Origin: an uncultured Verrucomicrobiota bacterium
GTDB taxonomy: Bacteria > Verrucomicrobiota > Verrucomicrobiia > Limisphaerales > UBA9464
DNA length: 48,228 bases
Assembly: GCA_903842505.1 (NCBI GenBank)
Contig: CAIMMI010000295.1
Location: 1-48,228, forward strand
Direction: 5' to 3'
The notes beneath the pieces were generated by a model. The model made no database searches and had not been told where the DNA came from. It saw only the letters and a program-made list of their open reading frames with translations. Positions within the stretch are counted from its first letter, which is position 1; each line of letters begins with the position of its first letter. Shown piece after piece: positions 1 through 48,228 of the stretch. The position numbers were made by a program, and so were the translations under genes.

Positions 1-186
1 ATGGGACATCGGATTGCAAAAGGCGCCCTCCAGCACCTGCCCCAAAAGGCCAGTTCCGAATCCTTGAATCCGGCGTTCGAAGACCTCCAGGTCGCCGACC
101 TGAACGGTGATGGCCGGCCGGATATCGTCGCTGCGGGCCGTGCCTCGCGGAACGTGAAGGTCTACCTGAACGAATCTCCGCGCTGA
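1..186 (+). CDS. FG-GAP/VCBS repeat protein, C-terminal fragment
   Basis: This is the last 61 codons of a gene that probably begins before the window; an ATG happens to sit at base 1 but nothing upstream is visible. The peptide contains a calcium-binding-like FG-GAP/VCBS segment (VADLNGDGRPDIVAAGR) followed by VKVYLNE, the usual end of one blade of a secreted beta-propeller. Such proteins are common extracellular or periplasmic proteins in Verrucomicrobia and Planctomycetes and their substrates are generally unknown. It ends at a TGA at 184-186 and converges with the hybrid kinase gene, whose stop lies 15 nt away. The family assignment rests on one repeat only, so the function of the whole protein cannot be stated. 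Confidence 0.6.
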   Translation: MGHRIAKGALQHLPQKASSESLNPAFEDLQVADLNGDGRPDIVAAGRASRNVKVYLNESPR

Positions 187-200
187 GCTGACGCGGGCGT

Positions 201-3200
201 TCAGGCCTGGTGTTCGGAAAGCGCCTTGGCGAACGCTTCGTACGCCCGTTCGACCAAGGTCAGGAGTCCGCGAACCAGGGCAAGGTCGCCAGCCTTTGCG
301 GCGAGTTCCAGTCGGCCCACCAGCATGGCCAGCCTCCGTCCCCCCAGGTTGCCAGCACTTCCCTTCAGGGTATGGGCCGCCGCCGCGAGCGTCCGGAGGT
401 CGCCCGCGTTGCCTGCCGTCTGCAAGGCCGCCAGACGGGCTCCTCCATCACTTCGGAAAAGATCGACCAACTCCGTCAGCGAGGATGCATCCCCCGGAAC
501 GATCAGCAGGTTCACGGTGCCGACATCCAGAACCACGAGGGCCGCGGCCTCGGCTTCAACGCCGGCAATCGCGTCTGCCGCAGCTTCGTTCCGGATCGAT
601 TCGGTGGTTGGAGGCGTGACTCCCGACACCGTGGCCATCGGTGCCAATGGCATTGGACCGAGGGCAGTCTGGCGGAAGGCCACCGCCCGACGCAGGGCCG
701 CCTCCAGCGCGGTCAATTCCACCGGCTTGGTCAGGAAATCATCCATGCCCGCCTCGAGGCAGCGCTCCCGGTCTCCCACCATTGCATTCGCCGTGAGTGC
801 CACGATGAAGTGCGGAACACGGCGCCCGTAGGTTCCATCCGCCTCTTCGAGTCGGATCTGGTGGGTCGTCTCGTAGCCATCCAATTCCGGCATCTGGCAA
901 TCCATCAGGATGACGTCAAAGCCTCCACCCTGGACCATCTCCAGAACCTGCCGCCCGTCCGCCGCGAGGGTTGCGCTCTGGTTGAGTTTCCGGAGCAGTG
1001 ACAGGGCCACCTTCTGGTTCACGACATTGTCCTCGGCCAGGAGGATCTTCAGCGAACCCAGCGTTACCTCGGGTGCCGCATCGGATCGTCCACCGGACAG
1101 GGTCTTCCGGTCGAAGGCGTCCTCCCCGCGGACCACCGCCCGAAGGGTTGCGAGCAGTCGTTCCCTCTTCACCGGCTTCACCACGTAGGCCGCGACGCCG
1201 ACTGTCCTCAGCAAGCCCACCTCCAACCGCTGTCCCAGCGGCGCCGCGAGCACCAACCTCGCCCTCTCCAAGCCGTGCGTCAGGTGGATCTCGTGAGCCA
1301 ACGACAAGGCGTCCATGTCGGGCAATTGCAGGTCCAGGATCGCAAGGTCGAAAGGCTCCCCTTGCTCCGCCGCGTTCCGCAAGAGATCAAGACCCTCCGC
1401 TGCGGTCGCGCCCACCGTCACCCGGAACTCGGTTCCTGAAAGCTCATGCACGAAGATGTCCCGCGTCCGGCCATGGTCCTCAACCACCAGAACCCGGCAA
1501 GGTGGGTGCATCGGTTCCTCAAGGACCGGGACCGACACGCGGGCCGCCCGAAGCGTGAACCAGAACGTTGACCCCTTCCCCGGCGTGCTCTCCACGCCCA
1601 GTTCGCCGCCCATCGCCCGGACCAGTCCCTGGCTGATGGACAGGCCCAGCCCGGTTCCCCCAAAGCGTCGCGTCGTGGAACCGTCCGCCTGGACGAAGGG
1701 CTCAAAAATCTTGCCGATCGCCTCGGGCGAGATTCCAACCCCCGTATCCACCACCTCGCACCGGATCAGCAGACTGCCGGCGTCCTCCGAAACCAGCACG
1801 ACCCGCACCGCCACCTCGCCGCGTGACGTGAATTTGATCGCGTTGTTGAGGAGGTTGGTCAGCACCTGACGGACCCGACCGCCATCCCCGCGGACCTGGG
1901 CCGGTATCGCGTGGTCGATCCACACCGTGAATTCGAGGTGTTTGCCGAAGGCCCGCTCGGCCAGCAGTTCCGAGGTGTCCTCCACGAGGTCGCGCAAATC
2001 GAAGCCGACCATCTCGAACTCCAGTTTTCCGCTCTCGATTTTTGAGAAGTCGAGGATGTCCTTGAGGATCGTCAGCAAGCCGTCCGCGCACGAGCGCAGG
2101 GTCTCCAGATGATCCCGCTGCTCCGGCGTCAGCGGCGTGTCCAGCAACAGCCGCGTCATGCCCACGATCCCGTTCATCGGCGTCCGGATTTCGTGCGACG
2201 TATTGGCGAGGAACGCCGCCTTGGCCCGGGAACTCTGCAAGGCTGCGTCCCGAGCCATCTGCAGTTCCTGTTCGGCGCGCTTCCGGGCCGTGATGTCCTC
2301 GACCGTCCCCTCGTAAAACCGCAATACCCCGGCCGAATCCCGGACGGCCCGTGCGTTTTCGGCGATCCAGATGACGCTTCCATCCCGACGATAAACCTGG
2401 CTCTCGAAGCCCTCGATCCGGTCGTGCTCGTGCAACAGTCGCTGGAACTCCAGACGCCGGTCCGGATTCACATAGAGCTGCTTGGCGATGTTGGTCCGTT
2501 CCTCGATCAGATCGGCCACGCTTTCGAATCCGTAGATCCGTGCGAGCGCGGGATTCGCCGAAAGGTAGTGCCCGTCCGGGGTGGTCTGAAAGATGCCGTC
2601 GAGCGCGTTCTCGACGATGCTCCGGTATTTTTCCTCGGCCCGCTCCACCTTCTCCTGCGCCATCTTCAGGTCGGTGATATCCCGCGAAACGCCGAAAGTC
2701 CCAACGATCTGCCCGCGGGCGTCCCGCAACGGCAGCTTGCTCGTCAGCACCCAGGTCACCCGGTTGCCGCCCCACAACTCGCGTTCGGTCTTTCCGTTGA
2801 TGGCCTCACCGGTCGCCAGGATGTGCCGCTCGTCCGCCAACGCGCTGTCCGCATGCGCCTGATCGAAGAGTTGGTGATCGGTCATGCCGACCAGGTCCAT
2901 GGGATTCTCCCTTCCCACCTTCAGGGCAAAGGCGCGGCTTGCCCGCAGGATCCGGCTTTCGGAGTCCTTGAAGTAGATCACGTCCGGTGCGTACTCGAGC
3001 AGCGCCTGGAGCAGGTCGCGCTCATGCGCCAACTCATCCTGCGTGCGCCGCTCCAGCGTCACGTCCCAGAAGATTCCCTGGATCCCGATCCGTTCCCCGC
3101 TGCGATCCAGGATCGGCGTCTTGGTCACGTGGACGTAGTGACGCTCGCCGTCCTGGGTCAGGTTCTCCTCGGTCGCTTCGAACGCTCCACCGGTCTCCAC

Positions 3201-3869
3201 GAGCTTTCGGTCGTCCCGCTGGTACTTCGACGCCAACTCCCACGGGAACAGGTCGAAATCCGTCTGTCCGATGATGCCTTCCCGACGGCGCCCGACGGTT
3301 CGGCAGAACCGCTCGTTCACGAACGTGAACCGGCCGTTCAGGTCCTTGCGGAAGATGTTCTGGGGAAGGCTTTCGACCAGGGCCTCGTAGAAAGCCTCGC
3401 TTTCCCGCAGTGCCAGTTCGGTCTGCCGCTGAACCTCGTGGGTTTGCTCCAGCGACTTTGCCTGATGCCGCAACTTCAGGTGCAGGATGACTTCGCGGGC
3501 CACCGTCTGCAGTGCCGCCCGCTGACGCACCGTGGGCCGTCGCGGTACCCGGTCCAAGGCCAGCAACACGCCCGCGCGCCCCCCCTGGGGGTGATCCACC
3601 GGCATCGCCAGCGCCCACCGATAGGCTGATCCATCCAACTCAGCACACTCCCGGATTTCCAGAGCCCCGCCTTCGCGCAGCGCCCGACGTGCGATCCCAT
3701 TCAGCAACCCCTGATCCTCGGGCCGCAACCCGCTCTGTCCCTCGACCCGGAGATCCTCCCCTTCGCAGAGCACCACAGCCGTCGCGGCCACCTGGGCCAC
3801 TTGTGTCGCCAGATTCGCCAGATCATCCAGCGGGCCGCCCAATCCGGAAGCGTTCAATGGGGTACTCAT
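201..3869 (-). CDS. Hybrid sensor histidine kinase (GAF-like, 3 PAS, HisKA, HATPase, 2 REC, Hpt)
   Basis: A 1222-residue predicted cytosolic phosphorelay kinase with no obvious membrane segment. Order seen: GAF-like sensor (about 15-135), three PAS domains (about 155-275, 283-402 and 412-530; each ends in a DIT-like PAC motif or equivalent), HisKA with H559 in NTSHEIRTPMNG, HATPase_c (about 660-775; N box TNLLNNAIKF, G box GGTGLGLSIS), receiver 1 (D846 in AILDLQLPD), receiver 2 (D990 in VILMDCQMPELDG), and a C-terminal Hpt with H1166 in AAAHTLKGSAGNLGG. All phosphotransfer residues are present, so it can run a full His-Asp-His relay and probably passes phosphate to a response regulator encoded elsewhere. 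The signal is unknown. The nearest gene, the divergent pRiA4b-like protein, gives no hint. Receiver 1 looks degenerate around its Thr/Lys switch region. The start is the ATG at 3869; no clear Shine-Dalgarno is visible. Confidence 0.93.
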   Translation of the reverse strand: MSTPLNASGLGGPLDDLANLATQVAQVAATAVVLCEGEDLRVEGQSGLRPEDQGLLNGIARRALREGGALEIRECAELDGSAYRWALAMPVDHPQGGRAGVLLALDRVPRRPTVRQRAALQTVAREVILHLKLRHQAKSLEQTHEVQRQTELALRESEAFYEALVESLPQNIFRKDLNGRFTFVNERFCRTVGRRREGIIGQTDFDLFPWELASKYQRDDRKLVETGGAFEATEENLTQDGERHYVHVTKTPILDRSGERIGIQGIFWDVTLERRTQDELAHERDLLQALLEYAPDVIYFKDSESRILRASRAFALKVGRENPMDLVGMTDHQLFDQAHADSALADERHILATGEAINGKTERELWGGNRVTWVLTSKLPLRDARGQIVGTFGVSRDITDLKMAQEKVERAEEKYRSIVENALDGIFQTTPDGHYLSANPALARIYGFESVADLIEERTNIAKQLYVNPDRRLEFQRLLHEHDRIEGFESQVYRRDGSVIWIAENARAVRDSAGVLRFYEGTVEDITARKRAEQELQMARDAALQSSRAKAAFLANTSHEIRTPMNGIVGMTRLLLDTPLTPEQRDHLETLRSCADGLLTILKDILDFSKIESGKLEFEMVGFDLRDLVEDTSELLAERAFGKHLEFTVWIDHAIPAQVRGDGGRVRQVLTNLLNNAIKFTSRGEVAVRVVLVSEDAGSLLIRCEVVDTGVGISPEAIGKIFEPFVQADGSTTRRFGGTGLGLSISQGLVRAMGGELGVESTPGKGSTFWFTLRAARVSVPVLEEPMHPPCRVLVVEDHGRTRDIFVHELSGTEFRVTVGATAAEGLDLLRNAAEQGEPFDLAILDLQLPDMDALSLAHEIHLTHGLERARLVLAAPLGQRLEVGLLRTVGVAAYVVKPVKRERLLATLRAVVRGEDAFDRKTLSGGRSDAAPEVTLGSLKILLAEDNVVNQKVALSLLRKLNQSATLAADGRQVLEMVQGGGFDVILMDCQMPELDGYETTHQIRLEEADGTYGRRVPHFIVALTANAMVGDRERCLEAGMDDFLTKPVELTALEAALRRAVAFRQTALGPMPLAPMATVSGVTPPTTESIRNEAAADAIAGVEAEAAALVVLDVGTVNLLIVPGDASSLTELVDLFRSDGGARLAALQTAGNAGDLRTLAAAAHTLKGSAGNLGGRRLAMLVGRLELAAKAGDLALVRGLLTLVERAYEAFAKALSEHQA

Positions 3870-4045
3870 TGCCGTCGGGTCGACTCTCCGGGCCGGGCCA
3901 CGCAGGTGTCAACGCCGTCGACATCCCCGGCCGCCGTTGGCTCAGGGTTGACCGAGGCACGAGGCCAACCCTGGGTGATGCCCCAACGATCGTCCCGGCC
4001 CAGTCGAGGTTGGACACGACGCCCATCCGTCTGGAACCTCGAACC

Positions 4046-4714
4046 ATGATTCGTCTGAACGAGGCTGAGGCGGCGGCCGGGCGGCCTGTGTTGCCCGCCT
4101 TCTGCGTCATCGATGTGAAGCTCGAGTGGTGCGAACCGCCCATCACCCGCCGACTGCTCGTTCCCACGTCCGCCCACCTGGGCTGGCTGCACGCCGTCCT
4201 TCAGGTCGCCATGGGATGGGAGGACGACCACCTGCACTCCTTCCGCGCAGGCAAGATCCGCATGGGGGCTCCGACGCAGGATCCGGAGGAATTCACCAGC
4301 GGTTCCACGGTCGACGAAAACACCGTGACCCTGGCGGAGTGCCTCGCTTCCGGTGCCAAGCAACTCGAGTACCAATACGATTTCGGCGACAGCTGGATAC
4401 ATCGACTCACACTGAAGCGCGCGCCCAAGGCGATGGTTCCGACTGAGAAGGGTGCCGTCTGTCTCGCCGGAGAACGCGCCTGTCCTCCCGAGGACTCCGG
4501 TGGTCCTGGGGGCTACCAGATGCTCGTCGCGGCCCTCCAGGATCCGAAGCATCCCGAACATGAGGACAGGCGGGAGTGGATAGGCCGGCCCTTCGATCCG
4601 GAGTCCTTCTCCGTCGAAAAGACGAACCGCTTCCTCGCCAGACTCCCGTGGCCGAACGTCTCCCCCACCGCGCTCGACAAGATCCTGCAGGCCCAGATCA
4701 AGTCCGCAAAATGA
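4046..4714 (+). CDS. Plasmid pRiA4b ORF-3-like (IS1096 TnpR-like) family protein
   Basis: A 222-residue protein from the ATG at 4046; the reading frame stays open upstream, but that part is low-complexity and antisense to the kinase gene. Recognisable features are LHAVLQVAMGWEDDHLHSF near residue 50 and YQYDFGDSWIHRLTLKR near residue 110. These are the two most characteristic blocks of the pRiA4b ORF-3/TnpR-like family: a helix-strand unit with a WxxxHLHxF pattern, then YxYDFGDSW. Members are found on plasmids, next to IS1096-type transposases, and as chromosomal orphans; their biochemical role is not established. No transposase, terminal inverted repeat or plasmid gene is visible nearby, so it is best treated as an orphan copy. 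It is divergent from the hybrid kinase, with 176 nt between the two starts. Confidence 0.8.
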   Translation: MIRLNEAEAAAGRPVLPAFCVIDVKLEWCEPPITRRLLVPTSAHLGWLHAVLQVAMGWEDDHLHSFRAGKIRMGAPTQDPEEFTSGSTVDENTVTLAECLASGAKQLEYQYDFGDSWIHRLTLKRAPKAMVPTEKGAVCLAGERACPPEDSGGPGGYQMLVAALQDPKHPEHEDRREWIGRPFDPESFSVEKTNRFLARLPWPNVSPTALDKILQAQIKSAK

Positions 4715-5353
4715 GGCGGATCAGCATCCCGGACATTCTCCTCCAGAGCCCCATCATGGACTGGCCAGCTGTAGGCCGCGTGCCCCCACGCGGCTTTCGC
4801 TGTAGGCCGCGTGCCCCCACGCGGCGCATCGCCATCCCCGCCGGGTGAGGGCACCCGGCCTACAGATTCAGGCTCACCCGCCTCTCCGAGTCATGTTGTG
4901 CACGTGGCTCATCACCAAAGAACGGGTCTTGTTGGCTTTGCGTCCTGAGCGAAGCGGGCGTGAGGAATGGGCCCGCCACTGCCTTTGTGGAAGTGAAAGA
5001 TGGTCACGCCAGTAACAACCTTTCGTGGATCATCGTGCCGGCATCGACGGCATCCCCGATGACCTAGCCGTGATACTTGGGGGGAATGGCTCACGCAAAG
5101 GGGGAAACCTCGGACCTCCTGTCTTGGCGTCTTGTAATCCCCCGATCGACCGACCCGCCAGAGCCGCAACACCTCGGAGCCAGCAGTGCCCCCTCGGGGC
5201 GCACCCAAACGCACCGAGCCCCGCCCCCCTTCCCATTCGATCCCGTAATCCTACCATCCTGTCCGTCCTGCCATCCTGTCCTCCTACCCATCCCGTCCGC
5301 TGCCCCATTTCGGCTCTTCAAATACCCACCGCCCGCGGTCAGTCTCCTGTCCG
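4715..5353. other. Long intergenic region (639 nt) with repeats, no convincing gene
   Basis: The left end holds the paired tgtaggcc repeat module (4768-4864). Bases 5220-5330 are strongly pyrimidine-rich and repeat the 11-mer ccatcctgtcc at 5254-5264 and 5271-5281. The middle (about 4890-5200) has several short overlapping open frames on both strands, the longest about 100 codons on the minus strand. None has a clear ribosome site, a recognisable domain or coherent codon use, and I do not call a gene. The promoter of the DUF1501 gene must lie at the right end, but no convincing -35/-10 pair is seen. Confidence 0.5.
4768..4864. repeat. Direct plus inverted intergenic repeat module (tgtaggcc element)
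   Basis: A 26-nt sequence beginning gctgtaggccgcg and ending cccccacgcgg occurs perfectly at 4768-4793 and again at 4799-4824, separated by five bases. It is followed at 4841-4864 by a related inverted copy (ccgggtgagggcacccgg, then cctaca). The outer tgtaggcc and ggcctaca can pair, and each direct copy also carries a small internal hairpin (ccgcgtg with cacgcgg). This resembles a REP/BIME-like intergenic element; no mobility gene is attached. Confidence 0.8.
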
Positions 5354-6763
5354 ATGCACCCCGCCTTTGATTCCACCCGCCGCGGATTCCTCCGCTCGAT
5401 GGTCGGAGGTTCGTTGCTGTATCCGGCGCTGGTATCGCAGCTGATGGCCGAGGATGCGTCGCGGACGGGGGCTGACGATCCCCTGGCCGCAAGGGAGCCC
5501 CATTTCCCGGCGAAGGCCAAGCGGGTGATCTTCCTCTACATGAGCGGCGGGGTTTCCCACGTCGACTCCTGGGATCCCAAGCCCCGCCTGTTTGAGGACG
5601 CGGGGAAGACCGTCTCCGTCGATGAATTCCAGGGGCGGAAGGGCGACTTCAAGATGTTCGCCAAGCGCCCGCAGTGGGAATTCTCGCGTCACGGACGTTG
5701 CGGTACCGAGGTGAGCTCCCTCTTCCCGCACATGGCAGAATGCGTCGATGACCTGTGCGTCATCCGCTCCATGACGTCGGACCACACCAACCATTACGAG
5801 GCCACGCTGGGCATCCACACCGGATCCTTCACGTTCGCGCGGCCTTCGCTCGGTTCGTGGGTCAGCTACGGCCTGGGAACGGAGAACCGGAACCTTCCGT
5901 CGTTTGTCGTCATCGCGCCCAAGACGCCCTATGCCAGCGGTCAGGTCTGGGCCAGTGACTTTCTTCCGGGGGCGCATCAGGGAACGCTTGTGGTGCCCGG
6001 CAGCGAACCCGTGGCCAACCTCCGGCGTCGCGCCCCGACGGGACGCTTGCAGGAACTCGAACTGGCCGCGCTCGCCCGACTCAACCGCCAGCACCTCGAA
6101 CCCCGTCATGCCGAACCGTTGCTCGCCGCGCGGATGAAGTCGTTCGAGACCGCCTTCGGAATGCAGATGGAACTGCCCGACGTCTTCGACCTGTCGCGCG
6201 AATCGGACGCCACCCATCGCCTCTACGGACTCGAACGGGGCAGCACCCAAGGGTTCGCCTGGCAATGCCTCGTTGCCCGTCGACTGGCGGAACGCGGCGT
6301 CCGCTTCATCGAACTCATCGACGTCGGGTCCTCCGACAACTGGGATGCGCATGGGGACATGCTCACCCATACGCCGCTGGCGAAGAACGTCGACCGTCCC
6401 GTCGCCGGACTGCTCCAGGATCTCAAGGCGCGGGGCATGCTCGAGGACACGCTGGTCGTCTGGACCACCGAGTTCGGACGCACGCCCTTCAATGCGACCG
6501 CGGACGCGCGGGGACGCGAACATCATCACTGGGTCTTCTCCTCATGGATGGCAGGAGCCGGCGTCCGGCCCGGAACCGTGTATGGCGAGTCGGACGACCA
6601 TGGCATCCGCGTGGGGAACAATCCCGTCCATGTCCACGATTTCCACGCCACGATCCTTCACCTCATGGGCTTCGACCACGAACGCCTGACCTATCGCCAT
6701 TCCGGCCGTGATTTCCGCCTGACCGACGTCGCCGGCGAAGCGGTCCGCGGGATCCTGGCCTGA
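5354..6763 (+). CDS. DUF1501 domain protein, Tat-exported
   Basis: A 469-residue protein starting MHPAFDSTRRGFLRSMVGG, a twin-arginine signal (RRGFLRS) as is usual for the DUF1501 family, which is structurally related to alkaline-phosphatase/sulfatase folds. Family landmarks: FLYMSGGVSHVDSWDPKP near residue 60, SDHTNHYEA near 145, DNWDAHGDM near 330, WTTEFGRTPFN near 370 and REHHHWVFSSWMAG near 390. DUF1501 proteins in PVC bacteria are periplasmic and usually encoded directly beside a DUF1549/DUF1553 cytochrome-like gene; their substrate is not established. No such partner is adjacent here: upstream is 640 nt of repeat-containing DNA, and downstream is a convergent transporter gene 44 nt away. 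All landmark blocks are intact, so this is not an obvious pseudogene. Confidence 0.92.
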   Translation: MHPAFDSTRRGFLRSMVGGSLLYPALVSQLMAEDASRTGADDPLAAREPHFPAKAKRVIFLYMSGGVSHVDSWDPKPRLFEDAGKTVSVDEFQGRKGDFKMFAKRPQWEFSRHGRCGTEVSSLFPHMAECVDDLCVIRSMTSDHTNHYEATLGIHTGSFTFARPSLGSWVSYGLGTENRNLPSFVVIAPKTPYASGQVWASDFLPGAHQGTLVVPGSEPVANLRRRAPTGRLQELELAALARLNRQHLEPRHAEPLLAARMKSFETAFGMQMELPDVFDLSRESDATHRLYGLERGSTQGFAWQCLVARRLAERGVRFIELIDVGSSDNWDAHGDMLTHTPLAKNVDRPVAGLLQDLKARGMLEDTLVVWTTEFGRTPFNATADARGREHHHWVFSSWMAGAGVRPGTVYGESDDHGIRVGNNPVHVHDFHATILHLMGFDHERLTYRHSGRDFRLTDVAGEAVRGILA

Positions 6764-6806
6764 TCCCCTGACGGAGAGGGCTTGGAACCCCTTCCCTTGT
6801 TCCCGC

Positions 6807-7265
6807 TCACTGGCCGACCGCATCACGGTGCTCCGTCCGGTTTGCACCTGGGTCGGATCCGGCCGCCTGCGAACGTGGAGGGTCCTTCTGCCTCTCGGTG
6901 AAGGTGACCACGACGGCCCCCAGCAGGATCAGGCAGACGCCGGCCCATCTCAGGGGGGAGACGTGTTCATGGAGCAACCATTTTGCAGTGAAGGTCGTGA
7001 CGACCAGAGAAAGCGACATCAAGGGCCAGACGAAGCTGACGTCCGCGCGCGACAGCAGGTACAGGAGGCAGCCGAAGAAACCGGCTTCAAAGGCGACTCC
7101 CAACACCAGATTGCGGTTGGTCAACGCCTCGACGGCGAGTCGCCACAACGCCTGGAATTCCAGCCGGAAAACCGTGTGGAGCTCCTTCTGGCCCTTGCTG
7201 ATCAAGACCACTCCGATCGCCTCCAGCACCAGGCCGACCGCCACAACCGCAAGCATCCGCATCAT
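6807..7265 (-). CDS. Small DMT/EamA-type membrane transporter (four-helix, ArnE/F- or SMR-like)
   Basis: A 152-residue protein with four predicted hydrophobic helices (about 3-22, 50-68, 75-92 and 104-122) and a polar tail of roughly 28 residues. The pattern FLYLLSRADVSFVWPLMSLS followed by LHEHVSPLRWAGVCLILLGAVVV is typical of half-size EamA/DMT proteins such as the ArnE/ArnF undecaprenyl-phosphate-aminoarabinose flippase subunits. The start codon overlaps the hpnK-like stop by 4 nt (ATGA at 7262-7265), so the two are probably translationally coupled. A plausible job, inferred from position, is moving a lipid-linked or deacetylated sugar or terpenoid product across the inner membrane, acting as a dimer. 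It is the last gene of the leftward block and converges on the DUF1501 gene. The substrate cannot be read from sequence. Confidence 0.78.
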   Translation of the reverse strand: MMRMLAVVAVGLVLEAIGVVLISKGQKELHTVFRLEFQALWRLAVEALTNRNLVLGVAFEAGFFGCLLYLLSRADVSFVWPLMSLSLVVTTFTAKWLLHEHVSPLRWAGVCLILLGAVVVTFTERQKDPPRSQAAGSDPGANRTEHRDAVGQ

Positions 7266-8104
7266 CGTCGTGGCGCCACGTCCTGGTAACGGACGAGTTC
7301 AATTCCCAACTCTTCCACCTTCGCCTTGACCGCCGGACTGCACAGCGCCTCGGTCTCCTCCTCGTGCTCGTCCTCGTCCGGATGCGCATACAACTCGTAG
7401 GTTCCCGGACGGAGTTCATCCAGCAACCGGAGCAGGTACTTCTCTGTGATCCGGCCGGACTGCAGCAGTCCAAACACGCGATCCGTGTAGTACACCCCTC
7501 GTCGATCCAGGGAGGGCCGGGCGCGGGCCGACAGCCTCGAAAACGCGAAGGCGTGGGAAAGCCGGTACAGATAGTTCCCCCCCGCGATCCGCAGATTCAT
7601 CAGGAGCGGATCATCCGTCACCCGGACCGCACGCACGCCCCATTCCCGGGCGTGCTTCTTCACCATCGTGAAGATGGTCGGATGCAGGTGCATGTTGCAG
7701 TGCCCGTTCAGGTGGTCGAGTGGGAGGCCCGTGATGCGGAATTCGCGCAACTGGGCATCGATTTCCTGTCGCAGGAAGTGCCGGATCGCCCGGTTGAAGA
7801 AGTATTTGCAACCCGCGAGGAAGGGGCTGTTCGAGAACTCGAACCGATGGTTCACGAGTCCGAACGTCTCCGAGGGCTTCAGCGTGGACTTGCCGCAGAC
7901 GAGGGTGATGTGGATGCCGACCCCGAGGCTACGGTTCTCACGGGCGAGGCGGACCGCATTGTCCGCAGCATTCCCGTTCACCATGAGGCTTGCACTGGTC
8001 AGGATTCCCTCCCGATGACAGCGGAGGATCGCCTTGTTGGCTCCGTGTGAAGAGCCAAAGTCATCCCCATTGACGATCAGTCTGATCCGCTTTTCATCCC
8101 CCAT
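7262..8104 (-). CDS. hpnK: HpnK-like ChbG/YdjC-family carbohydrate deacetylase
   Basis: A 280-residue protein if started at the ATG at 8104 (MGDEKRIRLIVNGDDFG); the frame is open 23 codons further, but that part would overlap hpnD deeply. The ChbG/YdjC fold is shown by VNGDDFGSSHGAN (metal aspartates near residue 13), GVGIHIT near residue 65 (metal His) and LDHLNGHCNMHLHPTIF near residue 130 (metal and catalytic His). Members remove acetyl groups from N-acetylglucosamine units; HpnK deacetylates N-acetylglucosaminyl-bacteriohopanetetrol in hopanoid producers. The neighbouring squalene/phytoene-synthase gene is what makes the HpnK name likely, but a different lipid- or sugar-linked substrate is possible. 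The start overlaps the hpnD-like stop by 11 nt, and its own stop overlaps the transporter start by 4 nt. Confidence 0.82.
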   Translation of the reverse strand: MGDEKRIRLIVNGDDFGSSHGANKAILRCHREGILTSASLMVNGNAADNAVRLARENRSLGVGIHITLVCGKSTLKPSETFGLVNHRFEFSNSPFLAGCKYFFNRAIRHFLRQEIDAQLREFRITGLPLDHLNGHCNMHLHPTIFTMVKKHAREWGVRAVRVTDDPLLMNLRIAGGNYLYRLSHAFAFSRLSARARPSLDRRGVYYTDRVFGLLQSGRITEKYLLRLLDELRPGTYELYAHPDEDEHEEETEALCSPAVKAKVEELGIELVRYQDVAPRR

Positions 8105-8966
8105 AGGCAGCCACCCCAAGACCCAGTTTCCATCTGCACCAAGACCCGAGGACCATGCGGATCTTGTGAGCACGACTCAAGCGCGCTGGCTTGGGTCCCA
8201 GGACGGGAAAACCCTCCCGCTCCAACTTCATCAACAACTCCCAGTATACCGCCCCCATCAGTTCGGCGGTCATCATGGACTCCCGATCCTCCGGCGGCAG
8301 GAGTTGTCGAGCCTGAGCGAAGCAGGCGCGAGCCCTGCGATCGATCTCCCGAGCCAAGGCCTGGAAGCGTTCCGAGCCACGTCCCTGCAGCACTTCCTCC
8401 TCGGTCACGCCGTACTCCTTCAGATCGCTCAAGGGCAGGTAAATCCGGCCCCGCTGGGCGTCGTTGCCCACGTCCCGGAGGATGTTGGTCAACTGGAGGG
8501 CCTTCCCGAGCGCGTCCGCATAAGCCCGGCAACCGGGATTCCGATAGCCAAAGATCTCGATGCTCAGCAACCCGACCACCGACGCCACGTGGTAGCAATA
8601 TTTCTCGAGCGCTGCGGGATCCGGGTACCGGACGCTCACCAGATCCATCTCCACCCCGGCGATCAACTCGTCGAACAAGCGGAATGGCAACCGGTACAAC
8701 TCGATGAACGGCCGCAACTCCCGAAGGACCGGCAGCGTGGGTTCCCGACCTTCGCAGGCCGATCGCGTTTCTTCCCGCCAGCGCTGGAGTTCCGCCGCTC
8801 GCGACTCCACCGGCACCGAATCCTCGTCGGCGATGTCATCCACCTGCCGACAATAGGCATACAAAGCGGTCATCGCCGCCCGTTTCTCGGGAGGCAAAAG
8901 GATGAAAGCCAGCGCGAGATTCGAGCCGCTCTTCTTGGTGATCTGGTCGCTGACCGGGGAATTCAC
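8094..8966 (-). CDS. hpnD: Presqualene diphosphate synthase HpnD-like (squalene/phytoene synthase family)
   Basis: A 290-residue trans-isoprenyl diphosphate head-to-head synthase. Both magnesium-binding aspartate clusters are intact: YAYCRQVDDIADE (D43, D44, D47) and LTNILRDVGNDAQRGRIYLP (D165, D169), with the conserved basic GRIYLP that follows. Length and motif spacing match HpnD (farnesyl diphosphate to presqualene diphosphate) as well as CrtB; the hpnK-like neighbour favours HpnD. HpnC, HpnE and squalene-hopene cyclase genes are not in the window. The start is a GTG at 8966 that overlaps the stop of the 118-residue gene by 4 nt, and the downstream hpnK-like gene begins 11 nt inside its end. 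It therefore sits in the middle of a run of overlapping genes that begins with a two-component system, an unusual context for a terpenoid enzyme. Confidence 0.85.
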   Translation of the reverse strand: MNSPVSDQITKKSGSNLALAFILLPPEKRAAMTALYAYCRQVDDIADEDSVPVESRAAELQRWREETRSACEGREPTLPVLRELRPFIELYRLPFRLFDELIAGVEMDLVSVRYPDPAALEKYCYHVASVVGLLSIEIFGYRNPGCRAYADALGKALQLTNILRDVGNDAQRGRIYLPLSDLKEYGVTEEEVLQGRGSERFQALAREIDRRARACFAQARQLLPPEDRESMMTAELMGAVYWELLMKLEREGFPVLGPKPARLSRAHKIRMVLGSWCRWKLGLGVAAYGG

Positions 8967-9319
8967 GGAGTCGGGGGAGGCTGTCCCGACGACTTCGCCT
9001 GTGGCAAGCCTCCGGTCTCGGCCAACGTCGGATTCCGCCCGCGATGATCCCGCTTCCGTCGCCGGCGACGTCCGTCGCTACCGGATTCGGAACTGCCATC
9101 CTTGGCCTTGGCTGCGACCAACCGTCCCCGTTCCGCGGCCCGCAACGGCTTCCTCAAGAAGACCGCCCAAAGGACCACGAGCAGCACCACCGTCAGGACC
9201 GCCATCAGGACAATCGCGACCATGGATCCGGAACTCGGCCCGGAACGGGCTTCCCGCGCCAACTCCGGGAGGTCCACACCGGTCGCTGCCAACTGAACTG
9301 GGATCAGGACGGACGTCAT
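8963..9319 (-). CDS. Small single-pass membrane protein with basic C-terminal motif
   Basis: A 118-residue protein with no family I recognise with certainty. One strong transmembrane helix lies at about residues 33-55 (MVAIVLMAVLTVVLLVVLWA), followed by a hydrophilic, probably cytoplasmic tail containing RRRRRKRDHRGRNPTLAETG near residue 85. The N-terminal 30 residues could be a short exterior segment. It overlaps the response regulator stop by 4 nt at its start and the hpnD-like start by 4 nt at its end, so it is almost certainly translated with them. The clean NPTLAETGGLP block reads like a conserved linear motif rather than random sequence. A role as an adaptor between the regulatory pair and the enzymes is speculation. 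Confidence 0.65.
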   Translation of the reverse strand: MTSVLIPVQLAATGVDLPELAREARSGPSSGSMVAIVLMAVLTVVLLVVLWAVFLRKPLRAAERGRLVAAKAKDGSSESGSDGRRRRRKRDHRGRNPTLAETGGLPQAKSSGQPPPTP

Positions 9320-10734
9320 CTGCCCGGGATCCTAGAGGAGGCATCCCCCTCGTCGTCAACGGCTACGGGGAACAACTGCAATCGAGCCATCCGAAACCGC
9401 AGCGCCGGCAGGGACAAACCCAACTGCGCCGCGGCGGCCAGAAGGTCCCCGCCGCTCTGCTGGACCGCCGACTGGATCAGGTCGCGCTCATACGCAATCA
9501 CGTGGTCGCCCAGGGTCGATTCCCCGCCCGTCCGGCTCGGTTCCGGTCGTCGCAACCGCGACTCCACCTCGAAATCCGGGAGGCTACCCGGCTGGATCTC
9601 CAACGTCGGCTCCAGGATCACCGCCCGCTCGATCACGTTCCTCAACTCCCGGATGTTGCCCGGCCACGAATGGGCCATCAGCGCGTCCCCAGCCGCCGCT
9701 GTGATTCCCTGGATCGACTTGCCCAAGCGCACGTTGAAGCCGCGCAGGAAATGCTGCGCCAACAACATCACGTCCGTCCCCCGCTCCCGCAGCGGCGGCG
9801 GACGGAACTGCATCACGTTCAACCGATGGAAGAGATCCTCGCGGAACTCATCCTTGCGGATCGCATCCACGATGTTGCGGTTCGTTGCCGCGATCAGGCG
9901 GACGTTGACCCGCAACTCCTGCGTGCCACCGACCCGCGTGAACGACCCATCTTCGAGGAACCGCAGCAGCTTCGCCTGCAAAGGCCGGCTCATGTCGCCG
10001 ATCTCGTCCAGGAATATCGTCCCTCCGTCCGCCTCCTCGACATACCCGCGCTTCGTCCGGTGCGCCCCCGTGAAGGCGCCCTTCTCATGCCCGAACAGCT
10101 CGCTTTCCAGCAACGTCTCCGGAATCGCGGCGCAATTGATCCGGACATAGTTCTGCCCCTCGCGCCGGCTCAGGCTATGGATCGCTCCGGCGATCAGTTC
10201 CTTGCCCGTGCCGCTCTCGCCAAGGATCAGCACCGTCGCATCCGTCGGCGCCACCGTCTGGATCAGTTGGCGCAACTCCCGGACCTTCGGTGATTCCCCG
10301 ATGATATGCTCCACGCGGTAAGGCTCCCCGGCCCGAGCCTTGAGGGCCGCGTTCTCCGCCAGCAACCGGTGACGCTCGGCACAACGCGCCACGGCATGCA
10401 GCAGTTCGTCCGGCTCAAACGGCTTCGCCAGATAATCAATCGCCCCGGACTTGATGGCTTCCACCGCCAACTTCGGCGTCGCGTAGGCCGTGATCATCAG
10501 CAGTGGCAGGCCCGGCTTGATCCGCGCGGCCTCCTTCAGGAACTCGTACCCGCTCATCCCCCCAAGCCGGGCGTCCGTCACCACCATGAAGTGTTCCTCC
10601 GCCACAATCTGCTTCAATGCCGACTCCGCGGAGTCCGCCAACCGCACATCGTACCCCTCAGCGCGAAGGACCGTTTCCAGCGACAGGCGCATGTTCTTCT
10701 CGTCGTCCACGACGAGCATCGGAGGCAGGTTCAT
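9316..10734 (-). CDS. NtrC-family sigma-54-dependent response regulator
   Basis: A 472-residue regulator: receiver (about 1-120; D54 in VVTDARLGGMSG, K104), AAA+ sigma-54 interaction domain (about 145-375) with Walker A GESGTGKE (172-179), canonical GAFTGA loop (219-224), Walker B IFLDEIG (D243/E244) and arginine fingers in FREDLFHRLNV, then a Fis-type helix-turn-helix near residues 425-455 (GGDLLAAAAQLGLSLPALRF). On phosphorylation it should hexamerise and activate sigma-54 RNA polymerase. Its start overlaps the kinase stop by 4 nt and its stop overlaps the small membrane protein start by 4 nt, so the kinase is its cognate partner. The cotranscribed hpnD/hpnK/transporter genes may be targets or may share its regulation. 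I see no -24/-12 element on the minus strand near this operon. Confidence 0.93.
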   Translation of the reverse strand: MNLPPMLVVDDEKNMRLSLETVLRAEGYDVRLADSAESALKQIVAEEHFMVVTDARLGGMSGYEFLKEAARIKPGLPLLMITAYATPKLAVEAIKSGAIDYLAKPFEPDELLHAVARCAERHRLLAENAALKARAGEPYRVEHIIGESPKVRELRQLIQTVAPTDATVLILGESGTGKELIAGAIHSLSRREGQNYVRINCAAIPETLLESELFGHEKGAFTGAHRTKRGYVEEADGGTIFLDEIGDMSRPLQAKLLRFLEDGSFTRVGGTQELRVNVRLIAATNRNIVDAIRKDEFREDLFHRLNVMQFRPPPLRERGTDVMLLAQHFLRGFNVRLGKSIQGITAAAGDALMAHSWPGNIRELRNVIERAVILEPTLEIQPGSLPDFEVESRLRRPEPSRTGGESTLGDHVIAYERDLIQSAVQQSGGDLLAAAAQLGLSLPALRFRMARLQLFPVAVDDEGDASSRIPGR

Positions 10735-12149
10735 CGGCGTATCCTCATGATAGATCGAGCGGGCAACGTTACGATGAAGGTCGCGCCCTGTCCAAGGACC
10801 GACTCCGCCCGCACCGTGCCCCCGTAGAGTTCCGTATTGTGCTTCACGATCGCCAGGCCGAGGCCCGTGCCGCGCTCCTTGGTGGTGAAGTACGCATCGA
10901 ACAACTTGGGCAACACATCCGGATGGATCCCGGGTCCCGAATCCCGGATCCGCACCTCAACCTCGTAGTCCGGCGTCGCCCGGGCGTTCACCTCCACCCG
11001 GCCCCGCCCGTTCATGGCCTCCCGCGCGTTCGTCAGGAGATTCAGGAAGATTTCCGAGAAGTGGCCGCGCTGACCGAGCAACGTCGGGATGGCTGGACCG
11101 TAGTTCTGCTTCACCGTGACCGCGTAGTTTGCCGCCGACGGAAACGCCTCGGCGATGGCCCGATCGATCTCGTCGGTCACCGACAGGCGCTCCACCTTGC
11201 CTTCGGCCAACTGCGCATAGCCCATCAACTCCGTCAGGATGCGGTCCGACCGGCTGACCTCTTCCCGGATGATGGAGATCTGCTGGGTGATGGTCTTCCC
11301 CTCCTTGACGGTCTTCTGCAACGTGTAGGCCGCGTTGTTGATGATCCCGAGCGGGTTCTTCAACTGGTGCGCAATTTCGGCCGCCAAACGGCCCGCCGCC
11401 TGCAGTTGCTGCTGTTTCACGGCGAACTCCTGTGCTTCCGCCTCCTCACGCCGCTTCCGGTCCAGCAAGACCTGCAGCGCGTAACAGCACGCGGCCAAAA
11501 GCAACAGCAGCAGCAACCGCAACACCAGGGACTCGACCGGTTCCCGCCCTGGTTCGTCTCCGGACGACAGCACCGCGCCTCGGCCCGTGGACTCGATGAT
11601 CTCGGCCTCCGCGCGGTCCAGCATCGGATGCAGGATCCCGGCCACCGCGTAGAACACAGCCACCGAGACGTTGACCATGATCTGCACGTCCGCGCGGGGC
11701 ACGACCGCCGCATTCCGCAGGATCAATCCCGGGAACAACCAGTACAGGATGCTGCCGAATCCCCCCGTCACCAGCGTCAGCGCCGCCAGGAAGATCGAGT
11801 CCAGCAACGCCACGCTGTAAACCACCCGCTCGACGAGGCGCGCCGAGAGTTCCTCCATCCCCCAGACCACGATCGCCGCCCCGACGTTCGCGCAGAAATA
11901 GATCAGGTAGAAGGTGCGCAGGACGTTCCAGGCGTCCTCCTGCAACGGAGTCAGGTTCCTGAACCAGTTCGAGACGAACAGCAGGTACAGCAGCACCACC
12001 ATCAGAACCAGCTTCGCAGGCAGCGTGACTCCCCGCTCCACGAACGCCACACGCTGGAGGAACACCGAATCCTCCGGCGGTGGCGAGTCCGCCAGGTCCC
12101 GCCAACCTTTCACCCACGCGCCGAAGCGATTCAGCGGATCCGGCCTCAT
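10731..12149 (-). CDS. Membrane sensor histidine kinase (NtrB-like), partner of the adjacent regulator
   Basis: A 472-residue kinase from the ATG at 12149. I chose this start because ggggagg lies 4 nt upstream, whereas an earlier in-frame ATG (12230) lacks a ribosome site and the longest frame would run into coaC. The N-terminal half has five or six hydrophobic helices (about residues 43-60, 75-97, 107-150, 155-175 and 208-228) and no recognised sensor domain. HisKA follows with H261 in AEIAHQLKNPLGIINN, and HATPase_c with LNLLTNAREAMNG, DSGPGI and GTGLGLAIVKHN. The kinase is therefore complete and probably senses a membrane or lipid-associated cue through its helical bundle (inference). The regulator gene starts inside its stop codon (ATGA). 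Confidence 0.9.
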   Translation of the reverse strand: MRPDPLNRFGAWVKGWRDLADSPPPEDSVFLQRVAFVERGVTLPAKLVLMVVLLYLLFVSNWFRNLTPLQEDAWNVLRTFYLIYFCANVGAAIVVWGMEELSARLVERVVYSVALLDSIFLAALTLVTGGFGSILYWLFPGLILRNAAVVPRADVQIMVNVSVAVFYAVAGILHPMLDRAEAEIIESTGRGAVLSSGDEPGREPVESLVLRLLLLLLLAACCYALQVLLDRKRREEAEAQEFAVKQQQLQAAGRLAAEIAHQLKNPLGIINNAAYTLQKTVKEGKTITQQISIIREEVSRSDRILTELMGYAQLAEGKVERLSVTDEIDRAIAEAFPSAANYAVTVKQNYGPAIPTLLGQRGHFSEIFLNLLTNAREAMNGRGRVEVNARATPDYEVEVRIRDSGPGIHPDVLPKLFDAYFTTKERGTGLGLAIVKHNTELYGGTVRAESVLGQGATFIVTLPARSIMRIRR

Positions 12150-12261
12150 GCGGCCTCCCCAGCCACTCCGGTCGACCCGCCAACGGGATCCATTGGGCCA
12201 GTCCAACTTCCGGACCGCGTCGGATCCCATGCTGTTCGGACGGGTGACATCAGGAATCCTG

Positions 12262-12837
12262 TTAGCCGTTCCTGTGCCGAATCCGGGCCAAAACCTCCAG
12301 GACCCGCGCCACCACCGCCTCCACACCCAGCATCCGCCCTACGCCCTCGTATCCGCACGACAGCATCCCGGTGTCCGGACCCAGGAACTCGACGCCGCGT
12401 TCCTTGAGGATCGCGACGTTGGCCTGGGTCGCCGGATGCAGCCACATCTTCCCGTTCATCGCTGGCGCGACCAGCACGGGCACGCCCGGTTCCAAGGCCA
12501 GCGCCACGCAACCGAGAGCATCGTCCGCGATTCCATGCGCCATCCGCGCCAGCGTGTTCGCCGTTGCCGGCGCTATCAACAGCAGGTCCGCCTCGTCCGC
12601 CACCCGGATGTGCGATGGCTTCCAACCTTCTTCCTCGTCGTAGAGGTCGGTGATCACCGGGTTCCGCGAGAGGGTCTTGAAGGGAAGCGGCGTCACGAAC
12701 CGCTGCGCGTCCGACGTCATCACCACCCGGACCGCGCACTCCGCCTTCACCAACTGGCTGACCACCTCGATCGCCCGGTGCGCCGCAATGCTCCCCGTCA
12801 CCCCCACCACCACATTGGCCGGCCGGGACGCGCTCAT
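12262..12837 (-). CDS. coaC: Phosphopantothenoylcysteine decarboxylase-type flavoprotein (CoaC domain only)
   Basis: A 191-residue HFCD-family flavoprotein. It shows the FMN-binding start VVVGVTGSIAAHRA, the catalytic histidine in KPSHIRVADEADLLLIAPAT, the APAMNGKMW loop and the substrate-clamp segment GMLSCGYEGVGRM with its cysteine. This is the CoaC half of coenzyme A synthesis (decarboxylation of 4'-phosphopantothenoylcysteine). Most bacteria fuse it to a CoaB ligase domain; here the protein stops after the CoaC domain and no CoaB gene is visible next to it, so CoaB must be elsewhere if this is the CoA enzyme. Its ATG overlaps the gmk stop by 4 nt. The yicC-gmk-coa gene order is common in bacteria, which supports the call over other flavoprotein decarboxylases. 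Confidence 0.85.
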   Translation of the reverse strand: MSASRPANVVVGVTGSIAAHRAIEVVSQLVKAECAVRVVMTSDAQRFVTPLPFKTLSRNPVITDLYDEEEGWKPSHIRVADEADLLLIAPATANTLARMAHGIADDALGCVALALEPGVPVLVAPAMNGKMWLHPATQANVAILKERGVEFLGPDTGMLSCGYEGVGRMLGVEAVVARVLEVLARIRHRNG

Positions 12838-13457
12838 CCCAGCCCTCCAAAATCCAGATGGACCCGATGCAACCGCACCTGCTCCGCCTCGTAAATGGAT
12901 TGGACCCGACGCAGGTCCTCTTCCCGCGTGCCGCTCACGACGAGGTAGTGGAAGTACTGGGATTCAGCCACCTCGCCGGGCGCTGCCGCCAACCGCCGGG
13001 CCACCACTTCCTCCGCTTCGGAACCGCGCCCCCGGAGTCGGCCTTCGAGTTCCTGCATCGTCCCCGGCGTCAGGAAAACCGTCACCAGCGCCGCACCCAA
13101 CTCGGCGTCCGCTGCCGCCGCCGCGCGGATCGAGGCCGCGCCCTGCACATCGATGTTCAACAGCACATCGAACCCCGCCCGCAGGACATCCACCACACTC
13201 GAACGCAGCGTCCCGTAACGGTTGCCGTAGACCAGCGCGCTCTCCAGGAACTCGCCCGCCGCCAACCCCCGTTCGAAGTCCGCCATCTCCAGGAAATGGT
13301 AGTCGACGCCGTTCACCTCACCCGACCGCGGCTTGCGCGTGGTGCAGGTGATGACCCGCCTCAATCGCGGGTTCACCGCTAGGATCGAACTGCACACCGT
13401 CGTCTTACCGCCGCCCGAAGGCGCCGATATCAGCAAGAGCACTCCCGTCTTCTTCAT
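12834..13457 (-). CDS. gmk: Guanylate kinase
   Basis: Converts GMP to GDP with ATP. From the ATG at 13457 it is 207 residues, close to the family's usual length, and begins MKKTGVLLLISAPSGGGKTT with the P-loop at residues 11-18. The GMP-binding region is visible as TCTTRKPRSGEVNGVDYHF, then FLESALVYGNRYGT and LLNIDVQGAASIR. A start 10 codons upstream (13487) is possible and would overlap yicC by 11 nt, but family alignments favour the inner ATG, which also has aaggg about 11 nt upstream. It lies 19 nt after yicC and overlaps coaC by 4 nt. The omega-subunit gene rpoZ, often found directly after gmk, is absent here. Confidence 0.95.
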   Translation of the reverse strand: MKKTGVLLLISAPSGGGKTTVCSSILAVNPRLRRVITCTTRKPRSGEVNGVDYHFLEMADFERGLAAGEFLESALVYGNRYGTLRSSVVDVLRAGFDVLLNIDVQGAASIRAAAAADAELGAALVTVFLTPGTMQELEGRLRGRGSEAEEVVARRLAAAPGEVAESQYFHYLVVSGTREEDLRRVQSIYEAEQVRLHRVHLDFGGLG

Positions 13458-13476
13458 GCCAGCCGTTTCCCTTGAT

Positions 13477-14352
13477 TCATTCCACATTCTGGACCTGCTC
13501 GCGGAACCGCTCCAGTTCCGTCTTCAACCGGACAACCTCCGCAGAAATCACCGCGTCGTTCGCCTTCGAGCCTACCGTGTTGACTTCCCGATGCATCTCC
13601 TGCGCCAGGAAGTCCAGGGTCCGGCCCACGGCCTCCTTCGACTTCCGGCAGTCTTCAAATTGCACGAAATGACTCTCCAACCGGGCCAATTCCTCCGAGA
13701 TGTCCGACCGGTCCGCAAACACGACCAACTCCTTCAGCACCCGTTCGTCCTCGACGTTGATCCCGTCCAGGCCCGCCGCCCGCAACCGCTGCACCAACAA
13801 CTCCCGATATCGGGCCATCACCGCTGGAGCCCGCTCCCGCACCCGGACCACGGCCTCACGGATCGTCTGGATCCGCTGTGCCAGATCCGACGCCATCGCC
13901 CCGCCCTCCCGCTGCCGCATGCCATCCATCGCGGCCAACCCCGACCTCAGCGCCTCCTCCAGGATCGGCCAGTATTCCTCGCCCCCGGTCCCGCCACTGC
14001 CGGATTCCAACACCCCGGGACACCGGATCAAGACGTCGAGAGACGGGACCTCTGGACGACCCAGGGTTGCGGAGAGCCGGCTCAATTCCGTCGCGTAGGC
14101 CAGCGCCACCGCGTGGTTGATCCGCGCCGGCGTGGATCCACCCGGCAGTTCGCACTGCACCCGCACCTCGCATCGTCCCCGGGAAACCACGGCCCCGACC
14201 ACATCCCTCACCTTCGGCTCCAACGCGCCCAACGTCTCCGGCAATTGCGCCACAATCTCCGCCTGCCGCCGGTTCACGGTCCGCAATTCCACCACCACCC
14301 GCACCCCATCCCGGGTGCATTCTCCCCGGCCTTGGCCGGACATCGATCGCAT
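13477..14352 (-). CDS. yicC: YicC/YloC-family endoribonuclease
   Basis: A 291-residue protein when started at the ATG at 14352, giving MRSMSGQGRGE, the typical YicC N-terminus (MxxSMTGFGR); a TTG six codons upstream is the alternative, but agggt precedes the ATG at a proper distance. Further family marks are VELRTVNRR near residue 25, the long helical middle, and the conserved end ISEELARLESHFVQF, then KSKEAVGRTLDFLAQEMHREVNTVGSKAND. YicC proteins are hexameric endoribonucleases acting on structured or small RNAs. It is the first gene of the leftward run that continues into gmk and coaC, an arrangement shared with many phyla. Confidence 0.93.
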   Translation of the reverse strand: MRSMSGQGRGECTRDGVRVVVELRTVNRRQAEIVAQLPETLGALEPKVRDVVGAVVSRGRCEVRVQCELPGGSTPARINHAVALAYATELSRLSATLGRPEVPSLDVLIRCPGVLESGSGGTGGEEYWPILEEALRSGLAAMDGMRQREGGAMASDLAQRIQTIREAVVRVRERAPAVMARYRELLVQRLRAAGLDGINVEDERVLKELVVFADRSDISEELARLESHFVQFEDCRKSKEAVGRTLDFLAQEMHREVNTVGSKANDAVISAEVVRLKTELERFREQVQNVE

Positions 14353-14457
14353 GGCCGGACCCTGCGTCAACCCTCGTCACGCCGGGAAGGAATTAGTGGG
14401 CGCATCCTGACACAACCTCGCACGCCGCCAGGGTTCGATCAGAGCGCGGCCGGAAGG

Positions 14458-16047
14458 TCAGTTCCGCTTTCCCGGCGCGGCATCGGGGTTCCGCGTCACC
14501 CCAAACTCCTTCAGCCACGAAATCTGAGGCCAGGGCGTCCGGTCGTCATACGGTTGCGCGGGTCCCGGCGTACTCCGCCCATTCTCAATCACCCGGCGCA
14601 GCGCCGCGCCCAACCGCTCGACCACCTCCGGATGCTGCCCGACCCGATTGCGCTTTTCAGCCGGGTCGGACTCGAGGTCATACAATTGGAACCGCGGCAG
14701 GGAATCCACCTGGCGACTGCCCGGTTGCGGCGCGCTCCAGCCCCCCGAATCCGGGACCAGGAACAGCTTCCAGCGCCCCTGCCGAACCGCGAACGATCCA
14801 TTGTTCGAATGGTGCACAAGCACCTCCCGGCCGCCCTCGCGCGAATCCGCGCCTCGGATCAGCGACAGCAGACTCACGCTGTCCTCGCCTGCTCCCTCCG
14901 GTAAACGCACGCCAAGGATCTCGGCGCAGGTGGCCATCAGGTCCAGTTGCCCCACCACCGCCCCACACCGCGTCCCCGCCGGAGCCTGTCCCGGCCATCG
15001 CACCAGGAAGGGAACCCGATGTCCCCCCTCGAACAAGTCCGCCTTGTGCCCCCGGAATCCCGCGCTCGGATCGTGTCCCAAGGCCCGGAGTTCCTCGAGG
15101 TTGGCGGCCGGTGAACAACCGTTGTCCGCCGTAAAGATCACCAGCGTGTCCTTCGCCATCCCGTGCTCCTCCAGCGACGCCATCAACCGACCCACCATCG
15201 CGTCCACCTCCACCACGAAATCCCCGTACGGATTCGTCCGCGTCCGGCCTTCGAATTCCCGCGTCGGCACAATCGGTGTGTGCGGAGCCGCCAGCGCCAC
15301 GTAGAGGAAGAAAGGTTTTCCATCCCGGGCCGACGCCCGTTCCGCCAGATAGGTCCGCGCCGCATCGATGAACCGCGGTTGGACCTCCTCGAACCGGAAG
15401 TCGCCGCCAATCGGGCCCGCCCGCCACATCTTCGGCTTCGGACTGTTCGTCACCGTCGCGGTCGGCACCGCCGTCGCGCGGTCATTGTCCATGTAAACGT
15501 ACGGCGGCATGTCGAGCGACGCGCTGATCCCGAAGAAACGGTCGAAGCCCCGCGACAACGGCCCGCCGGCGAAAGGCCTGGAATAGTCCACATCCTCCAG
15601 CTTCGGCCCCTTCTTCGCCCACTCGACCCCAAGGTGCCACTTCCCGACCATCGCCGTCGAATAGCCCTGTCCCTTCAGGAAGGACGCCACGGTCATCCGG
15701 CCCGACTCGATCAACGGCTTGTCGTATCCGTGCAGCACACTCGATTTCAACGGGCCACGCCACGAGTACCGTCCCGTCAGGAGCGTGTACCGACTCGGGG
15801 TGCAGACACCGGACGCCGAATGCGCGTCGGTGAAGACCCGTCCGTCCGCGGCCAACCGATCGAGGTTCGGCGTCTTCCACGCACACTTCGCATTGAGTGC
15901 CGAGACATCCCCGATGCCCATGTCATCGGCGAGGATGTACACGATGTTTGGCCGGCGACCCTCCGCCGCCCGGGCGATCCCCAGCGCCGCCAGGCAGGTC
16001 ATCAACGCCCCCAACCACCGCACCACTGCTGCTCTCGATTGCCTCAT
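14458..16047 (-). CDS. Secreted Cys-type sulfatase (arylsulfatase A-like)
   Basis: A 529-residue protein from the ATG at 16047, chosen because gaggg lies about 7 nt upstream and a signal peptide follows directly (RWLGALMTCLAALGIARA). The formylglycine signature is CTPSR with C82 as the residue to be oxidised, preceded by the metal pair ILADDMG near residue 43 and followed by LTGRYSWRG. Other sulfatase marks are MVGKWHLG, FTADNGCSP and GHKADLFEGGHRVPFLVRWPG. It should hydrolyse sulfate esters of a polysaccharide or small molecule in the periplasm; the substrate cannot be told. A candidate maturation enzyme with both FGE active-site cysteines is encoded at 46660-47937. It is divergent from the sigma-54 regulator at 16131, with only 83 nt between the starts. 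Confidence 0.94.
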   Translation of the reverse strand: MRQSRAAVVRWLGALMTCLAALGIARAAEGRRPNIVYILADDMGIGDVSALNAKCAWKTPNLDRLAADGRVFTDAHSASGVCTPSRYTLLTGRYSWRGPLKSSVLHGYDKPLIESGRMTVASFLKGQGYSTAMVGKWHLGVEWAKKGPKLEDVDYSRPFAGGPLSRGFDRFFGISASLDMPPYVYMDNDRATAVPTATVTNSPKPKMWRAGPIGGDFRFEEVQPRFIDAARTYLAERASARDGKPFFLYVALAAPHTPIVPTREFEGRTRTNPYGDFVVEVDAMVGRLMASLEEHGMAKDTLVIFTADNGCSPAANLEELRALGHDPSAGFRGHKADLFEGGHRVPFLVRWPGQAPAGTRCGAVVGQLDLMATCAEILGVRLPEGAGEDSVSLLSLIRGADSREGGREVLVHHSNNGSFAVRQGRWKLFLVPDSGGWSAPQPGSRQVDSLPRFQLYDLESDPAEKRNRVGQHPEVVERLGAALRRVIENGRSTPGPAQPYDDRTPWPQISWLKEFGVTRNPDAAPGKRN

Positions 16048-16130
16048 GGAAGTCCCTCGATCCTGCTCGCGTCGCGCCCCACCATTCAATCCCCGTGGCA
16101 GACGGGTTCTCGGGACGGGCCGAGGGAGCG

Positions 16131-17615
16131 ATGGCAACCCTGTGTTCCAGCTTGGAACTGCCACCCAAAAGCTGGGAGCCTCGACCCGTGGCCAAAACAC
16201 CACTCTCCGGCCTGACGGTCCTCGTCCTCGACGACGAGGCCATGCTCCGCCGTCATATCGCCGCCACGCTCGAACGCCTGGGCGCCGATGTCTCGGTCGC
16301 CGACTCGGTCAACGCCGCCCGACGCCTCTCCAACGAACTCAACTTCGACTTCGTCCTCCTGGATGTGAACCTGCCGGATGGCCTCGGCACCGATCTGCTC
16401 CGCGAGAAAGCCTTCGGCAGCCACACCAGCGCCATCGTCATGACCGCCGAGGGCGGCATCCGCGGTGCCGTCGAGGCCATTCAACTCGGCGCCATCGATT
16501 ACCTGACCAAACCCTTCGAGCCCGAAGCCCTTGCCCTGACCCTTTCCCGCGCCCGAAAGAACCGGCAGTCCTCCCGGGCCGAGGAACATCGCCGCGCCGA
16601 ATCCCCGGAACTCGGCTACTTCTTCGGCAGCCACCTCGCCCAACTGGAGTCCCAACTCCATCGTATCCTCGCCGCAGACCGTCGTCTCGGCGTCAACCTC
16701 CCACCGGTCCTGATCCTCGGCGAAACCGGTACCGGCAAGACCACCCTCGCCCGCTGGCTCCACCAACGCGGCCCGCGCAGTGAGGGGCCGATGATCGAGG
16801 CCAATTGCTCCGCCATCCCCGATTCACTCGCGGAATCCGAACTCTTCGGCCACGAACGCGGTGCCTTCACCGACGCCCGTTCCACCCGCCTGGGACTCTT
16901 CGAGGCGGCCGCCGGTGGCACCCTCTTCCTCGATGAGGTCAACTCCCTCTCCGTCGGACTCCAGGGCAAGATCCTCACTGCCATTGAGGAACACCGCATC
17001 CGCCGCGTCGGCGGCAATCACCTGATCCCCGTCGACGTCCGGATCATCACGGCCGCCAATCGCGACCTGAAACAGGCCGCCGCCGAAGGCCGCTTCCGCG
17101 ACGATCTCTACCATCGACTCGACCTCTTCCGCGTTGTGATCCCGCCCCTGCGGGAACGCGGCGAGGACATCCTGCGCCTCGCCGAACACCTCACCCAGCG
17201 CGTCTGCCTCCGCCAGCGACTCCCGCACCGTCCCGTCTCCCAACTCGGACAACGCCGCCTCCTCCATTACGGTTGGCCGGGCAACGTCCGCGAACTCTCC
17301 CACGAAATCGAACGCGCCCTCGTCTTCGAGGACGGCCCCGCCCTCGAATTCCACAATCTCCTCGGCGCCACCGCCGGCGCTCCACCCCTCCCCCCAACCG
17401 CGTCCTCTCCGGCATCTCCCACCTCCAACTGGTTCAACCCGTCGTTCCAGTTCCCCGACCAGGGCTTCTCCCTCGAGGACGCCATCCTCCACCTCATCCG
17501 GCAGGCACTCGACCAGACCAACGGCAACGTGTCCGCCGCCGCCCGGGTCCTCGGCGTCTCCCGGGACTATCTCCGCTACCGGCTTGCACCCCAGAAGCCC
17601 GACTCCACCTCCTGA
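16131..17615 (+). CDS. Sigma-54-type response regulator with GAFTDA variant loop
   Basis: A 494-residue NtrC-like protein from the ATG at 16131 (cgagggagcg directly upstream; the frame is open earlier but overlaps the sulfatase signal region). Receiver at about 28-145 with D78 in VLLDVNLPDG and YLTKPFEP; AAA+ domain with GETGTGKTT (Walker A), then GAFTDA at 244-249 where the canonical loop is GAFTGA, LFLDEVNSL (Walker B) and RFRDDLYHRLDLF; C-terminal Fis-like helix-turn-helix (NGNVSAAARVLGVSRDYLRY). The G-to-D change lies in the loop that touches sigma-54. Everything else is intact, and a near-perfect sigma-54 promoter lies 300 nt downstream, so it may still be a sigma-54 activator. Its kinase is probably the one at 19798-21135. 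Confidence 0.92.
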   Translation: MATLCSSLELPPKSWEPRPVAKTPLSGLTVLVLDDEAMLRRHIAATLERLGADVSVADSVNAARRLSNELNFDFVLLDVNLPDGLGTDLLREKAFGSHTSAIVMTAEGGIRGAVEAIQLGAIDYLTKPFEPEALALTLSRARKNRQSSRAEEHRRAESPELGYFFGSHLAQLESQLHRILAADRRLGVNLPPVLILGETGTGKTTLARWLHQRGPRSEGPMIEANCSAIPDSLAESELFGHERGAFTDARSTRLGLFEAAAGGTLFLDEVNSLSVGLQGKILTAIEEHRIRRVGGNHLIPVDVRIITAANRDLKQAAAEGRFRDDLYHRLDLFRVVIPPLRERGEDILRLAEHLTQRVCLRQRLPHRPVSQLGQRRLLHYGWPGNVRELSHEIERALVFEDGPALEFHNLLGATAGAPPLPPTASSPASPTSNWFNPSFQFPDQGFSLEDAILHLIRQALDQTNGNVSAAARVLGVSRDYLRYRLAPQKPDSTS

Positions 17616-17623
17616 GGGAGGAG

Positions 17624-17747
17624 GTGGGGCGAGACTCCGTCGAGCCGGTGCTGAAGTGGCAAGTTTTCAGGTTCAAGTTTCAAGGCCGGCAGCCTTTGGG
17701 GTGGGGCGAGACTCCGTCGAGCCGGTGCTGAAGTCGCAAGTTTTCAG
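17624..17747. repeat. Two 47-bp direct repeats (family A intergenic element)
   Basis: A 47-nt unit starting gtggggcgagactccgtcga and ending gcaagttttcag occurs at 17624-17670 and 17701-17747 with a single mismatch; the copies are 77 nt apart. Head (gtggggcgag) and inner tail (cgagccg) are shared with copies at 24791, 38662, 46686, 46731 and 46771. They lie between the sigma-54 regulator gene and the sigma-54 promoter, downstream of the regulator's stop. Confidence 0.85.
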
Positions 17748-17769
17748 TCGCCCGCCTCCAGGGAGTCGG

Positions 17770-17828
17770 CTGGGGACTTTCCCCCAGTCCCCGGCAGACG
17801 AGGCTGGGGAACTGCAACCATTCCCCAG
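17770..17828. promoter_or_regulatory. Two CTGGGGA dyads, candidate enhancer sites for the sigma-54 regulator
   Basis: CTGGGGA at 17770-17776 faces CCCCAG at 17782-17787, and CTGGGGAA at 17804-17811 faces TTCCCCAG at 17821-17828 (perfect 8-bp arms, 9-bp centre). The two dyads share a half-site, are 34 nt apart, and lie about 90-145 nt upstream of the -24/-12 promoter at 17915, the usual distance for activator binding sites. The regulator gene is immediately upstream. Binding is inferred, not shown. Confidence 0.5.
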
Positions 17829-17914
17829 GTCCATCCCACGCAGTCTGTGAAGATTCTACCACACAAACCACTCACCCTGAGAGTTTTAAGTCTATGATCG
17901 CCGCCACCCGATCG

Positions 17915-17930
17915 TGGCACGTAGCCTGCA
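17915..17930 (+). promoter_or_regulatory. Sigma-54 (-24/-12) promoter
   Basis: TGGCACGTAGCCTGCA matches the consensus TGGCACG-N4-TTGCW at every fixed position except one (C for the first T of TTGC); the GG and GC dinucleotides are correctly 10 nt apart. Transcription would start near 17941, about 70 nt before the ATG at 18012. The remaining intergenic sequence (17616-18011) holds the repeats and dyads listed separately and no gene. Confidence 0.75.
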
Positions 17931-18011
17931 CGGGTGAGGGGTAGACAGCGGGGTCGCTCCGAGAATTTGGTCCAGTCGCCCGCCGAAACGCAAAGCTCAA
18001 CACAGCAACAC

Positions 18012-18473
18012 ATGAACCTGTTCCGCAAGCTCACCTTCGCCCTGGCCGCCGCTGCGGCCGTGGCGTCCTTCTCGTCCGTCTTCGCCGGCGACCCGCCCCC
18101 CCGCCCGGATCGGGAGGGCCGCGGCAATGGCCGCCCGCCGAAGGTTGAAATCCCCAAGCTCGGGATTCCCCGCAACGTCACCCTGCCCGAGGACCTCAAG
18201 AAGCTCGTCGATCAGTACCAGGGCGCCGCCCAGAAGTTCGCCGAGGAGCAGAAGGCCCTCATTTCCCAGATCAAGGGCGCTTCCGAAGAGGACAAGTCCA
18301 AGCTCAAGGACCAGCTCAAGACGAACCGCGAGAAGTTCCTCGAAGACACCAAGCAACTCCGTGCCGACATCCGGGAACAGGTCCGCGATCTCCGCGCCAA
18401 GCTGAAGGAGAGCGGCACCGCTGTGGACGGCGGCACCGAGGGCAAGGGCAAGGGCCGGGGCAACCGTCCCTGA
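18012..18473 (+). CDS. Small secreted coiled-coil protein
   Basis: A 153-residue protein from the ATG at 18012; the frame is open 26 codons earlier, but this ATG begins a clean signal peptide (MNLFRKLTFALAAAAAVASF, cleavage after VFA-GD). The mature part has a Pro/Arg/Gly-rich start, then a highly charged helical stretch (about 55-135, rich in K, E, Q and R with heptad-like spacing) and a GKGKGRGNRP tail. I recognise no family; the helical part resembles periplasmic coiled-coil proteins in a general way. It is the first gene downstream of the sigma-54 promoter and is followed by a strong intrinsic terminator, so it can be made as a short single-gene transcript. Its expression is probably inducible, which hints at an envelope stress or surface role (inference). 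Confidence 0.8.
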   Translation: MNLFRKLTFALAAAAAVASFSSVFAGDPPPRPDREGRGNGRPPKVEIPKLGIPRNVTLPEDLKKLVDQYQGAAQKFAEEQKALISQIKGASEEDKSKLKDQLKTNREKFLEDTKQLRADIREQVRDLRAKLKESGTAVDGGTEGKGKGRGNRP

Positions 18474-18507
18474 GTGATCGAGACCCGTCCCCATGCGGGT
18501 TCGCAGG

Positions 18508-18538
18508 AACCGGCGGCCTCTTCGGCCGCCGGTTTTTT
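18508..18538 (+). terminator. Intrinsic terminator
   Basis: A perfect stem, aaccggcggcc with ggccgccggtt, closes on the 5-nt loop tcttc and runs into six T residues (18533-18538). It sits 35 nt after the stop of the secreted coiled-coil gene and about 50 nt before the outer-membrane protein gene, so it should end or strongly attenuate transcription from the sigma-54 promoter. Confidence 0.9.
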
Positions 18539-18587
18539 GGCCTCTGGACCACCCCCTCGGCTGTCCCCATAAAGCCTCGCCCTGCCG

Positions 18588-19748
18588 ATGCGATCTGCCG
18601 ATCCCCTTCGATCCTCCTGGGTCACTGCCACGGGCTGCCTCGTCGCCATGGGGCAGGCCCTCCTCGCCGGGCCGATGGATCTCCCCGGTGTCCATCCGAC
18701 GGAATCTCCGCTCCTGATCTGGGACCACGTCCTGACCCTCAAAACCGGCGCGGGCTACAAGAACAACGCCCTGCTCGCCGCCTTCACCCCCGCGGACACC
18801 GCGCTCATCACCGGCGGCATCGACTTCTTCCTCACCCGCCTGCCCATCGACGGCCATCAGTTCACGGTCTTCTTCAGTGGCGAGGAACGCCGTTACCTGG
18901 ATCCGATCGAACTCCGCACCGGCGACACGGCCGACCACGAACTCCTCCTGCTCAGTCAGGTTGCCTACAAGTACTACGGCAACCACGTGATCCCGGGTCT
19001 CAACTTCACCCACCTCCACGCCCGACAGGTTTTCGACGCCACCGATCTCGAGGGCGTCCCCGGGACCGTCCGGGCGTCCGGCCACGCCCTCATCCTGACC
19101 CCTTCCCTTCGATACCCGCTCCCCCGCGGCTTCTACGTCCAGGGGGATTACGTCGTCACCCGGCAACTGTTCCAGTCGCCTGTTTCGTCCTACTGGGAGT
19201 ATGGCCCCAAGGCCGCCCTCGGCTGGCAATACACGACCAACGGCTCGGTCGAGGTCTCGTTCCAGCACACCGACCGTCCTTTCGACACCCGCCTCCAGAC
19301 CGACGCCCTCGGCCAACCCCTTTCCGACACCTCGCTCACCACCACGGACACCCGGTACGAAGCCACCTGGAAGCAGGTCTGGTACGCCCCCCTCAAGCTC
19401 CAGACGACCCTTCGAGGATTCACGCTCTCCCGACTCGAGAACGGCGACGGTTTCTCCGACTACGACCGGTTGGGTGGTTCCGTGGGCGCGCAGTTTGAGT
19501 ACGGCAAATGGGCCTTCCGCGGCCTCGCCCGTTGGTCCACCTTCGACTTCGCGCTCCAGATCGTATCGGTCTTCGACCCCATTCCCCGCACCCGCGAGGA
19601 AACGGAGTTCGAAGCCCGCATCGAATACCGCTGGACCCCGCGCTTCCGCACCTACGCCGAGTACATGCACGAACGACAGCACTCCAACGTCCAGGCCGAC
19701 AATTACCACGCCAACACCTGGCAGGCCGGCCTCGAACTCGACTTCTGA
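18588..19748 (+). CDS. Outer-membrane beta-barrel protein
   Basis: A 386-residue protein with an N-terminal hydrophobic export region (about 10-28, VTATGCLVAMGQALLAG) and then alternating aromatic/polar strands to the end, such as FYVQGDYVVTRQLF, YEATWKQVWYAPL, VGAQFEYGKWAFRGLARW and RTYAEYMHERQHSN. It ends LELDF: a terminal phenylalanine after a beta strand is the classic BAM recognition signal. About 16 amphipathic strands can be counted loosely. No specific family is recognised; tyrosine- and histidine-rich loops are present. It begins 49 nt after the terminator, so it needs its own promoter or readthrough, and is followed 50 nt later by the histidine kinase gene in the same direction. Its role might be uptake or sensing together with that kinase; this is inference. 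Confidence 0.78.
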   Translation: MRSADPLRSSWVTATGCLVAMGQALLAGPMDLPGVHPTESPLLIWDHVLTLKTGAGYKNNALLAAFTPADTALITGGIDFFLTRLPIDGHQFTVFFSGEERRYLDPIELRTGDTADHELLLLSQVAYKYYGNHVIPGLNFTHLHARQVFDATDLEGVPGTVRASGHALILTPSLRYPLPRGFYVQGDYVVTRQLFQSPVSSYWEYGPKAALGWQYTTNGSVEVSFQHTDRPFDTRLQTDALGQPLSDTSLTTTDTRYEATWKQVWYAPLKLQTTLRGFTLSRLENGDGFSDYDRLGGSVGAQFEYGKWAFRGLARWSTFDFALQIVSVFDPIPRTREETEFEARIEYRWTPRFRTYAEYMHERQHSNVQADNYHANTWQAGLELDF

Positions 19749-19797
19749 CCCGGCTCACTCCGGCAACGAGCCTCTCGCTGAGATCCGTTGCTCCTCC

Positions 19798-21135
19798 ATG
19801 GAAACGCCCCATCCCAAGCCAGCACGGTTCCGTCTGCCCGCCGGTTCGCCCGCCATCCTGGGAGCGCTCGTCCTCCTCGCCATCGCCATGGCCGCGGTCC
19901 GCATCCCCTTCCGCGACCAACTCCGACATCAACTCGCCGCCCGCGATGCCCGCGTCCTCGCTGCGCTGATCCAGCAACAGCTCAACGACCCGGAGAACCC
20001 CGCCGCCGGCGATGACCCGCTCGCGGCCATCATTGCCGCTTCCATCGCCCCGGATCTCCCCGGCGTCGAAGCCGTCCAGGCCTACAGCCCGGAAGGGCGC
20101 CTCTTCGCCACCTTCCTCGGCCCCACCAACGCCATCACCCCATCCGCTCCGCTCGATCCCAATTCCTCGGCACCGGTCGTCCGGTTTCGCGAGAACCCAA
20201 AGCCGAGCCTCGAGGTCTGGCTCCCCCTCCGTCCGGAGCAAGCGTCCGAGAACGTCGGCTACACATTCATCGCCCTCGACGGCAGCGATCTTGCCGCCGA
20301 GTACTCCCGCCTCGATTCCAACCTCCTTCGCCAGGTCTCCATCGCCTTCGTCCTCATCGGCACCACACTCGCAGGGATCCTGGCCCTCAACTTCCGACAT
20401 CTCGCCCAGGCCAACCGACTCCTCGCCGATCGATCCCATCGCCTCGAGCAGGCCAACCGCGAACTCTCCCTCGCCGCCCGCACCTCGGCCGTGGGTGCCG
20501 TCGCCTCCCACCTCGTCCACGGCCTCCGGAATCCACTCGCCGCACTCCAGTACGCCGTCGCCAATGGCGGGGACACCCGCGACGCCGCCGACTCCGCCCG
20601 ACGCATGCGCACGATGATCGATGACGTCGTCCGCATGCTCCGCGATGAACAGGGCCTCCCCGGATTCGAGATCCCCGCGTCCGAAGTCCTCGACGAAGCC
20701 CGCCGCCGCTGCCAATCCCACGCCCGCGTCAGCCCGTCCCTGCAATGGGAGCTCATCGCCGACGCAGGCCCGGCCCTCGACAACCGATCCGCCAACCTCT
20801 CGCTCCTGGTCCTCGAAAATCTGGCCTCCAACGCCATTCACGCCATGAACGGCGCCGGCCGCATCCGCATCCGCGCCGTCCGTTCCCCGGATTCCTGGCA
20901 GTTCCAACTCGAGGACGACGGCCCCGGCATCCCCCCGGAAACCCGGGATCGCCTCTTCGCTCCCGTCCTCTCCTCCCGCTCCGAAGGTAGCGGCATCGGC
21001 CTCGCCATCAGCCGCCAACTCGCCCGCCACCTCGGCGGCGATCTCCAACTCGCCCATTCCCGCCCCGGTTCCACCCGCTTCGACCTCTCGGTCCCCCTCG
21101 CTTCGTCGACTCCTCCGCGGATCGAAGCCTCCTGA
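19798..21135 (+). CDS. Membrane sensor histidine kinase
   Basis: A 445-residue kinase starting at the ATG at 19798. One transmembrane helix at about 18-35 (AILGALVLLAIAMAAV) and a second at about 178-198 flank a periplasmic sensor of about 140 residues with no clear family, followed by a short linker helix (HRLEQANRELSLAAR). The dimerisation/phosphorylation helix reads VASHLVHGLRNPLAALQYAV, with the phospho-histidine in the LVHGLRNP block, and HATPase_c contains ENLASNAIHAMNG, EDDGPGIP and SGIGLAISRQLARHLGG. There is no response regulator directly next to it; the nearest on the same strand is the GAFTDA sigma-54 regulator at 16131-17615. The kinase belongs to the NtrB-like branch, which normally pairs with NtrC-type regulators, so that pairing is likely. 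Confidence 0.9.
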   Translation: METPHPKPARFRLPAGSPAILGALVLLAIAMAAVRIPFRDQLRHQLAARDARVLAALIQQQLNDPENPAAGDDPLAAIIAASIAPDLPGVEAVQAYSPEGRLFATFLGPTNAITPSAPLDPNSSAPVVRFRENPKPSLEVWLPLRPEQASENVGYTFIALDGSDLAAEYSRLDSNLLRQVSIAFVLIGTTLAGILALNFRHLAQANRLLADRSHRLEQANRELSLAARTSAVGAVASHLVHGLRNPLAALQYAVANGGDTRDAADSARRMRTMIDDVVRMLRDEQGLPGFEIPASEVLDEARRRCQSHARVSPSLQWELIADAGPALDNRSANLSLLVLENLASNAIHAMNGAGRIRIRAVRSPDSWQFQLEDDGPGIPPETRDRLFAPVLSSRSEGSGIGLAISRQLARHLGGDLQLAHSRPGSTRFDLSVPLASSTPPRIEAS

Positions 21136-21214
21136 AATCTTCCAAGGCCTCGCCCCCTTTGCCTCCGCGCTGCGGTTCGTCTAGCATCGGCTCGTGGCCA
21201 GTCCGGACAATCCA

Positions 21215-21505
21215 ATGACCGTTCCGGCGCCCCTGGTGACCCCGCGCGATGAAACGCGCGAGGCGCGGGCGCCGGGCTACCTCGTGATCTGCTGGGATGA
21301 TCCCGTCAACTTGATGAACTACGTCACGCACGTCTTCCAGGTTGTGTTCGGGTGGGATCGGAAGAAGGCCGAGCGCCACATGATGGAGGTTCATGAGAAG
21401 GGCAAGTCGGTGCTCGCCCGCGAAACCTTCGAGGAGGCCGAAGCCCACGTGCACCAGTTGCATGCCTATTCGCTGCAGGCCACGGTCGAGCGGGACGACG
21501 CATGA
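21215..21505 (+). CDS. clpS: ATP-dependent Clp protease adaptor ClpS
   Basis: A 96-residue ClpS from the ATG at 21215; a GTG at 21194 would add seven residues, and neither start has a good ribosome site. The fold is marked by YLVICWDDPVNLMNYVTHVF (the N-degron-binding pocket segment), WDRKKAERHMMEVHEKGKSV and the conserved end FEEAEAHVHQLHAYSLQATVE. ClpS binds proteins with N-terminal Leu, Phe, Trp or Tyr and delivers them to ClpAP (or ClpCP). The aat gene, whose product attaches Leu/Phe to N-termini and so makes ClpS substrates, is two genes downstream. The stop overlaps the next small ORF by 4 nt (ATGA at 21502-21505). Confidence 0.93.
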   Translation: MTVPAPLVTPRDETREARAPGYLVICWDDPVNLMNYVTHVFQVVFGWDRKKAERHMMEVHEKGKSVLARETFEEAEAHVHQLHAYSLQATVERDDA

Positions 21506-21651
21506 ACCAGGAAACGGCACTTCATTCCTCCGCACAGGACGCCCATTCCGCAGATGGAAAGTCTGAGGCCATGGATCTGCCCCCAGCCGTTTTGATCGAG
21601 GTCCCCGTCCATCGGCCCCACCGGCGGATCCAACCGCCATTTCCAGGATGA
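21502..21651 (+). CDS. 49-residue microprotein linking clpS to the DUF2017-like gene
   Basis: A short open frame with ATG at 21502 inside the clpS stop (ATGA) and TGA at 21649-21651 inside the start of the next gene (ATGA at 21648-21651). It encodes MNQETALHSSAQDAH at the N-terminus, a central DLPPAVLIEVPVHRPHRR and a proline-rich end (QPPFPG). No family is recognised. The exact 4-nt overlap on both sides is the main evidence that it is translated; without it, a gap of about 140 nt would separate two otherwise tightly packed genes. It could be a real small protein of the N-degron pathway or merely a coupling device that carries ribosomes to the next start. Confidence 0.6.
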   Translation: MNQETALHSSAQDAHSADGKSEAMDLPPAVLIEVPVHRPHRRIQPPFPG

Positions 21652-22130
21652 AGCTCCTTGTCCGAGAACCCGGCCGACTCGTCTACCAACTGCGCGCCCG
21701 GGACCGCAACAGCCTCCGCGGGATCCTGCGGCTGGGCTCACAACTCCGGCGGCGTCCGCCCCGCTTCACCCGGGGGCCGATCGGTTTCGTTCCGCCGGAT
21801 TCCGATGAAATGCTGCGGGAAGCAGCGCTCGAGCAGCAGCAGGACAGTCGCAACAGCGCCTTGGGATGGCTGGAGGATCCGGCGCGCTGCATTACCGGCA
21901 AGGGTGGTTTTGCGCTGACCCTGAGCGAGGGTGAGGCTGAAACGCTCCTCCAGGCGCTCAACCACGCGAAGATGGCATTCTGGGAGGCCCTGGGCTGTCC
22001 GGATGAAAATGCGCCCGTGCAGCCGTCCATCAGCCCTGAGATCGAGACACTCCAGCAGGCGAAGGAAATCGCCAACGCCTACATCGCCTGGTGGGTGGAT
22101 TCGCTGTCCGGAGACGCCCCCAACCCCTGA
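21648..22130 (+). CDS. DUF2017-like protein
   Basis: A 160-residue soluble protein between clpS and aat. The most informative segment is FALTLSEGEAETLLQALNHA followed by KMAFWEALG near residues 85-115, which resembles the DUF2017 pattern (hydrophobic-L-x-x-x-E-A-x-x-hydrophobic-L-x-A-L-N, then a length-matched helix ending in LG). DUF2017 genes follow clpS in many actinobacteria, which fits its place here. The C-terminus is helical (EIETLQQAKEIANAYIAWWV). Function is unknown; an accessory to ClpS-dependent degradation is reasonable. Its start overlaps the microprotein stop, and its stop is 4 nt before the aat GTG. Confidence 0.6.
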   Translation: MKLLVREPGRLVYQLRARDRNSLRGILRLGSQLRRRPPRFTRGPIGFVPPDSDEMLREAALEQQQDSRNSALGWLEDPARCITGKGGFALTLSEGEAETLLQALNHAKMAFWEALGCPDENAPVQPSISPEIETLQQAKEIANAYIAWWVDSLSGDAPNP

Positions 22131-22134
22131 TCCC

Positions 22135-22860
22135 GTGCCCATCCCGGTCATCCCCCTCCTTGGTTCGGCGCTCGAATTTCCTCCTGCCGAGGACGCGCCT
22201 CCTCAGGGATTGGTGGCTCTGGGGGGCGACCTGTCGGTCGAGCGACTGCTGCTGGCGTATCGCAGCGGGATCTTTCCGTGGAGTGCAGCCCCGGTCACGT
22301 GGTGGTCACCGGATCCGAGGGCCATCTTCGACTGCGACGAGATCCACGTTTCCCGAAGCCTGCGCCGGACACTTCGGCGAGCGCCCTTCACCATCACCCT
22401 GGATCGTTGCTTCGGCGGGGTCATCCGGGCCTGCGCCTCGGTGCCACGGGAGGACGGTGCCACCTGGATCACCCCCGCACTCATCAAGGCGTACGAGCGC
22501 CTGCACGCGGCGGGGTGGGCCCACAGCCTCGAGTGCTGGCAGGGCAATCAACTGGCCGGAGGGATCTACGGGGTGGCGATCGGATCCCTCTTCGCGGGCG
22601 AATCCATGTTCCACCACGTTTCCGACGCCTCGAAAGTCGCCGTCGTCCACCTCATGGAGCATCTCCGGGCACGGGGCTACACCTTGTTCGACACCCAGAT
22701 GCTGACCGAAACCACCCGGTCGTTGGGCGCCTTTGAGATCCCCAGATCGGAATATCTCCGACGGTTGGCGTTGGCCATCGACCAGCCAACCACCTTCAGT
22801 TCGATGCCGACGGGCGCACCGCCCCACGCCGGTCCAGTCACGCCGCTGGATCCGACGTGA
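22135..22860 (+). CDS. aat: Leucyl/phenylalanyl-tRNA--protein transferase
   Basis: A 241-residue enzyme started at the GTG at 22135. It transfers Leu or Phe from aminoacyl-tRNA to proteins with N-terminal Arg or Lys, creating degrons read by ClpS. Family blocks are all present: FPPAEDAPPQGLVALGGDLS, LLAYRSGIFPW then WWSPDPRAIF, ITPALIKAYERLHAAGWAHS and the hallmark LECWQGNQLAGGIYGVAIGS, then FAGESMFHHVSDASKVAVVH and LFDTQMLTETTRSLGAFEIPR. It is the last gene of the clpS operon, 4 nt after the DUF2017-like stop. Having transferase and adaptor in one operon makes functional sense; in E. coli clpS and aat are close but not in such an arrangement. Confidence 0.95.
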   Translation: MPIPVIPLLGSALEFPPAEDAPPQGLVALGGDLSVERLLLAYRSGIFPWSAAPVTWWSPDPRAIFDCDEIHVSRSLRRTLRRAPFTITLDRCFGGVIRACASVPREDGATWITPALIKAYERLHAAGWAHSLECWQGNQLAGGIYGVAIGSLFAGESMFHHVSDASKVAVVHLMEHLRARGYTLFDTQMLTETTRSLGAFEIPRSEYLRRLALAIDQPTTFSSMPTGAPPHAGPVTPLDPT

Positions 22861-22921
22861 AATCCACCACCCCCCTCGGCTTCCGGACGGTCGCGATCCG
22901 CAAGAGAACCAGAAACCACGT

Positions 22922-22949
22922 TTGACCCCGGGCGCTCGCTCCCCATACT
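22922..22949 (+). promoter_or_regulatory. Candidate sigma-70-type promoter for carA
   Basis: TTGACC at 22922-22927 is separated by 16 nt from CATACT at 22944-22949 (5/6 and 4/6 matches to the -35 and -10 consensus). This would start transcription near 22956, about 55 nt before the carA ATG. No arginine or pyrimidine operator is recognised. Confidence 0.4.
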
Positions 22950-23011
22950 CCGCGCCGTTCTGACTTTCGGGAGGCCACCCGCCCCAGGGTCTGGCCCCCA
23001 CACGTGACGAC

Positions 23012-24181
23012 ATGAGTACACGCGCCGTTCTCGCTCTAGCTGACGGAACCATCTTTCACGGCACCGCCTTCGGTGCCCGGGTCACCTCCGTTGGCGAGGT
23101 GTGTTTCAACACGTCGATGACGGGTTATCAGGAGATCCTGACCGATCCGTCGTACCGCGGGCAGATCGTCACGATGACGTATCCCCAGATCGGCAACTAC
23201 GGTGTGAACACCGTCGATGTCGAATCCTGGCGTCCGCACGCCGCCGGCCTCGTGGTGCGGGAGCTTTCGCCCGTGGTTTCGAACTGGCGCGCGGATCAGG
23301 ATCTCGCCAGCTACCTCGCCGAGAACGGCATTCCAGGGATTACCGGCATCGATACCCGGGCCTTGGTCCGCAAACTCCGGGTGCAGGGTGCCATGCCGGG
23401 CACGCTTTCGACCGAGGACATCACCGACGCCGAGGCCGTGGCCCGCGCCCGTGCGTGGGGCAGCATGGAAGGCCGCGACTACGTCTCCGAGGTCACCCAC
23501 CCCGCTCCGTTTGCGTGGGATGCCGACGATTCCCTGAGCCCGGCGTTCCGACTCGTGCAGGGCAGCGTTCCCCATCCCTTTCCCCGGGCCGCCCGATATC
23601 CCCTTCCCGCGGCCGACATCCCGATCGTCGCGTACGACTTTGGCATCAAGTACAACATCCTGCGCCGGCTTCGGCAGAAGGGATTCCGCGTCCAGGTCGT
23701 CCCGGCGCATACCAAGGCGGCGGACGTGCTCGCCTACAAGCCTGCTGGAATCTTCCTTTCGAACGGTCCGGGCGACCCGGCAGCGCTGGGTGGCATCGTG
23801 CGGGAGGTAACCTCTTTGGTGGATTCGGGCATCCCGATGTTTGGCATCTGCCTTGGCCACCAGATCCTCGGCCAGGCGCTCGGCGGAAAGACCTTCAAGC
23901 TCAAGTTCGGTCATCGCGGCGGCAACCAACCGGTCAAGGATCTCGAGTCCGGCCGCGTGGAGATCACCTCGCAAAACCATGGTTTCGCGGTCGATCCGGC
24001 CTCCTTGCCGTCCAACGTCGCGGTCAACCGGATCAACCTGAACGACCAGACCGTCGAGGGGTTGAGGCACCGTTCCAAACCTGTTTTCTGCGTCCAATAC
24101 CATCCCGAAGCATCGCCGGGACCCCACGACAGCACACCGCTGTTCGACGAATTCCGTGAGCTTATCCTGCGTCACGGCTGA
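23012..24181 (+). CDS. carA: Carbamoyl-phosphate synthase small (glutaminase) subunit
   Basis: A 389-residue class I glutamine amidotransferase subunit that releases ammonia from glutamine for CarB, feeding arginine and pyrimidine synthesis. The N-terminal CPSase domain begins [18 protein letters not shown] and includes [20 protein letters not shown] and [10 protein letters not shown]. The amidotransferase triad is C280 in [11 protein letters not shown] and H364/E366 in [12 protein letters not shown]. Length is normal. carB is not next to it: the following gene is an unrelated FHA protein. The ATG at 23012 fits family N-termini. Confidence 0.97.
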
Positions 24182-24190
24182 TTTCCGCGA

Positions 24191-24220
24191 TTGACCCTCA
24201 TTCATTTTGCCCGCTTTACT
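24191..24220 (+). promoter_or_regulatory. Candidate sigma-70-type promoter for the FHA gene
   Basis: TTGACC at 24191-24196 is separated by 18 nt from TTTACT at 24215-24220. It lies between the carA stop and the ATG at 24237, leaving a leader of about 10 nt, which is short; a near-leaderless transcript is possible and would fit the lack of a ribosome site. Confidence 0.35.
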
Positions 24221-24236
24221 GGGCTCTACGCACGCT

Positions 24237-24728
24237 ATGGCTAAGCTGGTTGTCCTCACCGAAGGTTTTACCGGTCGTACCCTGGATCTCGCGACCGCGA
24301 AGACCTCCCTTGGGCGCGTCGATGATAACCAGTTCACCCTCCCGGAACCGTCCGTCTCAAGTCACCACTGTGAAGTGTGGCTCAAGGGCGATGACCTGAT
24401 CGTCAAGGATCTGGGGTCCACCAACGGAACCTTCCTCAACGAGGTTCAGTTGGGCGCCGACAAGGAAGGCACCCTCAAGCCCGGTCAGGTCCTCCGACTC
24501 GGCCAGGTCGAACTCCGCTACGAGACCGGCAAGAAGCAGTCCGAGCAACCCCGTCAGACCGTCCGCATCGGCGAAGGCAGCACGATGGTCATGACCAAGG
24601 AAGCGGGCTTCGGGAAGAAGAACAACAAGGTCAACAAGATCTTCATCGGCGTCGGGATCCTTCTCGGGGTGGTCACGCTTGGACTGTTGGCCATGGCCTT
24701 CCTGAAGCTGAGCGGTTCGTCGAACTAG
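24237..24728 (+). CDS. FHA-domain protein with C-terminal membrane anchor
   Basis: A 163-residue protein starting at the ATG at 24237. The first 100 residues are a forkhead-associated domain with all core motifs (SLGRVDDNQF, VSSHHCEVW, LGSTNGTFLN), so it should bind phosphothreonine peptides. A linker (about 100-130) carries several Ser/Thr residues, including RQTVRIGEGSTMVMTKEAG, and basic residues, and a single transmembrane helix (about 138-158, IFIGVGILLGVVTLGLLAMA) ends the protein with the FHA domain in the cytoplasm. It probably docks a Ser/Thr-kinase-modified partner at the membrane. No kinase gene is adjacent. No Shine-Dalgarno is visible, consistent with a short leader. Confidence 0.88.
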   Translation: MAKLVVLTEGFTGRTLDLATAKTSLGRVDDNQFTLPEPSVSSHHCEVWLKGDDLIVKDLGSTNGTFLNEVQLGADKEGTLKPGQVLRLGQVELRYETGKKQSEQPRQTVRIGEGSTMVMTKEAGFGKKNNKVNKIFIGVGILLGVVTLGLLAMAFLKLSGSSN

Positions 24729-24790
24729 GGTAGGCTTGGGGCGCCTCAGCGGTTGGGGACGTCCATCTGGGATTGGAGGCAGGCATGGGG

Positions 24791-24815
24791 CGGCTCGTGG
24801 GGACACTCGCCCCAC
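24791..24815 (-). repeat. Family A dispersed repeat, inverted copy
   Basis: cggctcgtggggacactcgc followed by cccac is the exact 25-nt reverse complement of the copies at 46686-46710 and 46731-46755. It has an internal dyad (gtgggg/cccac) and could form a small hairpin. It lies 60 nt after the FHA gene stop. Confidence 0.85.
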
Positions 24816-24965
24816 CCCCTCCGGGTCATGCTTCTGGAGGGGTTTGACCTCCTTCTGCAACTCCTCCGGGGTTGGTTTTCTTCTCTGTCCAGACCCGGGG
24901 TGCGCTTCGAGACCCCGGTCTATCGTCTCCCACCCCCTCAGGGATGAGAGGGCCTGCCCCCCGTC

Positions 24966-25075
24966 GTACTCGTACTCCTACTCAGCCCGAAGGGCGGTAC
25001 TCGTACTCGGTCCCTGGGAGCTCTCAAACACCCCAAGTCCGCCATCGGCTCGAGTACGAGTACGAGTACGAGTAC
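24966..25075. repeat. GAGTAC hexamer runs forming an inverted repeat
   Basis: Plus-strand gtactcgtactcctactc (24966-24983) and gtactcgtactc (24997-25008) face four perfect gagtac units at 25052-25075. The arms can pair over at least 12 bp with a loop of about 43 nt. Hexamer runs of this kind expand and shrink by slippage. The structure ends 113 nt before the debranching-enzyme start. Confidence 0.8.
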
Positions 25076-25188
25076 GCCCTCCGAGGCGATGGGGACCCTC
25101 ACCCCAACCTCACTGCCGATATCCTCTGCGCCGGGCATTGCCGAGATCACTGGAATCCCCTCACCCTTGGGTCTCTGCAAGAGGCTAC

Positions 25189-28100
25189 ATGGCTGACCTC
25201 CACATGACCCCCGGAACCGGCGCCCGCATCGTCCACCACGCCGGCGACCGTATCACGTTCACCCTGCAATCGATCCCGCCGGGATGGCAGGCACGCCTCC
25301 GCACCAACATCGGCCGGGCCAGCCGCCTGCGTGAGGAGATCGTCCGGTCCCACTTCGAGAAACTCCCCCTCGCAGGGGCCTCCTGGCGCGACCTGCCGAT
25401 GACCATCGACGGTTCAACTGCCCGGATCGATCTACCGCTGACCGAGGTGGGTTTCTTCCGCGCCAAGGCTTTTGCGATTGATCCCGACGGCAACCAGCAC
25501 TGGCCGCACGGGGCGGACGCCGGGGTCTCGGTCCATCCTTCGTGGACCCGGACGGCGAACATCCTCTACTGCGCGTTCCCGCGGATGTTCGGCCCATGGT
25601 CGAAGCAGCACGAGGCAACCGCCGCGGCCCATGCGACGCCGGAGCTGAAGACTTTGGACAGCGCCGGTTGGACGGTCATTCCACCGAGCGGAACCCTTCG
25701 AAGCCTGATCCAGGAATTGCCCCACATCTTCGACCGCTTGGGCTGCCGCATCCTGCACCTGCTCCCGATCAGTCCCGCCCCGACCACTTTCGCACGCTTC
25801 GGCCGATTTGGTTCTCCCTACGCCCTGCAGGACCTCACGGCCATCGATCCAGCGCTGGTCGAGTTCGACCAGCGCACGACGGGTGTCGATCAGTTCGTCG
25901 AACTCGCCCGCGCCGTCCATGCGCGACAGGGCCGCCTGATGCTGGACCTCGTCATCAACCACACCGGTTGGGGCAGTCGCGAATGGAACGAGCATCCCGA
26001 ATGGTTCGTCCGGCATTCGGATGGCAGGTTCCACAGCCCGGGGGCCTGGGATGTCGTCTGGGAAGATCTCGTGGAGTTCGACCAACGGCACGTCCCGCTA
26101 TGGGACTATCTCGCCAAGGTGTTCCTCACCTGGTGCCGTCGCGGGGTCGATGCCTTCCGGTGCGACGCCGGGTACAAGGTCCCGGTCCATGTCTGGCAGT
26201 TCATCACCGCCCGTGTCCGGCAAGAGTTCCCGAACACCGTGTTCCTTCTCGAGGGTCTTGGGGGACCTTGGGAAACCACCAACTCCCTGCTCGCGGAAGG
26301 CGGCATGCAATGGGCCTATAGCGAACTCTTCCAGAACGCCGGCCCGGAGGCCCTCGGAGGCTATCTCCAGTACGCCACGCGCACATCGCACGAACACGGC
26401 ACGCTCGTGCACTACAGCGAAACCCACGACAACACCCGCCTCGCGGCCCGCGGCGCCAGTCCGCATGCGCCGCTCACTCCGGAAGGCCGACGTTGGTCGA
26501 TCTACCGCAACCGCCTCTGCGCCCTCACCAGTGTCGTTGGCGGATTCGGGTACACCAACGGCGTCGAGTGGTGCGCCACCGAACAACTCAACGTCCATTC
26601 CTCCCGCGGCCTCCACTGGGGAAACCCGGACCACATCATCGACGAACTCGCCCACCTCTCCCACCTCCTGTCCTCGCATCCGTGCTTCTTCGACGGTGCC
26701 CGACTCACCCGCATCGAACCCTCCGGATCCCCGGTCGTCGCCTTGCGGAGAGACTCCGCCAACGGCGTCGACACGTGCCTCGTGCTGATCAATGCGGAAT
26801 TCGATCGCCCCCATACCCTCGTGCTCCCGGAGACCCTCTGGCGGGAACTCGGGAGTCCCGCGTTGGATCTGGTCGAACCCGGCTGTCCCCGTCTTGCGTC
26901 CATCGTGGAGCGCTCCGGTCAGGTGGAAATCCACCTGCGACCCGGCGCGGTCCACTGCCTGGCTGCGGTTCCCTCCCCTCGAAGCCTGGCCGGCGTTGAT
27001 TACCGCAATGCCCGCGCCCGCGCTGACTGGGGACTGACGGCACTCAACGCGACCTCCCCCAATCCCATCGTCCCCTCGGAGGACTGGCAGACCCTCGCGC
27101 GCTGGGTGGATCAGGATCCGGTCGCCTTCCTCGCCCGCACCGTGCCGGGCCATGGGGGATTCCCGGCGGTTGTCCGATGGCTGGAAGCGGATAGTCGGCG
27201 CTGCGTGCCGATCCCTCCCGGACACTGGCTGTTGGTCGAGCATTCGATCCCATTCCGGGTCCGACTGGCTCACCGGGGCCCGGGTTCCTGGACCGTTGCC
27301 GAATCGATTCCCGCCGGCGGCCGCCACGTGGCGGCCCTGCCCCCGCGTCACACGCCCGAAGCCGCCACACTGCTCGTCGAGGTCGATGGTGCAATGGGTG
27401 CCAGCTTCGGTGGCAGCCTCCTGTATCTGGGCGCCGAACCGCTGGTCCGGTTCGAATCCGAACGTCCCACTTTCCATGGTCCCCTCGTCCTGCTCACCAA
27501 CGGACGGGGCGGAATGGCGCGTCTCGGGGTGGACCTCGGGCGCATCACCTCCAAATACGACTGCCTGCTGGGGGTGAACCTCCATCCGCGCGTGCCCGTG
27601 GACCGCCACGTTTTTGCCAAGCGCGTCCGGGCCTGGATCAACGCCGATGGCTTCATCTCACCGCTGAACATCGACAACCTGGTCGGCTTCGAGCCCGGAC
27701 CGCCCGCGCACTGGCGTTTCGTCGCGAACGCCGGTGACGGACGCTCCGTCGAGATCCACCTCCTGGTCGACCTCCTCCAGGACTCCAACACGGTCGTCCT
27801 CCAGTTCAACCGCTCCAGCGGCAGTCCAACCTATGGCCGCGCCCTCCCTCCGGAGGCCGACGTCCGCATCGTTGTCCGGATTGACCTCGAAGACCGGAGC
27901 TTCCACTGCGAAACCCGCCGAAACGGAGGCGCCGACCACCACTTCTCCTCGAACACCTGGACCCTCGAAGACCGACCCGGCTTCGTCTTCGCTCCCGCAC
28001 CCGGTCGCCAGATCAAGACCTGGTCGGATGCGGGAACCTATCAGTCGCAACCGGAATGGAGCGAAGGCCTGCCGCACCCGGTGGAATCCAGCCGCGGGAT

Positions 28101-29526
28101 GACGGGTTCCGGCGACGCCTGGTCGCCGGGTTGGTTCAGCATTCCTCTCGCCCCGGGTGCCTCGGCCACGGTGACTGCCAGCGCCGACGACCAGCCACCC
28201 GCCCCCGCGACCGTCGCCTCCTTTGTCACCGCACGCCTGAACCGGAACGCCTCGGCCCACGAACGCGCCGGCATCCCAGCGCAGGATTCCTTCGGTCGTC
28301 AACTCGTCCTCGCCACCCAGGCCTTCGTGGTCCGGCGGGATGACACCCGCACGGTCATTGCGGGATATCCGTGGTTCCTCGACTGGGGGCGCGATTCCCT
28401 GATCGCCGCCCGGGGCCTGATCGCCGCGGGAATGCTGGACGAAGTCCGCGATCTCCTCGTGACCTTCGCCCGGTTCGAGAAGGACGGCACGCTGCCGAAT
28501 TCGATCCACGGCGAGGATGCTTCGAACCGGGACACCACCGACGCCCCACTCTGGTTCGGCATCGTCTGCGAAGAACTCGCCGCAAGCCTCGGAACCGATG
28601 GCCCGTCCCTCTACCAGACCCGCATCGATGACCGGGGCCGCACCCTCGTCGATGTACTCCGCTCCATCGCGTCCGGTTACCTCGCAGGCACCCCGAACCG
28701 GATCCGCGTCGATCCTGCGTCCGGCCTCGTATGGAGTCCCTCCCACTTCACCTGGATGGACACCAACCACCCCGCGGGAACCCCGCGCGAGGGTTACCCG
28801 GTCGAGATCCAGGCGCTCTGGATCCGCCTGCTGTTGCAATTGGCTCGTCTGGGCGCATCGCCGTGGGACGGCCGCGGGGAAAGTTGGGCGGACCTGGCCC
28901 GGCGGACCCGGAAATCGTTCGAGACCTACTTCTGGCTCGAGGAGTCCGGCTGGCTTGCCGACTGCCTGATCGCGGGACCCGACGTCCCGGCTCGCACCGC
29001 GGCTCCGTCCAATGCCCTTCGCAGCAACACGCTGGTCCCCATCGCGCTGGACCTCATCGAGGGCGAACGCGCCCGGCGCATCGTCGAAGCCGCCCGCCAA
29101 CACCTGGTCATCCCAGGTGCGCTGCGCTCGCTGGCGCCGCTGCCGGTCCTCCCGCCGCTTCCAATCCGCAGCAGCCACGGCCAACTCCTCAACAACCCGG
29201 ACTGGCCTTACTGGCCGAGGTACGAGGGCGACGAAGACACCCGGCGCAAGCCGGCCTACCACAACGGCACGGCCTGGACGTGGACCTTTCCGACGTTCTG
29301 CGAAGCCCTGGCCAAGGCCTACCCGGGAAGCCTGCCGGCTCGGGCGTCAGCCCGGGCCTATCTGGCTTCGATGGCCGAACTGCTCGGCCAAGGTTGCCTC
29401 GGTCAGGTGCCCGAGGTGATCGACGGGGACTTCCCGCACACCCATCGAGGCTGCGACGCCCAGGCCTGGGGCGTGACCGAAGCACTCCGCGTCTGGCGAC
29501 TGCTCCAGCCGGAGGGCGGCGCCTGA
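25189..29526 (+). CDS. Fused GH13 + GH133 glycogen debranching enzyme
   Basis: A 1445-residue protein; start ATG at 25189 with aagagg in front. The N-terminal half is a GH13 barrel with all four conserved regions: LDLVINHTG (D253), DAFRCDAGY (nucleophile D326), VFLLEGLGG (acid/base E355) and SETHDNTRL (D414). After a linking beta-rich part (about 590-1000), the C-terminus is an amylo-alpha-1,6-glucosidase (GH133) domain, seen as WFLDWGRDSLIAARGL (about 1060), FEKDGTLPNSIHGED, FTWMDTN, YPVEIQALWIRLL and PYWPRYEGDEDTRRKPAYHN. Together these give 4-alpha-glucanotransferase plus 1,6-glucosidase activity on glycogen branches, the layout of the eukaryotic bifunctional enzyme rather than bacterial GlgX. 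It is predicted cytoplasmic: no signal peptide is visible. No other glycogen gene is nearby. Confidence 0.88.
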   Translation: MADLHMTPGTGARIVHHAGDRITFTLQSIPPGWQARLRTNIGRASRLREEIVRSHFEKLPLAGASWRDLPMTIDGSTARIDLPLTEVGFFRAKAFAIDPDGNQHWPHGADAGVSVHPSWTRTANILYCAFPRMFGPWSKQHEATAAAHATPELKTLDSAGWTVIPPSGTLRSLIQELPHIFDRLGCRILHLLPISPAPTTFARFGRFGSPYALQDLTAIDPALVEFDQRTTGVDQFVELARAVHARQGRLMLDLVINHTGWGSREWNEHPEWFVRHSDGRFHSPGAWDVVWEDLVEFDQRHVPLWDYLAKVFLTWCRRGVDAFRCDAGYKVPVHVWQFITARVRQEFPNTVFLLEGLGGPWETTNSLLAEGGMQWAYSELFQNAGPEALGGYLQYATRTSHEHGTLVHYSETHDNTRLAARGASPHAPLTPEGRRWSIYRNRLCALTSVVGGFGYTNGVEWCATEQLNVHSSRGLHWGNPDHIIDELAHLSHLLSSHPCFFDGARLTRIEPSGSPVVALRRDSANGVDTCLVLINAEFDRPHTLVLPETLWRELGSPALDLVEPGCPRLASIVERSGQVEIHLRPGAVHCLAAVPSPRSLAGVDYRNARARADWGLTALNATSPNPIVPSEDWQTLARWVDQDPVAFLARTVPGHGGFPAVVRWLEADSRRCVPIPPGHWLLVEHSIPFRVRLAHRGPGSWTVAESIPAGGRHVAALPPRHTPEAATLLVEVDGAMGASFGGSLLYLGAEPLVRFESERPTFHGPLVLLTNGRGGMARLGVDLGRITSKYDCLLGVNLHPRVPVDRHVFAKRVRAWINADGFISPLNIDNLVGFEPGPPAHWRFVANAGDGRSVEIHLLVDLLQDSNTVVLQFNRSSGSPTYGRALPPEADVRIVVRIDLEDRSFHCETRRNGGADHHFSSNTWTLEDRPGFVFAPAPGRQIKTWSDAGTYQSQPEWSEGLPHPVESSRGMTGSGDAWSPGWFSIPLAPGASATVTASADDQPPAPATVASFVTARLNRNASAHERAGIPAQDSFGRQLVLATQAFVVRRDDTRTVIAGYPWFLDWGRDSLIAARGLIAAGMLDEVRDLLVTFARFEKDGTLPNSIHGEDASNRDTTDAPLWFGIVCEELAASLGTDGPSLYQTRIDDRGRTLVDVLRSIASGYLAGTPNRIRVDPASGLVWSPSHFTWMDTNHPAGTPREGYPVEIQALWIRLLLQLARLGASPWDGRGESWADLARRTRKSFETYFWLEESGWLADCLIAGPDVPARTAAPSNALRSNTLVPIALDLIEGERARRIVEAARQHLVIPGALRSLAPLPVLPPLPIRSSHGQLLNNPDWPYWPRYEGDEDTRRKPAYHNGTAWTWTFPTFCEALAKAYPGSLPARASARAYLASMAELLGQGCLGQVPEVIDGDFPHTHRGCDAQAWGVTEALRVWRLLQPEGGA

Positions 29527-29595
29527 CCACGGATTTCAGCGATGGATCCGGGGTCGGTCGTCTACAGAGTTCGCCCTGAAATCGGCAGTTCATCC

Positions 29596-29724
29596 ATCCG
29601 CAGATGGCGCAGATAGGAAGGGGCGTGAAACTTCATGCCCTCGCATCCGCGGGGTGTACTCCCGCCTTGTTCGAATCCGAGACCTTCCGACTGTTCATCT
29701 GCGCCATCTGCGCCATCTGCGGAT
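29596..29724. repeat. 19-bp perfect inverted repeat between convergent genes
   Basis: atccgcagatggcgcagat at 29596-29614 is the exact reverse complement of 29706-29724, with a 91-nt interval; the right arm carries an extra gcgccatct unit. It occupies the 217-nt gap between the debranching enzyme and sppA stops and could act as a two-way transcription end, although no U-run follows. The cgcagatggcgcagat core reads like a multi-copy intergenic sequence. Confidence 0.7.
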
Positions 29725-29743
29725 AGAAACCCTCGTCGTGCGA

Positions 29744-30901
29744 TCAGTGCGCGTGCACCGGCGAGAGGAAGTACAACCGACCCTGCGGGAGCTTCGATTG
29801 GATGCCGACGCCGAGGTCCAAGCGCACGGTGTTCGCCTCCGACTGCGCCTTGCCGAACATCCGGAACAGGCTGCCTATGGACATCGGCGGATCAAAAGAG
29901 ACCAGGTCCGCGTCCTCGATGTCGGCCAACTTCCGCGCCCGACTGACTGCCGTCCGGAAATTCCCCAGTTCGTCGACCAAGCCCTGCTCCAGGGCCGCAC
30001 GGCCCGAGAGGATCCGACCGTCGGCGATCGACTCCCAGTTCGCCACCAGGGTCTTTCCTTCGCCCCGGTTCCGTTCGGCGGCCCGCTTCCGTCCCTCGCG
30101 GATGACCTCTTTGAACCGACCGAAACTCTCGTCGATCATCGACTGCATGATCTGGCGCTCCTCGGGGAGTTCCTCTTCCGAGGTCTTCTCTCCGCTCATC
30201 ATATCCTTGAGTTTGCCGCTCTTCGTGATCGACGGCCGCACACCGACCTTGTCCATCAAGGCCCGGTAATTGTAGCCGTGGAAGATCACGCCGATCGAAC
30301 CGGTCATCGACAACTCGTTCGCGACGATCCATTGGCACGGCGCACTGACGTAGTACCCACCGGAAGCCGCCAGCGATCCCATCGAGACCACGATCGGCTT
30401 GTCCTTGTGTGCCTCCATGAACTCCCAGAGCAGGATGTAGATCTCATCGCTCGCCAGCACCTCGCCACCCGGTGAATCCACCCGCAGGACCACGGCCTTC
30501 ACCGCCTTGTCCTCGGCCACCCGTTCCAACTGGTGCTTGATCAAGTCCACCAACGAACGCCCGTCCGCATCAATCGGGCTCCCCGTGATCACGCCTTCGA
30601 CAGACAGGACCGCGATCTTGTTCTTCGAGTCGTTGTCCTCCAGGACGACCTCATGGAGTCCCTTGCCACCGGAGACGCCGTGGGACGCACTCCCACCCGC
30701 CGCTGAACTCACGGACGAAACCATCACGGCGAAGAGCCCGACGACTCCCAGCACGAGGACCGAAACGATCCCCAACGCCCAGATCCAACCCGACCCCGAC
30801 TTCCTAGGTGCGGGAGGCACCGGAGCGGGCTGCACGCGGGGCGGCATGGCGGGTGGAGGCGGCACGGAAAACGGCGGCGGCTGGATCGGCGGTACTTCCA
30901 T
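29744..30901 (-). CDS. sppA: Signal peptide peptidase SppA, single-domain type
   Basis: A 385-residue membrane-anchored serine protease that cleaves leftover signal peptides. It has a proline-rich cytoplasmic head of about 35 residues, one transmembrane helix (about 39-60, WIWALGIVSVLVLGVVGLF), and the S49 protease domain. The nucleophile is S180 in MGSLAASGGYYVS, and the general-base lysine lies in SGKLKDMMSG (K230 or K232). LRVDSPGGEV and TGSIGVI are further S49 marks. It is the short, single-repeat type, as in Bacillus and archaea, not the 67-kDa E. coli form. The ATG at 30901 is preceded by aggat. It is transcribed away from the HTTM gene. Confidence 0.93.
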   Translation of the reverse strand: MEVPPIQPPPFSVPPPPAMPPRVQPAPVPPAPRKSGSGWIWALGIVSVLVLGVVGLFAVMVSSVSSAAGGSASHGVSGGKGLHEVVLEDNDSKNKIAVLSVEGVITGSPIDADGRSLVDLIKHQLERVAEDKAVKAVVLRVDSPGGEVLASDEIYILLWEFMEAHKDKPIVVSMGSLAASGGYYVSAPCQWIVANELSMTGSIGVIFHGYNYRALMDKVGVRPSITKSGKLKDMMSGEKTSEEELPEERQIMQSMIDESFGRFKEVIREGRKRAAERNRGEGKTLVANWESIADGRILSGRAALEQGLVDELGNFRTAVSRARKLADIEDADLVSFDPPMSIGSLFRMFGKAQSEANTVRLDLGVGIQSKLPQGRLYFLSPVHAH

Positions 30902-31083
30902 GGGCGGATCCTAGCCACTCCCGGCCGAATCGGCAATCGACAGGCTGAGGCGTCGATCGCAACAGCGCCCGCAACATTGCAACAGCCTGCACAATGATGA
31001 ACGCACCTTAATCCGACCCAAGGCACCAACGTTCAAGCCCTGCCAACCCGTCGGTGACCTAGGGTGCTGGTCGATTGCTCCAG

Positions 31084-33363
31084 ATGTTGATCTCCTCCGA
31101 AGCCGCCAGTACCGCCACGCCTCCCATTCCGCTCTGGGAAAAGGTCCGCTCCCTCCTCAGCGCCCCGGTCAACGGAACTTCCCTCGCCTTGTTCCGCATT
31201 GGATTCGGCATCGTGATGTTTCTGGAGGCCCTGACCCTGTTCCGGGGTTCCGCCAGCTCCGGCGGGCGCAGCCACATGGAGACTTACTTCACCGGCGCCG
31301 CGGGACGGTTCCATTTCCCATACGCCGCCTTTGGCTGGCTCCCAACGCTTCCGGACTGGGCGATGGCAGGACTGGGTTGGAGTTTGGCGGCAGGAGCAAT
31401 CCTGCTGGTTTTGGGATTATGGCACCGACTCGCCGCGAGCCTCATCCTGGTCTCCTGGGGATACCTCTACGCCATCGAGTCCTCCCGCACCTACTGGATG
31501 AGCTACTACTACCTCGAGCTCCTGGTGGCGTTCCTCATGGTCTGGATGCCCGCGTCGAACCGGTACTCAATCGATGCGACGCGCTCGCTCCGACCGCCCG
31601 GGGAACGAACGGTTCCGTTCTGGTGCATCGCGCTGCTGCGGGGCCAGTTGGTGATCACCTATTTCTATGCCGGCGTCGCCAAGCTCACGCACGACTGGAT
31701 GATTGATTTCATGCCCGTGAAGTGGTTCCTCACCCAACCGCATGTGGAGCAGCGGTTGGACTCCTTCCTCGGCAGCAGCCTGGCTTCCCAGGTCAAACCG
31801 TGGTTGCTGGGCAACACCGGCGCCGGGTTCCTGTCCTGGACCGGCGCCACCTTCGACCTGCTGGTCGGTTTCCTCCTCCTCGCCCGCCGGACCCGGTTCC
31901 TCGGCCTCGCCCTGATGTGGACGTTTCACGGTTTGAATCATTTCCTCCTGTTCACCGACATCGAATGGTTCCCCCTCGTCGGCGCCACCACCGCCCTCAT
32001 CTTCCTGGATCCTGATTGGCCGGAACGCGTCGGCCGATGGTTCCGCCGACCTGGATTCCGCGCGCCCAACCTGCGATGGGCCATTCCGGGTGCGCTGCTT
32101 CTGCCCGGATACGGGGTGCTCCTCGGATGGCAGCCGAACCGATCGCAACCAGCACCGCGCATGGCCCGTTCCCCCAACTCGTCTTGGGTCGCGGTCGCCT
32201 GTATCATCTGGATGGCCTGGCAGACCCTGATGCCGATCCGGCACCTGCTCATTCCCGGCGACACCCGCATCACCTTCGAAGGCCTTTCATTCAGTTGGCG
32301 CCTCAAGGCCGAACTCTATCAATCGCGCCCGGCGACCCTGCTCGTGGACGATTCGAAGGTCCTCTCTTCCCGCAACGGGACCAACCGACTCGACTGGGCC
32401 GAATGGCGAGGAGCGAAAATCCTCTACCGGGAGATCGTTGGGGGGCAGGTGCCCTGGAAGGATCTGGCACCGATCCTGGCAATTTCCGAACCCGGGTTCG
32501 GCGAACGCATCCTGTTCAATCCCGAAGCGGCCGGCATCCACGTCACCACCGAGACGCAAGCGCGCGAAACCGCCACCCGCCTTTGGCAGGCTCTCCACGG
32601 ACACCCGCCCGCTGCGCTTCACCGCCCGCTCTCCATTGGCCAACTGGCGGACGCTTACACAAAGGCGGCCCAGACCCGGGGAATCCAACTGCCTGACCGG
32701 GCCCAGGCTGCCGCGCTCATGCTCCGGGAACACGGTCCGGCCGGAAACGGCCAGATGCTGCCTTTCCTCCGGCGCACACAGGCTTTCGCGTCCGGCCTCG
32801 ATGACGTCAGTCCAGGCTGGTTCCTCTGGATCGAGGATCCCGCCGTCATGCAGGGGACCAGCAAAACTCCAACCCTCATCGATCGCACTCGCTGGCGGTC
32901 CGGACCGCCAACGCTGGGCCCACTCGATGCCCACCGGTTGGACCTCAATGGAAGCCCCCTGATCCTGCACGCAGAGGATCCGATGGAAGCCGGCAGCGCC
33001 TACCCGGAACGAGCCACGCTGTGGCAGTCCACGATGGGCCCCGATCCGGCCCCGGAAATCCGATGGGATACGCTGTCGGACGTCGGCATCTCCAAGGCCA
33101 TGCACATCGGGGTCAACCCGTTCCTCCTCCGTCGCTATGCGCGTCACGTGGCCCGCTTGTGGAACCCTGCGAGTCCAGAATGGCCCGCCATCCATGCGCG
33201 GACGCATGTCGCGCTCAATCTGCGTCCCCTGCAACCGGTCGTGGACCCCAAGGCAGACCTCGCGTCCGTCCGTGAGTCCTGGTTCACCCACAACCCCTGG
33301 ATCCTCGACCTGGCCACCGAAAGGATCCCCCCAGGATTCAATCCGCTGGCGTCGCCGCACTGA
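31084..33363 (+). CDS. HTTM / vitamin-K-dependent gamma-carboxylase-like membrane protein
   Basis: A 759-residue protein from the ATG at 31084 (a TTG at 31075 is less likely). The N-terminal 330 residues hold several membrane helices: LFRIGFGIVMFLEALTLF, AMAGLGWSLAAGAILLVLGL, YYLELLVAFLMVW, GATFDLLVGFLLLARR and LALMWTFHGLNHFLLF. The stretch LVITYFYAGVAKLTHDWM aligns well with the human GGCX segment around catalytic Lys218; the equivalent here is K200. The C-terminal 400 residues are soluble and low in recognised motifs, as in other bacterial HTTM proteins. Whether bacterial members carboxylate glutamate or do another quinone-linked reaction is not established. No substrate gene is obvious nearby. 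Confidence 0.82.
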   Translation: MLISSEAASTATPPIPLWEKVRSLLSAPVNGTSLALFRIGFGIVMFLEALTLFRGSASSGGRSHMETYFTGAAGRFHFPYAAFGWLPTLPDWAMAGLGWSLAAGAILLVLGLWHRLAASLILVSWGYLYAIESSRTYWMSYYYLELLVAFLMVWMPASNRYSIDATRSLRPPGERTVPFWCIALLRGQLVITYFYAGVAKLTHDWMIDFMPVKWFLTQPHVEQRLDSFLGSSLASQVKPWLLGNTGAGFLSWTGATFDLLVGFLLLARRTRFLGLALMWTFHGLNHFLLFTDIEWFPLVGATTALIFLDPDWPERVGRWFRRPGFRAPNLRWAIPGALLLPGYGVLLGWQPNRSQPAPRMARSPNSSWVAVACIIWMAWQTLMPIRHLLIPGDTRITFEGLSFSWRLKAELYQSRPATLLVDDSKVLSSRNGTNRLDWAEWRGAKILYREIVGGQVPWKDLAPILAISEPGFGERILFNPEAAGIHVTTETQARETATRLWQALHGHPPAALHRPLSIGQLADAYTKAAQTRGIQLPDRAQAAALMLREHGPAGNGQMLPFLRRTQAFASGLDDVSPGWFLWIEDPAVMQGTSKTPTLIDRTRWRSGPPTLGPLDAHRLDLNGSPLILHAEDPMEAGSAYPERATLWQSTMGPDPAPEIRWDTLSDVGISKAMHIGVNPFLLRRYARHVARLWNPASPEWPAIHARTHVALNLRPLQPVVDPKADLASVRESWFTHNPWILDLATERIPPGFNPLASPH

Positions 33364-33369
33364 CCCGGC

Positions 33370-34515
33370 TCAGGGCTTCAGCAATTCCCGTTGCCAGGGC
33401 AATTGCTCTTCCTGGATTCCGGGATCGTTGCGAGCCAGCGCATACATCGTCGCCTTCGAGGCGATCAACGTGGGATCGATTCCGAGTTCCGCGGCGCGCC
33501 GGTCTCGGATCACCCGCAATTCCTCGACCCGATCCAGCTCCTTCTTGGCCATCCGCCGGACCCGGACCCGGATGTGCTCGGGGCGTTCACTGACCGGAAC
33601 AGCCAATCCCCGTTCCACGGCTTCGAGCACGCCATGACGCCGACGAGGCGTCAGGTACGGCGGGAGTTTCAGCCCCTTGGAAGACTTGCGCTCGGCGGCG
33701 TCCGCGGCCACCTCGCTCAGGGATTCGTGTCGCAGGATGAAGAAAGGCGGCTTGTTGCAACGGATCGCATCCTTCTCGCGCCAGTGCCAGAGCTCACGCA
33801 ACACAGCCAACCCCAGCGGATCGAGCTTGTCGTGCCCCTTGATCCGCCAGACGCCATCGAGATCCAATTGTTCCGCCCGGGCGCAGTCATGGATCAGCCG
33901 GGCACACGTCTGGCTGTGCCAGTCCTGCCGCCCCTTCTCAACCAACCTCGCCCTCAAGGCTTCGCTCAATTCATTGAGGTAAAGCACATCGTTGAGCGCG
34001 TACTCCACCATCCGCTCCGTCAGCGGTCGCCGTCCCCAATTCGCCTTCTGCGCGCCCTTTTCCAGGGTGACGCCCAGAAACTGGGTCAGGCAGTCGTTCA
34101 ACCCGAACTTCGGCTCCCCAAGCAGGCGCGCCGCCCACATCGTGTCGAAAATCGATGCCGGCCGGAAATGGTGACCCTGAAAAAGCAGCCGAAGATCGTA
34201 GTCGGCCGCATGGAAGATGACTTCCCGGTCATCCAGGGCCTCCCAAAGCGGTTCGAGGTGCAGGTCCGCCAGGGGATCGATCAGCACCGCCTCGCCCGGG
34301 ATCGCCAACTGCAGCAGGCACAGTTTTTCCGGATACGCATGCAGCGAATCCGCTTCCGTATCCAGGCCGACCCAAGGCGCTTCCCTGAGGCGGTCCGCAA
34401 AATCCTTCAACTCTTCCGTACTGCTGATCACCGGTCGCGTAGGTTGTGCAATCCGCAGCCCTTTGGGAATTCTGAATTCTCCAATAAAAGCGCTTCCTCC
34501 CAAATCTCGCCCCAT
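33370..34515 (-). CDS. rnd: RNase D-like 3'-5' exonuclease with HRDC domain
   Basis: A 381-residue protein from the ATG at 34515; the frame opens 27 codons earlier at a TTG, but that part has no family similarity. The DEDDy exonuclease residues are all present: VGLDTEADS (D52, E54), FHAADYDLRLLF (D105) and MVEYALNDVLYL (Y172, D176). The C-terminal part matches an HRDC-like region (LDPLGLAVLRELWHWREKDA, then KLPPYLTPRRR). It should trim 3' ends of tRNA or other structured RNAs. Its stop is 6 nt from that of the convergent HTTM gene. The CotH gene upstream on the same strand ends 91 nt before its start. Confidence 0.88.
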   Translation of the reverse strand: MGRDLGGSAFIGEFRIPKGLRIAQPTRPVISSTEELKDFADRLREAPWVGLDTEADSLHAYPEKLCLLQLAIPGEAVLIDPLADLHLEPLWEALDDREVIFHAADYDLRLLFQGHHFRPASIFDTMWAARLLGEPKFGLNDCLTQFLGVTLEKGAQKANWGRRPLTERMVEYALNDVLYLNELSEALRARLVEKGRQDWHSQTCARLIHDCARAEQLDLDGVWRIKGHDKLDPLGLAVLRELWHWREKDAIRCNKPPFFILRHESLSEVAADAAERKSSKGLKLPPYLTPRRRHGVLEAVERGLAVPVSERPEHIRVRVRRMAKKELDRVEELRVIRDRRAAELGIDPTLIASKATMYALARNDPGIQEEQLPWQRELLKP

Positions 34516-34606
34516 CCCGACTGCGGGACCGAAGAATCCCCACCGTGCCAGCCAGTCGCCCAGCACCGCCCTCGGCCCGCATTTCCCGTTCAGCAAATTG
34601 GCCCCG

Positions 34607-37600
34607 TCAATCGACCGACACCACCCGGAAGTACCGGACTCCTTGCGAGGCCGGAACCCGCAACGTCCCGGTCCGGGCCGGCCCCGCCGGAAACCGCGTC
34701 AGCGCCAGCCATCCTTCCGGTCCGGGAAGCCCCGAACTCGCCTGGATCTCGACCGCCGTCGCAACCGGCACCAATTGGCTCAGAACCACTTCCAAGCCAT
34801 CCAGAACCGCGGTCAACCCGGACGGAACTCCAACGGTCGCTGGATCCCGTCGCCCCGGAGAGCCCGAAACCGCAGCGCTGGACCGCCAACCCGACCCCAA
34901 CGCGGCTTCGGACGGGGCCAGTCCCTCCCGCACCGGAACCAGCGAATGGCCCAAGCCGGGCTCGATGCCGAGCCATCCGGGTTGGAACGGGATCGAAACC
35001 ACGGCCTCCCCCAGCAACCCCGTCACCGTCAGCACTTCCCCTTCGTTGGCCAACCGACCCGAAAACTCGCCGAGGATGTTGGTCACGCCCGGGTATCGTC
35101 GCCCGAACGCCACCCGGTCCGCCACCACCACCCCCCGCCCTCCCGATGCCAACGCCCGGAACCCATTGGTGGGCGACACCCGGAACTCGGCGGCCCCCGT
35201 GATTCCAACCCCGGTCAGGTCCAAGGCCGTTGCCCCCGCATTCCGCAACTCGATGAATTCAAAATCCTCCGGCCCCGCATCCTGACCGTCCAGCGGCGCG
35301 AAATGGATCTCGGCCACCTCCAGCGGCATCGGATCCGTGATGTAGGCCCCGGAAACCATCCCCGACCACGTCGACAGCAGTGGCGGATTGCCCCCCCCGG
35401 TCCGCGCCGTATGCGCCGGATTCTGCGTTCGCGCCTGTAGTCGCGTGTTCCCCTGGAGGACGACCGGTCCCGAATAGACCCGCGCCGACGAGGCGATTCC
35501 TCCCCCCGGCAGCCTCGGGTCGGTCCCGTTGGTGGTGTAGTAGACCGTCCCTGCCACGGGTAGGGTCAGCGTCACGGTCGAACCCCGCGCCACGGTCCCC
35601 GGTACGGTTCCCAGCGCCGGGGGTCGGACGAATTGCGAATCCATGAATGCCCCGCGCGACCGCATCCAGCTCTTCATCAGGTTGATCTCCTGTTGGTAGG
35701 TGGCAGCCCGCGGCGATGCCCCCCACTTGTTCCAGTCGCGCGAGGCAGCCCGGCGCACCTGATTCGCCAGTTCATCCACCCGTTGCCCCAGCGCGATGTC
35801 ACTCATCAGGCCTGCCCTCAATTCCTGATACCGATCGATGTAAGCCTGGAAGAACTCCGGATCCGTGAACATCTGTCCCCACCAACTGAAATTGAAGAAG
35901 TCCGTCCCGCGGTCGCCCACCGTCGACGTCCATGTCGCCGGGTTCGCATCGCGTCCATCCAGCGATCCCAAGGCCCGGTCAAAGTCCCACAACGGTCCGA
36001 ACTCAAGCTTCCCGCCGCGCCGCTTTCCGAAGTACGCGCTCAGGCGAAGGGCATCGACATTGAACGCAAACGTGTTCAGCAGGTGATGGTCGATCCACGA
36101 TCCTTCATCCACGTAGGCCCGGAAGCCAGTGACCGGATTGCGGTAGTTCGGTCCGGTCAATGCCGCCGCAAAGCCGTCCATGTGATTCCGGAGGTAGTTC
36201 AACTGGGGCGCCCGCGCCGGTTCCTTCAGTTCGGACTCCTTCGGCTCCACCATTCCAAAGACCAACCCACCCGCCAGGATCCCCGAGTCGCCCGGATCCA
36301 ACCGATCGACTTTCATCAGGTAGCCACCCGTGACCGAGGGCATGGTCAGGTTCTCCGGCTCCAGCGAACCGAGATCCACCCGATCCTTCCCGATCTCGAT
36401 GCGCTCCATCACCACGTAAACTCCATTGTACGACGCGCTCTGGATCTGACCCGTCCCGGACGTCACCAGAAACACCTCACAGAGCCGAGTCCGCGGCGAG
36501 TACCGCCCGATCGCGCGGCTCAGGTCGTGCATCAGTGGATTGTGGATCAGCACCGGCTCGAACGAATTCGGCCCGTACATCACCCAGTCTCCCTCTTCCG
36601 GCATCCCCAGGAACGACACCCGCCGGTCCTCTTCGAACTCGTCCCGGAACTCGACCCGCAGGCTGACCTTGGGAAGCCCTTCCGTGCTCGAACCACGGGC
36701 CGATATTCCCGCCCGCGAGACGAGGGTGGGTCGGTTCGTCAGCACCGTGATCCCATTCGTCCCCGGCTCGAACACCTGGAAGTATGCCGGCACCCGCACG
36801 TCCGCCGGCGGTCGGCCCCGATTGAAATCGTGGATGACGATCACCGGCAGATCCGAAGTGAAGCGCGCTACCGTCGTCGCGAGCGGCAACTGGACATGGG
36901 TCGATGGCCTTCCCGGCAGCAACCCCGGCACATACGCCCTCGCCCGCAACTGGACTGCCTGATTGCTCAACGCCAGCGGCCCCGCCCACACCGGCGAAGC
37001 CTCCCCCGGCAACGTTCCATCCAACGTGTACCGGATGACCAATCCCGCTGGCGGCGCTCCCGTCCCCACCGCCGGAAGCAAACCCATCGAGATCGGCGTC
37101 GTGTACGTACCGCTCGGCGGTACCGCCTCGACGTCCGGCGCAAACCCCGGCCCTCCGGCCGCATTCGCCGCCCGCGGCGTCGGCGTGGGCAGGAACCCAT
37201 CCTGCGAGGACCCCGGCAACCGACCGTAGGCCACGTCCGACCGCTGCCGCGGATAACTGGGCGCAAACGAAGAAACCACGGCCCCCTCCGGCGATACGAG
37301 CGCCAGGAACTCACCGGTGTCGCTCAACCGGAAGTTCGCGTGGAGCGCCGCCGCCGGATTCGTCCGGTTGTTCCCGCTCGCCCAGACCAGCGTGTAACCC
37401 CGTGCGGGAATCGACAACGACGGGAAACGCCACTTGCGCAGCACCGCCGCGTCATCCGTCAGCGACCACCCCAGCAACGAAACCGTCGTCGAGCCCGGAT
37501 TGTGGATTTCGATCCAGTCCGATTCGTTCCCGTCCTCGTCACGGATTCCGGTGTCGTTGTCCGCCATGAATTCATTGATCCGCAGCGTCACCGCCAGCTT

Positions 37601-38503
37601 TGGATCCACCGTGTAGGACCAGTTGGTCAACACCAGCGGCCGGGCGGCCGAACTGAGGTCGGTAATCCCATGCCCGGCACGGAACCCGACGCTCACCTTC
37701 CCCGGCGCAGGATTCGCAAACACGAACAGATACTGCCCCGGCGAAACCTCCGTGACGCCGGTCGCCCCAACTCCGTTCGCCGTCAGGTCCGCCGCATCCA
37801 CGCCCCGCACCGCCTCCGAAAACTGGACCTCCACCGAATTCAGCGAAGGCACGACCGCCCCCGGTTCCGGCAACACCACCGTCACCACCGGCGCCTCCAG
37901 GTCTTGCTCGGCCACCAAGGACGCCCGGAACACGAGGTCGCTGCTCGTCAGGTTCACGTTGAACACCTGCACCGCCAGCACGTTCTCACCGGTTCGCAGC
38001 GGCGAACTCACGTTGCTCACCGGATAGTCCAGGTCCGCCACCGGCTCCGGTGCCGCCGACAAGGCCGTCGACAGGATCCCCACCTCACCCTCGGGCATGT
38101 TGTACCGGGCAACTTCCTGACCGTTGATCCACGCCACGAATCCGTCATCGCACGCCACCCGCAACAACGCGTCCTGCACGTCCGCCGCGGAGGCGAGGTT
38201 GAACCGGATCCGGGCAAAGTACGTCGTGTACTGGTTCTGCATGTCCGTGATCAGCGTCCCGCCCAATCCCTCACCGTAAGACAGCGGCAGCAACCCAACC
38301 GTCCACGCTCCATCGTCGTACCCCGACCGGCGCCACGCCGTCGTGTCCGGCGTCGACGCCTCGGTCTGCCCCGACCGCATCCGCCAGGTCGCCGATGCCG
38401 GCACCAACTCAACCGGTGCACCCAGCACACCCCATGTTCCGGCGAGGACGGCCCCCAACATCACCAACCACCGTCCCAACCCTCTCTTCAAGTTCATGCT
38501 CAT
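34607..38503 (-). CDS. Giant secreted CotH-kinase/lamin-tail-domain protein
   Basis: A 1298-residue exported protein with a signal peptide (RWLVMLGAVLAGTWGVLGA). Order: jelly-roll/Gal-binding-like domain (about 30-210, including YFARIRFNL and VACDDGFVAWINGQEVAR), an Ig-like section ending near 300, lamin tail domain 1 (about 305-430, LRINEFMADND then GNESDWIEIHN), a chitobiase-C-like repeat (about 455-540, IRYTLDGTLPG), CotH atypical kinase (about 560-930; GGYLMKVDRLD and GPLWDFDRALGS hold the key residues), a second chitobiase-C-like repeat (VYYTTNGTDPRLPGG) and lamin tail domain 2 (about 1050-1190, EFIELRNAG). CotH enzymes phosphorylate extracellular proteins such as spore coat; the partners here are unknown. 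The C-terminal end looks like a short beta-sandwich. It starts at the ATG at 38503, divergent from dapF. Confidence 0.9.
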   Translation of the reverse strand: MSMNLKRGLGRWLVMLGAVLAGTWGVLGAPVELVPASATWRMRSGQTEASTPDTTAWRRSGYDDGAWTVGLLPLSYGEGLGGTLITDMQNQYTTYFARIRFNLASAADVQDALLRVACDDGFVAWINGQEVARYNMPEGEVGILSTALSAAPEPVADLDYPVSNVSSPLRTGENVLAVQVFNVNLTSSDLVFRASLVAEQDLEAPVVTVVLPEPGAVVPSLNSVEVQFSEAVRGVDAADLTANGVGATGVTEVSPGQYLFVFANPAPGKVSVGFRAGHGITDLSSAARPLVLTNWSYTVDPKLAVTLRINEFMADNDTGIRDEDGNESDWIEIHNPGSTTVSLLGWSLTDDAAVLRKWRFPSLSIPARGYTLVWASGNNRTNPAAALHANFRLSDTGEFLALVSPEGAVVSSFAPSYPRQRSDVAYGRLPGSSQDGFLPTPTPRAANAAGGPGFAPDVEAVPPSGTYTTPISMGLLPAVGTGAPPAGLVIRYTLDGTLPGEASPVWAGPLALSNQAVQLRARAYVPGLLPGRPSTHVQLPLATTVARFTSDLPVIVIHDFNRGRPPADVRVPAYFQVFEPGTNGITVLTNRPTLVSRAGISARGSSTEGLPKVSLRVEFRDEFEEDRRVSFLGMPEEGDWVMYGPNSFEPVLIHNPLMHDLSRAIGRYSPRTRLCEVFLVTSGTGQIQSASYNGVYVVMERIEIGKDRVDLGSLEPENLTMPSVTGGYLMKVDRLDPGDSGILAGGLVFGMVEPKESELKEPARAPQLNYLRNHMDGFAAALTGPNYRNPVTGFRAYVDEGSWIDHHLLNTFAFNVDALRLSAYFGKRRGGKLEFGPLWDFDRALGSLDGRDANPATWTSTVGDRGTDFFNFSWWGQMFTDPEFFQAYIDRYQELRAGLMSDIALGQRVDELANQVRRAASRDWNKWGASPRAATYQQEINLMKSWMRSRGAFMDSQFVRPPALGTVPGTVARGSTVTLTLPVAGTVYYTTNGTDPRLPGGGIASSARVYSGPVVLQGNTRLQARTQNPAHTARTGGGNPPLLSTWSGMVSGAYITDPMPLEVAEIHFAPLDGQDAGPEDFEFIELRNAGATALDLTGVGITGAAEFRVSPTNGFRALASGGRGVVVADRVAFGRRYPGVTNILGEFSGRLANEGEVLTVTGLLGEAVVSIPFQPGWLGIEPGLGHSLVPVREGLAPSEAALGSGWRSSAAVSGSPGRRDPATVGVPSGLTAVLDGLEVVLSQLVPVATAVEIQASSGLPGPEGWLALTRFPAGPARTGTLRVPASQGVRYFRVVSVD

Positions 38504-38661
38504 GCTTCAGGATCCAACTCGACACACTCCGCGCGAATACAGACGTCCTCCCGGGGACGGCCCGTTCCCGGACTTCGTTGCAGGCGATGGACCCAACCTA
38601 GCCAGAGCCGTCGCTTTGCCAAGCCCCCGTCCCTCAGGGGATGCGGGTTTGCTCCCCTCCG

Positions 38662-38686
38662 GTGGGCCGAGTGTCCCCACGAACCG
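38662..38686 (+). repeat. Family A dispersed repeat, diverged copy
   Basis: gtgggccgagtgtccccacg followed by aaccg differs at two positions from the 25-nt copies at 46686 and 46731. It lies in the 267-nt spacer between the divergent CotH and dapF genes, which otherwise shows no promoter I can defend; aacttggaaacttgaaacttcaatc at 38718-38742 is a short run of aaact direct repeats. Confidence 0.75.
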
Positions 38687-38770
38687 GTGCCGAGCCCCTG
38701 AAGTCGTGCCGCCTCAAACTTGGAAACTTGAAACTTCAATCTTCCCCCACCCCCGCTACGCTTCAGCCCA

Positions 38771-39583
38771 ATGACGTTGGATTTCGTTAAGATGAGCGGT
38801 GCCGGGAATGACTTCATCCTCCTCGACAACCGCGACGGCCAGATCTCGCTGACCCGCGAGCAGGTCACCCGGCTTTGCCACCGCCAGTTCGGCATCGGCG
38901 CCGACGGCCTGATGCTGCTCGTCCCCTGCACTTCCGGCCGTGCCGATTGGGCCTGGACCTTCTACAACTCGGACGGCTCCGACGCCGAGATGTGCGGCAA
39001 CGGCGCCCGTTGCTTCGCCCGGTACGCCCAGCGGGTCACCGGATGGCAGAAGCCTTCCCTCTCCTTCGAAAGCCTCGCAGGCATCATCTCCGCCACGTTC
39101 CAGGGAGATCGGGTCACGATCCGACTGACCAACCCCCAGGGCCTCCGCCTGAACGAACCCGTGCCCACCCGCGCTGGCCTCCTTCAGATCTCCTCCCTCA
39201 ACACCGGCGTTCCCCACGCCGTGGTCTACGTCCCCGATGCCGACCAAGCCATGGTCCAGCAACTCGGCGCTGAAATCCGCTACCACGACCACTTCAAGCC
39301 CCGCGGCACGAACGTCAACTTCGTCCAGGTCAAGGGACCCAACTTCATCCGGGTCCGCACCTACGAACGCGGCGTCGAAGGCGAAACCCTGGCATGCGGG
39401 ACCGGCGTCACCGCCAGCGCTCTCGTCTCCGCCCGCATCCACGGCTTCACCAGTCCCGTCCGCGTCCAGGTTCAAGGGGGCGATGAACTCGCGATCTCGT
39501 TCACGGATGCCAATGGCCAGTTCGACCAGGTCGACCTGAACGGCCCGGCCACCTTCGTCTTCGAAGGCCGGATCCAGGTCTGA
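38771..39583 (+). CDS. dapF: Diaminopimelate epimerase
   Basis: A 270-residue enzyme that interconverts LL- and meso-diaminopimelate in lysine and peptidoglycan synthesis. Both catalytic cysteines are in place: C75 in EMCGNGARCFARY and C209 in LACGTGVTASAL; the N-terminus MTLDFVKMSGAGNDFILLDN is typical. Length is normal. It starts at the ATG at 38771 and is followed 11 nt later by the TPR gene, so it may be cotranscribed with an exported TPR protein and a phosphatase; no functional link is evident. Confidence 0.96.
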   Translation: MTLDFVKMSGAGNDFILLDNRDGQISLTREQVTRLCHRQFGIGADGLMLLVPCTSGRADWAWTFYNSDGSDAEMCGNGARCFARYAQRVTGWQKPSLSFESLAGIISATFQGDRVTIRLTNPQGLRLNEPVPTRAGLLQISSLNTGVPHAVVYVPDADQAMVQQLGAEIRYHDHFKPRGTNVNFVQVKGPNFIRVRTYERGVEGETLACGTGVTASALVSARIHGFTSPVRVQVQGGDELAISFTDANGQFDQVDLNGPATFVFEGRIQV

Positions 39584-39594
39584 GACCGCCTCCC

Positions 39595-40458
39595 ATGCGC
39601 CTGTCCCGCACCTTTTGGCTCGCCACCCTCGCCTGCCTCCTGGCGAGGGTCGGCCAACCGGCACAGGCGCATGGTCCCGATCACGAGGTCATCGTCGCCC
39701 TCACGGCCGAAATCGCCCGCAACCCCGGCGATCCGGAACGGCTCCTCCACCGCGGCGAACGCTACCGGAGCCACGGCGACCTCGCTTCCGCACGCCTCGA
39801 CTTCCAGGCCGCCCTCTCCAACAACCCCGCCTGCCATCCGGCACGGCTCCGCCTGGCCCTCGTCGCCCGCGACCAGGAGAAGCTCCCCGAGTCTCTCCAA
39901 CTCCTCGACCAAACCCTGGCGGCCCAACCAACCAACCTCCTCGCCCGCGTCGCCCGCGCCGATGTCCTCATCCGATCCGGCCGGCCCGGCGAGGCCATTC
40001 CCGAATACGACCGGATCATCGCCGACTCTCCGCAGCCACGACCCGACGTCTTCCTTTCCCGATCGCGCACCCTCCTCGCACACGACACCAACGCCTGGGC
40101 CCGCGCCCTGGAAGGCGTCGAGGACGGCATCCGTCGACTCGGTCCCGTGCCCTCGCTCCAACTCCACGCCCTCGAACTCGAAGAACGCGGCGGCCGCGTC
40201 GACGCCGCCCTTGCCCGGATCGATGCCATCATGGCGGGCATGGATCGACGCGAGCGATGGCTTGCCCGGCGCGGAGACGTGCTGCTCGCCGCAGGCCGCA
40301 CCCGGGATGCCCGCACCGAGTACCAGCGTTCCCTCGCAGCCCTGGACCGACTTCCGGAACGCCTTCGACGCACCATCGCCTCCGAAGAGTTGCGACAGGA
40401 ACTGGAAGCCAAGCTTGCCGTGAACCCGTCCGGGAACCAAACCTCGCCAAGTCGATGA
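39595..40458 (+). CDS. Exported TPR-repeat protein
   Basis: A 287-residue protein with a signal peptide (TFWLATLACLLARVGQPAQA) and tetratricopeptide-like repeats over about residues 35-275, for example PERLLHRGERYRSHGDLASA, ARLRLALVARDQEKLPESLQ and GDVLLAAGRTRDARTEYQRS. It is probably a periplasmic scaffold. Its stop overlaps the start of the phosphatase gene by 4 nt (ATGA at 40455-40458), and it begins 11 nt after dapF, so a three-gene unit is likely. The tight coupling suggests that it works with the phosphatase, but nothing in either sequence proves this. Confidence 0.85.
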   Translation: MRLSRTFWLATLACLLARVGQPAQAHGPDHEVIVALTAEIARNPGDPERLLHRGERYRSHGDLASARLDFQAALSNNPACHPARLRLALVARDQEKLPESLQLLDQTLAAQPTNLLARVARADVLIRSGRPGEAIPEYDRIIADSPQPRPDVFLSRSRTLLAHDTNAWARALEGVEDGIRRLGPVPSLQLHALELEERGGRVDAALARIDAIMAGMDRRERWLARRGDVLLAAGRTRDARTEYQRSLAALDRLPERLRRTIASEELRQELEAKLAVNPSGNQTSPSR

Positions 40459-41762
40459 GCAACCGATGGACATTCTGGCTGGCAGCCCTGTGGCTGGGCG
40501 TCATGGCTTCGCCTGGACTTCACGCCCAAAAACTGGTCCGGGGTCCTTACCTCCAACTGCCCACGCAAAACTCGATGGTCGTCCGCTGGCGGACGGACAA
40601 GGAGGCCAAAGGCTACGTCCGCTGGGGACTCTCTCCCGAAAGTGCCACCAACCGCGTCAGCCATTCCGGTAGCCTGACCGAACACGTCGTCCAGATCCGG
40701 GGTCTCCAACCCAACACCCGCTACTATTACGCCGTCGGCACCGAGACCAACCGCTGGATCACCCCGGTGGAGCCAGACTACAGCTTCATCACGCCGCCCA
40801 AACCCGGCACCTCCCAACCCGTCCGCGTCTGGGCCATCGGTGACCCGGGAACGGCGTCCACCAACCAGGCCAACGTCCGCAATACCTTCTACGAACTCCA
40901 CCGCCAGCGCCCCGCCGACCTCTGGCTCATGCTCGGCGACAATGCCTACTCCTCCGGTACCGACGCCCAGTACCAGCGCGCCGTCTTCAGCGTCTACAGT
41001 TCCATCCTCCGCCAATCCCCCGTCTGGCCCACCCTCGGCAACCACGACGCCTACCACGCGGATTCCCCCACCCTTTCCGGTCCCTATTACGACATCTTCA
41101 CCCTGCCCACCCTCGGCCAGTGCGGCGGACTCGCGTCCGGCACCGAGGCCTACTATTCCTTCGACTTCGCCAACATCCACTTTGTCTGCCTCGACTCCGA
41201 GGATACCGAGCGGAATCGCGACGGCGCCATGGCCGCCTGGCTCCGCGCCGACCTGGCTGCCAATACCCGCGACTGGGTCATCGCCTTCTTCCACCACCCG
41301 CCCTACACCAAGGGTTCCCACGACTCCGACAAACTCTCCGACTCCGCTGGCCGCATGGCCGAGATGCGCGAGAACTTCCTGCCGATCCTCGAATCCGGCG
41401 GCGTTGATCTCGTGCTCACCGGCCACTCCCACAGCTACGAACGGTCCTACCTCCTGAATGGCCACTATGGGCTCTCGTCCACGCTGCAGCCTTCCATGAT
41501 CCTCAATGCCGGATCCGGCCGACTCGACCTCGATGGATCGTTCAGGAAGGACGGCGGCAACGCCCCGCACCAAGGCGCCATCTACATCTGTGCCGGTTCC
41601 TCCGGTCAGGCTTCCGGAGGCCGGCTCAACCACCCGGCAAACTGGCTTTCCCTGAACAAGCTCGGCTCCCTCGTCCTCGACATCGACGGTCTCCGCGCTG
41701 ACATCCGGTTCATGGGCGATCACGGCCAACTGCGCGACTACTTCACCATCGAAAAGCGGTGA
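40455..41762 (+). CDS. Secreted purple-acid-phosphatase-like metallophosphoesterase
   Basis: A 435-residue exported enzyme (signal peptide about 1-24, ending GLHAQ). The N-terminal fibronectin-like PAP domain (VRGPYLQLPTQNSMVVRWRT, then VQIRGLQPNTRYYYAV) precedes a calcineurin-like domain with the five metal motifs of the family: IGDPGTA, LMLGDNAYSSG, TLGNHDAYH, AFFHHPPYTKG and TGHSHSYERS. It should hydrolyse phosphate esters in the periplasm, possibly for phosphate supply. No Pho box is recognised. The start is the ATG at 40455 inside the TPR stop codon; an upstream open frame antisense-like to the TPR gene is not real. Confidence 0.92.
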   Translation: MSNRWTFWLAALWLGVMASPGLHAQKLVRGPYLQLPTQNSMVVRWRTDKEAKGYVRWGLSPESATNRVSHSGSLTEHVVQIRGLQPNTRYYYAVGTETNRWITPVEPDYSFITPPKPGTSQPVRVWAIGDPGTASTNQANVRNTFYELHRQRPADLWLMLGDNAYSSGTDAQYQRAVFSVYSSILRQSPVWPTLGNHDAYHADSPTLSGPYYDIFTLPTLGQCGGLASGTEAYYSFDFANIHFVCLDSEDTERNRDGAMAAWLRADLAANTRDWVIAFFHHPPYTKGSHDSDKLSDSAGRMAEMRENFLPILESGGVDLVLTGHSHSYERSYLLNGHYGLSSTLQPSMILNAGSGRLDLDGSFRKDGGNAPHQGAIYICAGSSGQASGGRLNHPANWLSLNKLGSLVLDIDGLRADIRFMGDHGQLRDYFTIEKR

Positions 41763-41784
41763 GGTAGCCGCCTCAAACGGGGGG

Positions 41785-43119
41785 GTGCATCCTGCAGCGG
41801 TGCTTGCCGGCAGCCTTGAAACTTCCGGGGGGCCCCGTGAATCTCGCGGCGTGCTCCCCGCTTCCCAGTCCGCTGCGCGCACCGCGTGGCTCGTTGTCGC
41901 TTTGCTCGCGCCGGTAGCTCTCCTCAACTACCTCGACCGCCAGATGCTGGCCTCCATGAAGTTCTCCGTCATGGCGGATATCCAGGACATCGGATCCGAC
42001 GCCAACTGGGGCCGCATGCTCGGGCAGTTCAAATGGGTCTACGCCTTCCTCAGCCCCCTCGGCGGACTCATCGCCGACCGTTTCAGCCGCCGTTGGACCA
42101 TCTCCGGAAGCCTCTTCGCCTGGTCGATCGTCACCTGGATCACCGGTCATGTGACCACCTATGACGCCCTGCTCTGGACCCGCACCCTCATGGGGATCAG
42201 CGAGGCCTTCTACTTTCCCGCCGCCCTCGCGCTGATCACCGACCACCACTTCGGCCCTACCCGTTCCCGGGCCATCGGCGTCCATCAGATGGCCGTCTAC
42301 TCCGGTGCCATCCTGGGCGGATTCAGCGGTTACATCGCCGACTCCCCGAACCTCGGTTGGCGCACCGCGTTTACCTTCTGCGGTGTCGCCGGCGCCCTTT
42401 ACTCGATTCCCCTCCTCGCCATCCTCCGCGATCCCGTCCGCCCCGCCACCCCCACCCAGACGGGCAAGGAATCCTTCTTCGCCTCCCTGCCGCCCCTCCT
42501 GGCCAACCCCTCGTTCCTCCTGCTCGTCCTCTACTTCACCCTTCCCGCGCTGGCTGCCTGGATCGTTCGCGACTGGATGCCCGCCATCCTCAAGCAACAA
42601 TTCAACATCCAGCAGGGTCCCGCGGGCGTCGCCGCAACCAGTGCCCCGCAGATCGCCGCCATCCTGGGTGCCGTACTCGGCGGCTTCCTCGCCGACCGAT
42701 GGATGCTCCGGTCGACCCGCGGCCGCATCTACGCCAGCGCCATCGGCGTCGCTTTCATCGTCCCCGCCATCTTCGGCGTCGGCAACGCCTCCAGCCTCAC
42801 CATCGCCATGGCCTTCCTGGCACTCTTTGGCCTCGGCTGGGGTTTCTTCGACTGCAACAACATGCCGATCCTCTGCCAGATCGTGCGCCCCGAACTCCGC
42901 GCCACCGGATACGGCCTCATGAACCTCGTCTCCATCAGCTGCGGCGGCCTCGCCGACTGGGGATTCGGGAAACTCCGCGACGCCAAGGTTCCCCTCAACG
43001 TCAGCTTCACCTTCTTCGCCGGCGCCGCCGTCCTCGCCATCCTCACCGTCCTCCTCATCCGCCCCCGCCCCGAGGCTACCCAAACCACCTCCCAAACGAC
43101 CTCCCAACCCAACGCCTGA
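41785..43119 (+). CDS. MFS transporter (anion:cation symporter-like)
   Basis: A 444-residue membrane protein with 12 predicted helices. LLNYLDRQMLASMKFSVMAD in helix 1 and GLIADRFSRRWTI in the loop 2-3 are typical MFS landmarks; WTRTLMGISEAFYFPAALAL resembles the hexuronate/organic acid (ACS) branch. The second half shows GGFLADRWMLRSTRGRIYA. The substrate is unknown. The start is uncertain: GTG at 41785 follows a G-rich stretch that could serve as ribosome site, while in-frame GTGs lie 5 and about 21 codons later. It begins 22 nt after the phosphatase gene and may be read with it. The C-terminal tail is Thr/Gln/Ser-rich (TQTTSQTTSQPNA). Confidence 0.88.
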   Translation: MHPAAVLAGSLETSGGPRESRGVLPASQSAARTAWLVVALLAPVALLNYLDRQMLASMKFSVMADIQDIGSDANWGRMLGQFKWVYAFLSPLGGLIADRFSRRWTISGSLFAWSIVTWITGHVTTYDALLWTRTLMGISEAFYFPAALALITDHHFGPTRSRAIGVHQMAVYSGAILGGFSGYIADSPNLGWRTAFTFCGVAGALYSIPLLAILRDPVRPATPTQTGKESFFASLPPLLANPSFLLLVLYFTLPALAAWIVRDWMPAILKQQFNIQQGPAGVAATSAPQIAAILGAVLGGFLADRWMLRSTRGRIYASAIGVAFIVPAIFGVGNASSLTIAMAFLALFGLGWGFFDCNNMPILCQIVRPELRATGYGLMNLVSISCGGLADWGFGKLRDAKVPLNVSFTFFAGAAVLAILTVLLIRPRPEATQTTSQTTSQPNA

Positions 43120-43130
43120 CCCAGGCTCCA

Positions 43131-43329
43131 TTTACAATCCGATGTCGCAGGTGCGACATGGGATTGTAAATCCGAACCCCGGACAGCACCCATCCGTCGC
43201 AACCTCACGGTTTGCATCCGGATGTCGCAGGTGCGACATGGGATTGTAAATCCGACCCCGGACAGCGCCCATCCATCGCAACCTCACGGTTTACATCCGG
43301 ATGTCGCAGGTGCGACATGGCATTGTAAA
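43131..43329 (+). repeat. Tandem 80-bp repeat with 40-nt hairpins (2.5 copies)
   Basis: Units begin at 43131, 43211 and 43290 (spacing 80 and 79). Each opens with a 40-nt near-perfect inverted repeat: tttacaatcc, then tgtcgca-gg-tgcgaca, then ggattgtaaa; copy 1 is perfect except for a 2-nt internal bulge, copies 2 and 3 have a few changes in the outer arms. Between hairpins runs a conserved spacer with cggacag and gcaacctcacggtt. The third copy decays after its hairpin. It occupies the left half of the 364-nt gap (43120-43483) between the MFS and haem-protein genes; the right half holds no gene or repeat. Confidence 0.92.
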
Positions 43330-43483
43330 TTCGAACCCGGCAGGCCCGGCGAGCGCGGTCCGTCGACGGGAGCCCAAAGGCGATCAAGAAGCTCTGGACT
43401 TCGAACGGTCACTGCCGTCTGGAAACTGGCAACTCGCCCGCCCCGCCCTTGAAACGCCCCCCCGGAACACGTCATCCTTCCGC

Positions 43484-46400
43484 GTGCTTCACCTCCGCAA
43501 CTTCGCGAGCCTCGCGATCCCGTGCGTCGCAGCCGTGGCTGTCGCCGCGCCTTTCACCGCCAAGGATCGCCAACCCACGCCCGAGGAACTCATCAGCATG
43601 CCGGCCGTCGCCTCCGTCGAGAAGGCCGCCGCCCTCCTGAAGGACGTCAAGGTACCCGACGGCTTCGAGGCTTCCATCTTCGCCACGCCGCCCGCTGTCA
43701 ATTACCCGGTCTTCGTCGCCGCCGCGCCGGATGGCACCGTTTACGTCTCATCCGACGGCAACGGTTCCCTGGACCGCAAGCCTCACCTCGGTCGCGTCCT
43801 CCGCGTGCGGGACACCAACGGCGACGGGCAGGCCGACGAAGTTCGAGCCCTCGTCCCCGATATCGATTCTCCCCGGGGTCTGGTCTGGGACCACGACCGC
43901 CTCTACGTGCTGCACCCGCCCGACATCAGTGTCTTCATCGACCGCGACGGCGACGGCGTTGCCGAGGAACGCAAGACCCTCGTGAAGGGCATCGCCTTCA
44001 CCTTCAAGGACCGGCCGGCCGACCATTCTTCGAACGGACTCGAACTCGGCGTCGATGGGTGGCTTTACGCGGCCATCGGTGACTTCGGCTTCATGGAAGC
44101 CGAAGGGACCGACGGCCGGAAACTTCAACTCCGCGGCGGCGGTGTCGTCCGCGTGCGCCCCGATGGTTCCGGACTCGAAGTCTGGGCCGATGGCACCCGT
44201 AACATCCTGGAAGTCGCGGTCAGCCCGCTCCTCGATGGATTCGCCCGGGACAACACCAACGACGGCGGCGGATGGGATATCCGGCTCCACCATTTCAGCG
44301 GGATGACCCAGCACGGGTATCCCCGGCTCTTCAAGAATTTCGGCGACGAGATCATCCAACCCTTGGCCGACTACGGTGGGGGTTCCGGCTGCGGCGGGGC
44401 GTGGATCGATGAACCCGGGATCCCGGCCTCCTTCAACAACGCGCCCTTTACCGCGGACTGGGGACGCGACTGGATCTACCAGCACGCCCTCACTCCCCGC
44501 GGCGCCACCTTCGCCGCCGGTCAGCAGGAGTTCCTCCGACTGCCCCGCGTGACCGACCTCGATGTCGACGCCCACTCGGCCATTTACGCCGCCAGTTGGA
44601 AGGGTGCCTCATTCACCTGGGTCGGGCCCGAGGTCGGGTTCCTCGTCCGGGTAACGCCCAAGGGCTACAAGTCCGATCCCCTCCCCAACTACACCCAACT
44701 CACCGACGACGCGCTCGTCTCGGAGTTCTCCTCCCGCTCGCATCGCCGCCGACTCGAAGCCCAGCGGACGCTGGTCCGTCGCGGCCTCAAGAACGAGACA
44801 GCCACCCGGATCGCCCGGTTTGCAGCCGATTCCGCGCAACCTCTGGCCTCGCGAATCGCAGCGGTCTTCGCCCTCAAGCAGGCCCGGGGCACCGCGAGCC
44901 ACGAAGCCCTCCTCGCCCTCCTCTCCGACGCGACGATCGCCCCCTGGGCCCTGCGCGCGCTCGGCGACCGGCCCGAGGAAGGCTCCCAGATTCCCGCCGA
45001 ACCGATCGCCGCCGCGTTCAAGTCCTCCGATCCGCGCACCCGCAAGGAGGCCCTGATCACGACGGCGCGCCTGCGCCAGATCCGTTCCGCTGCCGCCCTC
45101 GCTCCGCTGCTGGGGGATGCCGACCCCATCGTTGCCCAAACCGCCGTCCAGGCACTGGCCGCACTCAAGGCCATCCCCGCCACCTTCCACGCCCTCGACC
45201 AGGCTGACACGTCTCCCACCGTCCGACGCGGCCTGCTCCGCGCACTGCAGTCCTGGCATGAGGACGAAGTCGTCGACGGCCTCGTCCGACGCCTCGAACG
45301 CGAGCAGGACGCCGTCCGTCGCCAGGGAATCCTGACCACGCTCTGCCGACTCTACTACGTCGACGGTCCGTGGAAGGGCGACTCCTGGGGCACGCGCCCG
45401 GACACCCGTGGGCCTTACTACCAACCCGAAGAATGGTCCGCGTCCCCCCGCGTCCTCGCCGCCCTTCAGGCCGCCGTTGAAGGCGCCGGCGCTGACGAAG
45501 CCGCCTACCTCGGACGCGAGCTTTCCAGGCATCGCATCCAGGCCGGCGCCGCTCTCCGCAAGTTGGTGCGCCTCGCCGACAAGGATCCCGCCCTGCTGCC
45601 CGCCGTTGCCGCACAGTTGGCTTCCGCCGAGTTCATCCCCGCCGACGCCATCCCGGCGCTCGGCCGCGCCGCCACCGAGAAATCGATTCCCGACTCCGCC
45701 CGCGCCCAGGCCATCCAGGCCCTCGCGAAGTCGGACTCCGCCGACGGTTGGCGCTCCCTGTTGGCCGGACTTCCCGCGGCCCTTGCGACGAAGACCGAGA
45801 ACCATCAGGCCGAGAAGGCGCGCTCCGCGTTCCTCAATTCCCCCCACCTTGAAACGCGCCACGACGTGCTCGCGTCCGAGGCCGCCCGCCTGAACGGCGA
45901 AAGTTCGCTGTGGGCTGACGTCGGCCTGCTCAAGGTCGCCGGACGCAAGACCGCCTCGGTCGAACCCAAGGCCGCCGCCAACAAGGCCCTCGACGACGGT
46001 TGGGCCATCGCTGGCCGACGCGTCCAGATCCTCAAGGCGGCCGCCATCGCGGGGGATACCTCCCGCGCCGCGCAATACGTCGCCGCCCTCACCGACACCA
46101 ACGCAGACGTCGCCGACGCCGCCCAGAAGGCCGTCCAGAAGCTCAAGATCGACCCGGCGAAATTCGCCAACGACGCCAAGCAAACCAAGGTCGGCGAACT
46201 CACCGTCGACGCCGCCCTCCTGGCCGCCTTCGAGGCCCGCGGTGAAGTCGCCCGCGGCGAACAACTCTTCGCCCAGGTCGGATGCAACGGTTGTCACACC
46301 GTCCGCACCGATGAACCCCTCAAGGGTCCATTCCTCGGCCACATCGCCAAGACCTACCGCCGCCGCGAACTTGCCGAGGCGATCCTCGTTCCCGGCAAGA

Positions 46401-46663
46401 CGCTCGCCCAGGGCTTCGTCACCCATCACTTCGAACTCAAGGACGGTTCCGAAGTCGACGGCTTCGTCGTCCAGGAGGCGGCCGACGCCGTCACCATCCG
46501 GACGGTCGCCGCCCAGGAGCAGAAGATCGCGGTCAAGGACATCGCCAAGCGCGAGAAGCTCGAACGTTCCCTGATGCCCGAGGGCCTCGTCGCCGGCCTC
46601 ACGGTGAAGGAATTCGCGTCGATCCTCGATTACCTCGAGGCCCTCGCGAAGAACGCGCCATGA
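43484..46663 (+). CDS. PVC-type haem-binding protein: beta-propeller, HEAT repeats, CxxCH domain
   Basis: A 1059-residue exported protein. I start it at the GTG at 43484, which begins a signal peptide (FASLAIPCVAAVAVAAPFTA); the frame runs back into the hairpin repeat but that part is not credible. Residues about 45-420 form a glucose-dehydrogenase-like beta-propeller with DTNGDGQADEV and DRDGDGVAEE calcium-type motifs and HSSNGLELGVDGWLYAAIGD. Residues about 430-890 are HEAT-like helical repeats. The C-terminus is a cytochrome c module with C934-C937-H938 (VGCNGCHTV) and GPFLGHIAKTYRRRELAEAI, plus LIVPGKT-like ILVPGKTLAQGF. These proteins are abundant in Planctomycetes and Verrucomicrobia and probably oxidise sugars in the periplasm; electron partner unknown. 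The FGE gene starts inside its stop codon. Confidence 0.9.
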   Translation: MLHLRNFASLAIPCVAAVAVAAPFTAKDRQPTPEELISMPAVASVEKAAALLKDVKVPDGFEASIFATPPAVNYPVFVAAAPDGTVYVSSDGNGSLDRKPHLGRVLRVRDTNGDGQADEVRALVPDIDSPRGLVWDHDRLYVLHPPDISVFIDRDGDGVAEERKTLVKGIAFTFKDRPADHSSNGLELGVDGWLYAAIGDFGFMEAEGTDGRKLQLRGGGVVRVRPDGSGLEVWADGTRNILEVAVSPLLDGFARDNTNDGGGWDIRLHHFSGMTQHGYPRLFKNFGDEIIQPLADYGGGSGCGGAWIDEPGIPASFNNAPFTADWGRDWIYQHALTPRGATFAAGQQEFLRLPRVTDLDVDAHSAIYAASWKGASFTWVGPEVGFLVRVTPKGYKSDPLPNYTQLTDDALVSEFSSRSHRRRLEAQRTLVRRGLKNETATRIARFAADSAQPLASRIAAVFALKQARGTASHEALLALLSDATIAPWALRALGDRPEEGSQIPAEPIAAAFKSSDPRTRKEALITTARLRQIRSAAALAPLLGDADPIVAQTAVQALAALKAIPATFHALDQADTSPTVRRGLLRALQSWHEDEVVDGLVRRLEREQDAVRRQGILTTLCRLYYVDGPWKGDSWGTRPDTRGPYYQPEEWSASPRVLAALQAAVEGAGADEAAYLGRELSRHRIQAGAALRKLVRLADKDPALLPAVAAQLASAEFIPADAIPALGRAATEKSIPDSARAQAIQALAKSDSADGWRSLLAGLPAALATKTENHQAEKARSAFLNSPHLETRHDVLASEAARLNGESSLWADVGLLKVAGRKTASVEPKAAANKALDDGWAIAGRRVQILKAAAIAGDTSRAAQYVAALTDTNADVADAAQKAVQKLKIDPAKFANDAKQTKVGELTVDAALLAAFEARGEVARGEQLFAQVGCNGCHTVRTDEPLKGPFLGHIAKTYRRRELAEAILVPGKTLAQGFVTHHFELKDGSEVDGFVVQEAADAVTIRTVAAQEQKIAVKDIAKREKLERSLMPEGLVAGLTVKEFASILDYLEALAKNAP

Positions 46664-47937
46664 GCCGTCCGCCCCTTCCACCAAGGTGGGGCGAGTGTCC
46701 CCACGAGCCGTGCGCCTCACAGCTCCGCGGGTGGGGCGAGTGTCCCCACGAGCCGCCCAACGCTCCGCAGTTCGACCGAGTCTCGCCCCACCGGATCTCG
46801 CTGGCCCCTCTCCTCGGCACTGCCTTGGCGGTCATCCTCGCCGGATGCGACAAGCCGGCTTCTTACCGGATATCCAGCCCCAGCGACGCCGCCCTGCCCG
46901 GAACACCAACCCCGGCCCCAGCGCCTTCGTTCGCCACGAACCCACCTGCCATCCCCTCCCCCGCGGGCATGGTCTGGATACCCGGCGGCGAGTTCCTGAT
47001 GGGCGGTCCGTCCGCCGATTCCTCCATCCAGCAACACGCCGCCACGCACCCCGGCGACCCGGTCTGTTCCGGACTGCTCGCCGGGTTCCCGGACGCCCAA
47101 CCCGCCCACCGCGTCCGCGTCTCCGGCTTCTGGATGGACCTGACCGAGGTCACCAACGCCGAGTTCGAGCAGTTCATCCGGGCCACCGGCTACATCACCG
47201 TCGCCGAACGCAAGCCCACCGCCGAACAGTACCCCGGCGCCGACCCGGAGATGCTCGTCCCGGGTTCCGTCGTGTTTACCCCGCCCGAGTCGCCGATCTC
47301 CCTCGAGAATCCGCTCGAGTGGTGGAGTTACACCCCCGGTGCCAACTGGCGTCATCCTTTCGGCCCCCAATCCGACCTCACCGGCAAGGAGAGTCATCCC
47401 GTCGTCCACGTCTGCTTCGATGACGCCGTGGCCTACTGCAAGTGGGCGGGGAAGCGGTTGCCGACCGAGGCCGAATGGGAGTTCGCCGCACGCGGTGGCC
47501 TCGATCATCAGGAGTTCGCCTGGGGCTCCGAAGCCAATCCCGGCGGCAAGTGGATGGCCAATTCGTTCCAGGGCTCCTTCCCCGTGCGCGACACCGGCAG
47601 CGACGGATTCCGCGGTCTCGCCCCCATCCGTTCCTTCCCCCCGAACGGCTACGGCCTCTTTGAAATGGCAGGCAACGCCTGGGAATGGTGCGCCGACTGG
47701 TACCGTCCCGACACCTACGCCCAACGCCCCGCCGCTGGCCTCACCATCAATCCAAGCGGTCCCTCCGATAGCCTGGACCCGGACGAACCCGGCATCCCCA
47801 AGCGCGTCCAACGCGGCGGATCCTACCTCTGCTCCGATCAATACTGCGCCCGATTCCGCATCGGCACGCGCGGCAAGGGCGCCGCCGACACCGGTTCGAC
47901 CCACGTCAGCTTCCGCTGCGTGAAATCTCCCCAGTAG
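46660..47937 (+). CDS. Formylglycine-generating enzyme (SUMF1/FGE), exported lipoprotein
   Basis: A 425-residue protein. The FGE domain starts at MVWIPGGEFLMGG (about 104) and contains VTNAEFEQFIRATGY, HPVVHVCFDDAVAYCKWAGK, LPTEAEWEFAARGG, GLFEMAGNAWEWCADW, and GGSYLCSDQYCARFR with C391 and C396, the two copper/active-site cysteines of true FGEs; many relatives lack them. It should oxidise the cysteine of sulfatases such as the one at 14458 to formylglycine. A lipobox (AVILAGCDK) at about residues 62-70 says it is anchored after export. Oddly, the lipoprotein signal is preceded by about 45 residues made of translated family A repeats (WGECPHEP twice). The only good start is the ATG at 46660, 4 nt inside the haem-protein stop. 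Confidence 0.92.
   Translation: MSRPPLPPRWGECPHEPCASQLRGWGECPHEPPNAPQFDRVSPHRISLAPLLGTALAVILAGCDKPASYRISSPSDAALPGTPTPAPAPSFATNPPAIPSPAGMVWIPGGEFLMGGPSADSSIQQHAATHPGDPVCSGLLAGFPDAQPAHRVRVSGFWMDLTEVTNAEFEQFIRATGYITVAERKPTAEQYPGADPEMLVPGSVVFTPPESPISLENPLEWWSYTPGANWRHPFGPQSDLTGKESHPVVHVCFDDAVAYCKWAGKRLPTEAEWEFAARGGLDHQEFAWGSEANPGGKWMANSFQGSFPVRDTGSDGFRGLAPIRSFPPNGYGLFEMAGNAWEWCADWYRPDTYAQRPAAGLTINPSGPSDSLDPDEPGIPKRVQRGGSYLCSDQYCARFRIGTRGKGAADTGSTHVSFRCVKSPQ
46686..46755 (+). repeat. Two family A dispersed repeats in direct orientation, within coding sequence
   Basis: The 25-nt element (gtggggcgagtgtccccacg followed by agccg) occurs perfectly at 46686-46710 and 46731-46755, period 45. Both lie in frame in the first 33 codons of the FGE gene and are translated as WGECPHEP. 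Confidence 0.9.
46771..46791 (-). repeat. Family A repeat, inverted variant
   Basis: ttcgaccgagtctcgcccca followed by c is, on the minus strand, gtggggcgagactcggtcga plus a: the variant seen at 17624 and 17701 with one change. It follows the two direct copies and is likewise inside the FGE reading frame. Confidence 0.7.
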
Positions 47938-47957
47938 CCGTAACCGACGTAGCCGCC

Positions 47958-48228
47958 GTAGCCGACGAGGTGACGAGGCGGAGTCAAAGGGAGTTCCCAA
48001 TCCCCAGAGCCTCCTCACGTCGTCTCCTACCCGTCCGTAGCCGACGAGGTCACGAGGCGGAGTCAAAGGGAGTTCCCAATCCCCAGAGCCTCCTCACGTC
48101 GTCTCCTACCCGTCCGTAGCCGACGAGGTGACGAGGCGGAGTCAAAGGGAGCTCCCAATCCCCAGAGCCTCCTCACGTCGTCTCCTACCCGTCCGTAGCC
48201 GACGAGGTCACGAGGCGGAGTCAAAGGG
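47958..48228 (+). repeat. 79-bp tandem repeat running off the window edge
   Basis: Units start at 47958, 48037, 48116 and 48195 (exact period 79); the fourth is cut by the window end. Each reads gtagccgacgaggtgacg, aggcggagtcaaagggag, ttcccaatccccagagcc, tcctcacgtcgtctccta and a short cccgtcc end. The arms gacgaggtgacgagg and cctcctcacgtcgtc pair at 13 of 15 positions with a 31-nt loop, so each unit can fold. One base alternates strictly g, c, g, c from unit to unit. The region begins 20 nt after the FGE stop and holds no gene. Confidence 0.95.

Follow-up and report, generated by a model that had tools for sequence, protein, structure and literature searches.

A divergent DUF2017 protein in a verrucomicrobial clpS-aat operon and the association of its family with one subclass of ClpS

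Background

The closest described arrangement to the operon studied here is an actinobacterial one in which clpS is followed by genes for a helical protein, a JAB protein, a ThiS/MoaD protein and a cysteine synthase (PMC1779556, 2006, row 4d of a table in the part of the article available); a helical protein paired with actinobacterial clpS has thus been in print since 2006. In chloroplasts, ClpF has been proposed to serve as a second adaptor with ClpS1 and ClpC (available passages of PMC11371169 and PMC7966870). As for substrate recognition, Asn47, Asp49 and His79 of Caulobacter ClpS contact the alpha-amino group of the substrate (PMC12493166, accessible part). In mycobacterial ClpS, some pocket residues are replaced (PMC5515868), and Pro36 is listed for the Mycobacterium tuberculosis protein in a table of PMC6274998, which also describes its binding to ClpC1; the accessible portions of these two accounts (PMC5515868, PMC6274998) mention no partner of the DUF2017 (PF09438) kind.

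A literature search, with most subscription journals outside its reach, returned no mention of DUF2017 by its Pfam label and none of ClpS together with Rv1332. The latter is presumably the gene next to clpS (Rv1331). In the available part of PMC11056549, a table labels Rv1332 as a “transcriptional regulator”.

Here we describe a clpS locus from an uncultured Verrucomicrobiota bacterium (GCA_903842505.1, order Limisphaerales). The window is the whole stretch of DNA that was analysed, 48,228 nucleotides of contig CAIMMI010000295.1. We use DP-ClpS for ClpS proteins with Pro after [ND]D; in an alignment to Caulobacter ClpS (3dnj), this Pro falls at Asp49.

Results and discussion

Operon layout and a small insertion

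A sequence-only reading of the window had described an N-degron operon of four open reading frames (ORFs) connected by two ATGA junctions and a 4-nt gap, and all four frames and three junctions were recovered as it gave them (Table 1). The clpS stop overlaps the start of the 49-codon ORF in one ATGA (21502-21505), the stop of that ORF overlaps the start of the 160-residue ORF in a second (21648-21651), and the TGA of the latter (22128-22130) is followed after 4 nt by the GTG of aat (22135), downstream of which lies carA. The product of clpS is a ClpS protein by both family models used (67.1 bits against Pfam, cut-off 23; 93.8 bits against NCBIfam NF000668, cut-off 86) and by its pocket positions, which read D28, D29, P30, N32, M34 and H60. 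The last gene likewise encodes an Aat (PF03588, Leu_Phe_trans, E 3.6e-69; TIGR00667, 207.6 bits with a cut-off of 143.55), in which GESMF and DTQ blocks are found that we take to have a role in catalysis.

Table 1 Features of the clpS-DUF2017-aat operon in the window
Feature	Position	Strand	Description	Evidence
clpS	21215..21505	+	N-degron adaptor, DP subclass	Pfam ClpS E 1.2e-18
clpS alternative start	21194	+	In-frame GTG	
49-codon ORF (microprotein of the sequence-only reading)	21502..21651	+	Most likely insertion by-product	
146-nt insertion relative to L010	21502..21647		Two flanking ATGAA copies	Dispersed-repeat match
DUF2017 gene	21648..22130	+	Divergent DUF2017 (PF09438) protein, 160 aa	hhalign E 5.8e-12
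aat	22135..22860	+	Leucyl/phenylalanyl-tRNA--protein transferase, N-degron writer; GTG start	

While the operon, its junctions and its conserved order (see below) stood, the same reading had also counted the 49-codon ORF as an operon gene encoding a microprotein, and this part had to be given up. The ORF matched no Pfam or NCBIfam family at E<=10 and no PHROGs family at E<=0.1, and it was found in none of the loci of other genomes (phmmer E<=0.01; L003-L060 and L062-L064). At the related locus L010, whose DUF2017 is 66% identical to the window protein, clpS and the DUF2017 gene overlap directly by ATGA; relative to L010, the window carries 146 additional nt between the two genes, bounded by two ATGAA copies, and both window junctions read ATGA because the insertion has such a copy at each end. 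The inserted DNA matches a dispersed repeat, with 17 matches in its own genome at E<=0.001 (itself included); partial copies occur in the genome, and the insertion has an imperfect inverted repeat (12 nt, 83%) at its ends. Together, the comparison with L010, the repeat matches and the absence in relatives rule out the microprotein as part of a conserved system. The 49-codon ORF is most likely a by-product of the insertion rather than a conserved gene, and this tiny extra gene looks like a chance insertion, although its translation is possible and it could serve to couple its neighbours.

The 160-residue protein as a divergent DUF2017

Among Pfam families, the 160-residue window protein matched only DUF2017, at E 0.011 and with 16.4 bits, short of the gathering cut-off of 25 bits. 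No other protein of its genome (95.6% complete) matched PF09438 at E<=10, and in that genome-wide search its own E was 0.09. PF09438 was matched at E<=10 by 24 of its 40 homologues (alignment A1; best 1.7e-9), and other families among the 40 were weak, namely HAB in six (best 0.0095), Prominin in two (best 0.042) and the rest in a single homologue each, including HTH_38 (0.02). The sequence-only reading had proposed a DUF2017 relation, and profile-profile comparison bears this out: hhalign of A1 against 105 DUF2017 proteins of named loci gave Prob 97.5 and E 5.8e-12 over 150 columns, with the seven loci known as verrucomicrobial removed from the 105-sequence set, although the profile that had gathered the set contained them. 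A profile of the 105 picked up 12 of the 40 homologues at E<1e-3, though not the window protein, and 1000 shuffled copies gave it no match at E<=10. Against an alignment of 48 clpS neighbours from named loci (three of them verrucomicrobial), of which 47 matched PF09438 at E<=0.01, A1 gave E 1.8e-19. Scans with the single window sequence of genome and viral contigs returned no relative. The homologues in A1 share a conserved block, LLQxLNxxR/KxxxWxxLGxP, and conservation in DUF2017 is highest at a basic residue (R in 97% of 230 proteins, K in the window).

The AlphaFold2 model of the window protein (pLDDT 91.6, pTM 0.86) runs beta-hairpin, helix, helix, beta-hairpin, helix, helix (E-E-H-H-E-E-H-H). 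That of an actinobacterial DUF2017 protein (L067, PF09438 at 9.6e-51; pLDDT 93.7) runs E-E-H-H-E-H-H; it adds three short helices, and its second hairpin has one assigned strand. The two models are alike in the order of their elements, compared by order without superposition. On these profile comparisons and this order of elements, the 160-residue protein belongs to DUF2017 (PF09438) as a divergent member. Foldseek against the PDB returned no match at E<=0.001 for either the window or the actinobacterial protein. A likeness to Cas12a (VIA-align best Z 5.6, rmsd 5.7, 137 residues) lay in the range of common arrangements and was discarded, and PDB sequence matches (best E 0.059 for A1 and 0.18 for A3) were taken as chance.

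Gene order in relatives and the place of Aat

Of the 58 genomes that make up the relatives set, 45 had a match to the window protein, counting the one it comes from; these, together with L003 of G118 from another class, make up the 46 loci examined; a second weak match in one genome (L054 in G316) was left out, and further weak matches (L004-L009, E 0.0017-0.0081), which had no adjoining clpS or aat, were taken as chance. As the sequence-only reading had suggested should be surveyed, the order clpS-DUF2017-aat is conserved well beyond chance, being found in 42 of the 46 loci, and clpS lies upstream of DUF2017 in 43 of them, the window included; the relation to DUF2017 and the conserved order, on both of which that reading had staked its case, were therefore found. 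At L018 and L028 (one genus) and at L041, DUF2017 is followed by aat but the 1.5-2.4 kb upstream contain no clpS, and at L049 there is no aat in the downstream 2.1 kb. Both starts were called in 41 loci, the window among them, and in 30 of these the clpS stop and DUF2017 start overlap by 4 nt; in the other ten relatives the gap ranges from 0 to 159 nt, and in the window it is 142 nt. Among 21 genomes tested for ClpS, it was found in all eight relatives with the window protein and in two of the 13 relatives without a match to that protein, both cut by a contig end.

The third gene of the operon is an optional companion. Across 288 genomes of the window's phylum, ClpS was detected in 94 and Aat in 99, and no Aat match was obtained in 25 of the 55 ClpS genomes with DUF2017 versus six of the 37 without it, so that co-occurrence of DUF2017 and Aat leans somewhat to avoidance (Fisher 0.004). 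Outside the window's order, G118 is the one case in which aat was seen within about 2 kb of DUF2017, and in five genomes of the phylum clpS and aat are directly adjacent without DUF2017 (L226, L256, L273, L274 and L277). Corynebacterium glutamicum, taken as a control, has ClpS and DUF2017 and no Aat match. The sequence-only reading had argued that a writer and a reader bracketing the DUF2017-like gene support a role in the N-degron pathway. The strong association is with one ClpS subclass (see below), and Aat is not the tie: since 25 of 55 DUF2017 genomes lack an Aat match, the partner of DUF2017 is ClpS rather than Aat.

DUF2017 goes with one subclass of ClpS

The new observation of this study is that DUF2017 goes with one ClpS subclass, DP-ClpS. 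We compared the Asp49 position in 127 ClpS proteins (those of the window's phylum, with the window's order added). With DUF2017 it was P in 87 and A in two (n=89); without DUF2017 it was D in 28, N in two, E in one and P in seven (n=38). The other alpha-amino contacts (N/D28 and H60) and M34 are conserved in almost all of these proteins. Counted by genome in the window's phylum, DP-ClpS was accompanied by DUF2017 in 53 genomes and not in six, and other ClpS in two (both with Ala at this position) and not in 31, an association of Fisher 3e-16 over 92 genomes with kinship ignored. Neighbourhoods were read for 93 of the 94 genomes with ClpS; G129, whose ClpS fell below cut-off, and L290, with 98 nt of room, are not among the 92. 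The same contrast was repeated inside two families, f8 (two with and four without) and f20 (one with and two without).

Among these 92 genomes, DP-ClpS without DUF2017 found adjacent was confined to five testable genomes of family f23 and one of f11 (G134). The order-level profile A1 detects DUF2017 outside the window's order in only five of the 288 genomes, once away from clpS, and it misses class-level DUF2017 genes that other profiles find (49 at E<=1e-3 by profiles from other groups; four more, at L222, L232, L271 and L281, by iteration only), so its silence in f23 proves little.

The linkage holds in a second phylum. A degenerate ClpS motif, W[ND]DP..N.M, yielded at least 119 named loci, by title mostly actinobacterial; among the matches listed, clpS was confirmed in 119 of 119, and DUF2017 lay directly downstream of clpS in 112 of these 119 DP-ClpS loci, as judged by iterated profiles started from one actinobacterial DUF2017. 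In six of the remaining seven loci, the fetched DNA ends within 250 nt. All seven genomes, again among the matches listed, hold a PF09438 match. Provided that the contig numbers agree, this match lies immediately downstream of clpS, or some 520 nt from it in the case of L125.

We also surveyed 296 genomes from the phylum of the Nocardioides genome G352, in which ClpS was present in 172, DUF2017 in 124 and both in 123. The two genes were adjacent in 116 of the 118 pairs with both places listed, a count that leaves out six of the 124 DUF2017 genomes without a listed ClpS place. One of these six, G504, is the sole DUF2017-only genome of this phylum, with no ClpS match and with a DUF2017 that is a fragment at a contig edge. 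In G543 and G446, DUF2017 is retained although it is unlinked from clpS, and at L385 the gene adjoining clpS encodes a release-factor-like protein. Among the ClpS-only genomes, the 31 of 49 with a listed place were typed (the other 18 were left out): 26 of the 31 loci carry a non-DP ClpS, with no DUF2017 match in the fetched stretch, and five carry a DP-ClpS. In these five, the next ORF is 141-150 aa long and starts within 25 nt of the clpS stop; against Pfam DUF2017, one gave a match below cut-off (1.7e-4, 22.3 bits) and four gave none. By eye, these five ORFs look like diverged DUF2017.

No ClpS-DUF2017 fusion occurred among the loci examined. Over 230 pairs, the ten best inter-protein covariation scores averaged 1.28, whereas the corresponding value in 20 within-group shuffles averaged 0.92 and reached at most 1.04, an excess that fits contact but that shared ancestry could also give. 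Linkage beside one ClpS subclass in two phyla, together with retention when unlinked and with the finding of no DUF2017 next to ClpS proteins that have an acid or amide at the Asp49 position, is best read as marking DUF2017 as a partner of ClpS. This genomic association gives good support to DUF2017 acting with ClpS, and binding itself is a prediction from it.

Possible roles of DUF2017

With moderate confidence, we hold that DUF2017 is a dedicated partner of DP-ClpS, either as one half of a two-part adaptor or as a setter of ClpS activity at ClpC-ClpP. DUF2017 would most likely bind ClpS or the ClpS-ClpC interface and might help to select or hand over N-degron substrates, as proposed for ClpF with ClpS1. 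In the window's order, where the pair shares one operon with aat, the writer, reader and partner would be made together. The site of action is probably ClpC. The window genome encodes two Clp_N proteins, one of them ClpB by NCBIfam, and the second falls below both the ClpA and the ClpB cut-offs and has no UVR domain at E<=1e-5 (Pfam); no ClpA was found over cut-off among the Clp_N proteins of this 95.6% complete genome. The second protein may be ClpC by exclusion, an assignment that is not firm, and ClpC is suggested as the machine because the only other Clp_N protein is ClpB.

Several observations weigh against a dedicated partner: no fusion was seen, L018, L028 and L041 have no nearby clpS, DP-ClpS stands without adjacent DUF2017 found in five genomes of f23 and in G134, and of the five DP-ClpS loci in the Nocardioides phylum whose genomes lack a PF09438 match, four have a next ORF that Pfam does not assign to DUF2017. 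M. tuberculosis ClpS is of the DP kind. The accessible text of PMC6274998 has it acting on ClpC1 in vitro and mentions no additional partner, which also counts against this account.

DUF2017 could instead be an anti-adaptor or sequestering partner. By occupying ClpS it would limit N-degron turnover, and the operon would carry its own brake. Linkage does not tell help from inhibition and the same co-occurrence data serve both, and there is precedent in acetylated HspQ and MgtC, which act against ClpS function (available part of PMC7966870). One would, however, expect a brake to disappear more readily than the protein it restrains, whereas 123 of 172 ClpS genomes in the Nocardioides phylum keep DUF2017, and 26 of the 31 typed ClpS-only genomes have a non-DP ClpS. 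We regard a brake as fairly unlikely, and help as the more plausible direction of action.

A bolder proposal concerns the pocket. In bacteria that are not of the E. coli type, the N-recognin might consist of two proteins, a ClpS minus one alpha-amino contact working only with DUF2017, which would complete or reshape degron recognition. We consider this a rather slim prospect; if true, the clpS-DUF2017 cassette would be an ancient alternative N-degron reader common to Actinomycetota and Verrucomicrobiota. Its strict form, in which DUF2017 completes the degron pocket by replacing the lost Asp contact, appears distinctly improbable. In its favour, the lost residue is one of three alpha-amino contacts (PMC12493166, in the part available), and an acid or amide occupies the Asp49 position in none of the 89 ClpS proteins with DUF2017. 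Yet the other contacts, N/D28 and H60, are preserved along with M34 in almost every one of the ClpS proteins compared, the best conserved residue of DUF2017 is basic and not acidic, P occurs without adjacent DUF2017 found in seven of 38 proteins, and seven PDB entries (9ayn and others) contain a DP-ClpS chain named ClpS, which argues that this ClpS has been studied by itself.

Finally, a role unrelated to N-degrons, with DUF2017 carried in a stable operon as a transcriptional regulator or in sulphur/cysteine metabolism, might be drawn from the label of Rv1332 (PMC11056549) and from the JAB, ThiS/MoaD and cysteine synthase genes of the actinobacterial operon (PMC1779556, both in the parts available), but it is very improbable given that the third gene varies while clpS is shared (verrucomicrobial DUF2017 loci outside the window's order, G118 aside, have no aat within about 2 kb), that the presence of DUF2017 tracks a residue inside ClpS, also within f8 and f20, and that no other Pfam family recurs strongly among the 40 homologues.

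For the dedicated-partner account, the residue rule offers a sharp, mutable prediction of which ClpS proteins have a partner, and with writer, reader and partner joined in one operon, an N-degron role is the obvious one to test first for DUF2017.

Comparison with known systems

The window genome resembles the E. coli-type ClpS-ClpA N-degron pathway with Aat in having a ClpS core and Aat, and differs from it in that no ClpA was found over cut-off, P occupies the Asp49 position and DUF2017 is present. The likeness to the chloroplast ClpF-ClpS1 binary adaptor lies in the suggested way of working only and is an analogy. ClpF has uvrB/C and YccV domains, whereas the DUF2017 homologues have neither: UVR and YccV/HspQ-like domains are absent among the 20 families matched by the 40 homologues (E<=10), which sets these proteins apart from the ClpF type.

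The closest counterpart remains the actinobacterial operon of PMC1779556, which, in the part available, likewise pairs clpS with an uncharacterised helical protein; DUF2017 is the downstream neighbour of clpS in the actinobacterial loci here, and the helical protein is presumably DUF2017. That account names no Pfam family, lists this operon type for actinobacteria only and suggests ubiquitin-like modification, whereas the third gene of the window operon is aat. Here, the clpS-DUF2017 pairing extends beyond actinobacteria to a second phylum, and most sampled genomes with DP-ClpS carry a DUF2017 gene beside clpS.

Repeats in the window

The ends of a short dispersed repeat form an imperfect inverted repeat, and the clpS/DUF2017 junction of the window is the exact site of one copy; 17 matches to it, this copy among them, were found across the bacterium's own genome. 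Farther along, the units of two hexamer tandem repeats are mutual reverse complements, up to rotation. Both lie within the upstream part of one long ORF, the 3' half of which encodes a glycogen-debranching enzyme.

Repeat features in the window and its genome (G000)
Feature	Location	Remark
Dispersed repeat	21502-21647	
Further matches to the dispersed repeat	G000 contigs C199, C2, C265, C87, C8, plus others	Matches in own genome
TCGTAC hexamer tandem repeat	24964-24983	
CGAGTA hexamer tandem repeat	25051-25076	

Other arrangements of clpS, DUF2017 and aat

At L226, L256, L273, L274 and L277, loci from the window's phylum, aat directly follows clpS with DUF2017 absent, and the ClpS of these genomes is without the Pro motif (Pro at the Caulobacter Asp49 position). 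The DUF2017-aat pair is present at L018 and L028 (one genus) and L041, where clpS was not found in the upstream 1.5-2.4 kb. In G543 and G446, genomes of the phylum of Nocardioides, DUF2017 is encoded apart from the gene for DP-ClpS (the Pro-motif subclass), at another genomic place. Immediately 3' of that gene (loci L385 and L386, respectively) lies one for a release-factor-like protein, with an RF-1 domain match at L385 (E 1.2e-12); its L386 counterpart is alike as judged by eye.

ClpS was of the E. coli-like kind at 26 of 31 further loci from this phylum (L354-L384); PF09438 (DUF2017) had no match in the genomes carrying it, several of which have two or three ClpS matches each.
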